Shown here piece by piece: positions 1 to 64,000 of a stretch of 64,000 bases of DNA. Below the pieces are notes generated by a model. It was not told where the DNA came from and ran no database searches. It saw nothing but the letters and a program-made list of their open reading frames with translations. The DNA is from an uncultured Acidimicrobiales bacterium (GTDB lineage Bacteria > Actinomycetota > Acidimicrobiia > Acidimicrobiales > CADCSY01). Location of the stretch: assembly GCA_902805555.1 (NCBI GenBank), contig CADCSY010000120.1, positions 23,572 to 87,571 of the forward strand. The letters run 5' to 3'. Position numbers and translations under genes: made by a program. Numbering within the stretch: the first letter of the stretch is position 1; every line of letters starts with the position of its first letter.

Positions 1-1152
1 GTCGTCGCCTTGACCATCGTGGTCGGGCTGTTCACCGTGCTCAACATGGCGGCCGACCGGCTGCCGCAGCGGTGGGACGACCGGCTGCGGCCCTGGTTGT
101 TCATGGCCCCGGCGATCATCTTCATGTTCGGGGCCCTGGTCGTGCCGACCATCCGCACGGTGATCCTCTCCTTCAGTGGCGGGAGCCGCGGCGAGGACGG
201 GTTCACGACGGCGAACTGGACGGACCTGCTCGGCGACGACGCGGTGATCAGCTTCGACCGCGTCGGCGACGTCTTGACCAGCAGGCTGTTCCTCCTCGGC
301 GTCGTGCTGGTCGTCCTGGCACTCGTGGCGGCCAGGCGTGCCGCCGGCGAGCCCGACCCCGGCGCCAAGCGGGCGCTCGACCTCGGCAGCCCCGTCGCCT
401 CGGTCGCGCTCTACGCCGCCGGGTTCGCCGTGCTCATGGCCGTCTTCTCGACGCTGCGAGGGGTGATCTGGAACAACCTCTGGTGGGTCGTCGTGGTGGC
501 CGGCCTCTCGACCGCCATCGGGCTCGCGCTCGCCGTGCTGGCCGACCGGTCCAAGCGCGAGACGCTCGCCAAGTCGCTCATCTTCATGCCGATGGCCATC
601 TCGCTGGTGGGCGCAGCGATCATCTGGAAGTACATCTACGACGCGCCGGGCGCCGGTCAGGCCGAAGGCCTCCTGAACGTCTTGTGGCCGGGTGACCCGA
701 TCGACTTCCTCAGGGGCTCGTCGGGCGCCACCGGCTCGATCGCCCCCTGGAACAACTTCTTCATCATGGTGATCATGATCTGGATCCAGGCCGGCTTCGC
801 CATGGTGGTGCTGTCGGCGGCGATCAAGGGCGTGCCCGCCGAGCTGAACGAGGCGGCCCAGGTCGACGGCGCCAACGAGGCGCAGGTCTTCTGGAGGGTC
901 ATCCTCCCCCAGGTGATCGGCACGATCGTCGTCGTCATGACCACGCTCACCATCACGGTGCTGAAGGTCTTCGACCTGGTGAAGGCGACGACGGGTGGCG
1001 CGGCGGACACCGACGTGCTCGCCAACCGCGTGTACGACGGGCTGCGGAACGGCAACTTCACCAACGCGTCCACCTACGCCGTGATGATCCTCGTGCTCGT
1101 CCTGCCGATCGCCTACGTCAACATCCGACGGAACCGCCAGGAGGTCTTCTGA
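1..1152 (+). CDS. ABC transporter permease, MalF/AglF-like (5' end outside window)
   Basis: Frame is open from base 1; multi-TM protein with the permease EAA-type motif (ELNEAAQVDGANEAQVFWRVILPQV); overlaps the next permease. Confidence 0.85.
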   Translation, partial: VVALTIVVGLFTVLNMAADRLPQRWDDRLRPWLFMAPAIIFMFGALVVPTIRTVILSFSGGSRGEDGFTTANWTDLLGDDAVISFDRVGDVLTSRLFLLGVVLVVLALVAARRAAGEPDPGAKRALDLGSPVASVALYAAGFAVLMAVFSTLRGVIWNNLWWVVVVAGLSTAIGLALAVLADRSKRETLAKSLIFMPMAISLVGAAIIWKYIYDAPGAGQAEGLLNVLWPGDPIDFLRGSSGATGSIAPWNNFFIMVIMIWIQAGFAMVVLSAAIKGVPAELNEAAQVDGANEAQVFWRVILPQVIGTIVVVMTTLTITVLKVFDLVKATTGGAADTDVLANRVYDGLRNGNFTNASTYAVMILVLVLPIAYVNIRRNRQEVF

Positions 1153-2129
1153 TGGCGATCGCCGCACCGCCTCCCGCCGTCGACGTCGACGCCCGGGCAG
1201 CCCACCCCGCGAACGAACCGGTCGGCGCCCGGACGCACCGCGTCCTCGGCAGCCTCCCGACCGCCGTCCTCTGGGCCATCGTGCTCATCTGGACGATCCC
1301 GACCATCGGCCTGCTCGTGACCTCCGTGCGTCCCGAGGCCGACCAGTTCGGCGCGGGGTGGTGGACCATCGTCACCAACCCGTCGCTGACGGCCGAGCAC
1401 TACGGCAACGCCCTGTTCGACCCGCCGGGCGGCTCACTGCCGTTCAGCGACGCGTTCCTGAACTCCTTCGCCATCGCCATCCCCGGCACGCTGGTCCCCA
1501 TCGCCATCGCTGCGGCGGCGGCGTACGCGCTGGCGTGGATGGACTTCAAGGGTCGCCACTGGCTCTTCATCGGGGTGCTGGCGATGATGGCGGTGCCGCT
1601 GCAGATGGCGCTGGTCCCCCTCCAGCAGCTCTACACCGGGGGCGCCCACCTGACGATCGCCGGCACGACGTTCATCGTGTTCCCGGACCTCGACCTCAAC
1701 AACAAGCCGGTCGCCGTGTGGCTGGCGCACACCGCCTTCGGGCTCCCGCTCGCCATCTACCTCCTGCACAACTACATCTCCGGCCTGCCGAGGGACGTGT
1801 TCGAGGCGGCCCGCATCGACGGCGCCGGGCACTTCGGGATCTTCTGGCGGATCGTGCTGCCCCTCGCGAAGCCCGCCCTGGCGGCGTTCGCCATCTTCCA
1901 GTTCCTCTGGGTCTGGAACGACTACCTGCTGGCGCTCGTCTTCCTCAGCCAGAACCAGGACGCCAGCCCGCTCACCATCCAGCTCGTGAACCTCGTGACC
2001 TCGCGCGGGCAGGGGACGGAGCTGCTGCCGGCGGCCGCGTTCATCTCGATCGTCGTGCCGCTCATCATCTTCTTCTCGCTGCAGCGCTACTTCGTCCGGG
2101 GCCTGCTGGCCGGATCCGTCAAGGGATAG
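1152..2129 (+). CDS. ABC transporter permease, MalG/AglG-like
   Basis: EAA-type motif ([31 protein letters not shown]); ATGA overlap with upstream permease. Confidence 0.88.
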
Positions 2130-2139
2130 GGGGCCGCTC

Positions 2140-3315
2140 GTGGCCGACGTCAAGCTCGAGAACGTCAACAAGGTCTACGAGAACGGCTTCCACGCCGTCC
2201 ACGACCTGGACCTCGACATCACCGACGGCGAGTTCGTCGTCCTCGTCGGCCCGTCCGGCTGCGGCAAGTCGACGGCGCTGCGGATGGTGGCCGGCCTGGA
2301 GTCGATCACCGACGGCAAGCTGATCATCGGCGACCGGGTGGTGAACGACGTGCACCCGAAGGACCGCGACATCGCCTTCGTGTTCCAGAACTACGCCCTG
2401 TACCCGCACATGACGGTGCGCCAGAACATCGGCTTCGCCCTCAAGCTCCGCAAGGAGTCGAAGAGCGAGATCGACCGGCGGGTCGAGGAGGCGGCCAGGC
2501 TGCTCGAGCTCACCGAGTGGCTCGACCGCAAGCCGGGCCAGCTCTCGGGTGGGCAGCGGCAGCGGGTGGCGATGGGCCGGGCCATCGTCCGGCGGCCGCA
2601 GGTGTTCCTCATGGACGAGCCGCTGTCGAACCTCGACGCCAAGCTGCGGGTCCAGATGCGGGCCGAGGTGAACCGGCTCCAGCACGACCTCGGCGTCACC
2701 ACCCTCTACGTCACCCACGACCAGATCGAGGCGATGACGATGGGCGACCGCGTGGCCGTGATGGACAAGGGGTGGCTCCAGCAGGTGGACACGCCCCAGA
2801 ACCTCTACGACCACCCCGACAACCTGTTCGTCGCCACGTTCATCGGCTCGCCGCAGATGAACCTCGTGCTCGGCACCCTCGACCTCGGCGGGGCCGAACC
2901 CCACGTCGTGGTGGGCGCCCACCGCTTCGACCTCACGCCCGCCGTGCTGGCCGAGCGCCCGGGCCTGCGAGGGTTCGACGGTGCCGACGTCGTGATCGGC
3001 ATCCGGCCGGAGAGCCTCGAGGACGCAGCGATCGATGCCGGCCGACACCCGTCGACGATCGACGTGATGGTCGAGCTGCGTGAGGGCCTCGGCTCCGAGG
3101 TGGTGGCCCACGCCCGGCTCGACGCCCGCACGCCGAAGGTCGAGACCGCGCAGAAGGACCCGGACGCGAGCTTCACCGGGGGCGGCGGTGTCGAGGTGGT
3201 CGCCCGCCTCGACCCCAGGACCAACGTCCGGATGGGCAACCTGGCCACGCTGAGCGTCGACGTCGAGCGGCTGCACTTCTTCGACCAGGCCACCGGCCTC
3301 GCCATCCGCACCTGA
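2140..3315 (+). CDS. ABC transporter ATP-binding protein, MalK/UgpC/MsmK family
   Basis: Walker [10 protein letters not shown], signature [17 protein letters not shown], Walker [14 protein letters not shown]-terminal regulatory region. Confidence 0.93.
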
Positions 3316-3349
3316 CGGCTGCGGCGAGCCGCTGGCGCCCCGCCCTCCT

Positions 3350-4192
3350 GTGAGCCCGCCGAGGCGGCAGCCACGGACGGCCTTCGTGCTCGGCGGCGCG
3401 AGGAACCTCGGCGCCATGCAGGTCGGGATGCTCCAGGCCCTCCTCGGGGCCGGGGTCGTCCCCGACCTCGTCGTCGGCTGCTCCGTCGGCGCCATCAACG
3501 GCGCAGCCATCGCCAGGAACCCGACGGTGGCGGGGGCGGCGGCCCTCGAGGAGCTGTGGACGTCGATGTCACGTCGGGACGTGTGGCCCGTGGGGCGTCA
3601 CCGGGCGCCGGTGCGCCTGTTCCGGCGCGGCTCGTCGGTGCACGGCAACGCCGGGCTGCGGGCGGTGCTCGACCGCCACCTGCCGCCGACGTTCGAAGAG
3701 CTGGCCGTGCCCTTCGCCTGCGTGGCCGCCGAGCTGTCGACGGGCGAGGCGCGGTGGTTCGCCTCGGGCCCCCTGCGGGACGCGGTGCTGGCCTCGGCCG
3801 CGCTGCCCGGCCTGCTCCCTCCGGTGGAGGTCGACGGGCGGGTGCTGATCGACGGCGCCGCCGTGGACGTGGTGCCCGTGGCCCAGGCCGTGGCCCTCGG
3901 CGCCGAACGGCTCTTCGTGCTCCAGATCAAGGACCTCGACGCCCCCGCGCCCCCGCCGACGAGGCCCGTCGAGGTGCTCGTCCGCGCCTTCGCCATCTCA
4001 CGCAACGCCCGCCTCGTCCACGAGCTGGGCGCGCTGTCGCCGTCGGTGGAGGTGCACGTCCTGCCGGTCGTGGAGTGGCCCCGCCTGCGCTACGACGGGT
4101 TCAGCCGGAGCGCCGAGCTGATCGCGTCGGCCCGGGACGCGGCCGCCGGCCACCTCGCCGCCGCGGCGGCCGGTCGAGCGGGCCGGGCCTAG
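3350..4192 (+). CDS. patatin-like phospholipase
   Basis: GxSxG as GCSVGAING; DGA motif (VLIDGAAVDVVPV); N-terminal LGGARNLG. Confidence 0.85.
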   Translation: MSPPRRQPRTAFVLGGARNLGAMQVGMLQALLGAGVVPDLVVGCSVGAINGAAIARNPTVAGAAALEELWTSMSRRDVWPVGRHRAPVRLFRRGSSVHGNAGLRAVLDRHLPPTFEELAVPFACVAAELSTGEARWFASGPLRDAVLASAALPGLLPPVEVDGRVLIDGAAVDVVPVAQAVALGAERLFVLQIKDLDAPAPPPTRPVEVLVRAFAISRNARLVHELGALSPSVEVHVLPVVEWPRLRYDGFSRSAELIASARDAAAGHLAAAAAGRAGRA

Positions 4193-4202
4193 GGTCGCGC
4201 CC

Positions 4203-4646
4203 ATGTCGGACTCGAGCCCCGTCCACCTCACCCCGTCGGGGCCACCCGAGACGGTCCTCGACCCGGAGCCGGCCGAGGCCCTCGAGTCCCTCACCGCCGC
4301 CCTCGGCCTCTCCGGCGAGCAGCGCCGGAAGGCGGTGTCGGCCGTGGTCGCCAGGCACCCCCGCTTCCTCGACGGGTGGGCCCGCCTCGGCGAGCTGGCA
4401 CGAGACGACGTCGAGGCCTACGCCTGCTTCCGGGTCGGCTACCACCGGGGCCTCGACCGCCTCCGGCAGTCGGGGTGGCGGGGGTCGGGCTACGTCCGCT
4501 GGGAGCACGAGACGAACCGCGGGTTCCTCCGCTCGCTGCAGGGCCTCCAGGCCAAGGCCGCTGCGATCGGCGAGGACGACGAGGCCGAGCGCACCTCGCT
4601 GTTCCTCACCCAGCTCGATCCCGGTCTCGCCGGCGGCGGTCGGTGA
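4203..4646 (+). CDS. conserved hypothetical, DUF3151-like
   Basis: 147 aa; pattern WARLGELARDDVEAYACFRVGYHRGLD...RWEHETNRGFLRSL. Confidence 0.6.
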   Translation: MSDSSPVHLTPSGPPETVLDPEPAEALESLTAALGLSGEQRRKAVSAVVARHPRFLDGWARLGELARDDVEAYACFRVGYHRGLDRLRQSGWRGSGYVRWEHETNRGFLRSLQGLQAKAAAIGEDDEAERTSLFLTQLDPGLAGGGR

Positions 4647-4778
4647 CCACTCCGACGCACCGCGAACGGCGCAGGGGGGCGTCAGGCCGGCCGTGCTCCG
4701 GGACACCGACGGCCTGGCCGAGCCCACCGGCACCTGCGCTGGCGCCGGCGCAGCGACGGACAGCGCCACAATGGGTGC

Positions 4779-5117
4779 ATGACCGAGCCTGCGCCACTCC
4801 CCGAGGTCGACGTCGCCGCACTCGCGGGCGCACCTGCTGACGCCTTCGTCCTCGACGTCCGCCAGCCGGAGGAGTACGAGGCCGGCCACGTGCCGGGCGC
4901 CGTCCTCCTCCCGCTCGACCAGCTCGGGGCCAGGCTCGACGAGGTCCCGAAGGACGAGCACCTCTACGTGATCTGCAAGTCCGGTGGACGAAGTGCCGCT
5001 GCGGTGGAAGCGCTCACCGGCGCCGGGTACGACGCGACCAACGTGGCCGGGGGCACCATGGCCTGGATCGAGGCGGGCCATCCCACCGTGTCGGGTGCCG
5101 AGGTGGGCCACCGGTGA
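4779..5117 (+). CDS. rhodanese-like domain protein
   Basis: FVLDVRQPEEYEAGHVPGAVLLPL and active-site loop VICKSGGRS. Confidence 0.92.
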   Translation: MTEPAPLPEVDVAALAGAPADAFVLDVRQPEEYEAGHVPGAVLLPLDQLGARLDEVPKDEHLYVICKSGGRSAAAVEALTGAGYDATNVAGGTMAWIEAGHPTVSGAEVGHR

Positions 5118-6328
5118 ACCTGCCGGCGGGCACGAACCTCGTCACCACCGCCGCCCAGCTCGACGACGTCGTCGACGAGCTGCTCGACGAGCCCGCGTAC
5201 GCCCTCGACACCGAGTTCCACCGCGAGCGCAGCTACTACGCCAACGTCGCGCTCCTGCAGCTCGCCTGGCCGGGCCGGTGCGCGCTCATCGACCCGCTCG
5301 CCGTCGACCTGGAGCCGTTCGGTGAGGTCCTCGAGGGGCCGGGGCTCGCCGTGCTGCACGCCTCGACCCAGGACCTCGAGGTGCTCCTGCGGGCGTGCGG
5401 GGTCGTCCCGCGCCGGCTGTTCGACACCCAGCTCGCAGCCGGGTTCCTGGGCTTCTCCACGCCGTCGCTGTCCTCCCTCGTCGAGCGGGTGCTCGACGTC
5501 CACCTCCCGAAGGCGAGCCGCCTCACCGACTGGCTGCGGCGCCCGCTGAGCGACGACCAGCTCACCTACGCCGCCGCCGACGTGCTCCACCTCCTGGACC
5601 TCACCGACGCCCTCGTGAAGGAGCTCGACGGCACCGGCCGGCTGGTCTGGGCGGAGGAGGAGTGCGAGCTGCTCAGGACCCGCGGCTGGGGTCCGCCCGA
5701 CCCCGACAACGCCTGGCTGCGCATCAAGGAGGCCCGCACCCTGCGAGGCCGGAGCCGGGGCGTCGCCCAGACCGTCGCCGCCTGGCGGGAGCGCCGAGCC
5801 GCCGAGCTCGACCAGCCGGTGCGCTTCATCCTCTCGGACCTCGCGATCGTCGGCATCGCCGGCAAGCCGCCGAAGGACCTCGAGGCGCTGCGGGCCGTCC
5901 GAGGGCTCGACGAGCGCAACGCTCGCGGCACCGTCGGTGCGTCGTTGCTGGCGGCGGTCGAGGAGGGCCGTTCGCTGCCCGACGACGCCATCCGCCTGCC
6001 CAAGCGGGAGGAGGTGGACCGCGACCTCAGGGCGGCGGTGGCCCTCGTGTCCGCCTGGGTCACCCAGGTCAGCCGCCTGCTGCGGATCGACCCCTCCCTG
6101 CTCGCCACCCGCACCGACCTCGCCACCTTCCTGTCGAAGGACCCCGACGCCCGCCTGGCCTCCGGTTGGCGCAAGGACCTGCTCGGTGACGCCATCGAGG
6201 AGCTCGTCGGCGGCACCTACGCACTCGCCTTCGACGGCGCCGGGGGCCTGGCCCTGGAGCGCCGCTCGGGCGAGACGGTCACGATCGACCTCCCGGTCCC
6301 AGCCGCTCCCTGGACCTCGGGAGGCTGA
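5114..6328 (+). CDS. rnd: ribonuclease D (DEDD exonuclease plus HRDC)
   Basis: YALDTEFHRERSYY, FDTQLAAGFLGF, LTYAAADVLHLLDL exonuclease motifs. Confidence 0.9.
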   Translation: MNLPAGTNLVTTAAQLDDVVDELLDEPAYALDTEFHRERSYYANVALLQLAWPGRCALIDPLAVDLEPFGEVLEGPGLAVLHASTQDLEVLLRACGVVPRRLFDTQLAAGFLGFSTPSLSSLVERVLDVHLPKASRLTDWLRRPLSDDQLTYAAADVLHLLDLTDALVKELDGTGRLVWAEEECELLRTRGWGPPDPDNAWLRIKEARTLRGRSRGVAQTVAAWRERRAAELDQPVRFILSDLAIVGIAGKPPKDLEALRAVRGLDERNARGTVGASLLAAVEEGRSLPDDAIRLPKREEVDRDLRAAVALVSAWVTQVSRLLRIDPSLLATRTDLATFLSKDPDARLASGWRKDLLGDAIEELVGGTYALAFDGAGGLALERRSGETVTIDLPVPAAPWTSGG

Positions 6329-6412
6329 CCCCGACCCAGCCGGCGGGCCCACCGATCCGCGTCCACGAGGTCCTTGTCAACGAGATCCGTGGCGGGGGCG
6401 TCTGTACGGGTG

Positions 6413-6964
6413 ATGATGCCGACGATGGCTCTCCCGGACGTGCCGACGCCGGCGCACGCCGACGAGCTCGTCGCCGCCCTGCACCGTGAGCAGTACGGGG
6501 CCCTGGTCAGGTTGGCCGGGCTGCTGCTGCACGACCGGGGGGCCAGCGAGGAGGTGGTGCAGGACGCCTTCGTCCAGCTGCACCTGCGGTGGCGCAGGCT
6601 GCGCGACCCGGAGAAGGCCGCCGCCTGGTTGCGCAGCGCGGTGCTGAACGGTGCTCGCTCGCGCCTGCGCCACCTCGAGGTCGGGCGCCGCCATGCGTCG
6701 CGCACGTCGCCGGTCGGAGGGCACGAGTCGGCCGAGGACGTGGCGCTGGCCAGGGGCTCGCACCAGGGGGTGGTCGCTGCGCTGCAGGCCCTCCCCCCAC
6801 GCCAGCGGGAAGCCGTGGTCCTCCGCTACTACCTCGACCTGTCGGAGGCCGAGATGGCGACCGCCATGGGCGTGTCGGCCGGCTCCGTCAAGACCCACCT
6901 CCACCGCGGCCTCGCCGCCCTCCACACCCGCATCGAGAGCCGAGAGGCCGAGGGGAACACATGA
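6413..6964 (+). CDS. ECF (SigE-like) RNA polymerase sigma factor
   Basis: Region 2 LLLHDRGASEEVVQDAFVQLHLRW; region 4 LPPRQREAVVLRYYLDLSEAEMATAMGVSAGSVKTHLHRGLAAL; start chosen at ATG 6413. Confidence 0.88.
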   Translation: MMPTMALPDVPTPAHADELVAALHREQYGALVRLAGLLLHDRGASEEVVQDAFVQLHLRWRRLRDPEKAAAWLRSAVLNGARSRLRHLEVGRRHASRTSPVGGHESAEDVALARGSHQGVVAALQALPPRQREAVVLRYYLDLSEAEMATAMGVSAGSVKTHLHRGLAALHTRIESREAEGNT

Positions 6965-8493
6965 GCGCCGACGACGACCTCCGACACGCGCTGCGGGCCG
7001 AGGCCGAGCACTACGACCCGGCCGACGACGGCTGGGCCGGCATCAGTGCAGGGGTGCGGGTGGCCCAGCGGCGGCGCCGGATCCAGGCTGGCGTGCTCGG
7101 CGGCCTCGCGATGTCAGGCCTCGCGCTCGCCATCGGCCTGACCGCCGGCGGCGGGAGCACCGACGTCGACGCCGGGCGTGAGCTGGTCCCTGCGGGCACC
7201 ACGCAGGAGGAGGCCGAGGTGGCCCCACCTGCGACCGAGGCGCCGGCCACCACGCCACCGGCGACGGCGCCCGTCGCCGGCGGGGCGCCGGCCACCACGG
7301 CACCGCAGCCCCCTGCGCCGGCACCGGCGCCGGCAGGCCCGTTCCCCGGGATCTGGCCCTTCTCGACGCAGGAGGCGGTCGACGGCCACGGCGACGGCAA
7401 CGGTCCGACCTTCGATGTCACCGACGCGGCCGTCACCGCCGAAGCCTTCGCCCGGGACTACATCGGCATGCTCGACCCGGTCGTCGGCGACGCGGAACCG
7501 GCGGGGGACGGGGAGGTCACGGTCGACCTGCGCCAGCGGGGTGAGGACGGCAGGCCGCTCGGCGCCGCCGGTCCGGTGACCGTCGTCACCCTCCGCTCGT
7601 TCGCGTCCCCGGACGGCCCCGTGTGGTCGGCGGTGGGTGCGAGGTCGGCGAACGTCGTCGTCGACGAGCCGGCGGCGGGCGCCCAGATCGCCTCACCGCT
7701 GACGGTGCGCGGTCGAGCCACCGGCTACGAGGGCACCGTGGCGGCCGAGGTCCGCGAGGACGGCATGGCAGCAGGACAGCACCTCGGCCAGGAGGTGGGC
7801 ATCGCCGGCACCGGCGGCGAGCTGGGGCCCCTGGCGCTCGCGGTCCCCTTCGACCGGCCCGCCGGCGGCGCCGGCGCCCTGCTCGTCACCACCGACACCG
7901 GGCGCGACGGCGTCGGGGTCTGGGAGGCGACCGTGGTCAAGGTGGTCTTCGACGAGGCCGCTGCGGGTCCGGGCCCCGGTCCTGGGAGGACGGACTGCCG
8001 GGTGTCGCCGCCCGCCGGCGAGCCGACGGCGGCGCAGATGGACGTCACCGCGTTCTTCGTCTGCGACGCCGCCGTGCAGGCAGGTGACGGCGTGGACGCT
8101 GCCCTCGTCCCCGTCGTGCGCCGGGTTCCCCGGGACGCCGGCGTCCTCCGGGCCACCCTGCGTGCCTTCCTGGCCGGGACCTCGGCAGAGGACGACGAGC
8201 GCGGCGTGAGCGCCTTCACCTCCTCCTCCTCCTCGGATCAGTCCGGCACCGAGGTCCGGGTGTCGATCACGGACGGCACCGCCGTCGTCGACTTCGACGC
8301 CTCCCTGACCGTGACCGCCGACGCTGCGTCGACGTCAGCGGGGTCCGAGCTCTTCCAGGGAGCCCTCAACCGCACCGTGCTCCAGTTCGCCACGGTCGAG
8401 CGCGTCGAGTACCGCCTCGGTGGCAGCTGTGACGCCTTCTGGGAGTGGCAGCAGGCGGGCGGCTGCCGGCCCGTGACGAGGGACGACCTGTAG
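6961..8493 (+). CDS. membrane protein with Gmad2 and GerMN domains; candidate anti-sigma factor
   Basis: ATGA overlap with the ECF sigma gene; short N-terminal cytosolic segment, one TM (GVLGGLAMSGLALAIGLTAG), Pro/Ala linker, Gmad2-like (PAAGAQIASPLTVRGRATGYEGTV) and GerMN-like C-terminus. Confidence 0.7.
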   Translation: MSADDDLRHALRAEAEHYDPADDGWAGISAGVRVAQRRRRIQAGVLGGLAMSGLALAIGLTAGGGSTDVDAGRELVPAGTTQEEAEVAPPATEAPATTPPATAPVAGGAPATTAPQPPAPAPAPAGPFPGIWPFSTQEAVDGHGDGNGPTFDVTDAAVTAEAFARDYIGMLDPVVGDAEPAGDGEVTVDLRQRGEDGRPLGAAGPVTVVTLRSFASPDGPVWSAVGARSANVVVDEPAAGAQIASPLTVRGRATGYEGTVAAEVREDGMAAGQHLGQEVGIAGTGGELGPLALAVPFDRPAGGAGALLVTTDTGRDGVGVWEATVVKVVFDEAAAGPGPGPGRTDCRVSPPAGEPTAAQMDVTAFFVCDAAVQAGDGVDAALVPVVRRVPRDAGVLRATLRAFLAGTSAEDDERGVSAFTSSSSSDQSGTEVRVSITDGTAVVDFDASLTVTADAASTSAGSELFQGALNRTVLQFATVERVEYRLGGSCDAFWEWQQAGGCRPVTRDDL

Positions 8494-8501
8494 CGGCGAC
8501 G

Positions 8502-10112
8502 TCAGGCGGGGCGCAGCAGGAGCGCCGTGTCGGGCTCGATCGTGGCGGGCGCCTCGGCCCCCGACTCCGAGCCGTCCCGGTCGCTCGCCACCTCGACCGA
8601 CCAGTCGCCCTCGACCCCGAGGTCGGCCACGTCGTCGCTGAAGCTGACCGCCACCACCCGCTGGTCGTCGTCCAGCGCCCGCCGCCAGGCGAGGGTGCCA
8701 GGTGCCGAGGGCAGCAGCTCGAGGGTCCCGAGCCTGAGGGCGGGGGAGCCGCGGCGGGCGGCGAGCGCACGGCGGTAGAGGTGGAGCACCGAGGCGGGGT
8801 CGTCCTGCTGCACCGCTGCGCTGCGGATGCCGGCGTCGGGCGGGAACGGGAGCCAGGGGTCGGGGCCCCACCCGTGGCCCGGGTCCGCCGTCCACGGGAT
8901 CGGCGCGCGGCAGCCGTCCCGACCGCCGGGGTCGACGGCCGAGCCGCCAGGGATCACGGCGTCCTCGAGACCGAGCTCCTCGCCTGCGTACACGAACGGG
9001 GTGCCCCTGAGCGTGAGGAGGAGCAGGGTGGCGGCTCGCGCCCTCGCCTCGGTGCCGTACCGGGTCCGGTGGCGGGCGTTGTCGTGGTTGGAGAGCACCC
9101 AGGTGGGCCAGCCCCCGACGGGGTCGACGTGGGCCGCCACCTCCTCGATGCGCCGGCGCCAGGCATCGGCTCGCCACCGGGTGTAGAGCGGCGGGAAGTT
9201 GAACGAGAGGTGGAGCTCGTCCCCGCTGCCGTAGTACTCGGCCACCTTGGCGGTGTCGAGGAGGTAGACCTCGCCCACCACCATCCGATCGCCCGGGTAG
9301 GAGTCGAACAGCGAGCGCAGGTCTCTGAGCAGCTCGTGGGTCCGGGGGTGGTCGTTCGTCGTGGCGTGGGGGAGGGCGGCCTGCTCCGGCGGGTCGTCCC
9401 GGAGCTCGGGGTCCTTGCCGATCGCATGGATCACGTCGGCCCGGATCCCGTCGACGCCCCGGTCGAGCCAGAAGCGGAGCACGTCGTGCATGGCGTCGAC
9501 CACGGCCGGCTCGTCCCAGCTGAGGTCGGGCTGCTCGGGGAGGAACAGGTGGAGGTACCACTGGCCGGTGCCCTCGTCCCACGTCCAGGCGGCGGTGTCG
9601 GCCTCGGGGTCGGGTGGCACCGGGACCCGCCTCGTCTCCCCGGTCTCCGGGTCGCGCTCCCATCGCGCCTCGCCGGTGAACGCCCGCCGCCAGTTGTTCG
9701 GCGGGCCCCCGTCCGGGCCGCTGTCGCGCCACACGTACCAGTCCCGCTTCGGGTTGCCCCGGGACGAGCGCGACTCGATGAACCACGGGTGCTGGTCCGA
9801 GCTGTGGTTGGGCACCCAGTCGATGAGCACCTTGATGCCGCGGTCGTGGGCGTCGGCGAGGAGGCGGTCGAAGTCGTCGAGCGTCCCGAACACCGGATCG
9901 ACGTCGCAGTAGTCACTCACGTCGTAGCCGAAGTCGGCCATGGGCGACCGGAAGAACGGCGAGAGCCAGATGGCGTCGATCCCGAGCCAGACCAGGTGGT
10001 CGAGGCGGCGCCGCACCCCTTCGAGGTCGCCGACGCCGTCCCCGTCGGCGTCGGCGAAGCTGCGCGGGTAGATCTGGTAGATGACAGCGGTCTGCCACCA
10101 GGGCGCGTCCAT
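8502..10112 (-). CDS. GH13 alpha-glucosidase / oligo-1,6-glucosidase-like
   Basis: WWQTAVIYQIYPRSFAD, DWVPNHSS, GVDGIRADVIHAI, VVGEVYLLD, LSNHDNAR motifs. Confidence 0.92.
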   Translation of the reverse strand: MDAPWWQTAVIYQIYPRSFADADGDGVGDLEGVRRRLDHLVWLGIDAIWLSPFFRSPMADFGYDVSDYCDVDPVFGTLDDFDRLLADAHDRGIKVLIDWVPNHSSDQHPWFIESRSSRGNPKRDWYVWRDSGPDGGPPNNWRRAFTGEARWERDPETGETRRVPVPPDPEADTAAWTWDEGTGQWYLHLFLPEQPDLSWDEPAVVDAMHDVLRFWLDRGVDGIRADVIHAIGKDPELRDDPPEQAALPHATTNDHPRTHELLRDLRSLFDSYPGDRMVVGEVYLLDTAKVAEYYGSGDELHLSFNFPPLYTRWRADAWRRRIEEVAAHVDPVGGWPTWVLSNHDNARHRTRYGTEARARAATLLLLTLRGTPFVYAGEELGLEDAVIPGGSAVDPGGRDGCRAPIPWTADPGHGWGPDPWLPFPPDAGIRSAAVQQDDPASVLHLYRRALAARRGSPALRLGTLELLPSAPGTLAWRRALDDDQRVVAVSFSDDVADLGVEGDWSVEVASDRDGSESGAEAPATIEPDTALLLRPA

Positions 10113-10160
10113 CGGCCGAACCCTAGCGACGGCGCCCGGGGTGCCCGTCTGACCGGGGTG

Positions 10161-10182
10161 GCGGGCGAGTATGCTCGCCTGC
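10161..10182. promoter_or_regulatory. 22-bp imperfect palindrome overlapping a TATGCT -10-like hexamer
   Basis: GCGGGCGAG TATG CTCGCCTGC; 8 of 9 Watson-Crick pairs plus one G-T; between divergent genes. Confidence 0.45.
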
Positions 10183-10215
10183 GGTCCCCGTCTGCGAACA
10201 CTAGGGAGAGCCGCC

Positions 10216-10428
10216 GTGAAAAAGGGTCGGCATCGGCGCTACGAAGAGGCGCGTGCGGTCAAGCACACGTCGACCGAGCTGCGGCTCGACGACATCGGCT
10301 TCACGGAGAAGGTCGCAGATCTCCCCGTGCCGCCTGAGGAAGAGAATGATGAGTACGCCGACATCGCCGCCCGCTACGGGGCCTTCGACGACGAGGACGA
10401 GCAAGAGCCTGCCGACGACGAGCGCTGA
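10216..10428 (+). CDS. small acidic conserved hypothetical protein
   Basis: GTG start after [36 protein letters not shown]...[12 protein letters not shown]. Confidence 0.6.
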
Positions 10429-12256
10429 CGCCTCCCGCCCCGGCTCCCGGGGGGCGCAGCTGCGCAACGTCGCACTGGTCGCACACGTCGACCACGGCAA
10501 GACCACCCTCGTGGATGCGATCCTCCGCGCCGGTGGCACCTTCGCGGAGCACGCAGCGGTCATCGACCGGGTCATGGACTCCAACGACCAGGAGAAGGAG
10601 CGAGGGATCACGATCCTCGCCAAGTCGGCGAGCGTCATGTGGCGGGGCGTCAAGATCAACCTCGTCGACACCCCCGGCCACGCCGACTTCGGCGGCGAGG
10701 TGGAGCGGGCGCTGACGATGGTCGACGGCGTGCTGCTGCTCGTCGACGCGGCCGAGGGCCCGTTGCCCCAGACCCGCTACGTGCTCTCCAAGGCCGTCGC
10801 AGCAGATCTCCCGGCCGTCGTGGTGATCAACAAGGTCGACCGGGCCGACGCCCGTCCCGACGAGGTCCTCGACGAGGTGTACCAGCTCTTCATGGACCTC
10901 GAGGTCCCCGACCACCACATCGACTTCCCGGTGCTGTCGGCCGTCGCCCGTGAGGGCAAGGTGACGGTCGGCATCGGCATGCCCGGTGACGACGCCGACC
11001 TCGCGCCGCTGCTCGACGCCATCCTCCACACCGTCCCCGCCCCCCTCGGCGACCCCGAGGCCCCGCTCCAGGCCCTGGTGACGAACCTCGACGCGTCCGA
11101 CTACCTCGGACGGCTGGCCATCGGCCGGGTCATGCGCGGCACCTTGCACGCCGGCCGCCAGGTGGCGGTGATCAAGGGTGGCGACGCCGCCACGATCGTG
11201 AAGAAGCCGTCGAAGGTGCTGGGGATCGCCGGCCTCGAGCGGGCCGAGGTCGACCGGATCGTCGCCGGCGACGTCTTCGTCCTGGCCGGGCTGCCCGACG
11301 TCGAGATCGGCGACACCATCGCCGACCCGTCCGACCCCGACCCGTTGCCCCGCCTCACCGTCGACGAGCCGGTGCTGCGCATGACGTTCGGGCCCAACAC
11401 CTCGCCGATCTCCGGCAAGGAGGGCACGTACGTCACGTCCCGCCACATCCGCGACCGCCTGGCCCGCGAGGTGCTCGGCAACGTCGCCATCAAGGTGGAG
11501 GACACCGAGTCGCCCGACATCATCCAGGTCGCAGGTCGGGGCGAGCTGCAGCTGGCCGTGCTCATCGAGACCATGCGCCGCGAGGGCTACGAGCTCGAGG
11601 TGAGCCGGCCCGAGGTCATCACGAAGGACATCGACGGCAAGCGCCACGAGCCGCTCGAGGAAGGCGTGGCCGACGTCCCCGACGACCACGTCGGGACGGT
11701 CACCCAGGCGCTGGCCCCACGCAAGGGCAAGGTGGTCGACATGCGCCCGGGTGACCCCGGCCGCACCCTGATCACCTTCGAGGCGCCGGCGCGAGGCCTT
11801 CTCGGCCTGCGCACCGAGCTGCTGACCGCGACCCGGGGCACGATCCTGCTGCACACCCGCCACCGGGGCTGGACGCCGTGGGTGGGCGACCTGCCGAGCC
11901 GGAAGGGCGGCGCCATGATCGCCGACCGCAGCGGGGTGAGCACCGCCTACGCCCTCGACAACCTGCAGCTGCGGGGCGAGCTCCTCGTCGGGCCGGGCGA
12001 GACCGTCTACGAGGGCATGGTCATCGGCGAGAACAGCCGGGCCGGCGACATGGTGGTCAACTGCGTCCGTGAGAAGCAGAAGACCAACATCCGCACGCAC
12101 GCGGCAGACGACGCCGTGAAGCTGCCGCCGCCCCGTGAGCTGACCATCGAGTCCTCGATCGAGATGATCACCGACGACGAGCTCGTGGAGATCACGCCCG
12201 GCAACCTGCGGGTCCGCAAGCGCAGGCTGCGGGAGCAGGACCGCCGCAGGGGCTAG
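10349..12256 (+). CDS. typA: translational GTPase TypA/BipA
   Basis: [40 protein letters not shown]; start uncertain and overlaps the upstream small ORF out of frame. Confidence 0.93.
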
Positions 12257-12296
12257 GAGCCGGCCGGGGCGGCGACCGGGACGACAGGAGGCATGC

Positions 12297-13556
12297 GTGG
12301 CCACCTTCCAGCTCGTCTCGCGGACGGGCCACCCCGACTTCCTCGACCTCCCCTGGGACGAGCCGCTGGCGGCGTGGGGGTCCGACCGCATGGTCGACGT
12401 GGCCCGGGGCATCTCGCGCCACGTCGTGCGCTTCGTCACCTACGACGGGGCCGTCTACGCCGTCAAGGAGATCGGCCACGCCCTGGCCGGGCACGAGTAC
12501 CGCCTGCTCAGGTCGCTGGCCGAGGCGGGCCTCCCGGTGGTCGAGGCGGTCGGCGTGGTCGACGGCCGCCGGGCCGCCGACGGCTCCCCGCTCGACGCCG
12601 CCCTCATCACCCGCCACCTCGCCTTCTCGCTGCCGTACCGCTACCTCTTCGGGGGGCGGGGCGTGGCCGACCTCAGGAGCCGCCTCCTCGACGCCCTCGC
12701 CGTCCTCCTCGTGCGGCTCCACCTGGAGGGGTTCTGGTGGGGCGACTGCTCGCTGTCGAACACCTTGTTCCGCCGCGACGCCGGCGCCCTGTCCGCATAC
12801 CTGGTCGACGCCGAGACCGGCGAGCTGCGGGCCGACCTCTCGCAGGGCCAGCGCCTCCACGACCTCGCCATCGCCACCGAGAACGTCGCAGGGGAGATCA
12901 TGGACCTGGCCGCCGCCTCCCGCCTGCCGTCCGACGTCGACGCAGCCGAGGCGGTGGCGGAGCTCGAGCGCCGGTACCTCGGGCTCTGGGACGAGGTGAC
13001 GAGGGAGGAGGAGTTCGGCGCAGGGGAGCGCTACCGGGTCGACCGGCGCCTCGAGCGGCTCAACGACATGGGCTTCGACGTCGAGGAGCTCGAGCTGGTG
13101 TCGAGCGCCGGGGGCGACCGGTTGCGGCTCCAACCCCGGGTCGTCGAGCTCGGGCACCACCGCCGGCGCCTGCGCCAGCTCACCGGCCTCGACGTGCAGG
13201 AGAACCAGGCCCGCCGGCTCCTCAACGACATCCTCGGCTACCGGGCCCACCTGGAGCGTGCCGAGGGCGTCACCCTGCCCGAGGCAGTGGCCGCCTACCG
13301 GTGGCTGAGCGAGGTGTACGAGCCGATCACCGCCGCCATCCCGGGCGACCAGCGCTCGAAGCTCGAGCTGGCGGAGACGTTCCACGAGGTGCTGGAGCAC
13401 CGGTGGTTCCTGTCGGAGGCAGCCGGCGCCGACATCGGCAACGCCGCTGCGCTCCGTTCCTACCTCGACTCGGTGCTGCCGTTCGTTCCCGAGGAGGCCA
13501 GCGTGCTGCCGGCTGCACCTGACGAGGAGGAGGGCGCCGGGGGAGCCGCCGGATGA
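12297..13556 (+). CDS. DUF4032 / kinase-like domain protein
   Basis: GISRHVVRFVTYDGAVYAVKEIG...WGDCSLSNTLFRRDAGALSAYLVDAETGEL kinase-like fold pattern. Confidence 0.75.
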   Translation: MATFQLVSRTGHPDFLDLPWDEPLAAWGSDRMVDVARGISRHVVRFVTYDGAVYAVKEIGHALAGHEYRLLRSLAEAGLPVVEAVGVVDGRRAADGSPLDAALITRHLAFSLPYRYLFGGRGVADLRSRLLDALAVLLVRLHLEGFWWGDCSLSNTLFRRDAGALSAYLVDAETGELRADLSQGQRLHDLAIATENVAGEIMDLAAASRLPSDVDAAEAVAELERRYLGLWDEVTREEEFGAGERYRVDRRLERLNDMGFDVEELELVSSAGGDRLRLQPRVVELGHHRRRLRQLTGLDVQENQARRLLNDILGYRAHLERAEGVTLPEAVAAYRWLSEVYEPITAAIPGDQRSKLELAETFHEVLEHRWFLSEAAGADIGNAAALRSYLDSVLPFVPEEASVLPAAPDEEEGAGGAAG

Positions 13557-13575
13557 GGTCCCGGCGGGCCCGGCC

Positions 13576-14337
13576 TCACCCCCGACCGCTCGCGCGGCGC
13601 CGGCGGACGGCGGGGTGGGGGAGGACGGTCGTCGACGCGCACCGCCGGGCGAGGGCCTCCAGCAGCAGCTCGTAGACGTGGTCGCCGCACATGAGCTCGA
13701 TCTCGCGGCGCATCGTGGCGAGGACCGTGCCGTCCCCCACGAAGGCGTCGTCGCTCTCGGTGCACCACCACGCGAAGTCCTCGCCGCCCTCGCCCCAGTC
13801 CCGCCGCTTCCACTCCCGCAGCGTGGACGTCACGTGGCCGAGCTCGTCGGTGCTGTCGACCCGGCGCAGGGGCAGCTGCCAGCACACGTCCGGCTTGGTC
13901 TCGGCGTGGTGGAGGCCCCGCCGCTCGGCGGCCACGTGCAGCGCGCAGCCGGCCCCGGCGGGGAACCCGGGCCGGTTGAGCAGGATGCAGGCACCGTCGT
14001 GCAGGCGGGTCTGCCAGGACCCTCCCGACTCCAGGACGGTCGCCCCCCGACGGCGACCGACCGCGCGGTGCTGCCACTCGTCGGGCTCGAGGGTGGCGAC
14101 GACCGCCTCAACGCGCTCTCGGTCGGTTGCGTCGCTGAAGTGGGCGCCGTGGCTGCAGCACCCCTCGGAGAGGTGGGTGGCGTCCTCCGGGAGCACGCCC
14201 CGGCAGCCCCGCCCGAAGATGCACGTCCAGCGGCTGAGGAGGAACGTGACGTCGAAGGTCCACGTCCGTGCCTCGTCGGGGTCCTCGAAGCTCAACCACT
14301 CGTGGAGGTCGAGCGGTGCCGCGGTCACCGTGGCCAC
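13576..14337 (-). CDS. Cys-rich conserved hypothetical (DUF3109/YkgJ-like, tentative)
   Basis: C-x5-C, GCCSHGAHF, GCALH, KPDVCWQLPLR cysteine pattern; GTG start. Confidence 0.55.
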   Translation of the reverse strand: MATVTAAPLDLHEWLSFEDPDEARTWTFDVTFLLSRWTCIFGRGCRGVLPEDATHLSEGCCSHGAHFSDATDRERVEAVVATLEPDEWQHRAVGRRRGATVLESGGSWQTRLHDGACILLNRPGFPAGAGCALHVAAERRGLHHAETKPDVCWQLPLRRVDSTDELGHVTSTLREWKRRDWGEGGEDFAWWCTESDDAFVGDGTVLATMRREIELMCGDHVYELLLEALARRCASTTVLPHPAVRRRRASGRG

Positions 14338-14404
14338 CGCGACGGACCGGGCCTGGGTGTCGGGGGCATCGGCCGCCGATGGTAGGGCGCTACGGTTCGG
14401 CCTC

Positions 14405-14608
14405 GTGGCAGGCGAGCTCGACGACATCAGGGGGCGGCTCGAGGGCATCAGCGAGGAGCTCGCCGACCTCGCCATCCTCCGCCTGCGCGACTGCGTCGTC
14501 ACCGGGGGGGGCGAGCTGCCGGTCGACGAGAAGCTGCTGACCCGCGCCCGGAGGGCGGTCGAGAAGGCGGTGCACATCCTCAGCGAGGTCGACGTCGACG
14601 ACGACTGA
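14405..14608 (+). CDS. small conserved hypothetical protein
   Basis: 67 aa VAGELDDIRGRLEGISEELADLAILRLRDCV...; TACGGT 8 nt upstream of GTG. Confidence 0.6.
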   Translation: MAGELDDIRGRLEGISEELADLAILRLRDCVVTGGGELPVDEKLLTRARRAVEKAVHILSEVDVDDD

Positions 14609-14636
14609 CGGGCTGGCCGTCGGTGCACCGGGGCGG

Positions 14637-15761
14637 TCAGGGCTCGGGGTGCCCGGCCTCCTCGTGCTGGGCCACGGCGTCGCCCTCGGCCACGGTCGGG
14701 GGCTTGGCCCCGACGGGGGGCGCCGTCTCCAGGCCGTTGCAGCGGTCGATCAGCTGGCGCAGGCGGCCCATCTTGCGCCGGTCGAAGCGCAGGGCGAGGC
14801 GGGGCAGGTCGAGGTGGTCGGCGCCGGAGACCTCAGGCGGGAAGGGGCGGGCCCGGTCGATCCGACCGGAGACGGCGAGGTCCGCGAACTCGTCGGCGAG
14901 GGCCGCGATCTCCTCGTCGGTGGGCGCTGACCTGACGCGCAGGACGAGCCTGTCGCCGACGTAGCGCAACGAGTGGAAGTTGCGGTAGAAGCGCTCGATC
15001 TCCGCCACCGCCTCGTCCACGTCGTCGGTGATCCGGTACAGGGACCGGTCGGCCGGCGCGATCATCCCGTTGCCCGCGACCTCCTCCTCCACGAAGCGCT
15101 GCCAGCCCCGCCAGTACGTCCCGTCGGGCGTGTCCAGCAGGACGATCGGCACCGGCTGGGCCTTGCCCGTCTGGACCAGGGTGAGCAGCTCGAACGCCTC
15201 GTCCAGGGTGCCGAAGCCCCCGGGGAGCGACACGAAGGCAGCCGACTCCTTCATGAGCATGAGCTTGCGGGTGAAGAAGTACTTCATCTCGATGAGCTTC
15301 GGGTCACCGGCGATGAACTCGTTCGCCCCGGTCTCGAACGGGAGCCGGATGAGGACGCCGATGGAGTTGTCCCGGCCCGCCCCCTCCATGCCCGCCTCCA
15401 TGATCCCGGGGCCGGCACCGGTCACGATCATCCAACCCCGCTCGGCGAGCGCGGCGGCGACCTCGAAGGTCTGCGGGTACAGCGGGTCGTCCCGCCGCGT
15501 CCTCGCCGACCCGAAGATCGTCACCTTGTTCACGTCGCGGTAGGGCGCGAAGAGGGCGAACGCGTTCCGCATCTCCTTCAGCGCTGCGTTCGTGATCTTC
15601 AGGTCGAGGCGGTCGGCCTCGTCCCCGGCCAGGAGGATCCCCGACGTGAGGATCTCGAAGAGCTGGTCGCGGTCGCGATCGGCGCCGGCGGCGTCGAGGA
15701 GCGTCACGAGCTGGCGGTCCAGCTCGTCGTCGCCCGTCCGGTAGCGAGGGAGGTTCGACAT
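14637..15761 (-). CDS. LOG family (TIGR00730-like) Rossmann protein
   Basis: PGGFGTLDEAFELLTLVQTGK, VTGAGPGIMEAGMEGAG, KVTIFGSARTRRDDPLY. Confidence 0.85.
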   Translation of the reverse strand: MSNLPRYRTGDDELDRQLVTLLDAAGADRDRDQLFEILTSGILLAGDEADRLDLKITNAALKEMRNAFALFAPYRDVNKVTIFGSARTRRDDPLYPQTFEVAAALAERGWMIVTGAGPGIMEAGMEGAGRDNSIGVLIRLPFETGANEFIAGDPKLIEMKYFFTRKLMLMKESAAFVSLPGGFGTLDEAFELLTLVQTGKAQPVPIVLLDTPDGTYWRGWQRFVEEEVAGNGMIAPADRSLYRITDDVDEAVAEIERFYRNFHSLRYVGDRLVLRVRSAPTDEEIAALADEFADLAVSGRIDRARPFPPEVSGADHLDLPRLALRFDRRKMGRLRQLIDRCNGLETAPPVGAKPPTVAEGDAVAQHEEAGHPEP

Positions 15762-15798
15762 GGGCGGCCAGCGTTGCACGCCCGGGTACGTTCCATCC

Positions 15799-15987
15799 GT
15801 GGCAGACGGCGAGGCCCGCAGCTGCAGCCGCTGCGGCGAGCAGGCGACGGTGGTGGCCGGGGGCGTCCCCCCGGACTGGTCCGTCGGCACCGACCGGGGC
15901 GGGGTGTCGTTCCTGTGCGCGACCTGCACCCGTGCGAACCTGCGCTCGATCGAGGGCAAGCTCGACGAGGGGTGGTGGGAGGGCTGA
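15799..15987 (+). CDS. small CxxC protein (putative zinc-binding)
   Basis: CSRCGE...CATCTRANLRSIEG; leaderless-type TACGTT 6 nt upstream of GTG. Confidence 0.55.
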   Translation: MADGEARSCSRCGEQATVVAGGVPPDWSVGTDRGGVSFLCATCTRANLRSIEGKLDEGWWEG

Positions 15988-16000
15988 GGCTCCGACCGGC

Positions 16001-18292
16001 TCAGGCCGAGGTGGCGGTGGCGGTGGAGGGCCGGCCGTAGAGCGTGGTGCGCTGCTCGAGGCGGCGGCCGATCGGCTCGACCCACGAGCGGAACGTGTCC
16101 TCGTCCATGGCCTGGCCGTGGGTGGCGCCCGCAGCACGAGAGATGTTCTCGTCCATGAGGGTGCCGCCGAGGTCGTTGGCGCCGGCGGCGAGGACCTGCC
16201 GGGAGCCCTCTCGGCCCATCTTCACCCACGACACCTGGATGTTGTCGATCCAGCCGTGGTAGGCGATGCGCCCGACGGCATGCATCAGCAGCGCCTCCCG
16301 GAACGTCGGCCCCCGACGTGACCGGCGCTGCAGGTACATCGGGGCCGCCATGTGGACGAACGGCAGGGGCACGAACTCGGTGAAGCCGCCCGTCTCCTTC
16401 TGGAGGTCCCTCGTGCGGATCAGGTGGCGGGCCCAGTGCCTCGGCGCCTCGATGCTGCCGAACATGATCGTGACGTTGGAGCGCAGGCCGACGCCGTGGG
16501 CGGTCCGGTGGGCTTCGAGCCACTCCTCGGTGTTCACCTTGTCGGCGCACAGCGTGGCCCGGATCTCGTCGTCGAGGATCTCCGCTGCGGTGCCGGGCAG
16601 CGTCTTGAGCCCGGCGGCCATCAGGCGCTGGAGGTACTGGCCGAGGGGCTCGCCGTTGCGCTTGGCGCCCTCGGTGACCTCCAGGGCGGTGAAGCCGTGG
16701 ATGTGGATCTGCGGTGCGACGGCGGTCACCGCCTCGGTCACGTGCAGGTAGTAGTCGCCGTCGAAGTCGGGGTGGATGCCCCCCTGGAGGCACACCTCGC
16801 TGGCCCCCGCCTCGACCGCCTCGAGCACCCGGCCCTGGATGTCCTCCAGCGTGAGGAGGTACGGCTTGCCCCGCAGGTTCAGCGAGAGCGGGCCCTTGGA
16901 GAACGCGCAGAACCTGCACTTGAAGGTGCAGACGTTGGTGTAGTTGATGTTGCGGTTCGCCACCCAGGTGACGGCGTCGCCCACGACGGCGGCCCTCAGC
17001 TCGTCCGCCACCGCGGCCACGGCCGCCACCTCGGGGCCCCTCGCCGAGAACAGGGTGACGATCTCCGCCTCCCCGACCTCCTGGCCGAGGCGGACGCCGG
17101 CGAGCACCTCGGCCACCGCCCCGGTCGCCGCCGCCGCGGTCGGGAGGAGCGTCGGCGGTGCGACCTCGCCGCCCGAGCTCCACGGGTGGTCGCGCCCCAG
17201 CGCCTCTGCGTCGGCCCGGTCCATGACCGGGAAGCGCATGGCCGGATCCAGCCACCGCTCCGGGTCCTCGGCGTACGTCGGGTAGATCGTGAGCCGGGGG
17301 GCCAGGGCGTGGCCACGGGCCTCTGTGGCGGTCGCCAGCTTCGCCAGGGCGGGCCACGGGCGCTCCGGGTTCACGTGGTCGGGGGTGACCGGCGAGACGC
17401 CGCCCCAGTCGTCGATGCCGGCGTCGAGCAGCCGGCCGAAGTCGTCGCTGAGGTTGGGCGGGGCCTGGAGGTGGATCTCGGGCGGCAGCACGAGCCTGGC
17501 CGCCGCCACGCTCCACAGGTACTCGTCCTCAGGGCAGGGCGGCGCCTTGTGCATCGACGTGCCCGGCTTCGGGAGGAAGTTCTGGACGATCACCTCCTGG
17601 ACGTGGCCGTGCCGGGCGTGGCTGGCGGCGATCGCCTCGAGCGCCACGAGGCGGTCCTCCCGGGTCTCGCCGATGCCGACCAGGATCCCGGTGGTGAACG
17701 GGATGGCGAGCGCGCCTGCTGCCTCGAGGGTCGCCAGGCGCCGCGCCGGCTCCTTGTCGGGCGAGCCCCGGTGGGCCTCGAGGTCGGGGCGCAGGGACTC
17801 GAGCATCATCCCCTGGCTGGCGCTGACCGGGCGGAGGGAGGCGAGCTCGGCTGCGGAGAGGGCGCCGGCGTTGGCGTGGGGGAGCAACCCCGTCTCCTCG
17901 ACCACGAGCCGGCACATGGCTGCCAGGTAGGCGACCGTCGTGTCGTAGCCGTGCTCGGCGAGCCACGCTGCCGCCTCCGGGTAGCGCAGCTCCGGGCGCT
18001 CGCCCAGTGTGAACAGCGCCTCGTGGCAGCCGGCGGCGGCCCCGGCCCGTGCGATCCCGAGGACCTGCTCGGGTGACAGGTAGGGCGCCTGCACCCGCGC
18101 CGGCGGCTGGGCGAAGGTGCAGTAGCCGCACCGGTCCCGGCAGAGGTGGGTGAGGGGGATGAAGACCTTGGGCGAGAACGTGACCCTCCGGCCGTGGCTG
18201 TCGTCGCGCACCGACGCCGCCTCGGCCAGGAGCCGGTCGAGGGGCGACGCCAGCAGGGGCGCGTGGGCGGGCAGGACGGCGTCGAGGGGCAC
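16001..18292 (-). CDS. fbiC: 7,8-didemethyl-8-hydroxy-5-deazariboflavin synthase, CofG/CofH fusion (F420 biosynthesis)
   Basis: Two radical-SAM Cys clusters: [11 protein letters not shown] and [11 protein letters not shown]; fusion length about 763 aa. Confidence 0.94.
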
Positions 18293-18297
18293 GTGGT

Positions 18298-18768
18298 TCA
18301 GCTCTCGGCTCGAGCGGTCCGCGGCGCGCCCGGGCCCGGGGTGCTGCGGATCGCGGTGGGGGAGATGGTCTCGTCGCACGACCAGCAGATGAAGCGCTGG
18401 TCGAGCGGCTCGCCGCAGGACTCGTGCACGAGCACGAGGGGCGGACCGTTGTCGTTGCACAGGTGCTGGTCGCCCCAGCGCATCAGGGCGACGAGCGCCG
18501 GGGACAGGCCGACACCGCGCGGGGTCAGCCGGTACTCGTAGCGATCGGGCCGCTGCTGGTAGAGGCGGCGCTCGAGGACGCCGTGGTCGACGAGCTTGGC
18601 GAGGCGGTCGGTCAGGACGTTGCGGGCGATGCCGAGGTCGCGCTGGAGCTCGTCGAAGCGGCGCACGCCACGGAACGAGCTCCGCAGGATCAGCAGCGAC
18701 CAGCGGTCGCCGATCACCTCCAGGGTGCGGGCGATGGAGCAGTCGTGCTCGAGGTCCCCGGTGGCCAC
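18298..18768 (-). CDS. HxlR family transcriptional regulator
   Basis: [47 protein letters not shown]. Confidence 0.9.
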
Positions 18769-18834
18769 GGGCGCACCGTAGCAGTCAGTTGCGAATCAGG
18801 ACCCACGAACCGGCGCGACCGATGCGCCGGGGGA

Positions 18835-19941
18835 TCAGGTCCTGGCCGCCACCTTCTCCTCCAGCGTGGCGATGAGGCCGTCGAAGGCCTTGGCGAAGGA
18901 GTCGATCCCCTCCACCTCCAGGACCGCGGCGACGTCGTCGAGGTCGACCCCGAGCGCCGCCAGCTGCTCGAAGAGCTCGTCGGCCTCGTCCGCGCCCTGC
19001 TCGACGGTCGCAGCGACGGTGCCGTGGGCCTCGAACGCCTCGAGCGTCGCCTCCGGCATCGTGTTGACGGTGTCGGGTCCGATCAGGGTGTCCACGTAGA
19101 GCGTGTCGGGCAGCGACGGGTCCTTCGTCGAGGTCGAGGCCCACAGCGGGCGCTGCACCCGGGCCCCTCGCTCGGCGAGGGCGGCCCAGCGGTCCCCGGC
19201 GAAGGAGGAGCGGAAGAGCCGGTAGGCGAGCTTCGCCTGGGCCACGGCCGCCTTCCCCTTGAGCGCACGCGCCTCGGCGGTGCCGATCGCCTCGAGGCGC
19301 TTGTCGACCTCGACGTCGACCCGGCTGACGAAGAAGCTGGCGACGCTGGCCACGTCGCCCAGGTCCCGGTCCGGCTGCGCCACCGACAGCTCCTCGAGGC
19401 CGCTGATGTAGGCCTCGATCACCTCGGCGTAGCGGTCGAGGCTGAAGATCAACGTGATGTTGATGCTCCTCCCCTCGGCGATCATGCGCTGGACGGCGGG
19501 GATGCCCTCCTCGGTGGCGGGGATCTTGATCATCAGGTTGGGCTCGTCGATGGCCTCGTGGAAGCCCCGGGCGGCAGCGATGCTGGCGTGGGTGTCTCGC
19601 GCCATGATCGGCCCGAGCTCGAGCGAGACGAACCCGTCGCGGCCGCCGCTGTCGTCGAAGACGGGGCGGAGGAGGGCGAGCGTGTCCTCGATGTCGGTGG
19701 TCACCATCGCCCAGTAGGCGTCGGTGACGCTGCCGCCCTCCGCCAGCAGGCGGTCGAGCTGCTCGTCGTAGGCAGACCCCTCGCTCATGGCCTTCTGGAA
19801 GATCGACGGGTTCGAGGTGATCCCCCGCACGCCCCGCTCCACCCAGCGTCCGAGCTCGCCGTCGACGAGCCAGTCCCGGCGCAGGTTGTCCAGCCACGGG
19901 CTCTGCCCGTGCCCGTCGAACAGCTCGTGCAGCTTCGTCAC
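18835..19941 (-). CDS. tal: transaldolase
   Basis: [52 protein letters not shown]. Confidence 0.94.
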
Positions 19942-19944
19942 CGG

Positions 19945-21960
19945 TCAGTCCTCCATGAGGTCGACGAGCAGGGCCCGGGCCCGGGCGGCCACGTCCTCCG
20001 CGTTGTACCCGAGCCTGGCCAGGGCCTCCGCCCCGGGCGCCGACACGCCGAAGCGGTCGAGCGCGACCACGTCGTCGGCCCAGCGCTCCCAACCCATCGA
20101 GGCCCCGGCCTCCACGGCCAGGGTCGGGGCCTCGGGGGCGAGCACCTCGTCCTGGTACTCGTCGTCCTGCTCGGCGAAGAGCTCCCACGAGGGCATGGAG
20201 ACCACCCTGGTGGTGGTGCCCTCCGCCTCGAGCAGGGCGGCTGCCTCGACGCAGGTGTGGACCTCGCTGCCGGTGCCGATGAGGATCAGGTCGGGGTCGT
20301 CCCCCCCGCCGGCGACGAGGGTGTAGGCGCCTCGCAGGGGGCCGTCGTTGCCGGCGGTGCCCTCGAGCACGGGGAGGTCCTGGCGGCTGAGGACGAGGGC
20401 GACCGGGCCGTCGACGTCCACCGCCACCCGCCACGCCGTGGCCGTCTCGTTGGCGTCGGCCGGGCGGAGCACCCGCACTCCGGGGATGGCCCGCAGGGAG
20501 GCGAGCTGCTCGATCGGCTGGTGGGTGGGCCCGTCCTCCCCGAGGCCAACGGAGTCGTGGGTCCAGGAGTAGATCACGTGGGCCCCGGTGATCGAGGCGA
20601 GGCGCACGGATGGCCGCATGTAGTCGCTGAAGGCGAGGAAGGTGCCACCGATGGGGATCGTGCCGCCGTGCATGGCCATGCCGTTCATGGCCGCACCCAT
20701 CGCGTGCTCCCGGATGCCGAAGTAGAGCTGGCGGCCACCCGGCTCGACGGCCGACTGCACGCCCTCGCCCTTGATGGTGGTCCCGGTGTTGCCGGTGAGG
20801 TCGGCGCCGCCGCCGAGGAGGCCGGGGACCACGTCCTGGATGGCGGCGATGACCGCTGCGCTCGCCTTGCGGGTTGCCAGCTCCTCGCCCGGCTCCCAGG
20901 TCGGCAGCTTCGCCTCCCACCCCTCGAGGCCGCGACCGGCGAGGCAGGCGTCGAAGGTGGCGCGGTCCACCGAGGAGGCCTCGAGCCGCGACCGCCACCC
21001 GGCGCTGCGCGCCCGGCCCCGCTCCCGCACGCTGTCGTAGAGGTCGATCACCTCGGGCGGGACGTGGAAGGTCTGGTCGGCGGGGAGCCCGAGGCGCTCC
21101 TTGGTGGCGGCGATCTCCTCGTCACCGAACGGCTCGCCGTGGGCGGCGGCGGTGTCGGTCTTGGTGGGCGAGGGCCAGCCGATGTGGCTCCGCAGGATGA
21201 TGAGCGACGGCTTGTCGTCGACGGCCATGGCCCGCCGCAGCGCCGCCTCCAGCGCGCTGCAGTCGTTCGCCACCTCGCCGATCTCGTCGACGTCCCAGCC
21301 GTAGGCGCGGAAGCGGTCCCCGGCGCGGTCGCTCAGGGCGAGCTCGGTCGGCCCGTCGATGGTGATGTGGTTGTCGTCGTAGACGTAGACGAGCCGGCCG
21401 AGGCCGAGGTGGCCCGCCAGCGAGGCGGCCTCGTGGCTGAGCCCCTCGGAGAGGTCGCCGTCGCCGGCGATCACGAACGTGTGGTGGTCGCAGAGCTCGG
21501 GGCCGAAGCGGGCCCGCAGGAACCGCTCGGCGACCCCCATGCCCACGCCGTTGCCGAAGCCCTGGCCGAGCGGGCCCGAGGTGACCTCGACGCCCGGCGT
21601 GTGGTTGCGCTCGGGGTGGCCGGGCGTGCGGGACTCGAACTGCCGGAAGGCCTTGAGGTCGTCGAGGGTGAGGCCGTAGCCGCTCAGGTGGAACATCGAG
21701 TACAGCAGGATCGACGCGTGCCCGGCGGAGAGCACGAAGCGGTCCCGATCGGGCCACTCGGGGTCGGCCGGGTCGTGGCGCAGCACCCGGTGGAACAGCA
21801 CGTGCGCGAGGGGCGCCAGCGCCATGGCCGTGCCGCTGTGGCCCGAGTGGGCGCGCTGCACGGCGTCCATGGCGATGCCCCGGACGACGTCGATGGCCAG
21901 CTGGTCCACCTCGCCGTAGGGCTGGTCGACGGGGTCGGTGCTGCTCCCTCGATCGGTCAC
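19945..21960 (-). CDS. tkt: transketolase
   Basis: [20 protein letters not shown], ThDP motif [32 protein letters not shown]. Confidence 0.95.
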
Positions 21961-22047
21961 CGGACCACCCTACCTTCGGGCCCTTCGCCGGCAGGGACGA
22001 CGGGCGGCCACCCGGGGTCGCAGCCGGCCGCTCGGTACCCTGCCTGG

Positions 22048-22659
22048 GTGGCCACGGCCGAGGCGCTCCCCACCACCCGCGACGCGATCGTGGCGTCGGC
22101 CACCAGCGCCTTCGCCGACCACGGCTACGACGGCACCTCGCTGGCAGACATCGCCGGCGTGGTCGGCATCCGCCGCCCGAGCCTCCTCCACCACTTCGAG
22201 TCGAAGGAGGCGCTGTACCGGGAGGTGTTCTCCCGGGCGGTCACCGACTTCGCAGTCCGGGTCGAGGAGGCCGTCGCCGGTCCCCTCGAGGGGTGGGCGA
22301 AGGTCGACCACGTGCTCGACGCGGCCTTCGAGTTCTTCGTCGCCAACCCCGACTTCGTGCGGCTCGTGCGCCGCGAGGCGATCGAGGGCGGTGACACCCA
22401 CGGCATCGACATCGGCGCCGCGCTGCGGCCCTTCTTCCAGCGGGCGGTCGGCTTCTTCGAGGCGGAGATGGGCGCCGGCAGGTTCCGCCGCCACGACCCG
22501 GAGCAGATGCTGCTCACCGGCTACGGGGCGCTGCTCAGCTACTTCAGCGACGTCCCGTTCCTCGAGGCGCTGATCGGCGAGGACCCGCTCTCGACCGGTG
22601 CGCTCGAACGGCGCATGGCCCACGTGCGCGACTTCTTCCGGGCCGCCCTGCAGCCGTAG
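22048..22659 (+). CDS. TetR family transcriptional regulator
   Basis: [46 protein letters not shown] 6 nt upstream of GTG. Confidence 0.9.
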
Positions 22660-22710
22660 GCGCCCGCTCGCCGGGGCCGGCGCCGGGTCGGGACCGTAGG
22701 CTCCCGAGCC

Positions 22711-23361
22711 ATGTCCAGAACCCTGTCCGAGGCCGACTCCAAGGCGCTGCTGGCCGCGCACGGCGTGCCCGTCCCGGACGAGCGGGTCGTCGAGAGCGCC
22801 GAGGACGCTGCGGCAGCTGCGACGGAGATGGGGTTCCCGGTCGTGGCCAAGCTGTGCGGGGACGCCATCGCCCACAAGACGGAGCGGGGGCTCGTGCGCC
22901 TGCGCCTCGCCGATGCCGAGGCCGTGCGGTCCGCCGCCTCCGAGCTGCTGGCCCAGGCGACTCCAGACGACGGCGACGTCGGGGTGCTGGTGGCGCCGAT
23001 GGTGCAGGGCAACCGGGAGCTCATCGCCGGGCTCCACCTCGACCCGCAGTTCGGCATGACGGTGATGGTCGGCGTGGGGGGGATCCTCGCCGAGGCCGTG
23101 CACGACGTGGCCTTCCGGCTCGTCCCGCTGACGAGGGTCGACGCCGAGGACATGCTCGACGACCTGGCCACCAGCGCCCTGCTGGGCGCGTTCCGAGGGG
23201 AGGCGGCCGTCCAGCGGGACAAGGTGGTCGACGTGCTCGTCGGCCTCGCCGCCGTGGCCGAGGCAGACCCGAGCGTCGTCGCAGTCGACGTGAACCCGCT
23301 GCTGGTGGGGGCCGACGGGGTGCCGGTGGCCGTCGACGCGCTCGTGGAGGTGGCGTCGTGA
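22711..23361 (+). CDS. NDP-forming acyl/acetyl-CoA synthetase, beta (ATP-grasp) subunit
   Basis: LSEADSKALLAAHGVPVPDERVVES...FPVVAKLCGDAIAHKTERG...DPQFGMTVMVGVGGILAE. Confidence 0.85.
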   Translation: MSRTLSEADSKALLAAHGVPVPDERVVESAEDAAAAATEMGFPVVAKLCGDAIAHKTERGLVRLRLADAEAVRSAASELLAQATPDDGDVGVLVAPMVQGNRELIAGLHLDPQFGMTVMVGVGGILAEAVHDVAFRLVPLTRVDAEDMLDDLATSALLGAFRGEAAVQRDKVVDVLVGLAAVAEADPSVVAVDVNPLLVGADGVPVAVDALVEVAS

Positions 23362-24857
23362 CCGACCTGGTGGCCACGAGCAGCACGACCAGCGCGGTCC
23401 AGCGCTTCCAGCCGATGTTCGACCCCCGGGGTGTGCTCGTCGCCGGGGCCAGCTCCCACCCCGGCAAGTTCGGGTTCGTGGCGCTGCACAACCTCCTGGC
23501 CGGCGGCTACGAGGGGAAGGTGTTCGCCACCAACCGCGAGGGCGGCGAGGTGCTCGGCATCCCGTGCGCCACCTCGGTCGACGACCTGCCGGACGGGGAG
23601 ATCGACCTCGTGTTCGTGTGCACGCCGGCGTCGGCCAACCCGGGCCTGCTCCGCCAGTGCGCAGCGAAGGGCGTCCGCGCCGCCTTCGTCACCTCGGCCG
23701 GCTACGGCGAGGCGGGGGAGGAGGGCCTCGCCGCCCAGCGGGACCTGGTGGCGCTCGCCGACGAGCTCGGCATGGTGCTCGCCGGCCCGAACGGGCAGGG
23801 GCTCGTGTCCTCTCCGTCGTCGCTGTGCGCGCAGATCGTCGCGCCCATCCCCCCGCCGGGCAGGATCGGCGTGGCCAGCCAGTCCGGCAACTTCGTGTCG
23901 AGCTTCATGAACTACGCGGTGCAGACGGGGGTCGGCATCAGCCGCGCCGTCTCCGCCGGCAACGCCGCCGCCACCGGCGTGGCCGACTACCTCGACTTCT
24001 ACGCCGACGACCCCGCCACGGCGGTCGGGCTCGCCTACGTGGAGGGCATCGCCGACGGCAGGGCGTTCGCCGAGCGGGTCCGGTCGGTGGCCGAGCGCCG
24101 TCCCCTCGTGCTGCTCAAGGGCGGCGCCAGCTCGGAGGGGCAGCGGGCGGCCGCCAGCCACACCGGCTCGCTCGCCAGCGACGACGCCGTGTTCGACGGC
24201 ATGTGCCGCCAGCACGGGATCACCCGGGCGGCGACGGTCGAGGAGGCCTTCGAGGCGGCGGCGACCTTCGCCACCCAGCCGCTGCCACGCGGGCCCCGCA
24301 CGGTCGTCATGACGACGGCCGGCGGCTGGGGGGTGGTCACCGCCGACGCCATCGCCCGCACCTCACTCGAGCTGGTGGCGCTGCCGGAGGACCTGCTGGC
24401 GGCGATCGACGAGCACCTGCCACCCAGGTGGAGCCGGAACAACCCGGTCGACCTGGCCGGCGGCGAGACCAGGGACACGATCCCCGCCGTCATGTCCCTC
24501 ATCGCCGAGCACCCTGCGGTGGACGCCATCGTCTACCTGGGCCTCGGGATCCAGTCGAACCAGGCCCGCCTCATGCGGGAGGGTCCCTACTTCCCGGACC
24601 ACGGGCTCGACCGGATCGTCGCCTACCACGAGCGCCAGGACGCCCGCTTCGCCGAGGCGGCGGCCGAGATCAGCGAGCGGACGGACAAGCCCATCCTCAC
24701 CGCGACGGAGCTCGCCGTCGCCGACCCCGGCAACCCCGGCCCGGCTGCGGTGCGGACCTCGGGTCGCCTCTGCTACGCCTCGTCGAACCGGGCCGTCACC
24801 GCCCTCGACCACCTCTGGCGCCACGCCCGTTGGCGGCAGCGCCGAGGCCTCGGCTAG
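23358..24857 (+). CDS. NDP-forming acyl/acetyl-CoA synthetase, alpha (CoA-binding/succinyl-CoA ligase) subunit
   Basis: FDPRGVLVAGASSHPGKFGFVALHNLL; KGGASSEGQRAAASHTGSLASDDAVFD; GTGA overlap with beta subunit. Confidence 0.87.
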   Translation: MTDLVATSSTTSAVQRFQPMFDPRGVLVAGASSHPGKFGFVALHNLLAGGYEGKVFATNREGGEVLGIPCATSVDDLPDGEIDLVFVCTPASANPGLLRQCAAKGVRAAFVTSAGYGEAGEEGLAAQRDLVALADELGMVLAGPNGQGLVSSPSSLCAQIVAPIPPPGRIGVASQSGNFVSSFMNYAVQTGVGISRAVSAGNAAATGVADYLDFYADDPATAVGLAYVEGIADGRAFAERVRSVAERRPLVLLKGGASSEGQRAAASHTGSLASDDAVFDGMCRQHGITRAATVEEAFEAAATFATQPLPRGPRTVVMTTAGGWGVVTADAIARTSLELVALPEDLLAAIDEHLPPRWSRNNPVDLAGGETRDTIPAVMSLIAEHPAVDAIVYLGLGIQSNQARLMREGPYFPDHGLDRIVAYHERQDARFAEAAAEISERTDKPILTATELAVADPGNPGPAAVRTSGRLCYASSNRAVTALDHLWRHARWRQRRGLG

Positions 24858-24933
24858 GCCGACCCCTCCGGCCGCCCCTCGAGGCGGGGGTGGACGTCGG
24901 GGCGGCAGCACGTCCCAGGCAGTCCGGTCGCTG

Positions 24934-25566
24934 TCAGGCGGGAGGGGCGGAGTGGCGCAGGGTGACGCTCATGCGGGCGCCCGTGGCGGTCCTGACCCTG
25001 GGCACGGTGTGGTGCCAGTCGTGCTGGCACGCCCCGCCCATCACGATGAGGTCGCCCTGTCCGGGCGCGTACCTGCGGGCGACCGGGCCACCGGCCGCCG
25101 GTCGGAGGAGGAACGGGCGGCGCATGCCCAGGGAGACCGTCGCCACGAGGGGGTCACGGAGGCGCTTGCGGACGGTGTCGGCGTGCCAGGCGACGGCGTC
25201 GGACCCGTCCCGGTAGAGGTTGACGAGGCACGAGTCGAAGACGACCCCGTAGCGGGCCGACAGCGGCTCGGTGAGCTCGAGCATCTGCCTCGGGAGCGCG
25301 CCGCCACCGTCGAACGAGGCGACGAGCCGCGGCTCGAGCACCTCCTTGTCCCACATCCGCCGGGTCCGCTGCTCCCACGGGGCGTGCTGGAGGAGCCAGT
25401 CGAAGAGCTCGGCGTGGTCGGGGACCCACCCGGGCACGACGTCGAGCCACGACCGCTCGTCGAGGTGGTCCCGTTCGAGGAGGTCGAAGCACAGCCGCGC
25501 GGCAGCAGGCGCAGGGTCGAAGAGCGACCCCTGCCACGCCACGTCCGGTGCCCGACGGTCCGCCAC
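24934..25566 (-). CDS. alkB: AlkB-like 2OG-Fe(II) oxygenase
   Basis: VNLYRDGSDAVAWHADT...ATVSLGMRRPFLLRP...GQGDLIVMGGACQHDWHHTVPR, HxD...H and R residues. Confidence 0.88.
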   Translation of the reverse strand: MADRRAPDVAWQGSLFDPAPAAARLCFDLLERDHLDERSWLDVVPGWVPDHAELFDWLLQHAPWEQRTRRMWDKEVLEPRLVASFDGGGALPRQMLELTEPLSARYGVVFDSCLVNLYRDGSDAVAWHADTVRKRLRDPLVATVSLGMRRPFLLRPAAGGPVARRYAPGQGDLIVMGGACQHDWHHTVPRVRTATGARMSVTLRHSAPPA

Positions 25567-25665
25567 CCCTCCAGTGTGCAGACCGGACGGCGCGCTCCCT
25601 CGCACGCTCGCTCCCGAGACGGGACGACGGTCCCACGCCTGGCGGCGGGCGTAACGTCGGCCGCC

Positions 25666-27075
25666 GTGCGCCGCCACCTGCTGCCGGCGCTCCTGGCGGT
25701 GCTGACGGTCGTGGCCACCACGGTGGGCCTGCGCTCGGTGCCGGAGGCGTCGGGGGAGCCGCTGGCGCAGCCCGGCCCGCCGGAGGCCGCGCCGGTGCTG
25801 AGCGCCCGCCGGGTCCCGGTCCTCCTCGCCGGGCCGCTCGGTGAGCGCCGCCTCCGTGGGGGCATCTCCTCGCTGGCTGCGACGCTGCCCGAGCCGTCGT
25901 GCGTCTCGGTGAGCGAGGGGGGGCGGACGCTGTTCGAGGCCGCCCCCGATGCACCGGTGATCCCTGCGTCGACCCTCAAGCTGGTGACGGCGGCCACGGT
26001 GCTGAGCCACCTCGATGCGTCCGAGACGCTCCGCACGACGACGAGGTCCACCACCCCTCCGACCGACGGGGTGCTCGCGGGCGACCTCTGGCTGGTGGGC
26101 GGCGGTGACCCGGTGCTCGGCACCGAGGCGTGGGGGAGCTCCTTCGAGCGCCAGCCTGCGCTGCGGACCTCCCTCGAGGCGCTGGCCGACGGCATCGTGG
26201 CCGCCGGCGTCCGGTCGGTGCAGGGTCGGGTCGTCGGCGACGAGTCCCGCTACGACACCACCCGCTACGTCCCGACGTGGCCCGACCGCTACCGCAGCCA
26301 GGTCGGCCCGCTGAGCGCGCTCACGGTGAACGACGGCTTCGCCCGCAGCCCGGGTGGCTCCGGCCCGTTCGCCGATCCCCCGACGGGGGCTGCCGGCGTG
26401 CTCACCGAGCTGCTCCGGGCCCGGGGCGTCGAGGTGGTCGGTGAGGCCGGTGCCGGGGTGGCGCCGCCCGAGGCCGCGACCGAGCTGGCGGGGGTCGACT
26501 CACCACCGGTCCTCGAGCTCGTGGGCCAGATGCTGCGCGAGAGCGACAACGGGACGGCGGAGCTCCTCCTGAAGGAGGTCGGCCACCGCGAGGCGGGGCA
26601 GGGCTCGACGGAGGCCGGCGCGGCCGTGGCCGAGGCCACGATGGCCGACCTCGGGCTCGACCTCGCAGGCGTCGACGTGGTGGACGGCTCGGGCCTCGAC
26701 CGCGGCAACCGGGTGACGTGCCGGCTGCTGCACGACCTGCTGCGCCAGGTCGACGTCGGCGGCGAGGTGGAGGGCGGGCTGGCCGTGGCCGGCGTCACCG
26801 GCACCCTGGCCCGCCGCTTCCTCGACAGCCCGGTGAGCGGGCACCTGCGGGCGAAGACGGGCTCGCTCAACAACGTGGCCGCCCTCGCCGGGTACGCCGA
26901 CACCCGGCACGAGGGGGAGCTCACCTTCGCCATGGTGCTGAACGGCCTCGAGCTCGACGCCGACCCCGCCACCGTCCAGTCGGCCCTGGCGGAGCTCCTC
27001 GTGTCCTACCCGGACGCGCCGGCGCTCGAGGAGCTCGGGCCCGGCGCCTGGCCCGGGCTCGGCGGAGCCGGCTGA
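25666..27075 (+). CDS. dacB: D-alanyl-D-alanine carboxypeptidase/endopeptidase (PBP4, S13)
   Basis: IPASTLKLVTAATVL (SxxK), MLRESDNGTAELLLKEVG (SDN), AKTGSLNNVAALAGY (KTG). Confidence 0.9.
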   Translation: MRRHLLPALLAVLTVVATTVGLRSVPEASGEPLAQPGPPEAAPVLSARRVPVLLAGPLGERRLRGGISSLAATLPEPSCVSVSEGGRTLFEAAPDAPVIPASTLKLVTAATVLSHLDASETLRTTTRSTTPPTDGVLAGDLWLVGGGDPVLGTEAWGSSFERQPALRTSLEALADGIVAAGVRSVQGRVVGDESRYDTTRYVPTWPDRYRSQVGPLSALTVNDGFARSPGGSGPFADPPTGAAGVLTELLRARGVEVVGEAGAGVAPPEAATELAGVDSPPVLELVGQMLRESDNGTAELLLKEVGHREAGQGSTEAGAAVAEATMADLGLDLAGVDVVDGSGLDRGNRVTCRLLHDLLRQVDVGGEVEGGLAVAGVTGTLARRFLDSPVSGHLRAKTGSLNNVAALAGYADTRHEGELTFAMVLNGLELDADPATVQSALAELLVSYPDAPALEELGPGAWPGLGGAG

Positions 27076-27193
27076 GGCACGGCCCAGGTCCCCCCTGGCG
27101 GTGCGGCCTCCGGCGGTGCGGTCCCGGCCGGACCCGTCTCCGGCGAGGTGCCCCGCCGAGGTCGAGGACGGTGGCGCCTCCTAGGCTCCGTCG

Positions 27194-27814
27194 ATGGCGA
27201 GCGACGTCCCGATGTTCCCGCTCGGGACCGTGCTCGTCCCCGGCGCGTACCTGCCGCTGCACGTGTTCGAGCCCCGCTACCGGGCGCTCGTGGAGGCCTG
27301 CCTCGAGGGAGACCACGAGTTCGGCGTGGCCCTGATCGAGCGGGGCAGCGAGGTCGGCGGGGGCGACACCCGCTTCGCCACCGGCTGCATGGCGAGGATC
27401 GTGGAGGCCGTGCGCTTCGAGGACGGGCGCTACGCCATCGGCACCGTCGGGGTGCGCCGCGTCCGGATCCTGCGCTGGCTGCCCGACGCGCCGTACCCGC
27501 GCGCCGAGGTGGAGGACTGGCCCGACCCCGAGCCCGGTCCCGACGCCGGCGCAGCGGTGGCCAGGGTCGTCCCGGTGCTGCGACGGGTGCTGGCGCTGTC
27601 GTCCGAGCTGGGGACGGCGGTGGCGCCCGCGACGGTCGCGGTGGCCGACGAGCCCTTGGCCGCCGGCTACGAGATGTCGGCCCTCGCCCCCGTCGGACCC
27701 CTCGATGCGCTCGCGCTCCTGGCCGCCCCGACCCCCGAGGCGCGCCTCGAGACCCTGGGAGCGCTGCTCGACGAGGCGGCGTCGGTGCTTGCGACGCGAT
27801 TGGCGGGGGGCTAG
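27194..27814 (+). CDS. Lon N-terminal (substrate-binding)-like domain protein
   Basis: MFPLGTVLVPGAYLPLHVFEPRYRALVEACLEGDHEFGVALIERGSEVGGGD. Confidence 0.87.
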   Translation: MASDVPMFPLGTVLVPGAYLPLHVFEPRYRALVEACLEGDHEFGVALIERGSEVGGGDTRFATGCMARIVEAVRFEDGRYAIGTVGVRRVRILRWLPDAPYPRAEVEDWPDPEPGPDAGAAVARVVPVLRRVLALSSELGTAVAPATVAVADEPLAAGYEMSALAPVGPLDALALLAAPTPEARLETLGALLDEAASVLATRLAGG

Positions 27815-27849
27815 GAAGGTGCGCCCGCAAGCGACCCCGAGGACCACGC

Positions 27850-28194
27850 GTGCCTGACCAACGAAAGAGCGAGGCCTCGATCCCGGGGACCGTGACCGAG
27901 CTGTGGGAGCTGGTCAAGGCCTACGCCAAGCAGGAGACGGTGGGCCCGCTCAAGGGCATCGGCCGCTCGGTGGCCCTCGGTGTCGGCGGCTCGCTCGTGC
28001 TGTCCGTCGGCCTCATCCTCCTCGCCCTGGCTGCCCTGCGTGCGCTGCAGACCGAGACCGGCTCGACCTTCACCGGGAACTGGTCGTGGGCGCCCTACCT
28101 GCTCACCCTGGTGGTGCTCGGGGTCGTGATCGCCCTGGCCCTCGGGGCCACCCGCAGGCGCAGCACGCCCGACGCCAGGAAGGCATCGCGATGA
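27850..28194 (+). CDS. membrane protein, phage-holin/actinobacterial holin-X-like
   Basis: ELWELVKAYAKQETVGPLKGIGRSVALGVGGSLVLSVGLILLALAALRAL. Confidence 0.65.
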   Translation: MPDQRKSEASIPGTVTELWELVKAYAKQETVGPLKGIGRSVALGVGGSLVLSVGLILLALAALRALQTETGSTFTGNWSWAPYLLTLVVLGVVIALALGATRRRSTPDARKASR

Positions 28195-28421
28195 CCTCCC
28201 GCTCGAAGGCCGCAGACGCGACGGGCACGGTCACCCGCGACGACATCGAGGCGAAGCTCCGCGAGCTGCGGGGCGAGGTCGACAGCGCCGGCGAACGGGC
28301 CAAGGGCGGCGCCGTGGTGGTCGGTGCCGTGGCCGCAGTGGCCATCCTGGCGACCGTGTACCTCCTGGGTCGGCGCAAGGGCAAGAAGCGCACGACCATC
28401 GTCGAGGTGCGTCGGGTCTGA
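28191..28421 (+). CDS. small single-TM protein
   Basis: DDIEAKLRELRGEV...VVVGAVAAVAILATVYLLGRRKGKKRTTIVEVRRV. Confidence 0.65.
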   Translation: MTSRSKAADATGTVTRDDIEAKLRELRGEVDSAGERAKGGAVVVGAVAAVAILATVYLLGRRKGKKRTTIVEVRRV

Positions 28422-28624
28422 TGCTGCGGTTCCTCACCCGCTACGGCACCACGAGGGGCCTGCTCGGGGGCTCCCGGGCGTGGACGGTGGTGGCGGTCCT
28501 CGGATGGTCGCTCCGCCTCCTCACGCGCAACCGGGGGTCCGAGCCGAAGGTGGTGTACTCCGAGGTGCTCCGACCCGGGGAGATCCTCGAGATCCGCCAC
28601 CTGCCCGAACCGCCCACTCGCTGA
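28421..28624 (+). CDS. small conserved hypothetical protein
   Basis: Stop/start-coupled between neighbouring genes on both sides. Confidence 0.55.
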   Translation: MLRFLTRYGTTRGLLGGSRAWTVVAVLGWSLRLLTRNRGSEPKVVYSEVLRPGEILEIRHLPEPPTR

Positions 28625-29436
28625 TGTTCCGGCCGCTCGCCGTCGGGGAGCGGGTCATCGTCGTCGACGCCAAGGGCCGCCAGCACCTGGTGACCCTCCT
28701 CGAGGACGGGGAGTTCCACACCCACGCGGGCTTCATCCCCCACCGCGCGTTCATCGGCGAGGAGGAGGGCGTCACCGTGCGGACGGCGGTCGGCGCCCGC
28801 TACACGGCCATGCGCCCGACGATCAGCGACGTCGTGTTCCGCATGCCGCGGGGGGCGCAGGTCATCTACCCGAAGGACCTCGGCCCGATCATGATCATGG
28901 CCGACATCCACCCGGGGGTCCGGGTGCTGGAGGCGGGGGTCGGCAGCGGCGCCCTCTCGATGACGATGGTCCGGGCGGGGGCCGACGTGGTCGGCTACGA
29001 GATCCGGGAGGACTTCGCGGCTCGCGCTCGGAGCAACGTCGCCGCGCTCGTGGGCGAGGCGACGGCCGCCGAGCGCTACCGCGTCGAGGTGCGCGACGTC
29101 TACGAGGGGATCGACGAGGTCGGCCTCGACGCCGTCCTGCTCGACCTGCCCGAACCCTGGCACGTGGTGCCACACGCCGAGGCGGCCCTCCGGGGCGGGG
29201 GGACCCTCGTCGCCTACAACCCGTCGATCACCCAGGCCGCCCAGCTGCGGGAGGCCATGGTCGGCAGCGGGTTCGAGCTCGCGGAGACGGTGGAGTTCCT
29301 CCGCCGGACCTGGCACGTCGAGGGTCAGGCGGTGCGGCCGGACCACCGGATGGTCGCCCACACCGGCTTCCTCACCTCGGCCAGGCTCCTCGGGCCGGTT
29401 CCGGGGGGCCTGCGACCCGCCCGACTCCAGCGTTGA
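28624..29436 (+). CDS. trmI: tRNA (adenine-N1)-methyltransferase
   Basis: GAQVIYPKDLGPIMIMADIHPGVRVLEAGVGSGALSMTMVRAGADVVGYE; LDLPEPW; synteny upstream of mpa. Confidence 0.9.
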   Translation: MFRPLAVGERVIVVDAKGRQHLVTLLEDGEFHTHAGFIPHRAFIGEEEGVTVRTAVGARYTAMRPTISDVVFRMPRGAQVIYPKDLGPIMIMADIHPGVRVLEAGVGSGALSMTMVRAGADVVGYEIREDFAARARSNVAALVGEATAAERYRVEVRDVYEGIDEVGLDAVLLDLPEPWHVVPHAEAALRGGGTLVAYNPSITQAAQLREAMVGSGFELAETVEFLRRTWHVEGQAVRPDHRMVAHTGFLTSARLLGPVPGGLRPARLQR

Positions 29437-30596
29437 ACCTCCTCGACCTCGCCATCCTCCTCTTCGCCGCCTCCGCGGCCGTCGGCGGTCACCGGCTCGG
29501 GTTGGTCGCACGCAGCCTCTCCTGGGCCGGGCTCGTCCTCGGCCTCGTCCTCGGCGCCCGCATCCTCCCGGCGGTGGTCGAGCGCCTCGGCCCCGCAGCG
29601 CCGACGAGCCGGTTCCTGGTGGCGGTCGGCACGCTCCTCGGGAGCGCCCTCGTGGGTCAGGCGCTCGGGCTGGTGGTGGGGAGGAGGGCACACGTGGCGC
29701 TGCCGGCGGCGGGCCGCCCGATCGACCGCCTCGGCGGGGCGCTCGCCGGCATCGTCGGCGTCCTCGTCGGCGTGTGGCTCCTGCTGCCCACCATGGCCGA
29801 CGTCCCGGGGGTCGCCTCCCGCCTGGCGCGGGGGTCGCGCGTCGCCCGCGCCGTCGACGAGGCGGCCCCTGCGCCGCCCGACACCCTCCAGGCGCTGCGC
29901 CGGCTTGTCGGGGAGGGGTCGTTCCCCCAGGTGTTCTCCACGCTCCGGCCCGCCCCCGAGGTGGGGCTGCCGCCAGGTGACGCCGGGGTCCCCGCGTCGG
30001 TGGTGGCTCGCACGAGTGCCGCCACGGTGCGGATCGAGGGACGGGCCTGCGACCGCATCCAGGAGGGCAGCGGCTTCGTCGCCGAACCCGGCGTCGTCGT
30101 GACCAACGCCCACGTCGTGGCCGGGGAGGCGGCCACGGACGCCGTCCGGCCCGACGGGTCGAGGGTCGCGGCCACCGTGGTCCACTTCGACCCGGACCGG
30201 GACCTCGCCGTGCTGGCCGTGCCCGAGGTGGCCGCTGCACCGCTGCCGATCGGGGACGTCGAGGTCGGAGGGACGGGCGTCGTGCTCGGCCACCCGGGGG
30301 GCGGCCCGCTCGAGGCGTCACCGTTCGCCGTGCAGGAGGAGGTGCAAGCCGTGGGCCGCGACCTCTACGACGACCACGACACCCGGCGACGGGTGCTGGT
30401 CCTGGCCAGCGACCTCGCCCCGGGCGACTCGGGTGCTCCCGCCGTGGACGCCGGCGGGAGCGTGGTCGGCGTCGCCTTCGCCATCGCCCCCGACCGGCCG
30501 GGGACGGCCTACGCGCTCACGACCGACGAGCTGCGAGCAGCCCTGGACGCGCCGAGGGCGGCACGCGGGGTGGACACCGGTCCGTGCCTGTCGTGA
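29433..30596 (+). CDS. MarP-like membrane serine protease (CvpA plus trypsin-like domain)
   Basis: N-terminal CvpA-like TM region; VVTNAHVVAG, DRDLAVL, LASDLAPGDSGAPAVD; TTG start overlapping trmI stop. Confidence 0.87.
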   Translation: MNLLDLAILLFAASAAVGGHRLGLVARSLSWAGLVLGLVLGARILPAVVERLGPAAPTSRFLVAVGTLLGSALVGQALGLVVGRRAHVALPAAGRPIDRLGGALAGIVGVLVGVWLLLPTMADVPGVASRLARGSRVARAVDEAAPAPPDTLQALRRLVGEGSFPQVFSTLRPAPEVGLPPGDAGVPASVVARTSAATVRIEGRACDRIQEGSGFVAEPGVVVTNAHVVAGEAATDAVRPDGSRVAATVVHFDPDRDLAVLAVPEVAAAPLPIGDVEVGGTGVVLGHPGGGPLEASPFAVQEEVQAVGRDLYDDHDTRRRVLVLASDLAPGDSGAPAVDAGGSVVGVAFAIAPDRPGTAYALTTDELRAALDAPRAARGVDTGPCLS

Positions 30597-30597
30597 T

Positions 30598-30618
30598 CCG
30601 GGCCGCCGAGCGGCCCGG
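30598..30618. terminator. bidirectional hairpin between convergent genes
   Basis: CCGGGCCGC CGA GCGGCCCGG: perfect 9-bp stem, 3-nt loop, in a 24-bp gap; no U-tract. Confidence 0.6.
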
Positions 30619-30620
30619 GC

Positions 30621-30854
30621 TCACGGCTCGATGAAGATGCACTCCCCGGGGCACTCCTCGGCCGACTCGACGACGGCGTCGGTGTACTTGTCGTCGAAGT
30701 TGGCCATGCCCTCGGCGCCCCCGGGATCCGAGAACACCTTGCTGCCCTCCTTGACGTAGGCCAGCCCGTCGTCGAGCAGCGTGAACACGTCGGGGGCGAT
30801 CTCCTCGCAGAGCCCGTCGCCGGTGCAGAGATCCTGGTCGATCCAGACCTTCAT
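30621..30854 (-). CDS. ferredoxin
   Basis: [24 protein letters not shown]...[10 protein letters not shown] cluster-binding pattern. Confidence 0.88.
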
Positions 30855-31037
30855 GTGGAGCGCCTCCCTGGCGTGTCGTTCCTGTGCCGACGAGGTCGTC
30901 GGCGCGTGCTCCGAATTTACCCGGTCGGAGCGAGAGAAACCCAACTACCTTCGCGATCGCACCGGTGGCAGGGTGTCAGGGACGGCGGGGGGGCGCCGTG
31001 TAGGGTCCGGACCCCGGCGACGGAGAGGTGGTCGCAG

Positions 31038-32783
31038 ATGCCAGACAACGAGGGAAGCGAGCTCGACGAGCTGCGGGAGCAGGCGATGACGCTCGAGGAG
31101 GAGGTCGCCTTCCTCCGCCGCAAGCTGCAGGAGGCGCCCCGCCGCGTCCGCACGCTCGAGGAGCGGCTGCTGGAGACGAAGGGGCAGCTGTCCCAGGCCG
31201 TCACCCAGAACGAGAAGCTGACCTACACCCTCCGCGAGGCCCGCGACCACATCGCGGCGCTGCGGGAGGAGGTCGAGAAGCTCACGCAGCCGCCGGCCGC
31301 CTACGGCACGCTGCTCGGCCGCAACGACGACGGCACGGTCGACGTCTTCTCCGGCGGGCGCAAGATGCGCGTCGCCATCCACCCCGACCTCGAGGACCAG
31401 GCGCTCTCGCGGGGCCTCGAGGTCGTGCTCAACGAGTCGCTCAACGTCGTGCTGGCCCGCAGCTCGGAGCTGTCGGGCGAGGTGGTCACGCTCCGCGAGG
31501 TGCTCGACGGCGGCACCCGTGCGCTCGTGGTCGGGCGCGCCGACGAGGAGCGGGTGGTCGAGCTGGCCGACTGGTTGGTCGGCACGACCCTGCGCTCCGG
31601 CGACACCGTCCTCCTCGACCCCCGCTCGGGGCTGCTCCTGGAGCGGCTCGAGCGACCCGAGGTCGAGGAGCTCGTGCTCGAGGAGGTGCCCGACATCTCC
31701 TACGACGACGTCGGCGGCCTCGACACCCAGATCGAGATGATCATGGACGCGGTGGAGCTGCCGTTCCTCCACCAGGCGCTCTTCGCCGAGTACCGGCTGC
31801 CGGCGCCGAAGGGCATCCTGCTCTACGGGCCGCCCGGGTGCGGCAAGACCCTGATCGCCAAGGCGGTGGCCAACAGCCTGTCGAAGAAGGTGAGCGAGGT
31901 CACTGGCCGGCCCGCAGCCCGGAGCTACTTCTTGAACATCAAGGGCCCGGAGCTGCTCAACAAGTACGTGGGCGAGACCGAGCGCCAGATCCGCCAGGTG
32001 TTCCAGCGGGCTCGTGAGAAGAGCGAGGAGGGCGTCCCCGTCATCGTCTTCTTCGACGAGATGGAGAGCCTGTTCCGCACCAGGGGCACCGGCATCAGCT
32101 CGGACATGGAGTCGACCATCGTGCCGCAGCTCCTGGCCGAGATCGACGGGGTCGAGACGCTCAAGAACGTCATCGTCATCGGCGCCTCCAACCGCGAGGA
32201 CCTCATCGACCCCGCCATCCTCCGGCCGGGGCGCCTCGACGTGAAGATCAAGATCGAGCGGCCCAACGAGTCGGCGGCGACGTCGATCTTCGGCCGCTAC
32301 CTCACCGCCGACCTCCCGCTCTCGGAGGACGAGGTCGCGGGGCTCGGGGGCGGCGACCGGGACAAGGCGGTCCGGCTCATGATCGAGCGCACCGTCGAGG
32401 TGATGTACCAGACCGACGAGATGAACCAGTTCCTGGAGGTCACCTACCAGAACGGTGACAAGGAGATCATGTACTTCAAGGACTTCTCGTCGGGCGCCAT
32501 GATCGAGAACATCGTGCGCAGGGCGAAGAAGCTCGCCATCAAGCGGCTGATCGCCGGGGGGCCTCCCGGCATCAGGGTCAAGGACCTGACCGACTCGATC
32601 GCCCAGGAGTACAAGGAGCACGAGGACCTCCCGAACACCACGAACCCCGACGACTGGGCCAAGATCTCCGGCAAGAAGGGTGAGCGGATCGTCTACGTCC
32701 GCACCCTCGTCTCCCACGGGGTCGAGGCCGAGTCCGCCGGTGGGCGCTCGATCGAGCGGATGGCGACCGGCCAGTACCTGTAG
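31038..32783 (+). CDS. mpa: proteasome-associated AAA+ ATPase (ARC/Mpa)
   Basis: N-terminal coiled coil, tandem OB, AAA+ [31 protein letters not shown]-terminal GQYL docking tail. Confidence 0.97.
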
Positions 32784-32858
32784 GTCGACCCTCGCACCCA
32801 CCCGTCGCGTCCCCCGCCTGGCCGCCGGTTGTCGCAGACCCACGGGTAGGGTCGATCC

Positions 32859-34346
32859 GTGGCCATCAGGAAGGTGTGCGGCGTCGAGACGGAGTACGGC
32901 ATCGTGCTCCGTGGCGGGGGGGAGTCCAACCCCATCGCGGCGTCCTCCCTGCTCATCAACGCCTACGTCTCCTCGTTGCAGCGCAACGTGGGGTGGGACT
33001 TCGAGGACGAGTCCCCCGGGACCGACGCCCGCGGCTTCCAGGCCGAGGGCTCGATGCCGCCCGAGGTCGAGACCCACCTCGTCAACGCCGTGCTGACCAA
33101 CGGGGCCAGGTACTACGTCGACCACGCCCACCCCGAGTGCTCCACGCCGGAGTGCAGCGATGCCCGCGAGGTGGCGGTGTGGGACCGGGCCGCCGAGCAG
33201 ATCCTCGTCCAGTCCATGGCCGCCGCCGGGGCGATCCTCCCCGCCGGCCAGGAGCTCGTCGTCCACAAGAACAACAGCGACGGGAAGGGCAACAGCTACG
33301 GCTGCCACGAGAACTACCTGATGGACCGGGCGGTGCCGTTCAGCCGGATCGTCAACGGGATCATGCCGTTCTTCGTGACCCGGCAGCTGTTCACCGGCGC
33401 CGGCAAGGTCGGGACCGAGGCGGTCGGCCTCACGACGTCTGACGTGCCGTTCCAGCTGAGCTCCCGGGCCGACTTCTTCGAGGAGGAGGTCGGGCTGGAG
33501 ACGACGCTCAAGCGGCCCCTGGTCAACACCCGGGACGAGCCCCACTGCGACGCGCAGAAGTACCGCCGCCTCCACGTCATCGTCGGCGACGCCAACATGT
33601 CCGAGGTCGCCACCTACCTCAAGGTGGGCACCACCGCCATCGTCCTCGCGATGATCGAGGACGACGAGCTGCAGCGCGACCTGTCGCTCATGAACCCCGT
33701 CGCCGCGCTCCGCCGGGTCTCGTACGACCTGTCGCTCGGCCTCGTGCTCGACCTCGCCGACCACACCCGCATGACGGCCCTCGACCTGCAGTGGCAGTAC
33801 CTCGGCTACGCGAAGAAGTGGGCGGAGAGCCGGGGCCTCGAGTCCGTCGGCGAGGAGGTCGGCGCCGACGTCCTCCAGCGCTGGGAGGCGACCCTCGAGG
33901 CGCTCGAGACCGACCCCGCCTCGCTGGCCACGACCGTGGACTGGGTGGCGAAGCGGTCGCTGCTCAGCGCCTACGCCGAGCGGGACGGCCTGGCCTGGGA
34001 CTCACCGAAGCTGAAGGCGCTCGACCTGCAGTACCACGACCTCCGACCCGGCCGCTGCCTCGCTGCCCGCCTCGGGCTCGAGCGCATCAGCAGCGACGAC
34101 GAGGTGGCACGGGCGGTCACCGAGCCGCCCACCACCACACGGGCCTACTTCCGCGGCAAGTGCCTGCAGCGCTTCGCCAGCAGCATCGTCGCCGCCAACT
34201 GGGACTCGCTGGTGTTCGACATCGGCGGGGATCCCCTCCGCCGGGTGCCGATGATGGAACCGTTGAAGGGCACGGCCGCCATGGTCGATGACCTGTTGGA
34301 CAGCTGTGCGACCCCGGCCGAGCTCCTCGACCGGTTGGGCGCCTAG
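32859..34346 (+). CDS. dop: Pup deamidase/depupylase
   Basis: [44 protein letters not shown]; lies between mpa and pup. Confidence 0.96.
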   Translation: MAIRKVCGVETEYGIVLRGGGESNPIAASSLLINAYVSSLQRNVGWDFEDESPGTDARGFQAEGSMPPEVETHLVNAVLTNGARYYVDHAHPECSTPECSDAREVAVWDRAAEQILVQSMAAAGAILPAGQELVVHKNNSDGKGNSYGCHENYLMDRAVPFSRIVNGIMPFFVTRQLFTGAGKVGTEAVGLTTSDVPFQLSSRADFFEEEVGLETTLKRPLVNTRDEPHCDAQKYRRLHVIVGDANMSEVATYLKVGTTAIVLAMIEDDELQRDLSLMNPVAALRRVSYDLSLGLVLDLADHTRMTALDLQWQYLGYAKKWAESRGLESVGEEVGADVLQRWEATLEALETDPASLATTVDWVAKRSLLSAYAERDGLAWDSPKLKALDLQYHDLRPGRCLAARLGLERISSDDEVARAVTEPPTTTRAYFRGKCLQRFASSIVAANWDSLVFDIGGDPLRRVPMMEPLKGTAAMVDDLLDSCATPAELLDRLGA

Positions 34347-34364
34347 GACAAAGGGAGGCACACG

Positions 34365-34562
34365 ATGCCCGAGCGTGAGCAGATCAAGCGAGAAGCACCG
34401 GCCCGGAAGGAGGCCGAGACCGTCGAGGAGGTCCCGGCCGGGTCCGAGAAGGGTGAGAAGCTGAAGGCCGAGATGGACGACCTCCTCGACGAGATCGACG
34501 AGGTGCTCGAGTCGAACTCGGAGGACTTCGTGCGGGGCTACGTCCAGAAGGGCGGCCAGTAG
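34365..34562 (+). CDS. pup: prokaryotic ubiquitin-like protein Pup
   Basis: 65 aa ending VRGYVQKGGQ; encoded C-terminal Gln implies Dop deamidation. Confidence 0.97.
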   Translation: MPEREQIKREAPARKEAETVEEVPAGSEKGEKLKAEMDDLLDEIDEVLESNSEDFVRGYVQKGGQ

Positions 34563-34644
34563 CGGTCGCCCGCTCGCCCGGACAGCCCCGCCCGTCCAGG
34601 CCGGAGCTCGGGTTCGACAGGACGAGCGCCGTCCGGCGCCCCGG

Positions 34645-36156
34645 TCAGCGGCTGCGCCGCCGTGCCGGGGGAGGCTGCTGGCCGGCCCTCGCTGCGAGCT
34701 CTGCCCTCGTCCGTGCCGGGGCGTTGGCCCCACTGCGGCCGGGACCGGCCTTGGTGCCGGTGCGACCGCCGCCGTTACGGGGCGCCTGGCCCCGGCCACC
34801 TGGACGGGCCTGGCGGGCCGGCTCGACCGGCGCCGGCGGGGGCTCGACGTAGGGGGCGGCCGGTCCGGCCAGCGCCGTGATCTCCGTTGCGCCCGGGCGC
34901 ACCGTCACCGTGGTCGGGTTGATGCCGGCCTGCTTGGCCAGCACCCGGACGTCCCTCGACTGCTCGGGGAGGGCGAGGGTGACCACGGTCCCGCCTGCGC
35001 CGGCGCGGGCGGTGCGACCGGAGCGGTGCAGGTACGCCTTGTGCTCGGTGGGCGGGTCGACGTGCACGACGAGCTCGATGTCGTCGACGTGGATGCCGCG
35101 TGCCGCGATGTCGGTGGCGACGAGCACCCGGGCCGAGCCGTCGGTGAACGCCGACAGGTTCCGCTCGCGCATCCCCTGGCTCAGGTTCCCGTGCAGGTCG
35201 ACGGCGGGGATGCCGGCGGCGGTCAGCTGCTTGGCCAGCTTCTTCGCCGTGTGCTTGGTCCGCATGAAGAGCAGGCTGCGTCCCTCTCCGGCAGCCAGCT
35301 CGTGGACGACGGCGGGCTTGTCGGCGGCGCTCACCGAGAAGACGTGGTGGGTCATGGTCGAGACGGGGGAGACGGCTGGGTCGACGGAGTGGGTGGTCGG
35401 CCGGTCGAGGTAGCGCCGGACGAGCACGTCGACGCCGTTGTCCAGCGTCGCCGAGAAGAGCATGCGCTGACCCACCTCGGGCGTGCGGTCGAGCAGTCGC
35501 TTGACCGCCGGGAGGAAGCCGAGGTCGGCCATGTGGTCGGCCTCGTCCAGCACGGTGATCTCGACCGCCGACAGGTCGCAGTGCCCCTGCCCGATGAGGT
35601 CCTCGAGCCGTCCCGGACAGGCGATGAGCACGTCGACGCCGCGCGACAGCGCCCGCACCTGCGGGTTCTGCCCGACGCCGCCGAACACCACGGTGGCGGT
35701 CAGCCCGACGGCGCTCGCCAGCGGCTCCACGACCGCCAGCACCTGGTTGGCGAGCTCGCGGGTGGGGACGAGGACGAGCGCACGTGCTTGGCGAGGACGG
35801 CGGGCGCCCCCGGCCAGCCGGGCCACGAGGGGGAGGCCGAAGGCGAGCGTCTTGCCGCTCCCGGTGCGCCCCCGACCGAGCACGTCCCGCCCGGCGAGCG
35901 TGTCGGGCAACGTGGCCGCCTGGATCGGGAACGGGGCGTCGATGCCCTGGGCGGTGAGCGCCGCGACCAGCACGGCGGGGACGCCGAGGTCGGCGAAAGA
36001 GCGTCCGGGCACCTCCACCGGCGGCGTGACGGGCTCGGGGCCCGCGGCGGGGGATGCGGGCGCCTCGGACTGCGTCGAGGATGCGGCGGCGGGGCGGTTG
36101 GCGGCGGGCGCGCCGCTCGGACGGCGCCGGCGGCGCGTGTGGTCGGACGTGCTCAT
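34645..36156 (-). CDS. DEAD/DEAH-box RNA helicase
   Basis: GRTGSGKTLAFGLP, PTRELANQV, LDEADHMADLGF, LFSATL, HRSGRTARAG; RG-rich tail. Confidence 0.93.
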   Translation of the reverse strand: MSTSDHTRRRRRPSGAPAANRPAAASSTQSEAPASPAAGPEPVTPPVEVPGRSFADLGVPAVLVAALTAQGIDAPFPIQAATLPDTLAGRDVLGRGRTGSGKTLAFGLPLVARLAGGARRPRQARALVLVPTRELANQVLAVVEPLASAVGLTATVVFGGVGQNPQVRALSRGVDVLIACPGRLEDLIGQGHCDLSAVEITVLDEADHMADLGFLPAVKRLLDRTPEVGQRMLFSATLDNGVDVLVRRYLDRPTTHSVDPAVSPVSTMTHHVFSVSAADKPAVVHELAAGEGRSLLFMRTKHTAKKLAKQLTAAGIPAVDLHGNLSQGMRERNLSAFTDGSARVLVATDIAARGIHVDDIELVVHVDPPTEHKAYLHRSGRTARAGAGGTVVTLALPEQSRDVRVLAKQAGINPTTVTVRPGATEITALAGPAAPYVEPPPAPVEPARQARPGGRGQAPRNGGGRTGTKAGPGRSGANAPARTRAELAARAGQQPPPARRRSR

Positions 36157-36400
36157 CGAAAGGTGTTCCTTGCGCTTGGGGGATCGCCGCCGCGGTGCGG
36201 CTGGCAGCGCAGGTCGATGCCCACGCACGGCTCGCGACGAGGCGAACGCCCCCCATCGTACGGGTTCGGCCGGGCGCTGCGGTGGAGCCGCCCACCACCG
36301 CCGTCCGGACCGGCCGTGGCCTCGACGAGTGGGGTCTGTCATCGCCTCGGCTCCGGCGGCGGGGAATGGGGGTGGCAGCCCGGAGATAGCCTCCGGAGCC

Positions 36401-37231
36401 ATGACCTTCCCGCTCTACCGTCCGGGGGACGACCCGGGGCCCAGCTTCGCGGAGCTCCTGCGCCGGACCGGTTCGGTTCCCGCCGTCCCCGCGGCATCGG
36501 TCGGGGGCGTCACCCACGGGACGACCGTCGTGGCCATCCGCTTCGCAGAGGGTGTGGTGATGGCGGGCGACCGACGTGCCACCTCGGGGAACCTCATCAG
36601 CCACCGCACGATGGAGAAGGTGTTCCCCGCCGACCGCCACTCGGGGGTGGCGATCGCAGGGGCGGCGGGCCCGGCGATGGACATGGTCAGGCTCTTCCAG
36701 CTCCAGCTCGAGCACTACGAGAAGGTCGAGGGCGTCGAGCTGAGCCTCGAGGGCAAGGCGAACCAGCTGTCGGGGATGGTGCGCAACCACCTGCCGGCAG
36801 CGATGCAGGGCCTCGCCGTGGTGCCGCTCTTCGCCGGCTACGACACCCGCCGCCGCGCCGGGAGGCTGTTCCAGTACGACGTCACCGGGGGCCGCTACGA
36901 GGAGTCGGGCTTCGCCACCACCGGCTCGGGCAGCCTCCACGCCGGCACCGTCATCAAGATGGGCTACCAGGACGACCTCGATCGGGGCGCGTCGCTCGAC
37001 CTCGCGATCTCGGCCCTGTTCAACGCCGCCGACGAGGACTCCGCGACAGGTGGCCCCGACCTGGTGCGGGGCATCTACCCGACCATGGCGACCATCACCG
37101 GGGAGGGCTTCACAAAGGTCGAAGAGGACGAGATCGCCGAGCGCTTCGCCGCACTCGTCGGTCGGCTCTCGACCCCGGACAGCACCACCGCTGCCGGCGC
37201 CGCGCCGAGCATCGGAGGTCTCCTGACATGA
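36401..37231 (+). CDS. prcB: 20S proteasome beta subunit
   Basis: Propeptide ending at HG|TTVVAIRFAEGVVMAGDRRAT (N-terminal Thr after processing). Confidence 0.96.
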   Translation: MTFPLYRPGDDPGPSFAELLRRTGSVPAVPAASVGGVTHGTTVVAIRFAEGVVMAGDRRATSGNLISHRTMEKVFPADRHSGVAIAGAAGPAMDMVRLFQLQLEHYEKVEGVELSLEGKANQLSGMVRNHLPAAMQGLAVVPLFAGYDTRRRAGRLFQYDVTGGRYEESGFATTGSGSLHAGTVIKMGYQDDLDRGASLDLAISALFNAADEDSATGGPDLVRGIYPTMATITGEGFTKVEEDEIAERFAALVGRLSTPDSTTAAGAAPSIGGLLT

Positions 37232-37290
37232 GCGAGCGCAGCGAGCGTGGCCCGAGCGGCCCGGCCGCAGGCCAGGAGCGGACAGCATGA
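37228..37290 (+). CDS. micro-ORF copy 1 (MSERSERGPSGPAAGQERTA)
   Basis: ATG overlaps prcB stop (ATGA); TGA overlaps the ATG of copy 2. Confidence 0.5.
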   Translation: MSERSERGPSGPAAGQERTA

Positions 37291-37345
37291 GCGAGCGCAG
37301 CGAGCGTGGCCCGAGCGGCCCGGCCGCAGGCCAGGAGCGGACAGC
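37228..37345 (+). repeat. perfect 59-bp tandem duplication (2 full copies) between prcB and prcA
   Basis: Unit ATGAGCGAGCGCAGCGAGCGTGGCCCGAGCGGCCCGGCCGCAGGCCAGGAGCGGACAGC at 37228 and 37287, then ATGAGC at 37346. Confidence 0.97.
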
Positions 37346-37349
37346 ATGA
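37287..37349 (+). CDS. micro-ORF copy 2 (MSERSERGPSGPAAGQERTA)
   Basis: Identical 20-aa peptide; its TGA overlaps the prcA ATG at 37346. Confidence 0.5.
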   Translation: MSERSERGPSGPAAGQERTA

Positions 37350-38029
37350 GCATGCCGTTCTACGTCGCGCCCGAGCAGGTGATGAAGGACCGGGCGGACT
37401 ACGCCCGCAAGGGCATCGCCCGGGGGCGGAGCCTGACCGCCACCACCTACGAGGACGGCATCGTGATCTGCGCCGAGAACCCGTCGAACACGTTGCGCAA
37501 GGTCAGCGAGATCTACGACCGCATCGCCTTCGCCGGCGTGGGTCGCTACAACGAGTTCGACCAGCTCCGCATCGCCGGGGTCAGGGCGGCAGACCTGAAG
37601 GGCTACTCGTACAGCCGTGAGGACGTCGACGCGCGGAGCCTGGCCAACAACTACGCACAGATCCTCGGCCAGATCTTCACGAACGAGATGAAGCCGATGG
37701 AGGTCGAGATCCTCGTCGCCGAGGTGGGCGGCGGGCCCGGCGACGACCGGCTCTACCACATCCTCTACGACGGGACCGTGGTGGACGAGACCCGGATGGT
37801 GGTCCTCGGCGGGGACGCCGACGCCATCGCCGACCGGCTCGAGGCCGCCTACCCCGAGCCCGGCTCGATCGAGGTCGCCCTCCGGGCCAGTGCCGGCGCG
37901 CTCGCCGGACCCGACCGGACCCTGGCTCCCGACGACCTCGAGGTGGCCGTGCTGGCCCGTGGCAACGGCCGCCGCGCCTTCCGGCGCATCGAGGGCGAGG
38001 CCCTGGCCGGGCTGCTCACCGCCCCCTGA
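37346..38029 (+). CDS. prcA: 20S proteasome alpha subunit
   Basis: MSMPFYVAPEQVMKDRADYARKGIARGRSLTATTYEDGIVICAENPS. Confidence 0.95.
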   Translation: MSMPFYVAPEQVMKDRADYARKGIARGRSLTATTYEDGIVICAENPSNTLRKVSEIYDRIAFAGVGRYNEFDQLRIAGVRAADLKGYSYSREDVDARSLANNYAQILGQIFTNEMKPMEVEILVAEVGGGPGDDRLYHILYDGTVVDETRMVVLGGDADAIADRLEAAYPEPGSIEVALRASAGALAGPDRTLAPDDLEVAVLARGNGRRAFRRIEGEALAGLLTAP

Positions 38030-38059
38030 CCCTGCACGACCGGCAGGGGCGCCGGCGGA

Positions 38060-38392
38060 TCAGCGCGGGTGCAGGGCGTACGCCAGGACGTACGCGGCGA
38101 GGACCGCGACCGCCACCCGCACCGCCCAACGAGGCGGCCCCGAGCGGCGGGGCGACCCCGGATCGAGGTCGTCATCGGTGAAGGCGGACTCCACCTCGTC
38201 GGCCAGGAGGAGCTGCTGGGCGGTCTCCAGCTCCTCGGGCAGGACGAGGACCTCGACCACGCCCATCGGGTAGGGGCCGTCGGCGCCCCGCAGCTGGGCG
38301 ATGATCCCCTCGGACGTGAGCCGGGCCACGACCACGCGGGCGTGGAAGGCGTCCCGGACCCGCAGCACCGGGACGAGTGACCGCCGCTCCAC
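38060..38392 (-). CDS. DUF2007-like putative signal transducing protein with C-terminal TM
   Basis: VPVLRVRDAFHARVVVARLTSEGIIAQLRGAD...VEVLVLPEELETAQQLL. Confidence 0.75.
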   Translation of the reverse strand: MERRSLVPVLRVRDAFHARVVVARLTSEGIIAQLRGADGPYPMGVVEVLVLPEELETAQQLLLADEVESAFTDDDLDPGSPRRSGPPRWAVRVAVAVLAAYVLAYALHPR

Positions 38393-38460
38393 GACCGCAC
38401 GCTATCTTTCTGCGCCCCACCGCCTCCAGGACCGCCCCCCGGTCCCGTCGAAAGGTCGTC

Positions 38461-39168
38461 GTGCGCCGATCTCCCGCCCTGCTCGCCCTGCTCCTGCTCG
38501 TGGCGCCGCTCGCATCGTGCGGCGGTGACGACGACGAGGCCGCGCAGGACGAGACCACGACTGCGTCCGAGACCGACGGGGAGTCCGAGTCCGAGACCGT
38601 CGCCGAGTCGGAGACCGACACCGAGTCCGAGTCCGAGACGGAGCGGTCGGGCTCGGGAGGCGCCGGGGGCGGTGCGGTCCCGGCCGACGAGTACGCGGAG
38701 GGCGTCTGCACCTCGATCGGCACCTGGTACGACGAGATCGAGACGTCGAGCCGCGACCTGGTCGAGGGGGCGAGCGACACGACGAACGACCCGGCCACCG
38801 GCAAGCAGCTCGTCGTCGACTTCCTCGACGACGCCATCGGCCTGACCGACGACCTCACGTCCGACCTCGAGGGCCTCGGGTACCCGGACACCGAGACCGG
38901 TCAGGACACCGCCGAGGAGCTGGTCACGGGCATCGGCGACGTGAACGAGCTCTTCTCGGAGGCGCGAGCCGACAGCGAGGCGCTCCCGGTGGACGACGAG
39001 GAGGCGCTCGTGACCGGCCTCCAGGACATCGGCGCGTCGCTGCAGGAGAGCGCCACCGCGGTCGGTGCCAACCTCGAGGCGGTCCTCTCCTCGGTCGACG
39101 ACCCGGAGCTGGCCCAGGCGTTCGAGGCGTCCCCCACCTGCGCCGAGCTCACCGCGCCGCCGGGCTGA
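38461..39168 (+). CDS. secreted lipoprotein with Ser/Glu/Thr-rich linker
   Basis: VRRSPALLALLLLVAPLASCGGDDDE lipobox; ESESETVAESETDTESESETE. Confidence 0.8.
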   Translation: MRRSPALLALLLLVAPLASCGGDDDEAAQDETTTASETDGESESETVAESETDTESESETERSGSGGAGGGAVPADEYAEGVCTSIGTWYDEIETSSRDLVEGASDTTNDPATGKQLVVDFLDDAIGLTDDLTSDLEGLGYPDTETGQDTAEELVTGIGDVNELFSEARADSEALPVDDEEALVTGLQDIGASLQESATAVGANLEAVLSSVDDPELAQAFEASPTCAELTAPPG

Positions 39169-39217
39169 CCGGCGGCATGCCCGCGGGACCGAGGTGGTCC
39201 GCCGCTAGCGTTCGCGC

Positions 39218-40585
39218 ATGGAACGGCGCATCTTCGGCCTCGAGAACGAGTACGGGGTCACCTGCACGCTCCGGGGCCAGCGCCGGCTGAGCCCTGACGA
39301 GGTCGCCAGGTACCTGTTCCGGCGCGTCGTGTCGTGGGGGCGCAGCAGCAACGTGTTCCTGGAGAACGGTGCCCGGCTCTACCTCGACGTCGGCAGCCAC
39401 CCCGAGTACGCCACCCCCGAGTGCGACTCGATCTACGACCTCGTCGTCCACGACAAGGCCGGCGAGCGCATCCTCGAGCAGCTCGTCACCTTCGCCGAGC
39501 AGCGCCTCCGGGAGGAGGGGATCCGCGGCGTCATCTACCTGTTCAAGAACAACACCGACTCGGCCGGCAACTCCTACGGGTGCCACGAGAACTACCTCAC
39601 GAGCCGCCGCGACGACTTCGGTCACTACGCCGAGGTCCTGATCCCGTTCCTCGTCTCCCGCCAGATCTACGCCGGCGCCGGCAAGGTCCTGCAGACGGCT
39701 CGAGGTGCGCAGTTCTGCATCAGCCAGCGGGCCGAGCACATCTGGGAGGGGGTCAGCAGCGCCACCACCCGCAGCCGCCCGATCATCAACACCCGCGACG
39801 AGCCGCACGCCGACGCCGAGCGCTACCGACGCCTCCACGTCATCGTGGGCGACTCGAACATGAGCGAGTACGCCACGTTCCTCAAGGTCGGAGCGGCGTC
39901 GATCCTCCTGCGCATGCTCGAGGACCCGAAGGTCGTGCTCCGGGACATGTCCCTCGAGAACCCGATCCGGGCCATCCGGGAGATCAGCCACGACCCCACC
40001 TGCACGAAGCGGGTGCGGCTGGCGAACGGCCGGGAGGCGAGCGCCCTCGAGATCCAGTCCGAGTACCTCACCCGGGCGCTCCGCTACGCCGAGTCCAACG
40101 GTGTGAGCCCGCTCGAGGAGCAGGCGCTCGGGATGTGGGAGCACTGCCTCACCGCCCTGGCCAAGGACCCGCTCACCCTGGACCGCGAGTGCGACTGGGT
40201 CATCAAGCACAAGCTCATCGAGGCCTACCGCGAGAAGAACGACCTGCCCCTCACCCACCCCCAGGTGGCGCTGCTCGACCTCCAGTACCACGACGTCAGC
40301 CAGGAGCGGGGCCTGTTCTACAAGATGCAGGCCCGGGGGATGGTCGACCGGATCTGCGACGAGGCCGACATCAGCCGGGCCGGTCCCGACGAGCTCCGCC
40401 CGCCCCAGACGACGCGCGCCCGGCTGCGGGGGGACTTCATCCGCAAGGCCAAGGAGCGCAAGCGCGACTACACCGTCGACTGGGTGCACCTGAAGCTCAA
40501 CGACCAGGCGCAGCGCACGGTGCTGTGCAAGGACCCGTTCAAGTCCCACGACGAGCGGGTCGAGCGCCTCATCGCCACGCTCTGA
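39218..40585 (+). CDS. pafA: Pup ligase
   Basis: [57 protein letters not shown]. Confidence 0.96.
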
Positions 40586-40657
40586 CCATCCGCCGGTCGA
40601 CCGTTGGCCCCGCCGGGCCCGGCCGGGGCTGCCCGTCCGGTGGGGGAGACTGCGGTC

Positions 40658-41719
40658 GTGCCCTCGTTCCGCACCGCCACCGTCTCCACGATCCTGCGGG
40701 AGCGCCCGGGCCTCGTCCGGGCGGAGGTCGAGGTGCACGGGGTCGGGACCGCCCGGGCCTACGCGGTGACCGACCTGGTCGGCCCGCTGGCCGTCGGGGA
40801 CGAGGTGGTGGTGAACACCACTGCGGTCGAGCTCGCCCTGGGGACAGGCGGCTGGCACGTCGTGCACTGGAACCTCAGCCGGGGACCCTTCGCCCGGCCC
40901 GGCCCCGGGCACATCATGAAGCTGCGCTACACCAGCCTCCAGGCCGACACCGGCTCGGCCGAGGAGCTCAGCGCCGACGTGCTGGTCGACGCCCGTGACA
41001 TCGGCGGCATGCCGGTGGTGGTGGGCGGCCTGCACAGCCAGGTGCCGAGCGTGGCCGTGGCGCTGGCCGCAGCCGGCGGCGGTCGGCTGCGGGTGGCCTA
41101 CGTGATGACCGACGGCGGCGCGCTCCCGATCGCGCTGTCGGAGCTCGTCCCTTCGATGGTGCGGGCCGGGCTGCTCGTGGGCACCGTCACCGCCGGCCAT
41201 GCGTTCGGCGGCGACCACGAGGCGATCAACGTCCCCTCGGCGCTGGTCGTCGCCCGGCACGTGCTCGGCGCCGACGTGGCCGTCGTCGCCATGGGCCCCG
41301 GGAGCGTCGGGACGGGCAGCGCCCTCGGGTACTCGGCCCTCGAGGTGGCCCCCGCGCTCGACGCCGCCGAGCGCCTGGGCGGGCGCCCCGTGGCCGTCTG
41401 CAGGTACTCCCTGGCGGACGAGCGCCCCCGCCACCAGGGGGTCAGCCACCACACCACCACCGCCCTCCAGCTGGCCGGGGCGGCGCCGGTCACGATCGGG
41501 GTGCCCGACGGCCCCCACGCCGAACGGGTCCGGAGGGACCTGGCGGACGCCGGCCTCGCCGAGCGCCACGCCCTGGTGGACGTGTCCGACCCGGGCGTCC
41601 CCGAGCTGCTGGCGGCGTCGGGCCTCACGGTCACCACGATGGGTCGGGGACCGGAGGCCGACCCGGGGTCGTTCTCGGTGGCGGGCGCCGCGGGGACGGT
41701 GGCGGCGTCCCTCGTGTAG
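40658..41719 (+). CDS. DUF3866 family protein
   Basis: GPGHIMKLRYTSLQ...GLHSQVPSVAVAL...VGTVTAGHAFGGDHEAINVPSAL; between pafA and pafB. Confidence 0.8.
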   Translation: MPSFRTATVSTILRERPGLVRAEVEVHGVGTARAYAVTDLVGPLAVGDEVVVNTTAVELALGTGGWHVVHWNLSRGPFARPGPGHIMKLRYTSLQADTGSAEELSADVLVDARDIGGMPVVVGGLHSQVPSVAVALAAAGGGRLRVAYVMTDGGALPIALSELVPSMVRAGLLVGTVTAGHAFGGDHEAINVPSALVVARHVLGADVAVVAMGPGSVGTGSALGYSALEVAPALDAAERLGGRPVAVCRYSLADERPRHQGVSHHTTTALQLAGAAPVTIGVPDGPHAERVRRDLADAGLAERHALVDVSDPGVPELLAASGLTVTTMGRGPEADPGSFSVAGAAGTVAASLV

Positions 41720-41792
41720 CCGGGGCCGACGGGTCGCCGCACGACGCCGATCGGCAGGCAGGCCGCCGAACGGGCGCCGGTACGCTCGGGCC

Positions 41793-42710
41793 GTGTCGAA
41801 GCTGGAGCGGCTGCTCAACCTCACAGCCGCCCTCCTGACCACGGCCAGGCCGCTCGCCGCCAGCGAGCTCGCGGCGCGGGTCCCCGGCTACCCCACGGAG
41901 AAGGTGGCGTTCCGCCGGGCCTTCGAGCGGGACAAGGAGGTGCTGCGGGACATGGGGATCCCGCTCGAGGTCACACCCGTGCCCGGCACCGACCCGCCCG
42001 TCGACGGCTACCGGATCGCACCCGAGCAGTACGCCCTGCGCGACCCCGGGCTGGCGCCCGACGAGGTCGCCGCCCTGCACCTGGCCACGGTTGCGGTGCG
42101 GGTCGACGGGCTGGCCGGCACCGGGGCGCTGTGGAAGCTCGGCGGTGCCCCCGGCGACCGGGCCTCGTCCCCGGTGGCGCAGCTGCCGGCCACGCCCGAG
42201 CTGGCGCCCCTGTTCCAGGCGGTGGCGGAGCGGGCGACGGCCGGCTTCGGGTACCGGGGGGAGCGGCGCAGGCTCGACCCCCACCGCCTCACGTTCGCCA
42301 GGGGCCGGTGGTACGTCGAGGGCCACGACCACGACCGCGGCGAGCTCCGCCAGTTCCGCCTGGACCGGATCGAGGGGGCGATCACGGTCGGCCCGGCGGG
42401 CAGCTTCGAGCGCCCTGCGGTCAGCCGGGCCGCGCAGCCCCACGCCTGGGAGATCGGCGGCGACGACGATGCGCCGGTGCGTGCCGTCGTGCGCATCGAC
42501 AGCGACCAGGCGGCCTGGGTCCGACGGGTGCTCGGCGAGGAGGCTGTGGTCGCCGCGCACGACGACGGCGGCATCGACGTGGCCGTCCAGGTGAGCAACC
42601 GCGACGCCTTCCGCTCGTGGGTGCTGGGCTTCCTCGACCACGCCGAGGTGCTCGAGCCAGCCGAGCTGCGCGACGACCTCGTGTCCCGACTCCGCCGGCT
42701 GGCCGTCTGA
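41793..42710 (+). CDS. pafB: WYL-domain transcriptional regulator PafB
   Basis: N-terminal wHTH, WYL-like RWYVEGHDHDRGELRQFRLDRIEGA; adjacent to pafA. Confidence 0.88.
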   Translation: MSKLERLLNLTAALLTTARPLAASELAARVPGYPTEKVAFRRAFERDKEVLRDMGIPLEVTPVPGTDPPVDGYRIAPEQYALRDPGLAPDEVAALHLATVAVRVDGLAGTGALWKLGGAPGDRASSPVAQLPATPELAPLFQAVAERATAGFGYRGERRRLDPHRLTFARGRWYVEGHDHDRGELRQFRLDRIEGAITVGPAGSFERPAVSRAAQPHAWEIGGDDDAPVRAVVRIDSDQAAWVRRVLGEEAVVAAHDDGGIDVAVQVSNRDAFRSWVLGFLDHAEVLEPAELRDDLVSRLRRLAV

Positions 42711-43654
42711 TGGCCCCGCCCCGCCCGGCCGCTGCCGACCGGCTCCGGCGCCTCCTCGCGCTCGTCCCCTGGGTGGTGGCCAACGACGGGCCGACCCTGG
42801 CCGAGGTGTGCGAGCGCTTCGACGTGGGCGAGGAGGACCTGCTCGAGGAGCTCAACACCGTCTTCCTGTGCGGCGTGCACCCCTTCACCCCCGACGTCCT
42901 GATGGAGGTCGACATCGCGGACGGCCGGGTCTGGATCAAGCTGGCCGACTACTTCGAGCGGCCCCTGCGGTTGACACCGGAGGAGGGTCTGGCCCTCGTC
43001 GCGTCGGGAGCGGCGCTGCAGGCGGTCCCCGGTGCCGATCCGGTGGGGCCCCTCGCCCGCGCCCTCGACAAGGTCGCGACCGTGCTCGGGATCGACACCG
43101 AAGGCGCGCTCGAGGTGGTCCTGGGGACCGTCCCCGAGGACGTGCTGGCCGTGCTCCAGGAGGGCATCGGCGCCGCCCGCCAGGTGGAGATCGACTACTA
43201 CGCCTACGGGCGGGACCAGCGCACGGTCCGCACGGTCGACCCGTGGGACGTGTTCACGGCAGCGGGGGAGTGGTACCTGACCGCCTGGTGCCACCGGGCG
43301 GTGGGGGAGCGCCGCTTCCGGGTGGACCGCATCGGATCCGCCCAGCTGCTCGACTCGACCTTCGAGGCCCCCGCCGAGCCGCCGTCCCGGGACGTCTTCG
43401 CAGCCGGGCCCGACGACCCCCGGGTCGTGCTCGAGCTGGCGCCCCGTGCACGCTGGGTGCTCGAGCAGTACCCGGTCGAGCGGGTGGAGGAGCTCGACGG
43501 TGGCCGCTGCCGGGTGACGCTCGCCGTCAGCGAGGTGGCGTGGCTGGAGCGGTTGCTGCTGCGCCTCGGGTCCGAGGCGACCGTCCTCGGCGAGCCGTCG
43601 GGCGTGGCCGCGGCTGCCGCCAGCCGCATCCTCGCCCGCTACGGCGCGCAGTAG
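42710..43654 (+). CDS. pafC: WYL-domain transcriptional regulator PafC
   Basis: WYL EWYLTAWCHRAVGERRFRVDRIGSAQ; ATGA overlap with pafB. Confidence 0.88.
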   Translation: MAPPRPAAADRLRRLLALVPWVVANDGPTLAEVCERFDVGEEDLLEELNTVFLCGVHPFTPDVLMEVDIADGRVWIKLADYFERPLRLTPEEGLALVASGAALQAVPGADPVGPLARALDKVATVLGIDTEGALEVVLGTVPEDVLAVLQEGIGAARQVEIDYYAYGRDQRTVRTVDPWDVFTAAGEWYLTAWCHRAVGERRFRVDRIGSAQLLDSTFEAPAEPPSRDVFAAGPDDPRVVLELAPRARWVLEQYPVERVEELDGGRCRVTLAVSEVAWLERLLLRLGSEATVLGEPSGVAAAAASRILARYGAQ

Positions 43655-43666
43655 CCTCTGGCACAC

Positions 43667-44248
43667 ATGGAGCCCGACCTCGTCGTCCCGGCAGACGGAC
43701 CTGCCGACCGCCCAGGTCGTCGCGGATCGGGCCTGCGCAACGCCATCGAGTGGGTCGTGATCGTCGTCGGCGCCTTCGCCGTCGCCCTGGTGGTCAAGAC
43801 CTTCCTGATCCAGGCGTTCTACATCCCGTCGGAGTCGATGTTCCCGACGCTGACCGAGGACGACCGCGTCCTCGTGAACAAGCTCAGCTACCAGCTCCAC
43901 GACGTCAACCGAGGCGACCTGGTCGTGTTCGAGCGCCCGCCGAACGAGCCGGAGAGCGACATCAAGGACCTCGTCAAGCGGGTCGTCGCCCTCGAGGGGG
44001 AGACGATCGAGGAGCGGGACGGCGCGCTGTTCGTCGACGGCGAGCGCCTCGACGAGCCCTACCTCCAGCCCGGGGTGGAGTCGAACGACCTCGCCCGCAC
44101 GGTGGTGCCACCGGACCACGTGTTCGTGATGGGGGACAACCGCGGGTCCTCGCGCGACAGCCGGTTCTTCGGGCCGATCGAGGAGGACCTGATCGTCGGG
44201 CGGGCCTTCGTCAAGGTGTGGCCCCTCCTCGACCTCGAGCTGCTGTAG
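43667..44248 (+). CDS. lepB: signal peptidase I
   Basis: FYIPSESMFPTLTEDDRVLVNKLSYQ; DLVKRVVALEGETIE; GDNRGSSRDSRFFGPI. Confidence 0.95.
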   Translation: MEPDLVVPADGPADRPGRRGSGLRNAIEWVVIVVGAFAVALVVKTFLIQAFYIPSESMFPTLTEDDRVLVNKLSYQLHDVNRGDLVVFERPPNEPESDIKDLVKRVVALEGETIEERDGALFVDGERLDEPYLQPGVESNDLARTVVPPDHVFVMGDNRGSSRDSRFFGPIEEDLIVGRAFVKVWPLLDLELL

Positions 44249-44287
44249 CGGTCCGCTCGAGCAGCTGGGGTCGGCGTCCGCCGGCCC

Positions 44288-45022
44288 TCAGGTGGGCTCG
44301 ACCGCAGGCGGGCGCCCGGCGAGGGCATCCACCATCCGCTCCACGTGGTCGGAGAACACCCCGTCGATCCCCATGAGGAGCAGCGCGTCGAGCTGGCGCC
44401 GGTACTGGGCGTCCCACCCGAGGGCGTGGCGCCCGAACCGGTGGAAGAGGGTGACGAGCCCCCCGCTCCAGTCGCTCCAGTGGAGGTTCACCGCATCGAT
44501 CCCGGCGTCGGAGATGGCCGCGGCTCGGCGCTCGGTGCCCTCCTTCATCCGCTTCAGGCGGGTCGAGTCGACGAGCTTGACGTCGTCGGACAGGCCGCGC
44601 CACGACGCCGCCACCTCCCAGTCAGGGGAGCACAGCCAGAGCCGGCCGAGGGCGTCCCCGCCGGCCTCCCTCGCCACCGCCACCACCGGGGCGGCGGCGT
44701 CGGCGTCCTTGACGTCGAGGGAGACCTCGGCGTCGGTCCCGCAGGCGTCGTAGAGCTCGGCGAGGGTCGGGATGTGGGCCGGAAGGTCAGCCCGCTGCAC
44801 CCCCCGGATCGGGCGCCTGCGCACACCGGTGCGGACGACCCCGTCGTGGTCCAGCACCACCTCCCCGTCGGCAGTCAGCCACACGTCGCTCTCGAGGCCC
44901 GACGCCCCGAGGCGACGGGCGAGGGTGAAGGCCTCGATCGTGTTCTCCGGCGCGTCGGCGCTCGCCCCGCGGTGGGCGAAGCCGATGGGCGGCATGCGCA
45001 GGGAGGGCAGCGGGTCGGGCAT
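44288..45022 (-). CDS. glycerophosphodiester phosphodiesterase
   Basis: FAHRGASADAPENTIEAFTLARRLGASGLESDVWLTADGEVVLDHD. Confidence 0.92.
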   Translation of the reverse strand: MPDPLPSLRMPPIGFAHRGASADAPENTIEAFTLARRLGASGLESDVWLTADGEVVLDHDGVVRTGVRRRPIRGVQRADLPAHIPTLAELYDACGTDAEVSLDVKDADAAAPVVAVAREAGGDALGRLWLCSPDWEVAASWRGLSDDVKLVDSTRLKRMKEGTERRAAAISDAGIDAVNLHWSDWSGGLVTLFHRFGRHALGWDAQYRRQLDALLLMGIDGVFSDHVERMVDALAGRPPAVEPT

Positions 45023-45062
45023 CGCCCGCCATCCTGTCGCAGCCCGAGGCGGTCGGGCGCGG

Positions 45063-45089
45063 CTCAAGGATGGAGGCCGGGACGCCGAT
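45063..45089 (+). promoter_or_regulatory. putative sigma28/FliA-like promoter
   Basis: CTCA-N17-GCCGAT, about 38 bp upstream of the 45127 ATG. Confidence 0.3.
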
Positions 45090-45126
45090 GCTCCACCCGA
45101 GGACGAACACCCCCGAGGAGACACAC

Positions 45127-45456
45127 ATGGCGATCATCAGGGCAAGCTGCCCGGACTGCGGCGACGTCGAGCTCACCGGCGCCGACGTGACGGTGCGCAT
45201 GTGCGCGAACGACGGACAGGGGTCCTACGCCTTCCGCTGCCCGTCGTGCCGGATGGCCGTCACCAGGCAGGCCGACCCCCGCATCGTCGACCTGCTCGTG
45301 TCCTCGGGCCTCGACCTCGACGTGTGGCGCCTCCCAGCCGAGCTGTCCGAGGTCCACACCGGCCCGCTGTTCACCCACGACGACCTGCTCGAGTTCCACG
45401 AGCTGCTCGCCGGGACGGCGTGGTTCGTCGCCCTCTCGGAGATGGTCGAGCGCTGA
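45127..45456 (+). CDS. conserved hypothetical with two CxxC motifs
   Basis: CPDCGDVEL...CPSCRMAV; good SD GAGGAG. Confidence 0.7.
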   Translation: MAIIRASCPDCGDVELTGADVTVRMCANDGQGSYAFRCPSCRMAVTRQADPRIVDLLVSSGLDLDVWRLPAELSEVHTGPLFTHDDLLEFHELLAGTAWFVALSEMVER

Positions 45457-45518
45457 CACGCCCGTCGTCCGCCGCCCGTGGCGCCTGACGCCAGGCGGAC
45501 CGCCAGTAGGCTCCACCC

Positions 45519-46001
45519 GTGTTCAACGTCGGCACGCCCGAGCTGTTGGTCATCCTGCTGGTCGCCCTGATCGTGCTGGGGCCGAGCAAGCTCCCGGATG
45601 CCGCCCGGCAGGTCGGCAAGTTCGTCGGTGAGCTGCGACGCATGAGCTCGGGCTTCCAGGACGAGCTGCGCGACGCCATGCAGGAGCCGGTCACCTCGGT
45701 GAAGCAGACCCTGAAGGGGGATCCCGTCCCCAAGGCCACGCCGGCCTCCGAGGTGAAGCCGGTGAGCCAGGTCATCGACCAGTCGCTGCCCGGTGAGTCG
45801 GCCGCCGCCGACCCCTCCGCCAGCTCGCTCGGGGGGCCGGCGCCCGAGGACCTGCCGGCGCTCCCGCCCGTCCCGGTGGCAGGCAGCCCAGCGCTCGACG
45901 AGGGTGTCGTGCCCGAGGACAGGGCCGGGGACGACGACGAGGCAGCGGCGGTGGCCGCCCCCGAGCAGGCGGAGTCCCGCACCGGCGCCGACCCTGCCTG
46001 A
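45519..46001 (+). CDS. tatB: Sec-independent translocase TatA/TatB family
   Basis: FNVGTPELLVILLVALIVLGPSKLPDAARQVGKFVGELRRM. Confidence 0.87.
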   Translation: MFNVGTPELLVILLVALIVLGPSKLPDAARQVGKFVGELRRMSSGFQDELRDAMQEPVTSVKQTLKGDPVPKATPASEVKPVSQVIDQSLPGESAAADPSASSLGGPAPEDLPALPPVPVAGSPALDEGVVPEDRAGDDDEAAAVAAPEQAESRTGADPA

Positions 46002-46822
46002 TGGCCCTCGGCTTCAGGCGGGCCCCCCGGGGCGACCCCCAGCCCCCGCGCGACCCGGCGGGGATGACGCTCGTCGAGCACCTGGCGGAGCTGCGCACGA
46101 GGGTGGTGAAGGCGATGATCGCGGTCGTCCTCGGGGGCGCCCTCGGCTTCAGCCTCTACTCACCCGTGCTCGACCGCCTCGTCGAGCCCTACTGCGAGCA
46201 GAAGGCCGAGCAGGCGGAGCGGCGCAGGGACGCCGGGATCGCAGACGACGAGACCCTCGACACGGGGTGCCAGCTGGTGGTCACCGACCCGCTCGAGTCG
46301 TTCTCCATCCGGCTGAAGATCTCCGCCTACCTCGGGCTGCTGTTCGCCTCGCCGGTCGTCCTCTGGCAGCTGTGGCGCTTCATCACCCCTGGGCTGTACG
46401 ACAACGAGAAGCGCTACGCCATCCCCTTCGTGCTGTCGTCGGTGCTGCTGTTCGTGGCCGGCGCCTTCCTCGCCCTCTTCACGTTCCCGAAGACGCTCGA
46501 GTTCCTGGCCGCCTTCGGTGGCGACAACCTCACCACCCTCTACACGCCGGGCAAGTACCTGGGCCTGCTCATCTTCATGATGCTGGCCTTCGGGCTCGGC
46601 TTCGAGTTCCCCGTCGTCCTCACGTTCCTGCAGCTGGCGCGGGTCCTCCACTGGCGCCAGCTGGCCAGGTTCCGCCGCTACGCGCTCGTCCTCGTGTTCG
46701 TCGTCAACGCCGTCATCACCCCGAGCGGTGACCCGGTGACGCTGCTCGCGCTCAGCGTGCCGATGGTGCTCTTCTACGAGATCTCGATCCTGATCGGGCG
46801 CTTCGTCTTCAAGAGGGAGTAG
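46001..46822 (+). CDS. tatC: Sec-independent translocase TatC
   Basis: MTLVEHLAELRTRVVKAM; six-TM layout; ITPSGDPVTLLALSVPMVLFYEISI. Confidence 0.95.
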   Translation: MALGFRRAPRGDPQPPRDPAGMTLVEHLAELRTRVVKAMIAVVLGGALGFSLYSPVLDRLVEPYCEQKAEQAERRRDAGIADDETLDTGCQLVVTDPLESFSIRLKISAYLGLLFASPVVLWQLWRFITPGLYDNEKRYAIPFVLSSVLLFVAGAFLALFTFPKTLEFLAAFGGDNLTTLYTPGKYLGLLIFMMLAFGLGFEFPVVLTFLQLARVLHWRQLARFRRYALVLVFVVNAVITPSGDPVTLLALSVPMVLFYEISILIGRFVFKRE

Positions 46823-46824
46823 CG

Positions 46825-49581
46825 GTGCCGGCCGAGGGACACGACTTCGAGCTCGACGACTACCAGCGCCAGGCCATCGCCGCCATCGACGACGGCCGCT
46901 CGGTGCTCGTCGCTGCGCCGACCGGCTCGGGCAAGACGGTGGTGGCGGAGCACGCCGTCGCCGACGCCCTCCGCAGCGGGGGCAAGGCCTTCTACACGGC
47001 GCCGATCAAGGCGCTGTCGAACCAGAAGTACGCGGACCTGGTGCGGCTCCACGGACCGGACAACGTCGGGCTGCTCACCGGGGACAACAGCGTCAACGGG
47101 GACGCGCCGATCGTGGTGATGACGACCGAAGTCCTCCGCAACATGATCTACGCGGCATCCCCGGCGCTGCGGGGGCTGCGCTACGTGGTGCTCGACGAGG
47201 TCCACTACCTGCAGGACGCCTACCGGGGGCCGGTCTGGGAGGAGGTCATCATCCACCTCCACCCGTCGGTCCGCCTGGTCTGCCTGTCGGCCACGGTCTC
47301 CAACGCCGAGGAGCTGACCGAGTGGATCGAGACCGTCCGGGGCCCGACGTCGGCCATCGTCGAGCAGCGTCGTCCCGTCGAGCTGCGCAACCTCTTCATG
47401 GTGGCCGACCGTTCGAGCGAGCGGCTCCTGCTCCTGCCCATGCTCGTCGACGGTCGCCCCAACCCCGAGGGCCTCAAGCTGGACGCCACCGCCCAGCGGG
47501 GCCCCCGCAAGCGGTCTGGCCCCCAGCGGGCGCCGAGCCGCCGCCTCGCCGCCCCCCGGAGGGTCGAGGTCATCGACCGGCTCGACGAGGAGGGGATGCT
47601 CCCCTCGATCTACTTCATCTTCAGCCGCAAGGCCTGTGACGAGGCCGTGGCCCAGTGCCTCGACCTCGGGCTGCGCCTCACCGACGCCGAGGAGCGGGCC
47701 CGCATCGTCGCCATCTGCACCGAGCGCACCGCCGGGCTGGCTCCCGAGGACCTCGACGTCCTCGGCCACCGGCGCTGGCTGGCAGGGATGCAGGCCGGCA
47801 TCGCCTCCCACCACGCCGGCATGGTCCCGCCGTTCAAGGAGGCGGTCGAGGCCTGCTTCACCGCCGGCCTCGTCAAGGTCGTCTTCGCCACCGAGACCCT
47901 CGCCCTCGGGATCAACATGCCCGCCCGCTCCGTGGTCCTCGAGCGGTTCTCGAAGTTCAACGGGGAGCGCAACGAGACACTGACACCCGGGCAGTACACC
48001 CAGCTCACGGGCCGGGCCGGGCGTCGTGGCATCGACCCGGTGGGTGACGCCGTGGTGCTGTGGTCGCCCTTCACCACCTTCGAGGAGATCGCCGAGCGGG
48101 CCGCCAGCCGCAGCTTCGCCATCTCGTCGTCGTTCCGGCCGACGTACAACATGGCGGCCAACCTCGTGCGCCGCTACGAGCCCGCCGAGGCCCGCCACCT
48201 CCTCAACCTGTCCTTCGCGCAGTACCAGTCAGACGGCGAGGTGGTGCGCATCGAGACCCGCCTCGACCGGGCCACGGCCAAGCTCGCCGCTGTCCGAGCC
48301 GAGCTGCGCTGCGACCGCGGCGACGTGGGCGAGCTGTTCGCCCTCGAGGCTCGCCTCGAGGCGCAGCGGGCCGGTCGCCCCGACCGCCGTCGTGCGCTCG
48401 AGGAGGCGATCGGCCAGCTGAAGCCGGGCGACGTCATCCAGGCGCCGGGTGGCCGCAACGGCGGCGCTGCGGTCGTGACCGCGACCATCAACCGGCGCAA
48501 CGGCGTGGGCATCCGCGCCCTCACCGCCCAGCGCAGGCGCCTGCAGCTGACCGCAGACGACTTCGACCGTCCGCCACAGCGGCTCGGCCGCATCGAGCTG
48601 CCCGAGCCGTACGCGCCCAACACGACCCGGTTCCAGCGGGAGGCGGCGCAGGCGCTCGGACGGGCCCGCCTGTCGCACGGCACCAGGGTGCCGAAGCGGG
48701 GCTCACAACCGGAGGACGACGCCGACGAGGTGTGGCAGGCGATCGCCGACCACCCGGCCGCCACCTGCCCCGACCTCGGCCTCCACCGCCGGGCAGCCGC
48801 CCAGGCGGCCAGGTACGAGCGGGAGCGCGACGTCCTCGAGCGCCAGGTGCGGGGACGCGACGCCACCCTCGCCCGGCACTTCGACCGCGTGCTCGAGCTG
48901 CTCGAGCACCGCGGCCACCTCGACGGGTGGGCGCTCACCGACGCCGGCAGCCGCCTCGCCAGGATCTACCACGAGGCCGACCTGCTCATCTCGGACTGCC
49001 TGGAGCGCGGCCTGTTCGACGGGTTGGACGGGCCCACCCTCGCCGGGCTGGCGTCCGGCTTCGTCTACGAGCACCGCGGGACCTCCGACCCGCCGACGCC
49101 CTGGTTCCCGTCAGCCGACGCCCGCCGCCGGTGGCGGGGGATCGAGCAGCTCCACCACGAGCTCAACCTGGACGAGGAGCGCCGGCGCCTCCCCCTCACC
49201 CGCCCGCCTGACCCCGGGTTCATCGCCCTGGCCCACGCCTGGGCGGCGGGGGAGGGCCTCGACGACCTCCTCGCCGACGACGACGTCTCCGGCGGCGACT
49301 TCGTCCGCACCGTCAAGCAGCTGCTCGACCTGCTGCGCCAGCTGGCCGAGGTCGCACCCAGGCCGGCGACCAGGGAGTCGGCCAGGGCGGCCGCCGACGG
49401 CCTGTTCCGGGGGGTCATCGCCGCCTCCTCCGCAGGCCCCGTGATCGAGGACCCCCTGGTCGAGGACGACGTCGACGACGACGGAGGGGGCGAGGAGGTC
49501 GAGGAGGTCGAGGAGGGTGGAGCCGCCTCACCGGGCGGTGCCCCCGTGGTCGAGGTCGAGGACGAGGCATCCGCGGGGTGA
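46825..49581 (+). CDS. helY: Ski2-like DEAD/DEAH helicase (HelY family)
   Basis: APTGSGKTVVAEHAV, VLDEVHYLQD, LSATVSNAEE, QLTGRAGRRG; DSHCT-like C-terminus. Confidence 0.9.
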   Translation: MPAEGHDFELDDYQRQAIAAIDDGRSVLVAAPTGSGKTVVAEHAVADALRSGGKAFYTAPIKALSNQKYADLVRLHGPDNVGLLTGDNSVNGDAPIVVMTTEVLRNMIYAASPALRGLRYVVLDEVHYLQDAYRGPVWEEVIIHLHPSVRLVCLSATVSNAEELTEWIETVRGPTSAIVEQRRPVELRNLFMVADRSSERLLLLPMLVDGRPNPEGLKLDATAQRGPRKRSGPQRAPSRRLAAPRRVEVIDRLDEEGMLPSIYFIFSRKACDEAVAQCLDLGLRLTDAEERARIVAICTERTAGLAPEDLDVLGHRRWLAGMQAGIASHHAGMVPPFKEAVEACFTAGLVKVVFATETLALGINMPARSVVLERFSKFNGERNETLTPGQYTQLTGRAGRRGIDPVGDAVVLWSPFTTFEEIAERAASRSFAISSSFRPTYNMAANLVRRYEPAEARHLLNLSFAQYQSDGEVVRIETRLDRATAKLAAVRAELRCDRGDVGELFALEARLEAQRAGRPDRRRALEEAIGQLKPGDVIQAPGGRNGGAAVVTATINRRNGVGIRALTAQRRRLQLTADDFDRPPQRLGRIELPEPYAPNTTRFQREAAQALGRARLSHGTRVPKRGSQPEDDADEVWQAIADHPAATCPDLGLHRRAAAQAARYERERDVLERQVRGRDATLARHFDRVLELLEHRGHLDGWALTDAGSRLARIYHEADLLISDCLERGLFDGLDGPTLAGLASGFVYEHRGTSDPPTPWFPSADARRRWRGIEQLHHELNLDEERRRLPLTRPPDPGFIALAHAWAAGEGLDDLLADDDVSGGDFVRTVKQLLDLLRQLAEVAPRPATRESARAAADGLFRGVIAASSAGPVIEDPLVEDDVDDDGGGEEVEEVEEGGAASPGGAPVVEVEDEASAG

Positions 49582-50189
49582 CCGTGCGCAAGGGGGAGCC
49601 CTGGGGAGAGCCCGGGCCGCTCCCGGCGGACGCCGTCGTGGTCAGGTCGGACGCCGAGGCGAGGCAGGTGGTCACCGAGGCGCGCCGGGCCCAGCGACCC
49701 GTCCCGCCGCTCGGCCTCCTCGGCGGCGACCTGTGCCGCACGCTCGGCGGCAGGGGCGACCCGGTCCACCTCCGCTCCGGTTCGGCGACGACGGCCTCGT
49801 GCGACCTGGGCGTCGCCCTCCTCGACGGTCGGCTCCACTGGTTCGTGGCCCACGTGGTGGCCCGACGGGGCTGGTGGCGGGGGAGGGCGTGGGTGGCGAT
49901 GAACGCCGCCTACGTCGGTCCGTGGGACCTCGGGCCGAGGGCCCACCCGGGTGACGGCCTGCTCGACATCACCGACGCATCGGTGCCCGTCGGCGAGCGG
50001 TTGAAGGTGCGGGCCAGGCTGGCGCAGGGGGCGCACCTGCCCCACCCCGCCCTGCGCACCCAGCGCGCGCGGGCGGCGCAGGTCGTGCTCGAACGGTCCC
50101 TGCCCGTGCGCCTCGACGGCGAGGTCGTGGGACGCTTCCGGTCGATCTCGGTGCGGGTCGAGCCGGACGCCCTGCAGGTCGTCGTCTAG
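49578..50189 (+). CDS. conserved hypothetical resembling the C-terminal half of diacylglycerol/YegS lipid kinases
   Basis: GLLGGDLCRTLGG...WVAMNAAYVGPWDLGPRAHPGDGLLDI...LPHPALRTQRARAAQ; GTGA-coupled to helY. Confidence 0.55.
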   Translation: MTVRKGEPWGEPGPLPADAVVVRSDAEARQVVTEARRAQRPVPPLGLLGGDLCRTLGGRGDPVHLRSGSATTASCDLGVALLDGRLHWFVAHVVARRGWWRGRAWVAMNAAYVGPWDLGPRAHPGDGLLDITDASVPVGERLKVRARLAQGAHLPHPALRTQRARAAQVVLERSLPVRLDGEVVGRFRSISVRVEPDALQVVV

Positions 50190-50710
50190 GCGTCCGGCGT
50201 CGCCGCAGCCGGGTCGCCGGCCTCGACCTCTCGCAGCGCACAGGTGTCCACGTCGTACACGAACCCCCGGATGTCGGAGGTGTCGAGGAGGTAGGCGCTG
50301 CCCCGCAGCTTGCGGAGCGACTCGAGCACGCTCGCGTCGAGGTCCTCGAAGGCGCCGAGGGCGAAGGGCGGGGTGTAGCCGGTGCGCTCGTGGATGGTGG
50401 CGCTGAGCCCGGCGTCGGTGAAGCGCTGCGCACCGCACCTGGTGTGGTGCAGGACGGCGATGGCCTGCGTGCCCAGCAGGTGCTGGGAGATCACGAGCGA
50501 GCGCAGCACGTCCTCGGTGACGATGCCGCCGGCGTTGCGCAGGATGTGGGCCTCACCCAGCTCGAGGCCGAGGGCGGCGAACACGTCGATGCGCGAGTCC
50601 ATGCAGCACACCACCACGAGGCGCCTGGCCGGCTCGGTGGCCAGGTTGCCGTGGGGGAAGGCCTCTGCGTAGGAGGCGTTGGCGGCGAGGAGGTCGTCGA
50701 TGGCGCTCAC
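50186..50710 (-). CDS. beta-class carbonic anhydrase
   Basis: VVCCMDSRIDVFAALGLELGEAHILRNAGGIV...VLHHTRCG zinc ligands. Confidence 0.92.
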   Translation of the reverse strand: MSAIDDLLAANASYAEAFPHGNLATEPARRLVVVCCMDSRIDVFAALGLELGEAHILRNAGGIVTEDVLRSLVISQHLLGTQAIAVLHHTRCGAQRFTDAGLSATIHERTGYTPPFALGAFEDLDASVLESLRKLRGSAYLLDTSDIRGFVYDVDTCALREVEAGDPAAATPDA

Positions 50711-50760
50711 GGGCGGAGGGTACCGGCCGGGCGGGAGGGGCCCGGACCTAGGGTGGGCGG

Positions 50761-51939
50761 ATGGACGTGGCGGAGCTGAAGGGGCGCATGCTGGCCGTGG
50801 TCGACGAGGTGGCGGAGCTCCTGCTCGACACCTCGCACCAGATCCACGCCAACCCCGAGCTCAACTTCGAGGAGCGCTTCGCCCACGGGTTGCTGACCGA
50901 CGTGCTCGAGCAGCGTGGCATCCCGGTCACCCGCAGCGCCTACGAGCTCGAGACCGCCTTCGAGGCCACCGTCGGGGACGAGGGTCCGACCATCGCCATC
51001 TGCCTCGAGTACGACGCCCTGCCCGTCGTCGGCCACGCGTGCGGGCACAACGTGATCGCGGCCGCCGGCCTCGGCGCCGCCCTGGCCGCGGCCGCGCTGG
51101 CGGGCGAGGCGGGAGGGCGGGTGCGGATCCTCGGGACCCCGGCCGAGGAGGGAGGCGGCGGCAAGGTCCTCATGGGGGACCGGGGGGCCTTCGAAGGCGT
51201 CGACGCCGCGATGATGGTCCACCCCGCCGACGCCGACCTCCTGGCCATGGACGCCATCGCCGCCACCCACCTCGAGGTCGTCTACGAGGGCGTCGCGGCG
51301 CACGCCGCCGCCTTCCCCCACCTCGGACGCAACGCCCTCGACGCCGCTGTCCTCGGCTACGTGAACGTGGCTGCGCTCCGCCAGCACATCGAGGCGACCG
51401 ACCGGGTGCACGGCGTGTTCCTCGAGGGGGGCGACAAGGCCAACATCGTCCCCGAGCGGACCCGGATGCAGTGGATGGTGCGCTCCGCCCGCTTCGCCAG
51501 CCTCGAGCCGCTCCAGAAGCGGGTGGAGGCGTGCTTCGAGGCGGGGGCGGCGGCCACCGGGTGCACCTGCTCCCACCGGGTCTCGAACCCGCCCTACGCC
51601 GACATGGTCGACAACCCCGTCCTCGTCGGCCTCTACGCGGCCAACAGCGAGGCCCTGGGCAGGCCGCTGGCCGACCCGAGGGCAGGGGGCGCCAGGGTGG
51701 TGGGCAGCACCGACATGGGCAACGTGAGCTACCTCGTGCCCTCGATCCACCCGATGGTCAAGGTGGCGCCGACGGGTGTGTCGATCCACTCCCACGAGTT
51801 CACTGCCCACGCCCGCTCCGAGGCGGGTGACGCCGCAGCCCTGCACGGGGCCCGGGCCATGGCGGCGACGGTGGCGGACCTGTGGGCCGACCGCAGCCTC
51901 GTGGCCGACGCCCGCACCGCCTTCGAACAGGCGACCTGA
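50761..51939 (+). CDS. M20 family amidohydrolase/peptidase
   Basis: ICLEYDALPVVGHACGHNVIAAAGLGAA; GTPAEEGGGGKVLM. Confidence 0.9.
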   Translation: MDVAELKGRMLAVVDEVAELLLDTSHQIHANPELNFEERFAHGLLTDVLEQRGIPVTRSAYELETAFEATVGDEGPTIAICLEYDALPVVGHACGHNVIAAAGLGAALAAAALAGEAGGRVRILGTPAEEGGGGKVLMGDRGAFEGVDAAMMVHPADADLLAMDAIAATHLEVVYEGVAAHAAAFPHLGRNALDAAVLGYVNVAALRQHIEATDRVHGVFLEGGDKANIVPERTRMQWMVRSARFASLEPLQKRVEACFEAGAAATGCTCSHRVSNPPYADMVDNPVLVGLYAANSEALGRPLADPRAGGARVVGSTDMGNVSYLVPSIHPMVKVAPTGVSIHSHEFTAHARSEAGDAAALHGARAMAATVADLWADRSLVADARTAFEQAT

Positions 51940-52102
51940 ACCTCCCTCCGACGTGGGGGCCGCTCTGCGGCGTCCCCGTCCGGCTCGGTCCGGTCGTCCC
52001 GGGCGTTCGCCTCCGGCACCTCCCTCGCCACCGGACGGGTGGTCGGCGGCGGGCACCCACACCCTCCGCGTCCGGGCTGCGACCCGCTCCTAGGCTGGAC
52101 CG

Positions 52103-52153
52103 GTGGCCTGCTCCTCCCACCCTGCCGCGCCGACCCCGGGGGCGCCCGGGTGA
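52103..52153 (+). CDS. leaderless 16-codon uORF upstream of thyX-like gene
   Basis: TAGGCT at 52091-52096, 6 nt, GTG; MACSSHPAAPTPGAPG; TGA overlaps GTG 52150. Confidence 0.4.
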   Translation: MACSSHPAAPTPGAPG

Positions 52154-53772
52154 TCCTCGCCGGCTCGAACGGCACCTACATCCGGGAGGAGTGGACGCCC
52201 GAGGAGGCCGACATCCTCCGGCGCTACGTCACCAACCTCGACGGCCCCGTGTTCGCCCTGGTGAACCTGCCCGAGGTCGTCAAGGGCGCCCTCTTCGCCC
52301 GCTACAGCCGCACCCACAAGAGCCTGCGGCGGCTGTTCCTCGACGAGTTCGTGGGTGAGCTCGACGTCGAGGGCGACGACGGCATCGACGCCACCGTCGG
52401 CCTCGAGCGGGCCGAGCAGCTCTACGACCGGGTCTTCTTCGAGTACGGCGACGACTCCGTCGCCCAGCTCGGGGGCGTCCACCTCGCCTGCGAGCAGTCG
52501 TCGAACCTCCTCACGAAGATCCTCGAGTGGGGCCGGCTGATGTCGTACCTGGAGCAGTCGACCCGCTACATCGCGTACGACGCACGCCTCGGTGGCCGCT
52601 ACCGGTACCACCGCGATCCGGCGGTGCTCGCCTCACCCTTCGGCACCCGCTACGTGGGCGACATGGACCGGCTGTTCGACGCCTACGCCGAGCTGCTGCC
52701 CACCGTCCAGGACTGGTGCCGCGAGCGCTACCCGAAGGAGGCCGGGGACTCCGACTTCGTGTACCGCCAGAGCATCAGGGCCAAGGCGCTCGACGCCGTG
52801 CGCGGCGTGCTCCCGGCCGCGTCGCTCTCCAACGTCGGCATCTACGGGTCCGGCCAGGGCTTCGAGGCGCTGCTGCTGCGCATGCGTGCCTCCCCGCTGC
52901 CGGAGGCGAGGTCCTACGCCGACCTGATGCTGGCCGAGCTCCGCAAGGTCATCCCGTCGTTCCTGAAGCGCGTCGACCTGCCGGAGCGGGGTGGTGCCTG
53001 GTCGGGCTACCTCGAGGACCGCCGTTCGGCGATGGACGAGCTGGCGGCCCGCCTGCTCCCGACGACGACCCCGGCGCCGGCGCCCGAGGTGACGCTGGTG
53101 GACTTCGACCCCGGCGGCGAGGACAAGGTCCTCGCAGCCATGCTGTACCCGCACGTGTCGCTGCCGGAGTCCCAGGTGCTCGACGTCGTGAAGCGGCTGA
53201 CGGGGGAGGAGCGGGCGTCCCTCGTGGCCGCCTACGTGGGCGAGCGCAGCAACCGGCGGCACAAGCCGGGCCGGGCGCTCGAACGGGTCGCCTACCGCTT
53301 CGACGTGTGCTCGGACTACGGGGCCTTCCGAGACCTGCAGCGTCACCGGATGATGACCGTCGAGTGGCAGGCCCTCGGCCCCACCCACGGCTACGTCATG
53401 CCCGAGGCGGTGGTCGAGGCCGGCTGCGCAGGCCGGTTCGAGGAGGCGATGGAGCGCTCGGCTGCGCTCCACGACGCACTCCTCGAGCGCTTCCCGGCCC
53501 AGGCCGGGTACGCCGTGAGCCTCGCCTACCGGGTGCGCTACTCCATGCAGCTGAACGCCCGTGAGGCGCTCCACATGCTCGAGCTGCGCACCACCCCGCA
53601 GGGCCACCCTGCCTACCGGCGGGTGTGCCAGCAGATGCACCGCCTCATCGCCGACCAGGCCGGTCACCGTGCGATCGCCGGGATGATGGGCTTCGTCGAC
53701 CACGGGGAGACCGAGCTCGAGCGCCTCGAGGGTGAGCGCAGGGCCGAGCGGCGGCGCAGCGGCGCCGAGTAG
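52150..53772 (+). CDS. ThyX-like FAD-dependent thymidylate synthase family, two-half (541 aa) form
   Basis: N half EYGDDSVAQLGGVHLACEQSSN...RLMSYLEQSTRYIAYD; C half DYGAFRDLQRHRMMTVEWQ. Confidence 0.8.
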   Translation: MILAGSNGTYIREEWTPEEADILRRYVTNLDGPVFALVNLPEVVKGALFARYSRTHKSLRRLFLDEFVGELDVEGDDGIDATVGLERAEQLYDRVFFEYGDDSVAQLGGVHLACEQSSNLLTKILEWGRLMSYLEQSTRYIAYDARLGGRYRYHRDPAVLASPFGTRYVGDMDRLFDAYAELLPTVQDWCRERYPKEAGDSDFVYRQSIRAKALDAVRGVLPAASLSNVGIYGSGQGFEALLLRMRASPLPEARSYADLMLAELRKVIPSFLKRVDLPERGGAWSGYLEDRRSAMDELAARLLPTTTPAPAPEVTLVDFDPGGEDKVLAAMLYPHVSLPESQVLDVVKRLTGEERASLVAAYVGERSNRRHKPGRALERVAYRFDVCSDYGAFRDLQRHRMMTVEWQALGPTHGYVMPEAVVEAGCAGRFEEAMERSAALHDALLERFPAQAGYAVSLAYRVRYSMQLNAREALHMLELRTTPQGHPAYRRVCQQMHRLIADQAGHRAIAGMMGFVDHGETELERLEGERRAERRRSGAE

Positions 53773-53879
53773 GACCCCGTCGATCGCACGTCGGCGGTGT
53801 TGCCTGTGGGGCTGGTGTTGCGAATGTTGCTCACTCCGGACACACTGGACGAAGGCGGGCGGCCAGGAGGTCTTCCCGC

Positions 53880-54827
53880 GTGTTCGCAGCAGGTTCAGCC
53901 CGACGGCGCCCCTTGCCGGTGGTGGGGGCGGTCCCAGCCCCCGCCCCCGTCCCGCAGCGGGCAGGTTCCCGCGCCCTGCTGCGTGGCATGGCGGTGGTGG
54001 GGGCCCTCGCCCTGGCCGGCTCCGCCGCGACGGGGAGCTACACGATCCGGCGCGGTGACACGCTCTCGGAGATCGCCCTGCGCCACGGCGTCTCGGCCCG
54101 CAGCATCATGGAGGCGAACGGCCTCACCGACCCCCACCGGGTGTTCGCCGGCCGGTCGCTCCAGATCCCGGCGGCGACCGGGGCGCCGCAGGGCGGCACC
54201 GGCGCCAGCGGCGGCTACACGGTGCAACGGGGGGACACGCTCTCCGGCATCGCCGCCCGGCTGGGGGTGGACGCATCTGCGCTGGCTGCAGCGAACGGCA
54301 TCGCCGACCGGAACCTCGTCGTGGCCGGGCGGACCTTGCAGGTCCCAGGTGGCGCGGCCGCCGCTGCTGGCGCACCCGCTGCGCCTGCCTCCACCCCCAG
54401 TGGGCTGCCGGCGAGGCTGCGGGCCAACCCGGAGCGCCTCGCCTACATCCCCATCTTCGAGCGCTGGTCCGCGACCTACGGCGTCCCGTCCGACCTGTTG
54501 ATGGCGATGACCTGGCTCGAGTCGGGCTGGCAGCAGGGGAGGGTCTCGTCCACGGGGGCGGTGGGCGTGGGCCAGATCATGCCCGCCACCACCGCCTGGA
54601 TGCGCGACCACATCATCCGGGAACCCCTCGACGCCACGGTGGTCGACGACAACATCAGGATGAGCGCCCGATTCCTGCGCTGGCTCCTCGACCGGAACGG
54701 GGGCGACGTCCGCCTCGCCCTCGCCGGCTACTACCAGGGCCCGGGGTCGGTGGCGTCGCGCGGCCTGCTGCCCGAGACCGAGCGCTACGTCGCCGACATC
54801 GCCTCGCTCCGCGCCCGCAACTTCTGA
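53880..54827 (+). CDS. secreted LysM (x2) plus SLT lytic transglycosylase
   Basis: YTIRRGDTLSEIALRHGV and YTVQRGDTLSGIAARLGV; AMTWLESGWQQGRVSSTGAVGVGQIMPAT. Confidence 0.9.
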   Translation: MFAAGSARRRPLPVVGAVPAPAPVPQRAGSRALLRGMAVVGALALAGSAATGSYTIRRGDTLSEIALRHGVSARSIMEANGLTDPHRVFAGRSLQIPAATGAPQGGTGASGGYTVQRGDTLSGIAARLGVDASALAAANGIADRNLVVAGRTLQVPGGAAAAAGAPAAPASTPSGLPARLRANPERLAYIPIFERWSATYGVPSDLLMAMTWLESGWQQGRVSSTGAVGVGQIMPATTAWMRDHIIREPLDATVVDDNIRMSARFLRWLLDRNGGDVRLALAGYYQGPGSVASRGLLPETERYVADIASLRARNF

Positions 54828-54868
54828 TCGGGTCCCCGGCTCCAGGACGTCACGCAGCGGCCACGCCC

Positions 54869-54896
54869 TTGACACCTCGCGCCTGCGTGGGATGAT
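54869..54896 (+). promoter_or_regulatory. putative sigma70-type promoter
   Basis: TTGACA-N16-GATGAT, with no ORF start nearby and a long downstream leader. Confidence 0.45.
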
Positions 54897-54923
54897 CGGC
54901 GTTGCCCCCGGCTGAGAGGCTGG

Positions 54924-54949
54924 GCGCCGAGGGCTTCGGGGTCCGGCGC
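54924..54949 (+). other. hairpin in the 344-bp intergenic leader
   Basis: GCGCCG ... CTTCGG ... CGGCGC (6-bp perfect outer stem). Confidence 0.4.
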
Positions 54950-55098
54950 ACCTAGTAGCAAACGGCAGCTCGGACAGGCCCCTCCGGGGTTCCCTGGCGT
55001 CTCCGGGCTGCTGGTCCCAACGGTGCGCCGGGCTCCACCCTCCGCCTCGGATCGGGCGGCGGGAGGGCTGCGCGGCCCGTCCCGGGCTGCTCGCGCGA

Positions 55099-55125
55099 GC
55101 GGCGGAATGGATAGAGTCCCGCCGC
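55099..55125. other. inverted repeat upstream of DUF4193 gene
   Basis: GCGGCGG-N13-CCGCCGC, perfect 7-bp arms enclosing GGATAGAGT. Confidence 0.4.
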
Positions 55126-55171
55126 TGTTCGTCGAGACCCGCCCCCCGCCCCCGACAAGGAAGCGCTCGCC

Positions 55172-55699
55172 ATGCCCGAGGATCCTGAAGACGACGTCGT
55201 CGACGACGACCTCGAGGAGGGCGACGACGAGCTCGCCCCCGACGATCCCGACGCCCTCGACGTCGACGACCTCGACGAGGACGTCCTCGTGGTCGAGGAC
55301 GACCTCCTCGTCGACGACGACGTGGTCGACGACGTGGTCGACGACGATGTCGTGGCCGACGACGCCGACGAGACGGACGACCCCCTGGTCGACGCGGCCC
55401 GCCCGAAGAAGGCTGCAGCCGGCGCCGCCACCGACGACGACGACAGCGACGACGACGACGAGGAGCCCGATCCGGACGACGTCGAAGCAGACCTCGACAC
55501 GATCCTGAAGGACCGCCTCGTCGTCGCCGACGAGGAGGAGGACGAGGACGACGAGCCCCTCGACGCCGAGGACAAGGCGGAGACGGGCAAGGTGCGGCCC
55601 CGGGCCCCCGGTGAGTTCGTGTGCCAGTCGTGCTTCCTGGTGAAGCACCCGAGCCAGCTCGCCGACGAGGCCAACCAGCTCTGCCGCGACTGCGTGTAG
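55172..55699 (+). CDS. DUF4193-like protein with expanded acidic N-terminus
   Basis: C-terminal FVCQSCFLVKHPSQLADEANQLCRDC; repeated VVDDDVVDDVVDDDVV. Confidence 0.75.
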   Translation: MPEDPEDDVVDDDLEEGDDELAPDDPDALDVDDLDEDVLVVEDDLLVDDDVVDDVVDDDVVADDADETDDPLVDAARPKKAAAGAATDDDDSDDDDEEPDPDDVEADLDTILKDRLVVADEEEDEDDEPLDAEDKAETGKVRPRAPGEFVCQSCFLVKHPSQLADEANQLCRDCV

Positions 55700-55708
55700 C
55701 GGTCGGCG

Positions 55709-56146
55709 GTGGCCTACTCCTCGGTCGTGGTGGGCACGGACGGCTCGGTCACCGCCGAGCAGGCCGTGCGGGCCGCCGCCGGGCTGGCGGCCGGGGACGG
55801 GGCAGGCCTGCTCGTGGTGTCCGCCTACGCGCCCGACCCGCCTCCGCACGAGGCAGGGACGACCGCCGTGACGGCCCCGGACCACGGGCGGGTCATGGCC
55901 GAGCAGGCGGCTGCGCGCGGGAGGGTCCTCGCCGCCGAGGCCGGCGTCGACGGTGCCGCCGCCCGGGCCCAGGAGGGTGCAGCCAGCCGCGTCCTCCTCG
56001 AGGCAGCGCTGTCGGTGCACGCCGACTTGATCGTCGTCGGCTCCCAGGGGATGAGCGGCGCAGCCCGGTTCACCATCGGTTCGGTGGCCGGGGCGGTGAG
56101 CCACGAGGCCCCGTGCGACGTGCTCATCTTCCACACGACGGGCTGA
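55709..56146 (+). CDS. universal stress protein (UspA family)
   Basis: VVVGTDGSVTAEQAVRAA; LIVVGSQGMSGAARFTIGSVAGAVSHEAPCDVLI. Confidence 0.92.
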   Translation: MAYSSVVVGTDGSVTAEQAVRAAAGLAAGDGAGLLVVSAYAPDPPPHEAGTTAVTAPDHGRVMAEQAAARGRVLAAEAGVDGAAARAQEGAASRVLLEAALSVHADLIVVGSQGMSGAARFTIGSVAGAVSHEAPCDVLIFHTTG

Positions 56147-56203
56147 GGACCTGAGGTGCCGACCGATTTTCGACGAACGGTGCTCCTGGGCGAACATCGG
56201 GGG

Positions 56204-56794
56204 GTGACCGACGAGAAGAACCCCGCCGATCGAGCAATCGAGCTGCTCCTGTTCGCGCCACTCGGCTTCGCCCTGTCGGCCCGGGAGCTGATGCCGCAGC
56301 TGGTGGAGCGGGGGCGCCAGCAGGTCACGGGGCAGGTCACGATGGCGAGGATGATCGGACAGTTCGCCGTGCAGCAGGGGACGGCGGAGGCGGAGAAGGC
56401 CTTCGAGCGAGCCCGCTCCCAGGCGCAGACGGCCCTCGAGCAGCTCGGTGTGCTCGACCAGGGTCGTCCGGCTCCCGCCGCCGCGCCGAGGCCCCCACGT
56501 CCCGCAGCGCCGACCGGGGGAGCCGGCCCCGACGGGTCGACGGGCCTCGCGGGGGACGCCCGGCCCGGACCCGAGCCCGGTCCCGACGTGAGCGGACCGG
56601 CCCCGGAGCCGGTGGCGAAGGCGGCGGGCGCAGACCTCGCCATCCCCGACTACGACTCGCTCTCGGCCTCCCAGGTGCTCCCTCGACTGTCGGCCCTCGA
56701 CGCCGACGAGCTGGAGGCGGTCCGCCTCCACGAGGTCGCGCACCGCAGCCGCAAGACGATCCTGAGCCGGGTCGCCCAGCTGCAGGGCTCGTAG
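56204..56794 (+). CDS. conserved actinobacterial hypothetical
   Basis: C-terminal YDSLSASQVLPRLSALDADELEAVRLHEVAHRSRKTILSRVAQL. Confidence 0.7.
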   Translation: MTDEKNPADRAIELLLFAPLGFALSARELMPQLVERGRQQVTGQVTMARMIGQFAVQQGTAEAEKAFERARSQAQTALEQLGVLDQGRPAPAAAPRPPRPAAPTGGAGPDGSTGLAGDARPGPEPGPDVSGPAPEPVAKAAGADLAIPDYDSLSASQVLPRLSALDADELEAVRLHEVAHRSRKTILSRVAQLQGS

Positions 56795-57315
56795 TGGAGG
56801 GAGCCCGACCGGCGACCGCCGAGGACGTCGCGCGCCTGGCCGAGCTGACGGCCCACGCGGTGGCCGAGCAGGTGGACGGCCGCGGGGGGCGGGTGTGGTC
56901 GCAGCGCGAGGCCCGCGGCGTCCCCGCCCACGCCAGCCTCGGAGCCGCCGTGTCCGACCCCGCACGGCTGGTCCTGGCGGGCACGATCGACGGCACCGTC
57001 ATCGGGTACCTCGTCGCCCGGACCGAGCCGCTCGCCGACGGGACGCTCCTGGGCGTGGTCACCGACATCTTCGTCGAGCCCGGCGCGCGGGGCGTGGGCG
57101 TCGGGGAGGTCATGGTCGAGGAGGCGATCTCGTGGTGCACCGAGCGCGGCTGCGTGGGCATCGACGCGCTCGCCCTGCCCGGCAACCGGGAGACCAAGAA
57201 CTTCTTCGAGACGTTCGGCTTCAAGGCCCGCGCCCTGGTCGTGCACCGCAGCCTGGTCGACCCCCCTGCACCCCCACGGGTCCCGCCGTCGGCCGTCGTG
57301 GCCGACATCGGCTGA
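56794..57315 (+). CDS. GNAT family N-acetyltransferase
   Basis: VVTDIFVEPGARGVGVGEVMVEEAISWCTERGCVGIDALALPGNRETKNFFETFGF. Confidence 0.88.
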   Translation: MEGARPATAEDVARLAELTAHAVAEQVDGRGGRVWSQREARGVPAHASLGAAVSDPARLVLAGTIDGTVIGYLVARTEPLADGTLLGVVTDIFVEPGARGVGVGEVMVEEAISWCTERGCVGIDALALPGNRETKNFFETFGFKARALVVHRSLVDPPAPPRVPPSAVVADIG

Positions 57316-57324
57316 CACTGGGCG

Positions 57325-57717
57325 GTGCCCCGACCCGAGGTGTGCGTCGGCGCGGTCGTCGTCCACGACGGGAGGATCCTGCTCGTGCGACGGGCCCGCG
57401 GACCCGGGGCGGGGGAGTGGTCTGTCCCCGGCGGACGGGTCGAGGCCGGCGAGGCGCTGGCCGAAGCCGTCCTGCGCGAGCTGCGGGAGGAGACGGGGCT
57501 CGCCGGCGTCTGCGGTCCGCTGCTCGACTGGGTGGAGCTCATCGACGACGACCACCACTTCGTCATCCTCGACTTCACCGTCACCCCGCTCGGGGCGATG
57601 GCGCCGGTGGCCGGTGACGACGCGGCCGAGGCGGCGTGGGTCCCGCTGCACGAGGTGGTGTCGCTTCCGCTCGTGGGCGGGCTGGCCGAGCTCCTCCACG
57701 AGCACGGCGTCCTCTGA
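57325..57717 (+). CDS. NUDIX hydrolase
   Basis: Nudix box [24 protein letters not shown]. Confidence 0.95.
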
Positions 57718-57720
57718 CGG

Positions 57721-58482
57721 CTAGCGGCCCTTCCACTCCGGAGGTCGCTTCTCGATGAAGGCCTTCGGGCCCTCGGCGAAGTCCTCCGTCTGCACGACCC
57801 GGCCGAACGCCTCGTTGGTGAGCCGCCACGCCGTCTCGTCGTCGGCCATGGCGCCCGCCAGGACCACCGAGCGGCTCTCGCGCACCGCCACCGGCGCGTT
57901 GACGCAGATGCGCTCGGCCAGGGCCACCGCTGCCTCCACCGCCTGGCCCGGCTCCACCAGCTGGTTCACGAAGCCGAGGTCGTACGCCCGCTGCGCGTCG
58001 ATGGGGTCACCGGTGAGCACGAGCTCCATGGCCACGGCGGTGGGCAGGGCCCGGGGGAGGCGGAACAGCCCCCCGGCGCCGGCCACGAGGGAGCGCTTGA
58101 CCTCCGGGAGGCCGAAGCGGGCCCCGGTGGAGGCCACCACCATGTCGCACGACAGGACGATCTCGCAGCCCCCGGCGAGCGCAGGCCCGTCGACAGCGGC
58201 GATCACCGGCTTGGTCCGCTCCCGCTGGGCGATGCCGGCGAAGCCGCCCTTCTTCGTGTTCAGGGCTGCGGCCTGCCCGGTGGCGATGGCCTTGAGGTCC
58301 GCCCCTGCGGAGAAGACGGGGCCCGCCCCGGTCAGGACGGCGACCCAGGTGTCGGCGTCGTCCTCGAAGCGGTCGAGCGCCGACTCCATCCCCGAGGCCA
58401 CGTCGCCGTTCACCGCGTTGCGCGCCTCGGGGCGGTTGATGGTGAGGACGGCGACCCGACCCCGCTGCTCGTAGTCGATCAT
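57721..58482 (-). CDS. enoyl-CoA hydratase/isomerase (crotonase family)
   Basis: VLTINRPEARNAVNG; VFSAGADLKAIA; ALAGGCEIVLSCDMVVAS. Confidence 0.92.
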   Translation of the reverse strand: MIDYEQRGRVAVLTINRPEARNAVNGDVASGMESALDRFEDDADTWVAVLTGAGPVFSAGADLKAIATGQAAALNTKKGGFAGIAQRERTKPVIAAVDGPALAGGCEIVLSCDMVVASTGARFGLPEVKRSLVAGAGGLFRLPRALPTAVAMELVLTGDPIDAQRAYDLGFVNQLVEPGQAVEAAVALAERICVNAPVAVRESRSVVLAGAMADDETAWRLTNEAFGRVVQTEDFAEGPKAFIEKRPPEWKGR

Positions 58483-58526
58483 GGCGGCACCCTAGTGGTG
58501 GGCCCACCGCTGCCGTCCCGGTCCGG

Positions 58527-59597
58527 TCAGGTCGGACCGCCGGGGACGGCTCCCGACGACCCGCCCACCCCGGTGGCCAGCTCGTGCGACCTGAGCGGAC
58601 CGCTGCTCGCACCGGAGAGGGGCGGGGTGTCCCCGTCGGCGCCCTCCACCATGCCCGTGACCAGCTCGTCGAGCGTGCTCTCGGAGGAGCGGGTCGGCAC
58701 CCAACCGAGCTCCCGGCGGATGCGGGCGGTGTCGAGCAGCGGCGTGCGCAGCACGATGTCGACCCAGCCCGGGTCGGCCGGCTGCAGCCGGAGGCGCCAC
58801 GTGAGGTCGGCAGCCGTGCGCAGCAGGCCGGCGGGGACCGGCACGGGTCGTGCGCCGAGGATCCTCCCGAGGGCAGCTGCGTCGACCACCGGCTCGGCGG
58901 CGACGTTGTAGGCCCCACGGGCCCCGCCGTCCTTGACCGCCAGGTGGAACGCGGTCGCGCAGTCGCTGCTGTGGACCACCTGGAACCGGAGGTCGGGGTG
59001 GTCGGGCACCACCGGCAGAGCGGCCCGCAGCAGGCGGTTGGGGAGGAACGGGCCCAGGAAGAGCCGCCTGACCTCGGTCGCAGCTGCCCGCTGCAGCACG
59101 AGCGACGGCCGCAGCCTGACCACGCGGGTCGACGGGTGCTCGGCCTCGTACAGCTCCATGAGCCGCTCGGTGTAGGCCTTCGCCCGGGCGTAGGGCGACG
59201 TCGGGATGCCGTCGGTCGGCCACGACTCGTCGACCAGCTCCTTGGGCCCAGGGCGGTAGGCGGCGAGGGACGAGGCGTGGACGACGGCCGCGACACCGGC
59301 CGCATCGCACGCCGCCAGGAGGCGCTCGGTCCCCACCACGTTGGCCCGCCACAGCACGACCTCGTCGTGGGAGGGCTGGATCAGCCACGCGAGGTGGACG
59401 ACGGCGGCAGCGCCACCCAGAGCCGAGGTCACGTCGTCGCTGGCGAGGTCCGCTGCCACCCAGGTCACGTCGTCGTCGGCGTCTTGCGGCCGCCGCCGGG
59501 CGATGCCGACGATCTCGTCGACATCAGGGTCCGCACGCAGCGCCGCCAGCACCTGGGAGCCGATGTTCCCCGACGCTCCGGTCACCACCACCTTCAT
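58527..59597 (-). CDS. NAD-dependent epimerase/dehydratase (extended SDR)
   Basis: VVVTGASGNIGSQVLAAL; TSPYARAKAYTERL. Confidence 0.9.
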   Translation of the reverse strand: MKVVVTGASGNIGSQVLAALRADPDVDEIVGIARRRPQDADDDVTWVAADLASDDVTSALGGAAAVVHLAWLIQPSHDEVVLWRANVVGTERLLAACDAAGVAAVVHASSLAAYRPGPKELVDESWPTDGIPTSPYARAKAYTERLMELYEAEHPSTRVVRLRPSLVLQRAAATEVRRLFLGPFLPNRLLRAALPVVPDHPDLRFQVVHSSDCATAFHLAVKDGGARGAYNVAAEPVVDAAALGRILGARPVPVPAGLLRTAADLTWRLRLQPADPGWVDIVLRTPLLDTARIRRELGWVPTRSSESTLDELVTGMVEGADGDTPPLSGASSGPLRSHELATGVGGSSGAVPGGPT

Positions 59598-59694
59598 CGT
59601 GCGACCACCCGATCGGGACGTGGGAACAGGGGCACGAGCATGGGTCCGCCGCTACCCACGGTCCCGTGCGGTGATGCCTGCCCCACGCCCCATC

Positions 59695-60333
59695 TCACCC
59701 GGCCAGCGCAGGCGGGATCAGGCTGAGGTCGGCCACGAGCCCGTCGAAGGCCTCGACCCGGGCCGCCTCGTCCACCGAGCGCAGCACGGCCGACGGGTGG
59801 ATGGTGGCCAGGGCCCGGGGCGCGAGGTCGCTCGACAGCCACCTGCCGCGGTCCCTCGTCACCCGGACCTCGTTGCCGAGCAGGGACGCAGCGGCAGTGG
59901 CGCCGAGGCAGACGACGATCTCGGGTGCCACCGCCTCCAGCTCGGCCTCGAGCCACGGGCGACAGGCGGTGACCTCTGCGGCGTTCGGCTTCTGGTGCAG
60001 CCGCACCTTCCCGTTGCCCTTGCGGGTCCACTTGAAGTGCTTGACGGCGTTGGTGACGTAGGCCTCGCTCCGGTCGACGCCGGCCGCCGCCAGCGCCTCG
60101 TCGAGCAGCCGACCAGCGGGACCGACGAAGGGGGCGCCGGCCAGGTCCTCCTTGTCGCCAGGCTGCTCACCGACCAGCAGCACCCTGGCCCCCGCCGCCC
60201 CCTCGCCGAAGACCGTCTGGGTGGCGTCGGCGTAGAGCGGGCAGGCGGTGCAGCCCGAGGCTGCCTCCCGCAGGTCGTCGAGGGAGCCTCCGGCCGGGAC
60301 GAAGAGGGACGCTGTCGGGCGCTGTCGGACCAT
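59695..60333 (-). CDS. udgX: uracil-DNA glycosylase superfamily, UdgX-like
   Basis: GEQPGDKEDLAGAPFVGPAGRLLDEAL; NAVKHFKWTRKGNGKVRLHQKPNAAE; ATIHPSAVLR. Confidence 0.87.
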   Translation of the reverse strand: MVRQRPTASLFVPAGGSLDDLREAASGCTACPLYADATQTVFGEGAAGARVLLVGEQPGDKEDLAGAPFVGPAGRLLDEALAAAGVDRSEAYVTNAVKHFKWTRKGNGKVRLHQKPNAAEVTACRPWLEAELEAVAPEIVVCLGATAAASLLGNEVRVTRDRGRWLSSDLAPRALATIHPSAVLRSVDEAARVEAFDGLVADLSLIPPALAG

Positions 60334-60367
60334 GACGCCGTCCTACCCGCCTGCGCACGGCGGCACC

Positions 60368-63154
60368 TCAGGTGGTGCCGGCGTCCTCCGGGGGGCGTCC
60401 ACCCTCCTGCTCGGCGGCCACGGTTCCGACGCCGCTGTTGGGCGCATCCTCGACCGCTGGGTCGGCGGGTGGCTCGAACGGTCCGGAAGCCGCCTGGCTG
60501 ACCACTGCGTCGAGCTCGGCTGCCTGCTCGGCCACCCGAGCCTGCTCCTCGCCGCCGCCGGGGTCGGCGGCGGGCGCCGTCTCGCCACCGCCGCGCTGGG
60601 CTGCCACGGTGCCGACGCCGCTGTTGGGCGCGTCCTCGACCGGGGGGTCGGCGGGGGGCTCGAACGGTCCCGAGGCGGCTTGGCTGACCATCGTGTCCAG
60701 CTCGGCTGCCCGCTCGGCCGCCGGCGCCTGCTCCTCCTCGAGGCCGGGGTCGGCAGTCGGTGCCGGATCGGGGAGCGACGAGTCGGAGGGACCGGAGGCG
60801 AGCACGTCGCCAGCCTCACCCGACGCCGACGCCACGAGCGGGTCGGGCTCCACCGGGGCCGTCGGGGGAGCGGTGGCGTCGGGCTCCGCCGCAGGGGCAG
60901 CCGCGGGTGCAGGTGTCGGAGCGGGGTCGGCGAGCACCGGGGCATCGAAGGCGGCCGCGACGGGCGCCGCCTGCGCCGACCCGGCACCCAGCTCGGCTGC
61001 ACGCTCCTGGGCCACCTCGTCCACCCCGACCGCAGCCGCCGGCTCGGCCCCTGCCGGCACCGTCGGCACTCCGTCCTCGGGCTCGCCGGCCGCCGACGGG
61101 GCGTCGAAGGCGGCGGCCGCGATCACCGCTGTCGCCTCGGGCTCCGGGCCGTCGGTGAGGGTGAGGGCGGCGTCGAGGGCCACGTCGGGTGGGCCGGAGG
61201 AGCCTTCCGGGGGCGCCTCCGCCGCAGCCCGGATGCCCCCTTCCGGGGTCGTCTGGTCCTGGGGTGCGTCTTGGGGAGCCGCCTCCGGGCGCGTCTCGTC
61301 GGACGGCTCGGCGCCGGTGGCCGGGGGGAGCTGCCCGCCGGCGGAGGAGGGATCGAAGGCGGCAGCGGCGATCCCCGCCGTGGCCTCCGGCCCCGGACCG
61401 TCAGTGAGGGTCAGCGCCGCATCGAGGGCCACCTCGGCTTCCGGGGCGTCCGCAACGAACGGCTCGGGACCCGCCGGTTCGGGAGCGGCCCCGGACCCGG
61501 CGTCGGGCGAGCCCGTCGGGGCGGGGCTGCTCGACGCGCCTTCGGCCGACGCGCCTTCGGTAGGTGCAGGCTGCTCGCCGCCGGTCGGCGCGACGGGCTC
61601 GAGGTCGGCGGGCGTCGCCGCCGGCGTGCCCACCGAGGCCGCGGGCTCCGCAGCGCCGGTGGCGCTCGGCGGGGTCAGGGGCGTCGTCGGGTCGGGCGAG
61701 GTCCGCTCTGCAGGGGGCGGGGGCGGCACCGGCGCCGAACCGGGGAGGGTCGCACCGATCTGGCGCCCGGGGGGCGGCGGGATCCGCTTGGCCGGCGGCA
61801 CCGGGGGACCGCCGGGTCGGCCGGGGACAGGAACGGTGGCGCCTCGGGGACCGCCGGCACGGGACAGGTTGGGGTTGCGCCCTGCGGCCTTCGTCGGCCG
61901 CTTCGGCCCCTTGGCGGTGTCGGCAGGGGGTTCGATGCCGAACAGCACGGCGATGGCGGGTGTCCGCCCGGCGTGCTTGCGCACGGCGACGAGCAGCTCC
62001 TCCGTCGGCTCGGGGGGCACGCCCGCGGGGGCGACGCTGCGGCGGATGGGGGAGTAGGCCACCGCGTCGAGCACGGTCGCCCAGCGGTCGGACGCGATGT
62101 CGGCGCTGAGGGCCCCGTTGGCGGCCTCGGTGAGCCGGACCGTCAGCTCGGCCGGGAACGTGTTGCCGGGCTCGGGCGGTCGCGAGCTCAGCCGCAGGGC
62201 CCGCACGACCCGGCCGCCCGCCAGGGATGCCTCGATGTCGCTGAGCCAACCTCGCTGCTCGGACTCCGTCCGCTGCTCGAGCATCGACTTGAGCTCCGCC
62301 GCCAGCTCCCGAGTCGACTCGTCACGGGCGACGTCGTCCGCGGTCGAGACCACGGAGCGCAGATCGCGCAGCGCGAGCTCCTCGCCGGTGGCCCTGGCTG
62401 CCTCGGCGCGGTCGAGCCAGTCGGCGACCCGGGCCCTGGTGACGAGCTGCTCGGCGATCCCGAGCACGGTGTCGACCGGCACCTCGAGCCCGTCCTCGGC
62501 CTTGGCCTTGGCGTTCTGCTCCTCGACGGCGATGCGCACCGCAGGCATGCCGCCTCGCAGGAGCTGCTCGGCGATGGGCTGCTGCTCAGGCGACAGCGAC
62601 GCCAGGAGCGCCTCGCGGTGGACCCGCTGGGGCCGCAGCTTCTTCGCCTTCGGCTTGGGGGCTGGGGGCGCCGGGCGGGGCGGCCGGGAGGAGCGGTCGG
62701 GCCGGTCGCCACCGGGGCGGGGTCCCCGGTCACCCTCAACTCGGGACGGCCCGCCCGGGCGACCGCCGGGGCGCCCACCGGGGCCGCCGGCACCACCGGG
62801 ACGCGGACCCCGGTCGTCGCGACCCCGTCGAGGCCGGTCGTCCTCACCCCGCTCGGCTCGCTCACGGGCCTTGCCGGTGAGGCTCGAGGTGATCGGCGTG
62901 AACGTCTGTTCGGGGCCGCGCACCTCGATGCGCTCCGGCTCACGTCGCGCACCCTTCGGCGCCTGCACCGACGTGACCGTGATGCCCTCGATGTCGAAGT
63001 CGGCCTCGGCCCGCACCACGTCGCCCACCCGGGCGCCTTCGTAGAGCAGGGCTGCGTCGAGGACGCCCTTGGGCTGCCGGGCGCCGGCTGCCCTCCAGGA
63101 CCAGGTGCCGTCACCGCGGTCGCTGGTGAGCTCGACGTCGATCCTCCGAGACAT
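60368..63154 (-). CDS. large conserved hypothetical with N-terminal TRAM/OB-like domain and repetitive disordered C-terminus
   Basis: MSRRIDVELTSDRGDGTWSWRAAGARQPKGVL...; internal 62-aa and 83-aa period repeats near the C-terminus. Confidence 0.75.
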   Translation of the reverse strand: MSRRIDVELTSDRGDGTWSWRAAGARQPKGVLDAALLYEGARVGDVVRAEADFDIEGITVTSVQAPKGARREPERIEVRGPEQTFTPITSSLTGKARERAERGEDDRPRRGRDDRGPRPGGAGGPGGRPGGRPGGPSRVEGDRGPRPGGDRPDRSSRPPRPAPPAPKPKAKKLRPQRVHREALLASLSPEQQPIAEQLLRGGMPAVRIAVEEQNAKAKAEDGLEVPVDTVLGIAEQLVTRARVADWLDRAEAARATGEELALRDLRSVVSTADDVARDESTRELAAELKSMLEQRTESEQRGWLSDIEASLAGGRVVRALRLSSRPPEPGNTFPAELTVRLTEAANGALSADIASDRWATVLDAVAYSPIRRSVAPAGVPPEPTEELLVAVRKHAGRTPAIAVLFGIEPPADTAKGPKRPTKAAGRNPNLSRAGGPRGATVPVPGRPGGPPVPPAKRIPPPPGRQIGATLPGSAPVPPPPPAERTSPDPTTPLTPPSATGAAEPAASVGTPAATPADLEPVAPTGGEQPAPTEGASAEGASSSPAPTGSPDAGSGAAPEPAGPEPFVADAPEAEVALDAALTLTDGPGPEATAGIAAAAFDPSSAGGQLPPATGAEPSDETRPEAAPQDAPQDQTTPEGGIRAAAEAPPEGSSGPPDVALDAALTLTDGPEPEATAVIAAAAFDAPSAAGEPEDGVPTVPAGAEPAAAVGVDEVAQERAAELGAGSAQAAPVAAAFDAPVLADPAPTPAPAAAPAAEPDATAPPTAPVEPDPLVASASGEAGDVLASGPSDSSLPDPAPTADPGLEEEQAPAAERAAELDTMVSQAASGPFEPPADPPVEDAPNSGVGTVAAQRGGGETAPAADPGGGEEQARVAEQAAELDAVVSQAASGPFEPPADPAVEDAPNSGVGTVAAEQEGGRPPEDAGTT
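60421..60792 (-). repeat. tandem 186-bp (62-codon) coding repeats
   Basis: CGGTTCCGACGCCGCTGTTGGGCGC at 60421 recurs as CGGTGCCGACGCCGCTGTTGGGCGC at 60607; end coordinate approximate. Confidence 0.75.
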
Positions 63155-63336
63155 AAGGCGGCCAACCTAGCCCTCGGGCCGCCTGCGGCCTGACCGGTTG
63201 CGCACGTCGGCGGCCCCCGAGCCGTCCCTCGGGAGAGCCGTCGAACCGGCGGTTGAAGCGGCCGCCAGGCCCCATCCAAACCGTCACCTCGCACGCAGTG
63301 CAGGCCCGCAGCCCGTGCTCGCCTGCACCGGGCTAC

Positions 63337-63355
63337 TTTCGTCACTGTGACGAAA
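63337..63355. promoter_or_regulatory. 19-bp perfect-arm palindrome (putative operator)
   Basis: TTTCGTCAC T GTGACGAAA; spans the GTG start at 63347 and follows TACTTT (63334-63339). Confidence 0.65.
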
Positions 63356-63688
63356 TCCACGAGGGTGGACCGTTGCCGGTGGTGCGGGCGCCGGTTCGAG
63401 CGGGACAGCGGGCCGGGCCGGCCGCGGACGTTCTGCCGCCGGAGCTGTCGCCAGCGGGACTACGAAGCACGAGCTCGCGCCAAGGAGCTCGGGCTCGGTG
63501 ACGCCGAGCTGGTCGTCGCACGCCAGCGTCTCGACGAGCTGCACGACGGCATCGCCATGCTGGAAGCCGCCATCGAGGACGTCGAGCGGGACATCTCCGA
63601 GGCACCGGACGACCCCGCCGAGCTGGACAGGGCCCTCCAGTGGCTCCTCAGCGCCGCCCGCCCCCTCGCCAACCTCCGCCTCGACTAG
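63347..63688 (+). CDS. small zinc-finger/coiled-coil protein
   Basis: CRWCGRRFERDSGPGRPRTFCRRSCRQRDYEARAR; CxxC...CxxxC then helical region. Confidence 0.75.
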   Translation: MTKSTRVDRCRWCGRRFERDSGPGRPRTFCRRSCRQRDYEARARAKELGLGDAELVVARQRLDELHDGIAMLEAAIEDVERDISEAPDDPAELDRALQWLLSAARPLANLRLD

Positions 63689-63876
63689 CCAGCCGCCGGT
63701 AATCCTCGTTACGTCAAGTTGGAACTCTTGGCAACGGCTGGCCGCACAGGCGCCGCTCCTGCTCGGAGCTGGCCGGCCCGCCATGCCGGGGCCGGCCGGG
63801 CACTCGCGGCGGCAGGGTCGGCACGGTCGTGTAGGCGCGCGTTTCAGTCGCGGGTGAGAGCGACCGAACACTGGGC

Positions 63877-64000
63877 ATGCGAAAGCCCCGACGTTCCCCC
63901 CGCCTCCTCGTAGCCGCCCTCGCCGTGCCGCTCCTTTTCGCGACGGCGTGCGAGCCGGCCGTGCCGGTCTCCAGCACCGGCAGGGCCGAGTCCAGGCCGG
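63877..64000 (+). CDS. N-terminus of a secreted lipoprotein (truncated by window end)
   Basis: MRKPRRSPRLLVAALAVPLLFATACEPAVPVSSTG: twin-Arg/Lys n-region, hydrophobic core, lipobox; absent from the supplied ORF track. Confidence 0.6.
   Translation, partial: MRKPRRSPRLLVAALAVPLLFATACEPAVPVSSTGRAESRP

Follow-up and report, generated by a model that had tools for sequence, protein, structure and literature searches.

Organization of the prcB-prcA junction

The window analysed here, a 64-kb stretch of Acidimicrobiales DNA, contains the genes prcB and prcA, encoding the beta and alpha subunits of the 20S proteasome, and between them two 59-nt units (Table 1). The units are arranged head to tail and are 100% identical, and the ATGAGC with which prcA begins lies directly 3' of the second one. 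The resulting order is prcB, a 20-codon ORF, a second 20-codon ORF and prcA, with an ATGA at each junction; the prcB stop codon (TGA, 37229-37231) overlaps the start of the first micro-ORF by 4 nt in this manner. Coordinates, sequence identity and ORF ends thus bear out the preliminary description of this DNA, in which two perfect 59-bp repeats were reported to form a chain of ATGA-coupled micro-ORFs. Both micro-ORFs encode the peptide MSERSERGPSGPAAGQERTA, which is without a match in Pfam. The N-terminus of PrcA, ATGAGCATGCCG, is the same in relatives.

The initial 20 nt of a unit occur twice in the window, compared with 0.01 occurrences expected from shuffled sequences, and a full covariance-model scan of the 64 kb returned no further credible copy. 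The earlier statement that the unit is absent from the rest of the window was therefore right, yet many copies exist in other parts of the host genome. It is unlikely that the repeat at prcB-prcA is an assembly artefact because similar arrays recur at 28 loci besides this one as well as in other genomes.

Table 1. Features of the prcB-prcA junction (positions refer to the window)
Feature	Position	Strand	Basis
prcB, 20S proteasome beta subunit	36401..37231	+	Pfam PF00227, E=2.6e-36; ORF end
Repeat unit 1, 59 nt	37228..37286	+	Sequence; covariance-model match, 93.1 bits
Micro-ORF 1, peptide MSERSERGPSGPAAGQERTA; stop overlaps start of micro-ORF 2	37228..37290	+	Sequence
Hairpin GGCC-GCA-GGCC, unit 1	37263..37273	+	Arms covary in related elements; fold
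Shine-Dalgarno-like AGGAG, 8 nt 5' of micro-ORF 2 start	37274..37278	+	
Repeat unit 2, 59 nt, same sequence as unit 1	37287..37345	+	Sequence; covariance-model match, 93.1 bits
Micro-ORF 2, peptide MSERSERGPSGPAAGQERTA; stop overlaps start of prcA	37287..37349	+	Sequence; ORF call
Hairpin GGCC-GCA-GGCC, unit 2	37322..37332	+	Arms covary in related elements
Shine-Dalgarno-like AGGAG, 8 nt 5' of prcA start	37333..37337	+	
prcA, 20S proteasome alpha subunit	37346..38029	+	Pfam PF00227, E=1.1e-10; orthologue starts

Dispersal of the unit across the host genome

The host genome is a metagenome-assembled genome (MAG) of 2.93 Mb in 135 contigs with 91% completeness (G000). A genome-wide search, as suggested in the preliminary description, placed 51-61 units in this MAG: BLAST gave 51 matches to a two-unit query at E<=1e-3, and a covariance model built from 22 units gave 61. 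We examined 29 arrays and their flanks in detail. They comprise one to five units and are located at unrelated operons. Copies inside one array are often identical, and units at unlinked loci share up to 96% identity over 118 nt.

Scoring of codon usage, with the window as training set, indicates that all arrays but one are followed by a co-directional coding frame, the exception being cut off by the contig end after 48 nt, and that every array except one is preceded by such a frame. On the left side, the stop codon of the upstream gene overlaps the RTGA of a unit in 21 of the 28 assessable arrays; four others extend the upstream gene in frame at its C-terminus, with a stop that overlaps a later start, and the remaining three (C5:59574, C46, C77) begin 23-43 nt past the upstream stop. 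Left-side coupling is hence not universal. On the right, the start of the downstream gene either coincides with the end of the unit or follows an additional, degenerate one, or else the gene is fused in frame.

The genes flanking the arrays are ordinary neighbours within housekeeping operons, as established with Pfam for a sample of pairs that includes gatA-gatB, trpF-trpB, nuoF-nuoG and aroB-aroQ. Five units each are found at the Pfam-confirmed pair hisC-hisB and at the junction of an enoyl-CoA hydratase/menB-like with a UbiA/menA-like gene. Further arrays separate genes for sulfite reductase and PAPS reductase, genes for branched-chain amino acid permeases (livH-livM-type), gyrB and a short gyrA-like start, and dnaK and grpE, with GrpE being assigned by Pfam and DnaK judged from C-terminal sequence only.

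Unit length and the reading path

Coupling via ATGA through a unit of length L requires that L+1 be divisible by 3. Units of 59, 50, 68, 44 and 29 nt (2 mod 3) in the host genome are coupled, and those of 60, 54 and 48 nt (0 mod 3) are in-frame fusions with the downstream gene. None of the array units measured in this genome has a length of 1 mod 3, a 28-nt remnant being counted apart; an apparent pair of 13+46 nt is explained by an internal GTGAGC inside one 59-nt unit. Different single-base insertions gave rise to the 60-nt form at six loci (C17, C46, C65, C74, C86, C92), and a 58-nt form was not seen among the host-genome arrays. In one array (C9) the middle start is lost and two units form an ORF of 110 nt with the phase kept, and in the four arrays that extend the upstream gene C-terminally the stop again coincides with the next RTGA. 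Assuming ten independent states, a number based on our own judgement, 1 mod 3 would be avoided by chance with a probability of about 0.017.

The same rule applies to diverged units of other genomes. With lengths of 50, 56, 65, 68, 71, 80, 104, 128 and 137 nt, the stop codon of their micro-ORF falls exactly on the next RTGA. An array of 85+81+76 nt in G108 forms a single ORF ending on the downstream ATGA, and two further loci (L147, L215) are in-frame fusions. The exception is the decayed 28-nt unit (1 mod 3) at a second copy of nuoF-nuoG, where the stop lies 5-7 nt inside nuoG. Observed across many units of distinct sequence, the length rule represents comparative evidence of selection keeping the path of the ribosome open.

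The nuoF-nuoG pair is present twice in the MAG (G000:C65:10377 and G000:C35:73563), the two copies being 87% identical at the DNA level. Comparison of their junctions, a single pair from the same bin, revealed an array of 60+50 nt in one and the 28-nt remnant in the other. The second region probably reflects either the presence of another, related organism in the MAG or a duplication.

Conserved anatomy of the unit

The elements share a conserved order consisting of RTGAGCGAGCG(N)AGCGAGCG, GGCCCGAGCGGCC, a hairpin, GGAGCGG, four to five variable nucleotides and RTGAGC. Variable alignment positions are concentrated in columns 59-62, within the spacer that precedes the start. These four nucleotides, located just 5' of the unit's final C, vary by locus, and most of the unit is conserved.

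Across 19 element variants, 95 of 99 cells in the hairpin arms, which were delimited by hand, are paired, with compensatory changes at several positions; after shuffling of the arms, pairing amounted to 82% on average and to 90% at most. Arms that changed together in other families include GGCC/GGCC, GGGC/GCCC, GGCGAC/GTCGCC, GGCGGC/GCCGCC, GGCGC/GCGCC and GGTGCC/GGCGCC. The fold of a single unit is no stronger than that of shuffled sequences (z=-1.1). The palindrome GCGGCC-C-GGCCGC that had been pointed out in the unit is indeed present (37256-37268), but it is not kept in related elements and was rejected as the functional core; the comparison favours GGCC-GCA-GGCC in front of the Shine-Dalgarno-like sequence as the conserved structure.

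Predicted duplexes with the anti-Shine-Dalgarno sequence had mean energies of -6.6 for starts supplied by the element, -6.9 for native starts and -4.5 for random 20-mers of the window. This evidence is modest because pairing with the anti-Shine-Dalgarno sequence is common among random GC-rich 20-mers.

Empty sites and other inserts in relatives

Comparison of prcBA among relatives, which had been proposed in the preliminary description, showed that the unit is missing and that prcB and prcA are spaced by -4 nt (ATGA or GTGA) in 60 of the 72 scored relatives. In two family members, G003 (L156) and G004 (L152), the bare overlap lies directly before ATGAGCATGCC. The hisC-hisB and gatA-gatB junctions are likewise unoccupied in relatives, with a bare RTGA overlap in most junctions whose start is readable.

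Two other relatives carry unrelated inserts between prcB and prcA. L087 (JAUXRW010000084.1, ~2803-3000), from another member of the Acidimicrobiales, has a different tandem of 101+95 nt (ATGAGCGAGCTTGCGAGCGAATC... / ATGAGCGAGCTTGCGAGCGAATCGGCAGCACAGG...) that is ATGA-coupled on both sides, and L099 (CADDZP010000033.1, ~2880-3000) has a third, unrelated insert of 119 nt that begins near GTGAGCGAACGCAGCGAGCG and contains it. This junction harbours different elements in three lineages (the window, L087, L099). At two further loci (L064, L089) a gap of 40 nt gives a new ATGA overlap without a dispersed element, and it looks like a local duplication of the region comprising Shine-Dalgarno sequence and start.

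Distribution beyond the host

Among 198 genomes of the order, matches to the model at 1e-4 were confined to the host genome, G016, G472 and G528. The 5' motif was detected in eight of 397 genomes of the phylum, with 29 copies in the host and eight in G290. In G472, a member of another family, a single isolated pair of nearly identical 59-nt units (G472:C125:1959-2082) is located 5' of a cytochrome-oxidase-subunit-III-like gene; it may reflect either horizontal transfer or contamination.

Genomes G290 and G108, which belong to another actinobacterial family, possess tandem, coupled units of 80 nt (L202, L203, L209, L213, L217, L219). Like the host unit, these start with RTGAGCGAGCG(N)AGCGAGCG, have a length of 2 mod 3, and in most cases end on the ATGAGC of the downstream gene; unlike it, they have a different sequence past the first 20 nt. 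One might speculate, although we regard this as rather doubtful, that all of the actinobacterial elements, together with the mycobacterial interspersed repetitive units (MIRU) as the mycobacterial branch, make up one widespread, unnamed superfamily of translation-transparent mobile micro-elements with an RTGAGCGAGC start, a dedicated machinery inserting specifically at RTGA overlaps, and evolution under a rule of length modulo 3.

Discussion

The unit is very probably a short interspersed element, non-autonomous in nature, whose insertion sites are RTGA overlaps of co-directional operon genes and which acts as a translation-transparent cassette. The idea, raised in the preliminary description, of a dispersed element that inserts without breaking coupling gains strong support from the 51-61 units, their location at gene junctions, the empty overlaps in relatives and the length rule. 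We infer mobility from dispersal and empty sites because no transposase or intermediate was identified, and insertion seems a more plausible way of spread than another copying route. A target-site duplication was considered on the grounds that the start letter of the adjoining unit agrees with that of the gene (14 of 15 for ATG, four of six for GTG; Fisher p=0.011). It was rejected: the agreement is confounded by tandem duplication, gene conversion and hand scoring, and a longer duplication is unsupported, as the nucleotides 5' of the start differ between left and right flanks.

Overlaps of -4 nt couple translation efficiently, and spacing of about 20 nt nearly abolishes coupling (PMC10666635); therefore, an insert would do harm if it lacked an ORF in phase. 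The RTGA of the element's start, RTGAGCGAGCG, would serve both as stop of the upstream gene and as start of a micro-ORF with a length of 2 mod 3, and the element's end would provide a new RTGA, combining the stop of the micro-ORF with the start of the downstream gene, with the hairpin followed by the Shine-Dalgarno sequence directly 5' of that start. Once the element has inserted, the native Shine-Dalgarno sequence in the 3' end of the upstream gene would serve the micro-ORF, and the downstream gene would rely on the one brought in by the element. A ribosome terminating on the RTGA of the upstream gene would reinitiate on the micro-ORF, which is presumably translated, and the stop of the latter would start the downstream gene. 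Tandem units would result from later local duplication, which lengthens the relay. The effect on expression may be close to neutral, and such an element would be tolerated at operon junctions that exclude other inserts. In known termination-reinitiation at ATGA overlaps the same -4 nt overlap is used, which is the commonest one and is enriched at genes of heteromeric complexes (PMC10666635); here it is duplicated by an inserted repeat.

Alternatively, the repeat might be a device specific to prcBA in which copy number sets the alpha:beta ratio via the efficiency of successive termination and reinitiation events. A chain of coupled ORFs at the operon of a heteromeric complex fits this idea, and the fpg1 mRNA level of M. 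tuberculosis correlates with how long a MIRU-VNTR region is (PMC2734929). Yet the same 59-nt unit resides in one to five copies at many unrelated operons, the sampled prcBA relatives mostly have the bare overlap, and each unit contains a Shine-Dalgarno-like site, so that ribosome supply need not drop with copy number. As a general explanation, a prcBA-specific regulator was rejected given the genome-wide occurrence of the unit, and we consider the device improbable. Tuning of PrcA:PrcB by copy number, which had been put forward previously, is possible but unsupported as the purpose of the repeat, prcBA being one of many loci and the units having their own Shine-Dalgarno-like sites. The notion that the units represent conserved genes for a small protein, with the peptide MSERSERGPSGPAAGQERTA functional in its own right, is compatible with a micro-ORF frame kept in nearly all units, but it is very improbable in view of the lack of a Pfam match for the peptide, the 60-nt units that yield N-terminal extensions, the other arrays that yield C-terminal extensions in another frame, and the diverged elements that conserve length modulo 3 and not the peptide.

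The many copies per genome and the conserved hairpin with covarying arms beside a GGAG sequence are reminiscent of REP/BIME palindromes moved by a RAYT (Y1) transposase, in which case RNA hairpin or DNA structure would be the main role and coupling a by-product. REP sequences resemble the unit in being short, repeated, palindromic and close to gene ends (PMC12306157); they are, however, extragenic and rarely overlap coding sequence, and those near stop codons are reported to stall ribosomes, not to hand them on. The units do have a stem-loop with compensatory changes, but they are ORFs overlapping both neighbours. Moreover, Y1_Tnp (PF01797) is without a match in the 91%-complete host genome, compared with matches in five of 14 control genomes, and REP sequences are not characterized by insertion at RTGA, by one orientation with respect to genes or by the length rule. 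A REP-like origin thus appears quite improbable. Tandem duplication of the region comprising Shine-Dalgarno sequence and start at each locus, without dispersal, could explain the identical copies within arrays and resembles the 40-nt prcBA gap in two relatives; it is refuted for dispersal by the near-identical units at unlinked loci and by the empty sites, accounts only for array growth, and as the whole explanation has next to no probability.

In its design, and probably in its way of spreading, the element follows the mycobacterial MIRU. The MIRU target was reportedly given as 'DTGA' by Supply in 1997, and MIRU are said to be oriented with their flanking genes; the arrays of the host genome are co-directional with theirs in every scorable case. 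MIRU are units of 40-100 nt at 41 chromosomal loci, often in tandem (PMC2734929), and they insert at start codons with their internal ORF coupled at -4 nt spacing (PMC12548453). Their size and dispersal are matched by units of 59, 50 and 60 nt, and insertion at start codons by the unoccupied junctions of relatives described above. The senX3-regX3 MIRU comprises units of 77 and 53 bp, and its descriptions are limited to M. leprae and the M. tuberculosis complex (PMC4213456); both of its lengths are 2 mod 3, as is that of the host unit. The covarying hairpin followed by a Shine-Dalgarno sequence is described here for the present element and is not mentioned for MIRU in the accessible portions of these sources.

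We call the element MIRU-like and not MIRU because its host is, judging from the nearest named relatives of prcA, a member of the Acidimicrobiales and not a Mycobacterium, and because the likeness drawn here is one of description, with homology a matter of conjecture. The literature searched, with subscription journals largely outside its reach, contained no description of such repeats outside mycobacteria. The natural unit variants make termination-reinitiation in operons amenable to testing, and the hairpin-Shine-Dalgarno-RTGA cassette may offer a ready-made natural linker for coupled expression. The element shows that a design of the MIRU kind extends beyond mycobacteria.
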